This document shows positions 1-5,704 of a DNA stretch of 5,704 nt, one piece after another. This DNA comes from Magnetococcales bacterium (GTDB lineage Bacteria > Pseudomonadota > Magnetococcia > Magnetococcales > DC0425bin3). Within the stretch, counting starts at the first letter, position 1; every line of letters starts with the position of its first letter. Under the pieces are notes generated by a model. The model was not told where the DNA came from and did no database searches. It saw only the letters and a list, made by a program, of their open reading frames with translations. Where the stretch lies: positions 1 to 5,704 of the forward strand of contig JADGCJ010000193.1 of NCBI GenBank assembly GCA_015229045.1. The letters are read 5' to 3'. The position numbers were made by a program, and so were the translations under genes.

Positions 1-45
1 GACTTTAAAACATAAACATTTTAAAAATTTTTATGTTTTAAAGTC
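1..45. repeat. 45-base AT-rich near-palindrome (16-base perfect inverted repeat)
   Basis: The arm GACTTTAAAACATAAA (1-16) is perfectly complementary to TTTATGTTTTAAAGTC (30-45). The 13-base centre is itself A/T-rich and nearly self-complementary, with only a C/T mismatch at 17/29. As RNA it would form a long weak hairpin; as DNA it could be a cruciform, a dimeric protein site or a bidirectional terminator for a gene to the left. The left arm begins exactly at base 1, so the repeat may extend beyond the window. The symmetry is seen directly; the role is unknown. Confidence 0.85.
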
Positions 46-51
46 AAAACC

Positions 52-87
52 CTGGAGGATGAATCCCCCAGACCCCCTCTTTTTTTT
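52..87 (+). terminator. Possible terminator-like hairpin with T run upstream of hepT
   Basis: CTGGAGGAT (52-60) and ATCCCCCAG (63-71) pair with one mismatch, giving a GC-rich stem whose loop is probably ATGAAT. A C-rich spacer of about eight bases follows, then eight Ts (80-87). The gap between stem and T run is longer than in a classical intrinsic terminator, so this is tentative. It could end transcription from the left and insulate the toxin-antitoxin operon, or be a copy of a dispersed intergenic repeat. Confidence 0.35.
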
Positions 88-101
88 AAAAGTTTACAGA
101 G

Positions 102-515
102 ATGAATGACATTCGCTGGCAACAACGATTCGACAATTTTGATCGGGCCTTTATCCTGCTGCGCGAGGTCCAGGAGCGGGGAGTGGCTTCCTTGTCGCAA
201 ATGGAAAAGGAAGGGGCCATTCAGCGTTTCGAACTTGCCTTTGAACTGGCATGGAAAACCCTCAAAGACTATCTGGAAGCCCAGGGCATCGTTTTTCAGG
301 AAGCCACGCCACGCAAGGTGATCAAAGAGGCATTTGCCGTCGGCATTCTGGATGATGCAGGCATCTGGCTCGAAATGTTGCTGCAACGCAATCTGTTGTC
401 ACACACCTACGACTCAAAGGTATTTGAAGCTGTCTTGCAAGCGTTTGAAAATAATTATTTTGCATGCTTTGACCGTCTGCACGATTTTTTAATGACAAAA
501 ACAATGGAAACATGA
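102..515 (+). CDS. hepT: HepT-like HEPN toxin (HI0074 / nucleotidyltransferase substrate-binding family)
   Basis: The 137-residue, mostly helical protein matches the HI0074 (NTase substrate-binding) branch of HEPN proteins, including the characteristic stretch RFELAFELAWKTLKDYL at residues 42-58. The HEPN RNase motif is complete: Arg96-NLLS-His101-Thr-Tyr103, which is RX4HXY. In studied HepT/MntA (type VII) systems this Arg/His pair cleaves RNA and the Tyr is AMPylated by MntA to silence the toxin, so a cytoplasmic RNase toxin is the likely role. The ATG at 102 is chosen because the family begins with a WxxRFxNF-like segment just after the start; the ribosome site is weak (CAGAG directly upstream). 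The gene overlaps its partner by four bases (ATGA), implying coupled translation. Family and motif are clear; toxicity here is inferred, since HI0074-branch proteins are less studied than DUF86 HepT. Confidence 0.9.
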   Translation: MNDIRWQQRFDNFDRAFILLREVQERGVASLSQMEKEGAIQRFELAFELAWKTLKDYLEAQGIVFQEATPRKVIKEAFAVGILDDAGIWLEMLLQRNLLSHTYDSKVFEAVLQAFENNYFACFDRLHDFLMTKTMET

Positions 516-859
516 CCGCCACCGGATTGAGCGAACAGGATCTGGCAATGATGCAAGCCGTTTTCCGACAGATCCCGGCCATTCAGACCGTGATTCTGTT
601 CGGATCCCGGGCCAAAGGGAACCATCGCCCGCAATCCGATGTCGATCTGGCCCTGGTCGGGATCACCGACCCCTTGCAGGCGGAAGAGGTGGCCGAGACC
701 CTGGACCGGCTACCCATGCCGTACCGGTTTGATGTCAAGGCGTGGGATGCCATTCGCCACCCCGCATTGATGGAACATATCCGGCGGGTGGGAGTGGTCA
801 TCCACGGCCAGAACTTTTCCCCTGGTCCCCTGATATTAAAAATGGATGTTAAAATTTGA
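512..859 (+). CDS. mntA: MntA-like minimal nucleotidyltransferase antitoxin
   Basis: This 115-residue protein has the DNA polymerase beta-like nucleotidyltransferase core: hydrophobic strand VILFGSRAKG, Gly31-Ser32, ten residues, then Asp43-Val-Asp45. That is exactly the GSX10DXD signature, with a plausible third metal-binding carboxylate at Asp74 (RFDVKAW). In type VII systems MntA transfers AMP units from ATP to the tyrosine of the HEPN partner, neutralising it. The size is normal for minimal nucleotidyltransferases. Its ATG lies inside the last codons of the upstream toxin gene (ATGA overlap). The last 15 or so residues, after VVIHG, are encoded by AT-rich DNA and look unstructured, perhaps a lineage-specific tail. 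Its stop overlaps a possible TTG start of the downstream chemoreceptor. Catalytic motifs are seen; the antitoxin role is inferred from family and gene order. Confidence 0.9.
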   Translation: MTATGLSEQDLAMMQAVFRQIPAIQTVILFGSRAKGNHRPQSDVDLALVGITDPLQAEEVAETLDRLPMPYRFDVKAWDAIRHPALMEHIRRVGVVIHGQNFSPGPLILKMDVKI

Positions 860-3057
860 TCAAAACAATCATTCCACCACTGGCGGTCATTGTGGAGGCC
901 GTGTTCATGGCCTGGCTCGGCCCGGAGAGGTCGTGGACCGGGCTGGTTGCGGCGACCCTGACGGTCTGTGCGATTTTCGGGTTTCTGGCCTGGTGGATCG
1001 AACGCCCGAAGAAGACGAAGATTGAAAAAACGCCGACCGAGGATCCGGTACGACGCGCGGTTCACATCATCGGCATGCAGGCGGGCAATGCCTCGGCGCT
1101 CATCATGGAACTCATCCAGATGCGCAAATTTCTGGGCAAGGATGTCAATTCGCTGTTCAAGCTGGCCGAAGAGATCGATGTCAGCAACAACCGGCTGGCC
1201 CGGGAGGTGGAGGCCACACGGAATCATCTGGGACAGATTGCCACGAACATGGATGGATTGGAACAGTCTGCCCGGGACATTTCCAACGAGATCGACCGGA
1301 TGGCTTCGGAGTCGCGGGAGGCCGAGGGCAATTTGCACGGCATGGAGACGGCTGCGGCCAACATGGTGAATCATCTGCAACAGGTGGTGGAACAGCTGAA
1401 CCGTTCCACACAGGCCACGGAGCAGGTCGGCGATGCCACGGAACGGATGGTGGCCTCTTTTGGTGCGGTGAGCGCGCAGTGTCACGAGGCCAACCAGGCC
1501 ACGGCTGCGGCCAATCAGGCCACTGGCGCGTTTGGCCGGGTGCTTGACGAGCTGACCCACGCAGCCGAGGAGATCGGCGCAGTGGTGGATTTCATCCATG
1601 AGATCACGAACCAGACCAACATGCTGGCGCTCAACGCGGCCATCGAGGCCGCCGGGGCCGGAGAGGCGGGCAAGGGGTTCGCGGTGGTGGCAGGCGAGAT
1701 CAAGGCGCTGGCCAGACAGACCGGTCAGGCCACCGGGGACATTGTCAACCGGATCGAAGAGATCCGGGAACGAACCTCCGAGGCCTCCTCGGTGGCGGGT
1801 CAGCTTTTCGACTGGGTGGAGCGGCTGGACACGGTCAACCGGGAGATCGCCCAGGCCATTGACGACCAACGCGCCACCACGGCGCAGGTGGCCGAAAGCA
1901 TGGAACAGGTCGGATTGGCGATGGGGACCATCATGCAAAGTTCCCGCGAGCTGGAGGGGTTCAGTCACGCGGTGGCCGGGGAGGCGTCGCGCGGGGTGGG
2001 CAGCATGATGGAGATTGCCTCCCGGGCGTCACGGGTGGCGGCCACGGCCCTGGAGATGGAGCAAAAGACCCGCGAGGCGCGTCAGTTCGCAGACACGAGT
2101 CACGAATCGGCTGGTACGACCAATGAGCTGTCGCGGCAGGTGAAGGAGCGGGTGGAACACTCCTTGCGGATGACCCGTTTTCTGCATGGCACGGTCAACC
2201 AGTGTGGTGTGCTGTCGGAGATCGCCCGGGAGATCAACGATGGTTTTCACGATGCCTGGCTCACTTTTGGTGCGTTTACCGAGCCGTTCGACATGTACCG
2301 GTTCAAAAGCGACCTGCTGGCCCGGATGGGACAGTTGGAAAAGGCGATGTTCGGCAATGTCCGGTTGAAGGATGATGCCTTTGCCAACTGGCAGGCGAGT
2401 GAAACAGGCAAGTGGCTGGAGGCCAACCGGCAGACCGCCCTGGCGGAACATCCTTTGTATCGGGAGATGTTGCAGGAGTGTCAGGCCATGCATGAGAGTG
2501 CGACCCGTGCCATTGTCCGGTTGAATGCCGGGGAGAAGGAGGAGGTCGGCAGGCTGCTGCAAGAGGTTCATGCACACCGGAAGGGGATGTGTCAGGCCAT
2601 GGACGGGCTTTATCTGGTTCCCGGGGAGACGCCGTCCACGCCTGTGGATCTGGTCACCTGGTCGGATGGTTTGAAGATCGGGGTGCCGGTTGTCGATGAA
2701 GAACACCGGCAACTGTTCGTGCTGCTCAATGTGTTGTATCGCGCCATTCAGTCCTGTGCCGGCCACGAGGCCACGCATCGGGCCGCGCAGGAGCTTTTCG
2801 GGCATGCCGTCGGCCATTTTGCCACCGAGGAGCGGCTGATGGAACAGGCGAACGATCCTTCGTTGCCGGAGCATCGGGCCCAACACACCGCCTTCCGCAC
2901 CCAGGCCGAATCTTTAAGCCGCGCCCTGGAGTCCAAAAGCCACACCACCGTATTGGACCTGCTAAGCTATGTGAAAAATTGGTTTTTATTCCATGTTCCC
3001 AACTGGGATTTAAAGATGGGACGTCATCTGGCCGAAAAAACACAACGGCCTGCCTGA
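856..3057 (+). CDS. Methyl-accepting chemotaxis protein with CZB-like and C-terminal hemerythrin domains
   Basis: The 733-residue protein is a membrane-anchored chemoreceptor. Residues 5-21 and 29-47 form two hydrophobic helices separated by about seven residues, followed by basic PKKTKIEK, so there is no periplasmic sensor. Residues 100-470 are coiled-coil signalling region with the canonical hairpin tip near 249-285 (NQTNMLALNAAIEAAGAGE, then GKGFAVVAGEIKALA), which binds CheW and CheA. Residues 475-586 resemble a CZB domain (GKW at 518-520). Residues 598-728 are a hemerythrin with all seven diiron ligands: His617, His654, Glu658, His673, His677, His713, Asp718. Sensing is thus probably cytoplasmic, of oxygen, NO or redox, as in DcrH of Desulfovibrio. 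The TTG start (856) overlaps the mntA stop and preserves the two-helix hairpin. ATG 907 has a better ribosome site but loses the first helix. No chemotaxis partners are adjacent. Confidence 0.95.
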   Translation: MIKTIIPPLAVIVEAVFMAWLGPERSWTGLVAATLTVCAIFGFLAWWIERPKKTKIEKTPTEDPVRRAVHIIGMQAGNASALIMELIQMRKFLGKDVNSLFKLAEEIDVSNNRLAREVEATRNHLGQIATNMDGLEQSARDISNEIDRMASESREAEGNLHGMETAAANMVNHLQQVVEQLNRSTQATEQVGDATERMVASFGAVSAQCHEANQATAAANQATGAFGRVLDELTHAAEEIGAVVDFIHEITNQTNMLALNAAIEAAGAGEAGKGFAVVAGEIKALARQTGQATGDIVNRIEEIRERTSEASSVAGQLFDWVERLDTVNREIAQAIDDQRATTAQVAESMEQVGLAMGTIMQSSRELEGFSHAVAGEASRGVGSMMEIASRASRVAATALEMEQKTREARQFADTSHESAGTTNELSRQVKERVEHSLRMTRFLHGTVNQCGVLSEIAREINDGFHDAWLTFGAFTEPFDMYRFKSDLLARMGQLEKAMFGNVRLKDDAFANWQASETGKWLEANRQTALAEHPLYREMLQECQAMHESATRAIVRLNAGEKEEVGRLLQEVHAHRKGMCQAMDGLYLVPGETPSTPVDLVTWSDGLKIGVPVVDEEHRQLFVLLNVLYRAIQSCAGHEATHRAAQELFGHAVGHFATEERLMEQANDPSLPEHRAQHTAFRTQAESLSRALESKSHTTVLDLLSYVKNWFLFHVPNWDLKMGRHLAEKTQRPA
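894..898 (+). promoter_or_regulatory. Shine-Dalgarno GGAGG favouring an internal MCP start at 907
   Basis: GGAGG stands eight bases before the in-frame ATG at 907 and only two bases before the in-frame GTG at 901. This is the best ribosome-binding sequence near the chemoreceptor start. It competes with the TTG at 856, which has only GGA at 844-846, nine bases upstream. Use of 907 would remove the first of the two membrane helices. Confidence 0.4.
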
Positions 3058-3081
3058 TCGATCAAACCATTCAATCATTAC

Positions 3082-3102
3082 CCACCATCGAAAAAGTGGT
3101 GG
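3082..3102 (+). other. Small hairpin after the chemoreceptor gene
   Basis: CCACCA (3082-3087) and TGGTGG (3097-3102) form a six-base stem with a nine-base loop, 24 bases after the stop codon. No T run follows, so it is not a standard intrinsic terminator. It may stabilise the mRNA 3' end or be chance. Confidence 0.3.
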
Positions 3103-3129
3103 CGTGACCGTCCGGCAGGAGGGTCGTGA

Positions 3130-3389
3130 GTGGCGTCTGGCCAATCCGTTCACCTGCGTCCGGGAGTTTCGTCAGAGGGTGGGGTTTTTCCGGCCCTTTT
3201 CTCAGACGCCGTCGGTAGGGATTATTGGTGCCATCCGCTCTGTCAGGCGCTGCATTATCTGGCAAAAGGGAGTATGATCATGTCGAAGCGATGGTCACCA
3301 CTCCCGCCGAACATGCCGCCCTGACCAAACTTTTGGCCAATTGGCGTGCGGTAGTGGAGCAGACTAAGGGAGGGGGCCTGTTTGGTTGA
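3130..3389 (+). pseudogene. Probable decayed 3' end of an unidentified gene, frameshifted
   Basis: The 347-base gap after the chemoreceptor has no intact gene but reads like former coding sequence. The frame 3219-3389 ends in a protein-like C-terminus, including EYDHVEAMVTTPAEHAALTK and LLANWRAVVEQTKGGGLFG, before a TGA at 3387. An upstream frame (from GTG 3130) gives RDYWCHPLCQALHYLAKG and would join it by a single-base deletion near 3266-3272, in the A4G3 run. A third frame (GTG 3104 to TGA 3275) is also open for 57 residues. No ribosome site precedes either start convincingly. I do not recognise the family. Alternatives are a short real gene at 3291-3389 (32 residues) or a dispersed repeat that is open in several frames by composition. 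Confidence 0.35.
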
Positions 3390-3393
3390 GATA

Positions 3394-3397
3394 GGAG
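3394..3397 (+). promoter_or_regulatory. Shine-Dalgarno for the 140-residue ORF
   Basis: GGAG, within AGGAG at 3393-3397, ends seven bases before the ATG at 3405. It is the clearest ribosome-binding site in the right half of the window and marks the start of the three-gene operon. Confidence 0.7.
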
Positions 3398-3404
3398 ATA
3401 AGGC

Positions 3405-3827
3405 ATGCCGAATTGGAAGTACGATCCTGGCGAGTGGCGGAAAAAGCACAAGTGGAAACAGGATAATGCTGGCTTTGAGTTCAATGGTCAGGAAGAGGTT
3501 GGGAAATGTCCAAATTCAATCACTCACGATCCCGCTCTTGCGGAACAATTGCTGAACCAAGGGGTGTGCTTCCCGATGGATGAAGCCCCCCCAAAAGAAA
3601 TCTATAATGTTCACCAAGGCGTGGTCTATCGGGCTGAACCGACGTTACCTGGAATATCATTTCATGGATTCCCTGAAAAAGAACAGAAAGCAAGAAGAGT
3701 TCCAACGGTGGTTCTGTGGGAATTGGCGCGCAGGGCGCAAACGGACGGTACGTTTCATCTTTACAGAAACTGGATGCGCGAGTACCTTCCCGAGGGATGG
3801 AAAATCGTCGCCAGGAAATTCCGTTAG
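3405..3827 (+). CDS. Uncharacterised 140-residue basic protein, first gene of the ImmA/IrrE-DUF499 operon
   Basis: I do not recognise a named domain. The N-terminus is strongly basic and aromatic (WKYDPGEWRKKHKWKQD, residues 4-20). A segment GKCPNSIT (33-40) precedes a short helix, ALAEQLLNQGV. Residues 67-89 look like a conserved beta-rich core (YNVHQGVVYRAEPT, then GISFHGFP), and the C-terminus is basic and amphipathic (YRNWMREYL, then KIVARKFR). There is no signal peptide or membrane helix, so it is probably cytoplasmic; the charge could suit nucleic-acid binding. The ATG has a good AGGAG site seven bases upstream. Its stop directly abuts the GTG that can start the metalloprotease, so the two are probably co-translated and may act together, for example as the protease's substrate or a small effector. 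That partnership is inference from spacing only. Confidence 0.8.
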   Translation: MPNWKYDPGEWRKKHKWKQDNAGFEFNGQEEVGKCPNSITHDPALAEQLLNQGVCFPMDEAPPKEIYNVHQGVVYRAEPTLPGISFHGFPEKEQKARRVPTVVLWELARRAQTDGTFHLYRNWMREYLPEGWKIVARKFR

Positions 3828-5306
3828 GTGCTTATGATTATGAATGCTCCGCATGATGAGATTTTCTCATTTCAATTCGATCCCGCCCCGATACCCACGG
3901 ATGGTATTGCCATGTTCTCGGGACACGGTTCTTTACGAATTCTGATTGAGAATGATCCCGTTTGGGGACAAGCTTCAGAATCCGATGGTCCCGGCATAGG
4001 AATTGACAGTTATTGGGATGCTCTTTTGGAGCATCTGGCTAGGGCGTGGCCCTTTCTACAGTCGGAAGAAGTCTATCCTCTGGGTTTCAATCCGGAATCC
4101 CCGGATAATTTTCTCAATGATTCACTGGCAAGTTTACCCTGGGGCAAGGCTCCTGATGATCAGGTTGCCCGTGATGAACAGGCCATCTTCACTTTCGTGA
4201 AGCGGCATGAATTGGCCTCTGGCATGCCCGACATCCATCTCCCGGCGATTTTCCTGATGCGTGAAGGAAATGAAATGCGTATCGTGTCCGAGACGCACGA
4301 TGTTCGCTTGTCGCTCAATTACGCCATGAAACGGTTGAATGAACTGGGGCAGACCATTGCTAAAGCCGTTGATCTCCGTTCTCCCAGGGGAAAAATCATT
4401 CTGGATGCATGGAATCAACGCAACGAGCCCTTGGAGCACGAACGTTTTCTTTCCATCGTGATGGGAATACGTCCTGAAAGGTTGCGAAGAATTGCTGCCA
4501 ACGACGACATTACGGTTATTTTCGGTCAACCATCTTTATCACACCCCACCCCCATGCAAATTGCCGCCCGCATGACGCATCATGGTCTCATGGATGAGGA
4601 GTTGCGGCTGATCATCGACAAGGTTTCAAAGCTCAGGATGACACAGGCTGACAAGAAACTGGTAAGGCTGCAAAAGGATGCATACCGAGTGATCGAGAGC
4701 CTGATCGCCGCGAAATCATATGATCAGGGCTACCAATTGGCGCAGTGGCTGCGGCGAAAACTCAAAATGAAGGACCAACATTCAGCCAATCCCGAAGAAC
4801 TGCTGCATTCCTGGGGAGTGGCCGTGGTCAATACGCAATGCTCAGAGGTGATTGATGCCATTGCCCGTTGGGACGGTGATCGGATCGGAATTCTGATCAA
4901 TAAAAGTGGAATGAGAGCCAGGACAGACTGGGGACGCCGCGCATCATTGTCGCACGAAATTGCCCATTTATTGGTTGATACTCAACATGCTCTGCCTTCG
5001 GTCGAGATCCTGGGTGGTCGCATGCCCCTTCATGTTGAACAGAGGGCGAATGCCTTTGCAGCTGAGTTTCTCCTGCCCCGCAGCTGTATCGATCAAGTCG
5101 TTCCTCAATCCCCCACGCCAAAGATGCTAGAGCCAATCATTAATAAACTCTCTGATTCCTTTTCCGTAGGTCAAATCCTCACAGCGCGGCAAATTGAAAA
5201 TCTTCTCATTGATCGCAAGCAGTTGGACCACCAAGTCAAAATATTTCTTGATCGCATAGCGGATCGATATGCAAGCAATAAATATTTAGATTGGCTGGCG
5301 ATATGA
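3828..5306 (+). CDS. ImmA/IrrE-family zinc metalloprotease with long N-terminal region
   Basis: The C-terminal half is an ImmA/IrrE (COG2856-type) metallopeptidase. The zinc motif HExxH is His376-Glu377-Ile-Ala-His380, inside ASLSHEIAHLLVD. The third ligand is probably Glu404 in EQRANAFAAEFLLPR, the usual ExxAxxFAAxLLxP signature. It is preceded by strands typical of the fold (DRIGILINKSG, 351-361). Residues 1 to about 265 are not an HTH. They contain a WDALLEHLARAWPFL segment (63-77) and seem a specific accessory region, making this protein (492 residues) longer than simple ImmA. Related enzymes cleave repressors (ImmA on ImmR, IrrE on DdrO), so regulated cleavage of a repressor or toxin partner is plausible. 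Possible starts are GTG 3828, ATG 3834 and ATG 3840; GTG abuts the previous stop, with AGGA at 3813-3816. The next gene begins one base after its stop. Confidence 0.92.
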   Translation: MLMIMNAPHDEIFSFQFDPAPIPTDGIAMFSGHGSLRILIENDPVWGQASESDGPGIGIDSYWDALLEHLARAWPFLQSEEVYPLGFNPESPDNFLNDSLASLPWGKAPDDQVARDEQAIFTFVKRHELASGMPDIHLPAIFLMREGNEMRIVSETHDVRLSLNYAMKRLNELGQTIAKAVDLRSPRGKIILDAWNQRNEPLEHERFLSIVMGIRPERLRRIAANDDITVIFGQPSLSHPTPMQIAARMTHHGLMDEELRLIIDKVSKLRMTQADKKLVRLQKDAYRVIESLIAAKSYDQGYQLAQWLRRKLKMKDQHSANPEELLHSWGVAVVNTQCSEVIDAIARWDGDRIGILINKSGMRARTDWGRRASLSHEIAHLLVDTQHALPSVEILGGRMPLHVEQRANAFAAEFLLPRSCIDQVVPQSPTPKMLEPIINKLSDSFSVGQILTARQIENLLIDRKQLDHQVKIFLDRIADRYASNKYLDWLAI

Positions 5307-5307
5307 C

Positions 5308-5704
5308 ATGACCGCCCGCACCCTGCGTCCCTGGTCCGAAATCGTTCCACTCCACCCCGACGTGGAGGCCGGGGCGTTGACCGAATCGGTCTTCGCCATC
5401 GACCTGGGGGCCATCGTCAGCGGCGATCCCAACACTCCGACGGTCAATCGCGATCCAGAGGCCTTCTTTCGCGCCACCTATCTCACTACTGATCTCGCCC
5501 GACTGCTCTCCGAGGTGCTTGCCGTACTGGCCGGAAATTCCGGCGTGGACCGGGTGCTCAAACTCCGCACCCCGTTCGGCGGCGGCAAGTCGTACACCCT
5601 GGCCAGTCTGCTCCATGCCGTCCGCAAACGTTCCGCCCTAGACCTCGTTCCCGAGGCCAAGGGTTTTGCCGATCCCGGCCCGGTGGCGGTGTCCGTCTTC
5701 GATG
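5308..5704 (+). CDS. DUF499-type P-loop ATPase, N-terminal part (runs off the window)
   Basis: An open frame of 132 residues begins at ATG 5308 and continues past the window end. The N-terminus (TLRPWSEIVPLHPDVEAG, residues 4-21) and a segment EAFFRATYLTTDLARLL (51-67) match the layout of DUF499 ATPases. The phosphate-binding loop is TPFGGGKSYTLASLLH with Gly91-Gly-Gly-Lys94-Ser95, the short form usual in that family (typically FGGGKT). Such proteins are large, usually around 1,000 residues, and are often encoded beside DUF1156 DNA methylases in anti-phage islands. An ATP-driven role in a defence complex is therefore likely but not proven here. The ATG follows the metalloprotease stop by one base and lacks a strong ribosome site, implying translational coupling. 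Its GC-rich codons contrast with the two preceding genes. Confidence 0.85.
   Translation, partial: MTARTLRPWSEIVPLHPDVEAGALTESVFAIDLGAIVSGDPNTPTVNRDPEAFFRATYLTTDLARLLSEVLAVLAGNSGVDRVLKLRTPFGGGKSYTLASLLHAVRKRSALDLVPEAKGFADPGPVAVSVFD

Follow-up and report, generated by a model that had tools for sequence, protein, structure and literature searches.

The window (the whole 5,704-nt stretch of DNA analysed) has Magnetococcales as its closest named relatives and ends in three contiguous forward-strand open reading frames, at 3405-3827, 3828-5306 and from 5308 to beyond 5704, with intergenic gaps of 0 and 1 base. A preliminary description had placed these frames at the same coordinates, and its positions for the HExxH glutamate (Glu377) and the Walker lysine (Lys94) are likewise accurate. 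The features discussed below are:

3225..3389, + strand: remnant of hmaB (DUF1156 methylase), last ~50 codons, from tblastn with the HmaB proteins of loci L001 and L006

3405..3827, + strand: small toxin-like gene, 140 aa, from homologue search and predicted-structure comparison

3828..5306, + strand: immunity-like/M78 fusion gene, 492 aa, GTG start, with at least 167 homologues at E<=1e-3 and a PF06114 match

3855..4358, + strand: putative N-terminal CdiI-like domain, residues 10-177 of the 492-aa protein

4698..5258, + strand: M78 (CapP/IrrE-like) metalloprotease domain, residues 291-477 of the 492-aa protein

4953..4967, + strand: HExxH zinc motif HEIAH, residues 376-380

5308..5704, + strand: start of a DUF499/HmaC ATPase gene, 132 aa, running off the window end (PADLOC HmaC 4.1e-22)

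The start of the 492-aa gene is uncertain, GTG being the one called and in-frame ATGs at 3834 and 3840 being possible. Towards the left end of the window, bases 1-45 are rich in A+T and can fold into a hairpin whose outer stem has 16 bp (-18 kcal/mol, z -5.5 for bases 1-60), which is terminator-like or resembles the end of an element, and 856-3057 encodes a chemoreceptor-like protein in which Pfam recognises an MCP signalling domain, a weak CZB match and a C-terminal hemerythrin.

The 140-aa protein, earlier characterised as basic, is mildly so (pI 8.9; 21 K+R, 18 D+E), and contains the motifs YDPGExRxKH, GKCP and HGFP; its near-invariant residues are H15, H87, Y75, K14 and C35. Counting the window's own copy, 28 homologues are found at E<=1e-3, among them P0002-P0006, which share 58-81% identity with it and three of which bear the name Magnetococcales. 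The protein has no Pfam, PADLOC or NCBIfam match, and 58 homologues give nothing below E 0.009 in Pfam or 0.03 in NCBIfam; judged by these profiles, it is unnamed and belongs to no family of the libraries searched. The predicted structure (pLDDT 90) has weak structural neighbours, drawn from contact-dependent inhibition (CDI) and toxin-antitoxin (TA) complexes, the nearest being 5t87 (also weak). From this predicted fold, the protein is tentatively taken to be a BECR/RelE-type ribonuclease-like toxin (hereafter the toxin), presumably with RNase activity and toxicity, and it is the fold that supports its earlier suggested role as an effector. By sequence, neither the toxin nor the N-terminal domain of its partner could be linked to a solved structure. 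An hhalign comparison of the toxin with BrnT and HigB (15 and 14 sequences, motif-picked from 25 loci each) gave no link in a test without power, since the BrnT-HigB control gave none either.

The 492-aa protein, which consists of two domains, shares 39-75% identity with proteins that bear a Magnetococcales or Magnetococcus name. Its assignment as an ImmA/IrrE (M78) protease holds: PF06114 scores 23.7 bits against a cut-off of 22, the zinc motif is in place, and the predicted fold (pLDDT 91 for the protein) agrees. The M78 part can be linked by sequence to solved structures of IrrE (8.8e-4), PprI (0.0027), an HTH-M78 protein (0.034) and CapP (0.88), and PADLOC RmrA models match at E values down to 1.2e-11, only over about residues 260-440. 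What can be said of the remaining, N-terminal part? A Pfam search for an HTH family came back empty both for the 492-aa protein (E<=1) and for 73 N-terminal stretches, each about 206 aa long (E<=0.5). The nearest immunity structures to its predicted fold are 5ffp and 4ntq; the immunity chain of 5t87 itself is absent among the best 50 structural matches listed for the 492-aa partner. No stand-alone version of the domain is found at E<=1e-3 among 3133 candidates of roughly 110-360 aa. On its predicted fold, the N-terminal region resembles an immunity domain directed at the small protein and not a regulator of the ATPase.

The conserved unit is these two genes, toxin and M78 partner. We ran an alignment of 36 M78-family sequences over one genome per species: 377 stretches fitted a pattern (one of the two scan patterns being the HExxH region), 186 were confirmed, and the best 80 loci were used. 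The small gene was sought by its profile on six-frame translation, a match being full if it covered at least 95 of 130 positions in a single frame. Such a match lies just upstream of the M78 gene and on the same strand in 64 of the 80 loci, with gaps between profile ends of -1 to 257 nt, and the two genes mostly overlap or almost touch. Elsewhere the small gene is fragmentary or broken (ten loci, L015 being merely cut by a contig end), lacks an upstream match to the six-frame profile (five: L029, L035, L044, L046 and L060) or is sought at a contig edge (L055). Toxin matches sit in ORFs of 45-244 aa, except in L013, where the ORF is the M78 frame (541 aa).

Full pairs occur in records titled, among others, Magnetococcales, Chromatiaceae, Pseudomonas, Myxococcota, Planctomycetota, Chlorobiota, Hydrogenedentota, Acidimicrobiia and Fimbriimonadaceae, and their neighbourhoods vary between loci. 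Plasmid records were matched as well, one by the window toxin, four by the M78 query and three by the L030 toxin; in two plasmids the genes of the pair overlap by 4 nt and are annotated as 'hypothetical protein' and 'ImmA/IrrE family metallo-endopeptidase', one pair lying beside VapC-Phd genes and the other near MazEF. The small protein itself is patchily distributed: at E<=1e-3 it is found in at least 13 of 48 genomes in the class of G001, at least 3 of 369 in the class of G002 and at least 13 of 194 in the family of G005, counts that include the seed genome of each group, fragments and the distant family B described below, with at most 11 or 22 candidates per genome scored in the large groups. 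Among 50,697 phage records the toxin has no match and the M78 query only two partial ones, both in Acinetobacter phage and within the M78 part; viral contigs yielded no confirmed match for the pair queries.

Loci were also anchored on the toxin. A full partner lies downstream in 17 of 21 loci with toxin matches of at least 95 of 130 positions; in the remaining four, the partner is internally deleted (L100), reduced to its N-domain (L091), or at a contig end (L103, where its start is seen in a 68-aa frame, and L108). None of the 21 has an intact toxin clearly lacking a partner, and in three (L103, L107 and L108) there is a stop inside the toxin match; several of the 21 are identical to loci of the M78-anchored set. 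Shorter, broken toxin copies do occur without a partner (L094/L172, L113 and L116). Conversely, in up to 14 of the 80 loci the M78 gene is retained where the small gene is lost or broken. This asymmetry, though biased in that the 80-locus set was chosen for M78 genes, fits an antitoxin better than it fits a second reading, in which toxicity would come from the M78 protease and the small protein would inhibit it or be its substrate. Such a view was once proposed for COG2856-Xre pairs, and COG2856 is listed as a predicted toxin or third component, in the available part of PMC2701414; given also that family B partners lack HExxH, we regard it as very improbable here.

Which part of the partner would hold the toxin? 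Three kinds of locus bear on this. First, L171 (genome G418, in the class of G001) has a 145-aa toxin ORF and, immediately behind it, a partner of 220 aa that stops past the N-domain, the remainder of the M78 gene being missing from the 7.6-kb contig; the toxin and truncated partner lie between 134-nt direct repeats that are 90% alike (3027-3160 and 4314-4447), because of which a misassembly is possible. Second, a distant branch, family B (L101/L084, L085, L097, L098 and L112), is related to the window type in both its toxins (hhalign 97.3%, E 1.9e-11, 97 columns) and its partners (98.3%, E 2.6e-14, 390 columns). Four of its loci show toxin-like frames of 153-229 aa and L098 a partial one of 63 aa, and none of the five partners has HExxH. 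Third, the HExxH segment of the L100 partner has been lost in frame beside a full toxin. Taken together, these loci suggest that the N-domain may suffice for holding the toxin. Mirror trees revealed no special link between toxin and N-domain and are neutral on this point. They also weigh against a third reading, in which the M78 domain degrades the toxin and the N-domain only captures it: the toxin is kept without an M78 domain in L171, without the motif in family B, and in full length in L100. That the motif is otherwise so well kept speaks for proteolysis of the toxin - it is present in 22 of 23 toxin-anchored partners scoring above 300 bits, and in 81 of 81 M78-family sequences, a set partly chosen by HExxH - and we consider this reading unlikely rather than negligible.

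The third gene of the window belongs to a different, larger setting. The preliminary description had called it a DUF499 ATPase in a DUF499/DUF1156 context, and both points are borne out. Its 132 aa match PADLOC HmaC, as listed above, and DUF499 (5.4e-06, first 132 aa), and are 83% identical to the HmaC of L001 over 137 aa; NCBIfam DUF499_antiphage matches at 1.1e-07, far below its cut-off with only 132 aa in the window, and Pfam has no match for these 132 aa. In L001 and L006, both from one MAG, the order is HmaB, toxin, M78, HmaC/DUF499, the L001 contig breaking off within hmaC. HmaB is 1222 aa long in L001 and 1204 aa in L006, is recognised as such by PADLOC in both and, in L001, has a DprA domain (PF02481) and DUF1156 (PF06634) in Pfam. 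In the window, 3225-3389 matches these two proteins at 78-80% identity over 54 columns (tblastn, E 7e-20 and 3e-19). From 3241 on, the window's DNA is similar to that of L001, L004 and L006, and the preceding sequence is not HmaB. All that the window, which ends inside the ATPase gene, contains of a DUF1156 N6-methyltransferase is a remnant of ~50 codons, though a copy may lie beyond the window end. The rest of hmaB appears to have been lost by deletion or rearrangement, unless the contig is misjoined there, and the pair looks to sit inside a partly deleted anti-phage operon. Around the pair in L004, all that is left of hmaB is its 3' end and of hmaC its 5' end; the toxin there is shortened and the M78 gene is full length.

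Other loci show other arrangements: in L011 (of which L082 is the same DNA) an HmaB-like gene, the toxin and M78 are followed by a PLD/SNF2 helicase, and in two DISARM loci the pair lies between drmMI and drmA-drmB with other ORFs in between (L069), or between drmA and drmMI (L040). G+C is 49-50% in the window pair versus 65% in the DUF499 gene; L001, L006 and L011 show comparable steps, the DISARM loci weak ones or none. This is consistent with the pair having been inserted into an operon that already existed.

The contiguity of the three genes, and the hmaB-toxin-M78-hmaC order in L001 and L006, could also mean that they form one system, as had been suggested, with M78 cleaving the 140-aa protein or the ATPase and thereby regulating DUF499/DUF1156 restriction. 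We find this quite improbable. HmaB or HmaC was matched in only 5 of the 80 loci (L001, L004, L006, L011 and L071) by BLAST with queries from L001, L006 and L011, a count from which short contigs and distant homologues may hide some; with the L001/L006 proteins, and within the same limits, HmaC matches behind the pair are confined to L001, L006 and the window, plus a remnant in L004, where M78 has remained full length while hmaB and hmaC have not. The reading as a defence operon thus stands for the setting and falls for the three-gene unit. Nor is the suggestion of a defence island borne out, in that PADLOC reveals no visible enrichment of defence families beside the pair in 29 loci with long flanks, a rough negative from 114 near and 110 far ORFs that were called mechanically and include some antisense; the output gives families, not members, none has more than two members in either set, and DISARM and BREX matches occur in both.

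Several known systems come close to the pair. As in CDI and related polymorphic pairs (BECR-fold CdiA-CT with CdiI), the toxin gene comes first and the immunity gene second, and the predicted folds lie near 5t87 (weakly) and near 5ffp and 4ntq; however, the window toxin is a free 140-aa ORF without a delivery protein rather than a CdiA C-terminus, the putative immunity domain is fused to an M78 protease, and no sequence similarity was detected. Type II TA systems share the two co-directional, tightly linked genes paired in varied contexts. Within these, the COG2856/M78 systems (Xre-M78 with RelE or PIN; RosmerTA with RmrA) share an M78 domain next to a toxin that, by predicted fold, is RelE-like; COG2856 proteases have been tied to RelE and PIN toxins via an Xre repressor, and a three-component system proposed, in the available text of PMC2701414. 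In contrast to these, the window partner has a putative CdiI-like domain where the HTH would be and no Pfam HTH match, and its toxin has no Pfam or NCBIfam family. CapP-CapH (CBASS) and IrrE/PprI-DdrO differ in that their target is a separate HTH repressor, cleaved on ssDNA; here the neighbour is a small toxin-like gene. The DUF499-centred BREX-related systems (Hma) share the genes around the pair, although the window's methylase gene is mostly gone; a 2026 DUF499 survey that uses this name lists backup effectors, and the words IrrE, M78, metallopeptidase and zincin are absent from its main text (PMC12839542). This pair was reported in none of the literature matches listed, as far as their accessible text goes. 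The pair is genuine and conserved, has no name in the libraries searched, and varies a known theme, that of M78-associated toxin-antitoxin systems.

We therefore propose, with a probability of about 0.64, that the first two genes are a two-gene toxin-antitoxin (toxin-immunity) module, an RNase-like toxin with a CdiI-like/M78 antitoxin that carries a protease trigger. The N-terminal domain would bind the 140-aa toxin and mask its active site, neutralising it. The M78 domain, of the CapP/IrrE kind that ssDNA activates in relatives, may serve as a trigger or for quality control by sensing DNA damage or phage replication. The analogy here is to PprI and CapP, which act on ssDNA and in whose systems a separate HTH repressor is cleaved (CapP-CapH, IrrE/PprI-DdrO; available text of PMC10904395). 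Upon infection or DNA damage it would inactivate or remove the immunity part, and the freed toxin would arrest the cell. The module would be autonomous, but some copies would have been placed in large defence operons (DUF1156/DUF499 Hma; DISARM) to act there as a fail-safe effector, perhaps with an anti-phage role. Of all this, the pairing and how widely it occurs, the two domains of the partner, the embedding in larger operons and the missing part of the window's hmaB come from the sequence computations; toxicity, RNase activity, neutralisation, the protease trigger and the defence role are predicted. A bolder version, which we offer tentatively and think rather less likely to be right than wrong, is that this is a new, widespread TA class in which one molecule unites an immunity domain of the CDI type with an M78 protease that senses ssDNA: on sensing phage or DNA damage, the protease would destroy its own immunity domain to free an RNase toxin, the cassette would have been dropped repeatedly into Hma and DISARM operons as a fail-safe, and family B, having lost the protease motif, would be triggered otherwise. 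Should the two genes prove to be a toxin and an immunity-protease antitoxin, both gain names across several phyla, contact-dependent toxins are linked to intracellular toxin-antitoxin systems, the extra genes in some Hma and DISARM loci are explained, and there is a testable case of a protease possibly deciding the release of an abortive-infection toxin.

Some further observations concern individual loci. The N-terminal stretch of HmaB in L001 (397-4065) and L006 (344-3958) matches ShosA/PsyrA models. M78 proteins of ~627 aa with an extra N-terminal stretch of ~130 aa are found in L035 (9497-11383) and as P0097; in L035 no small toxin homologue lies upstream. In L060 (9340-11365) a RelE-family toxin gene (PF06296 4.8e-50) lies directly upstream of an M78 gene without the small toxin, and the start of the M78 frame is HigA-like by eye, with nothing found there by Pfam. 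The two genes at 102-859 of the window, overlapping by 4 nt, had been described as hepT-mntA, which is approximate: they encode a nucleotidyltransferase substrate-binding protein (PF08780 4e-37; TIGR01987, HI0074) and an MNT protein (Polbeta 4.3e-13), and are related to HepT-MntA, whose HepT and MntA models score 12.2 and 41.7 bits against a cut-off of 60 each. In L002 (8624-9506) a HepT-like gene (PF01934 3.3e-28), preceded by an ORF that is MNT-like by eye, lies directly upstream of the toxin-M78 pair, giving two TA-like pairs in a row.
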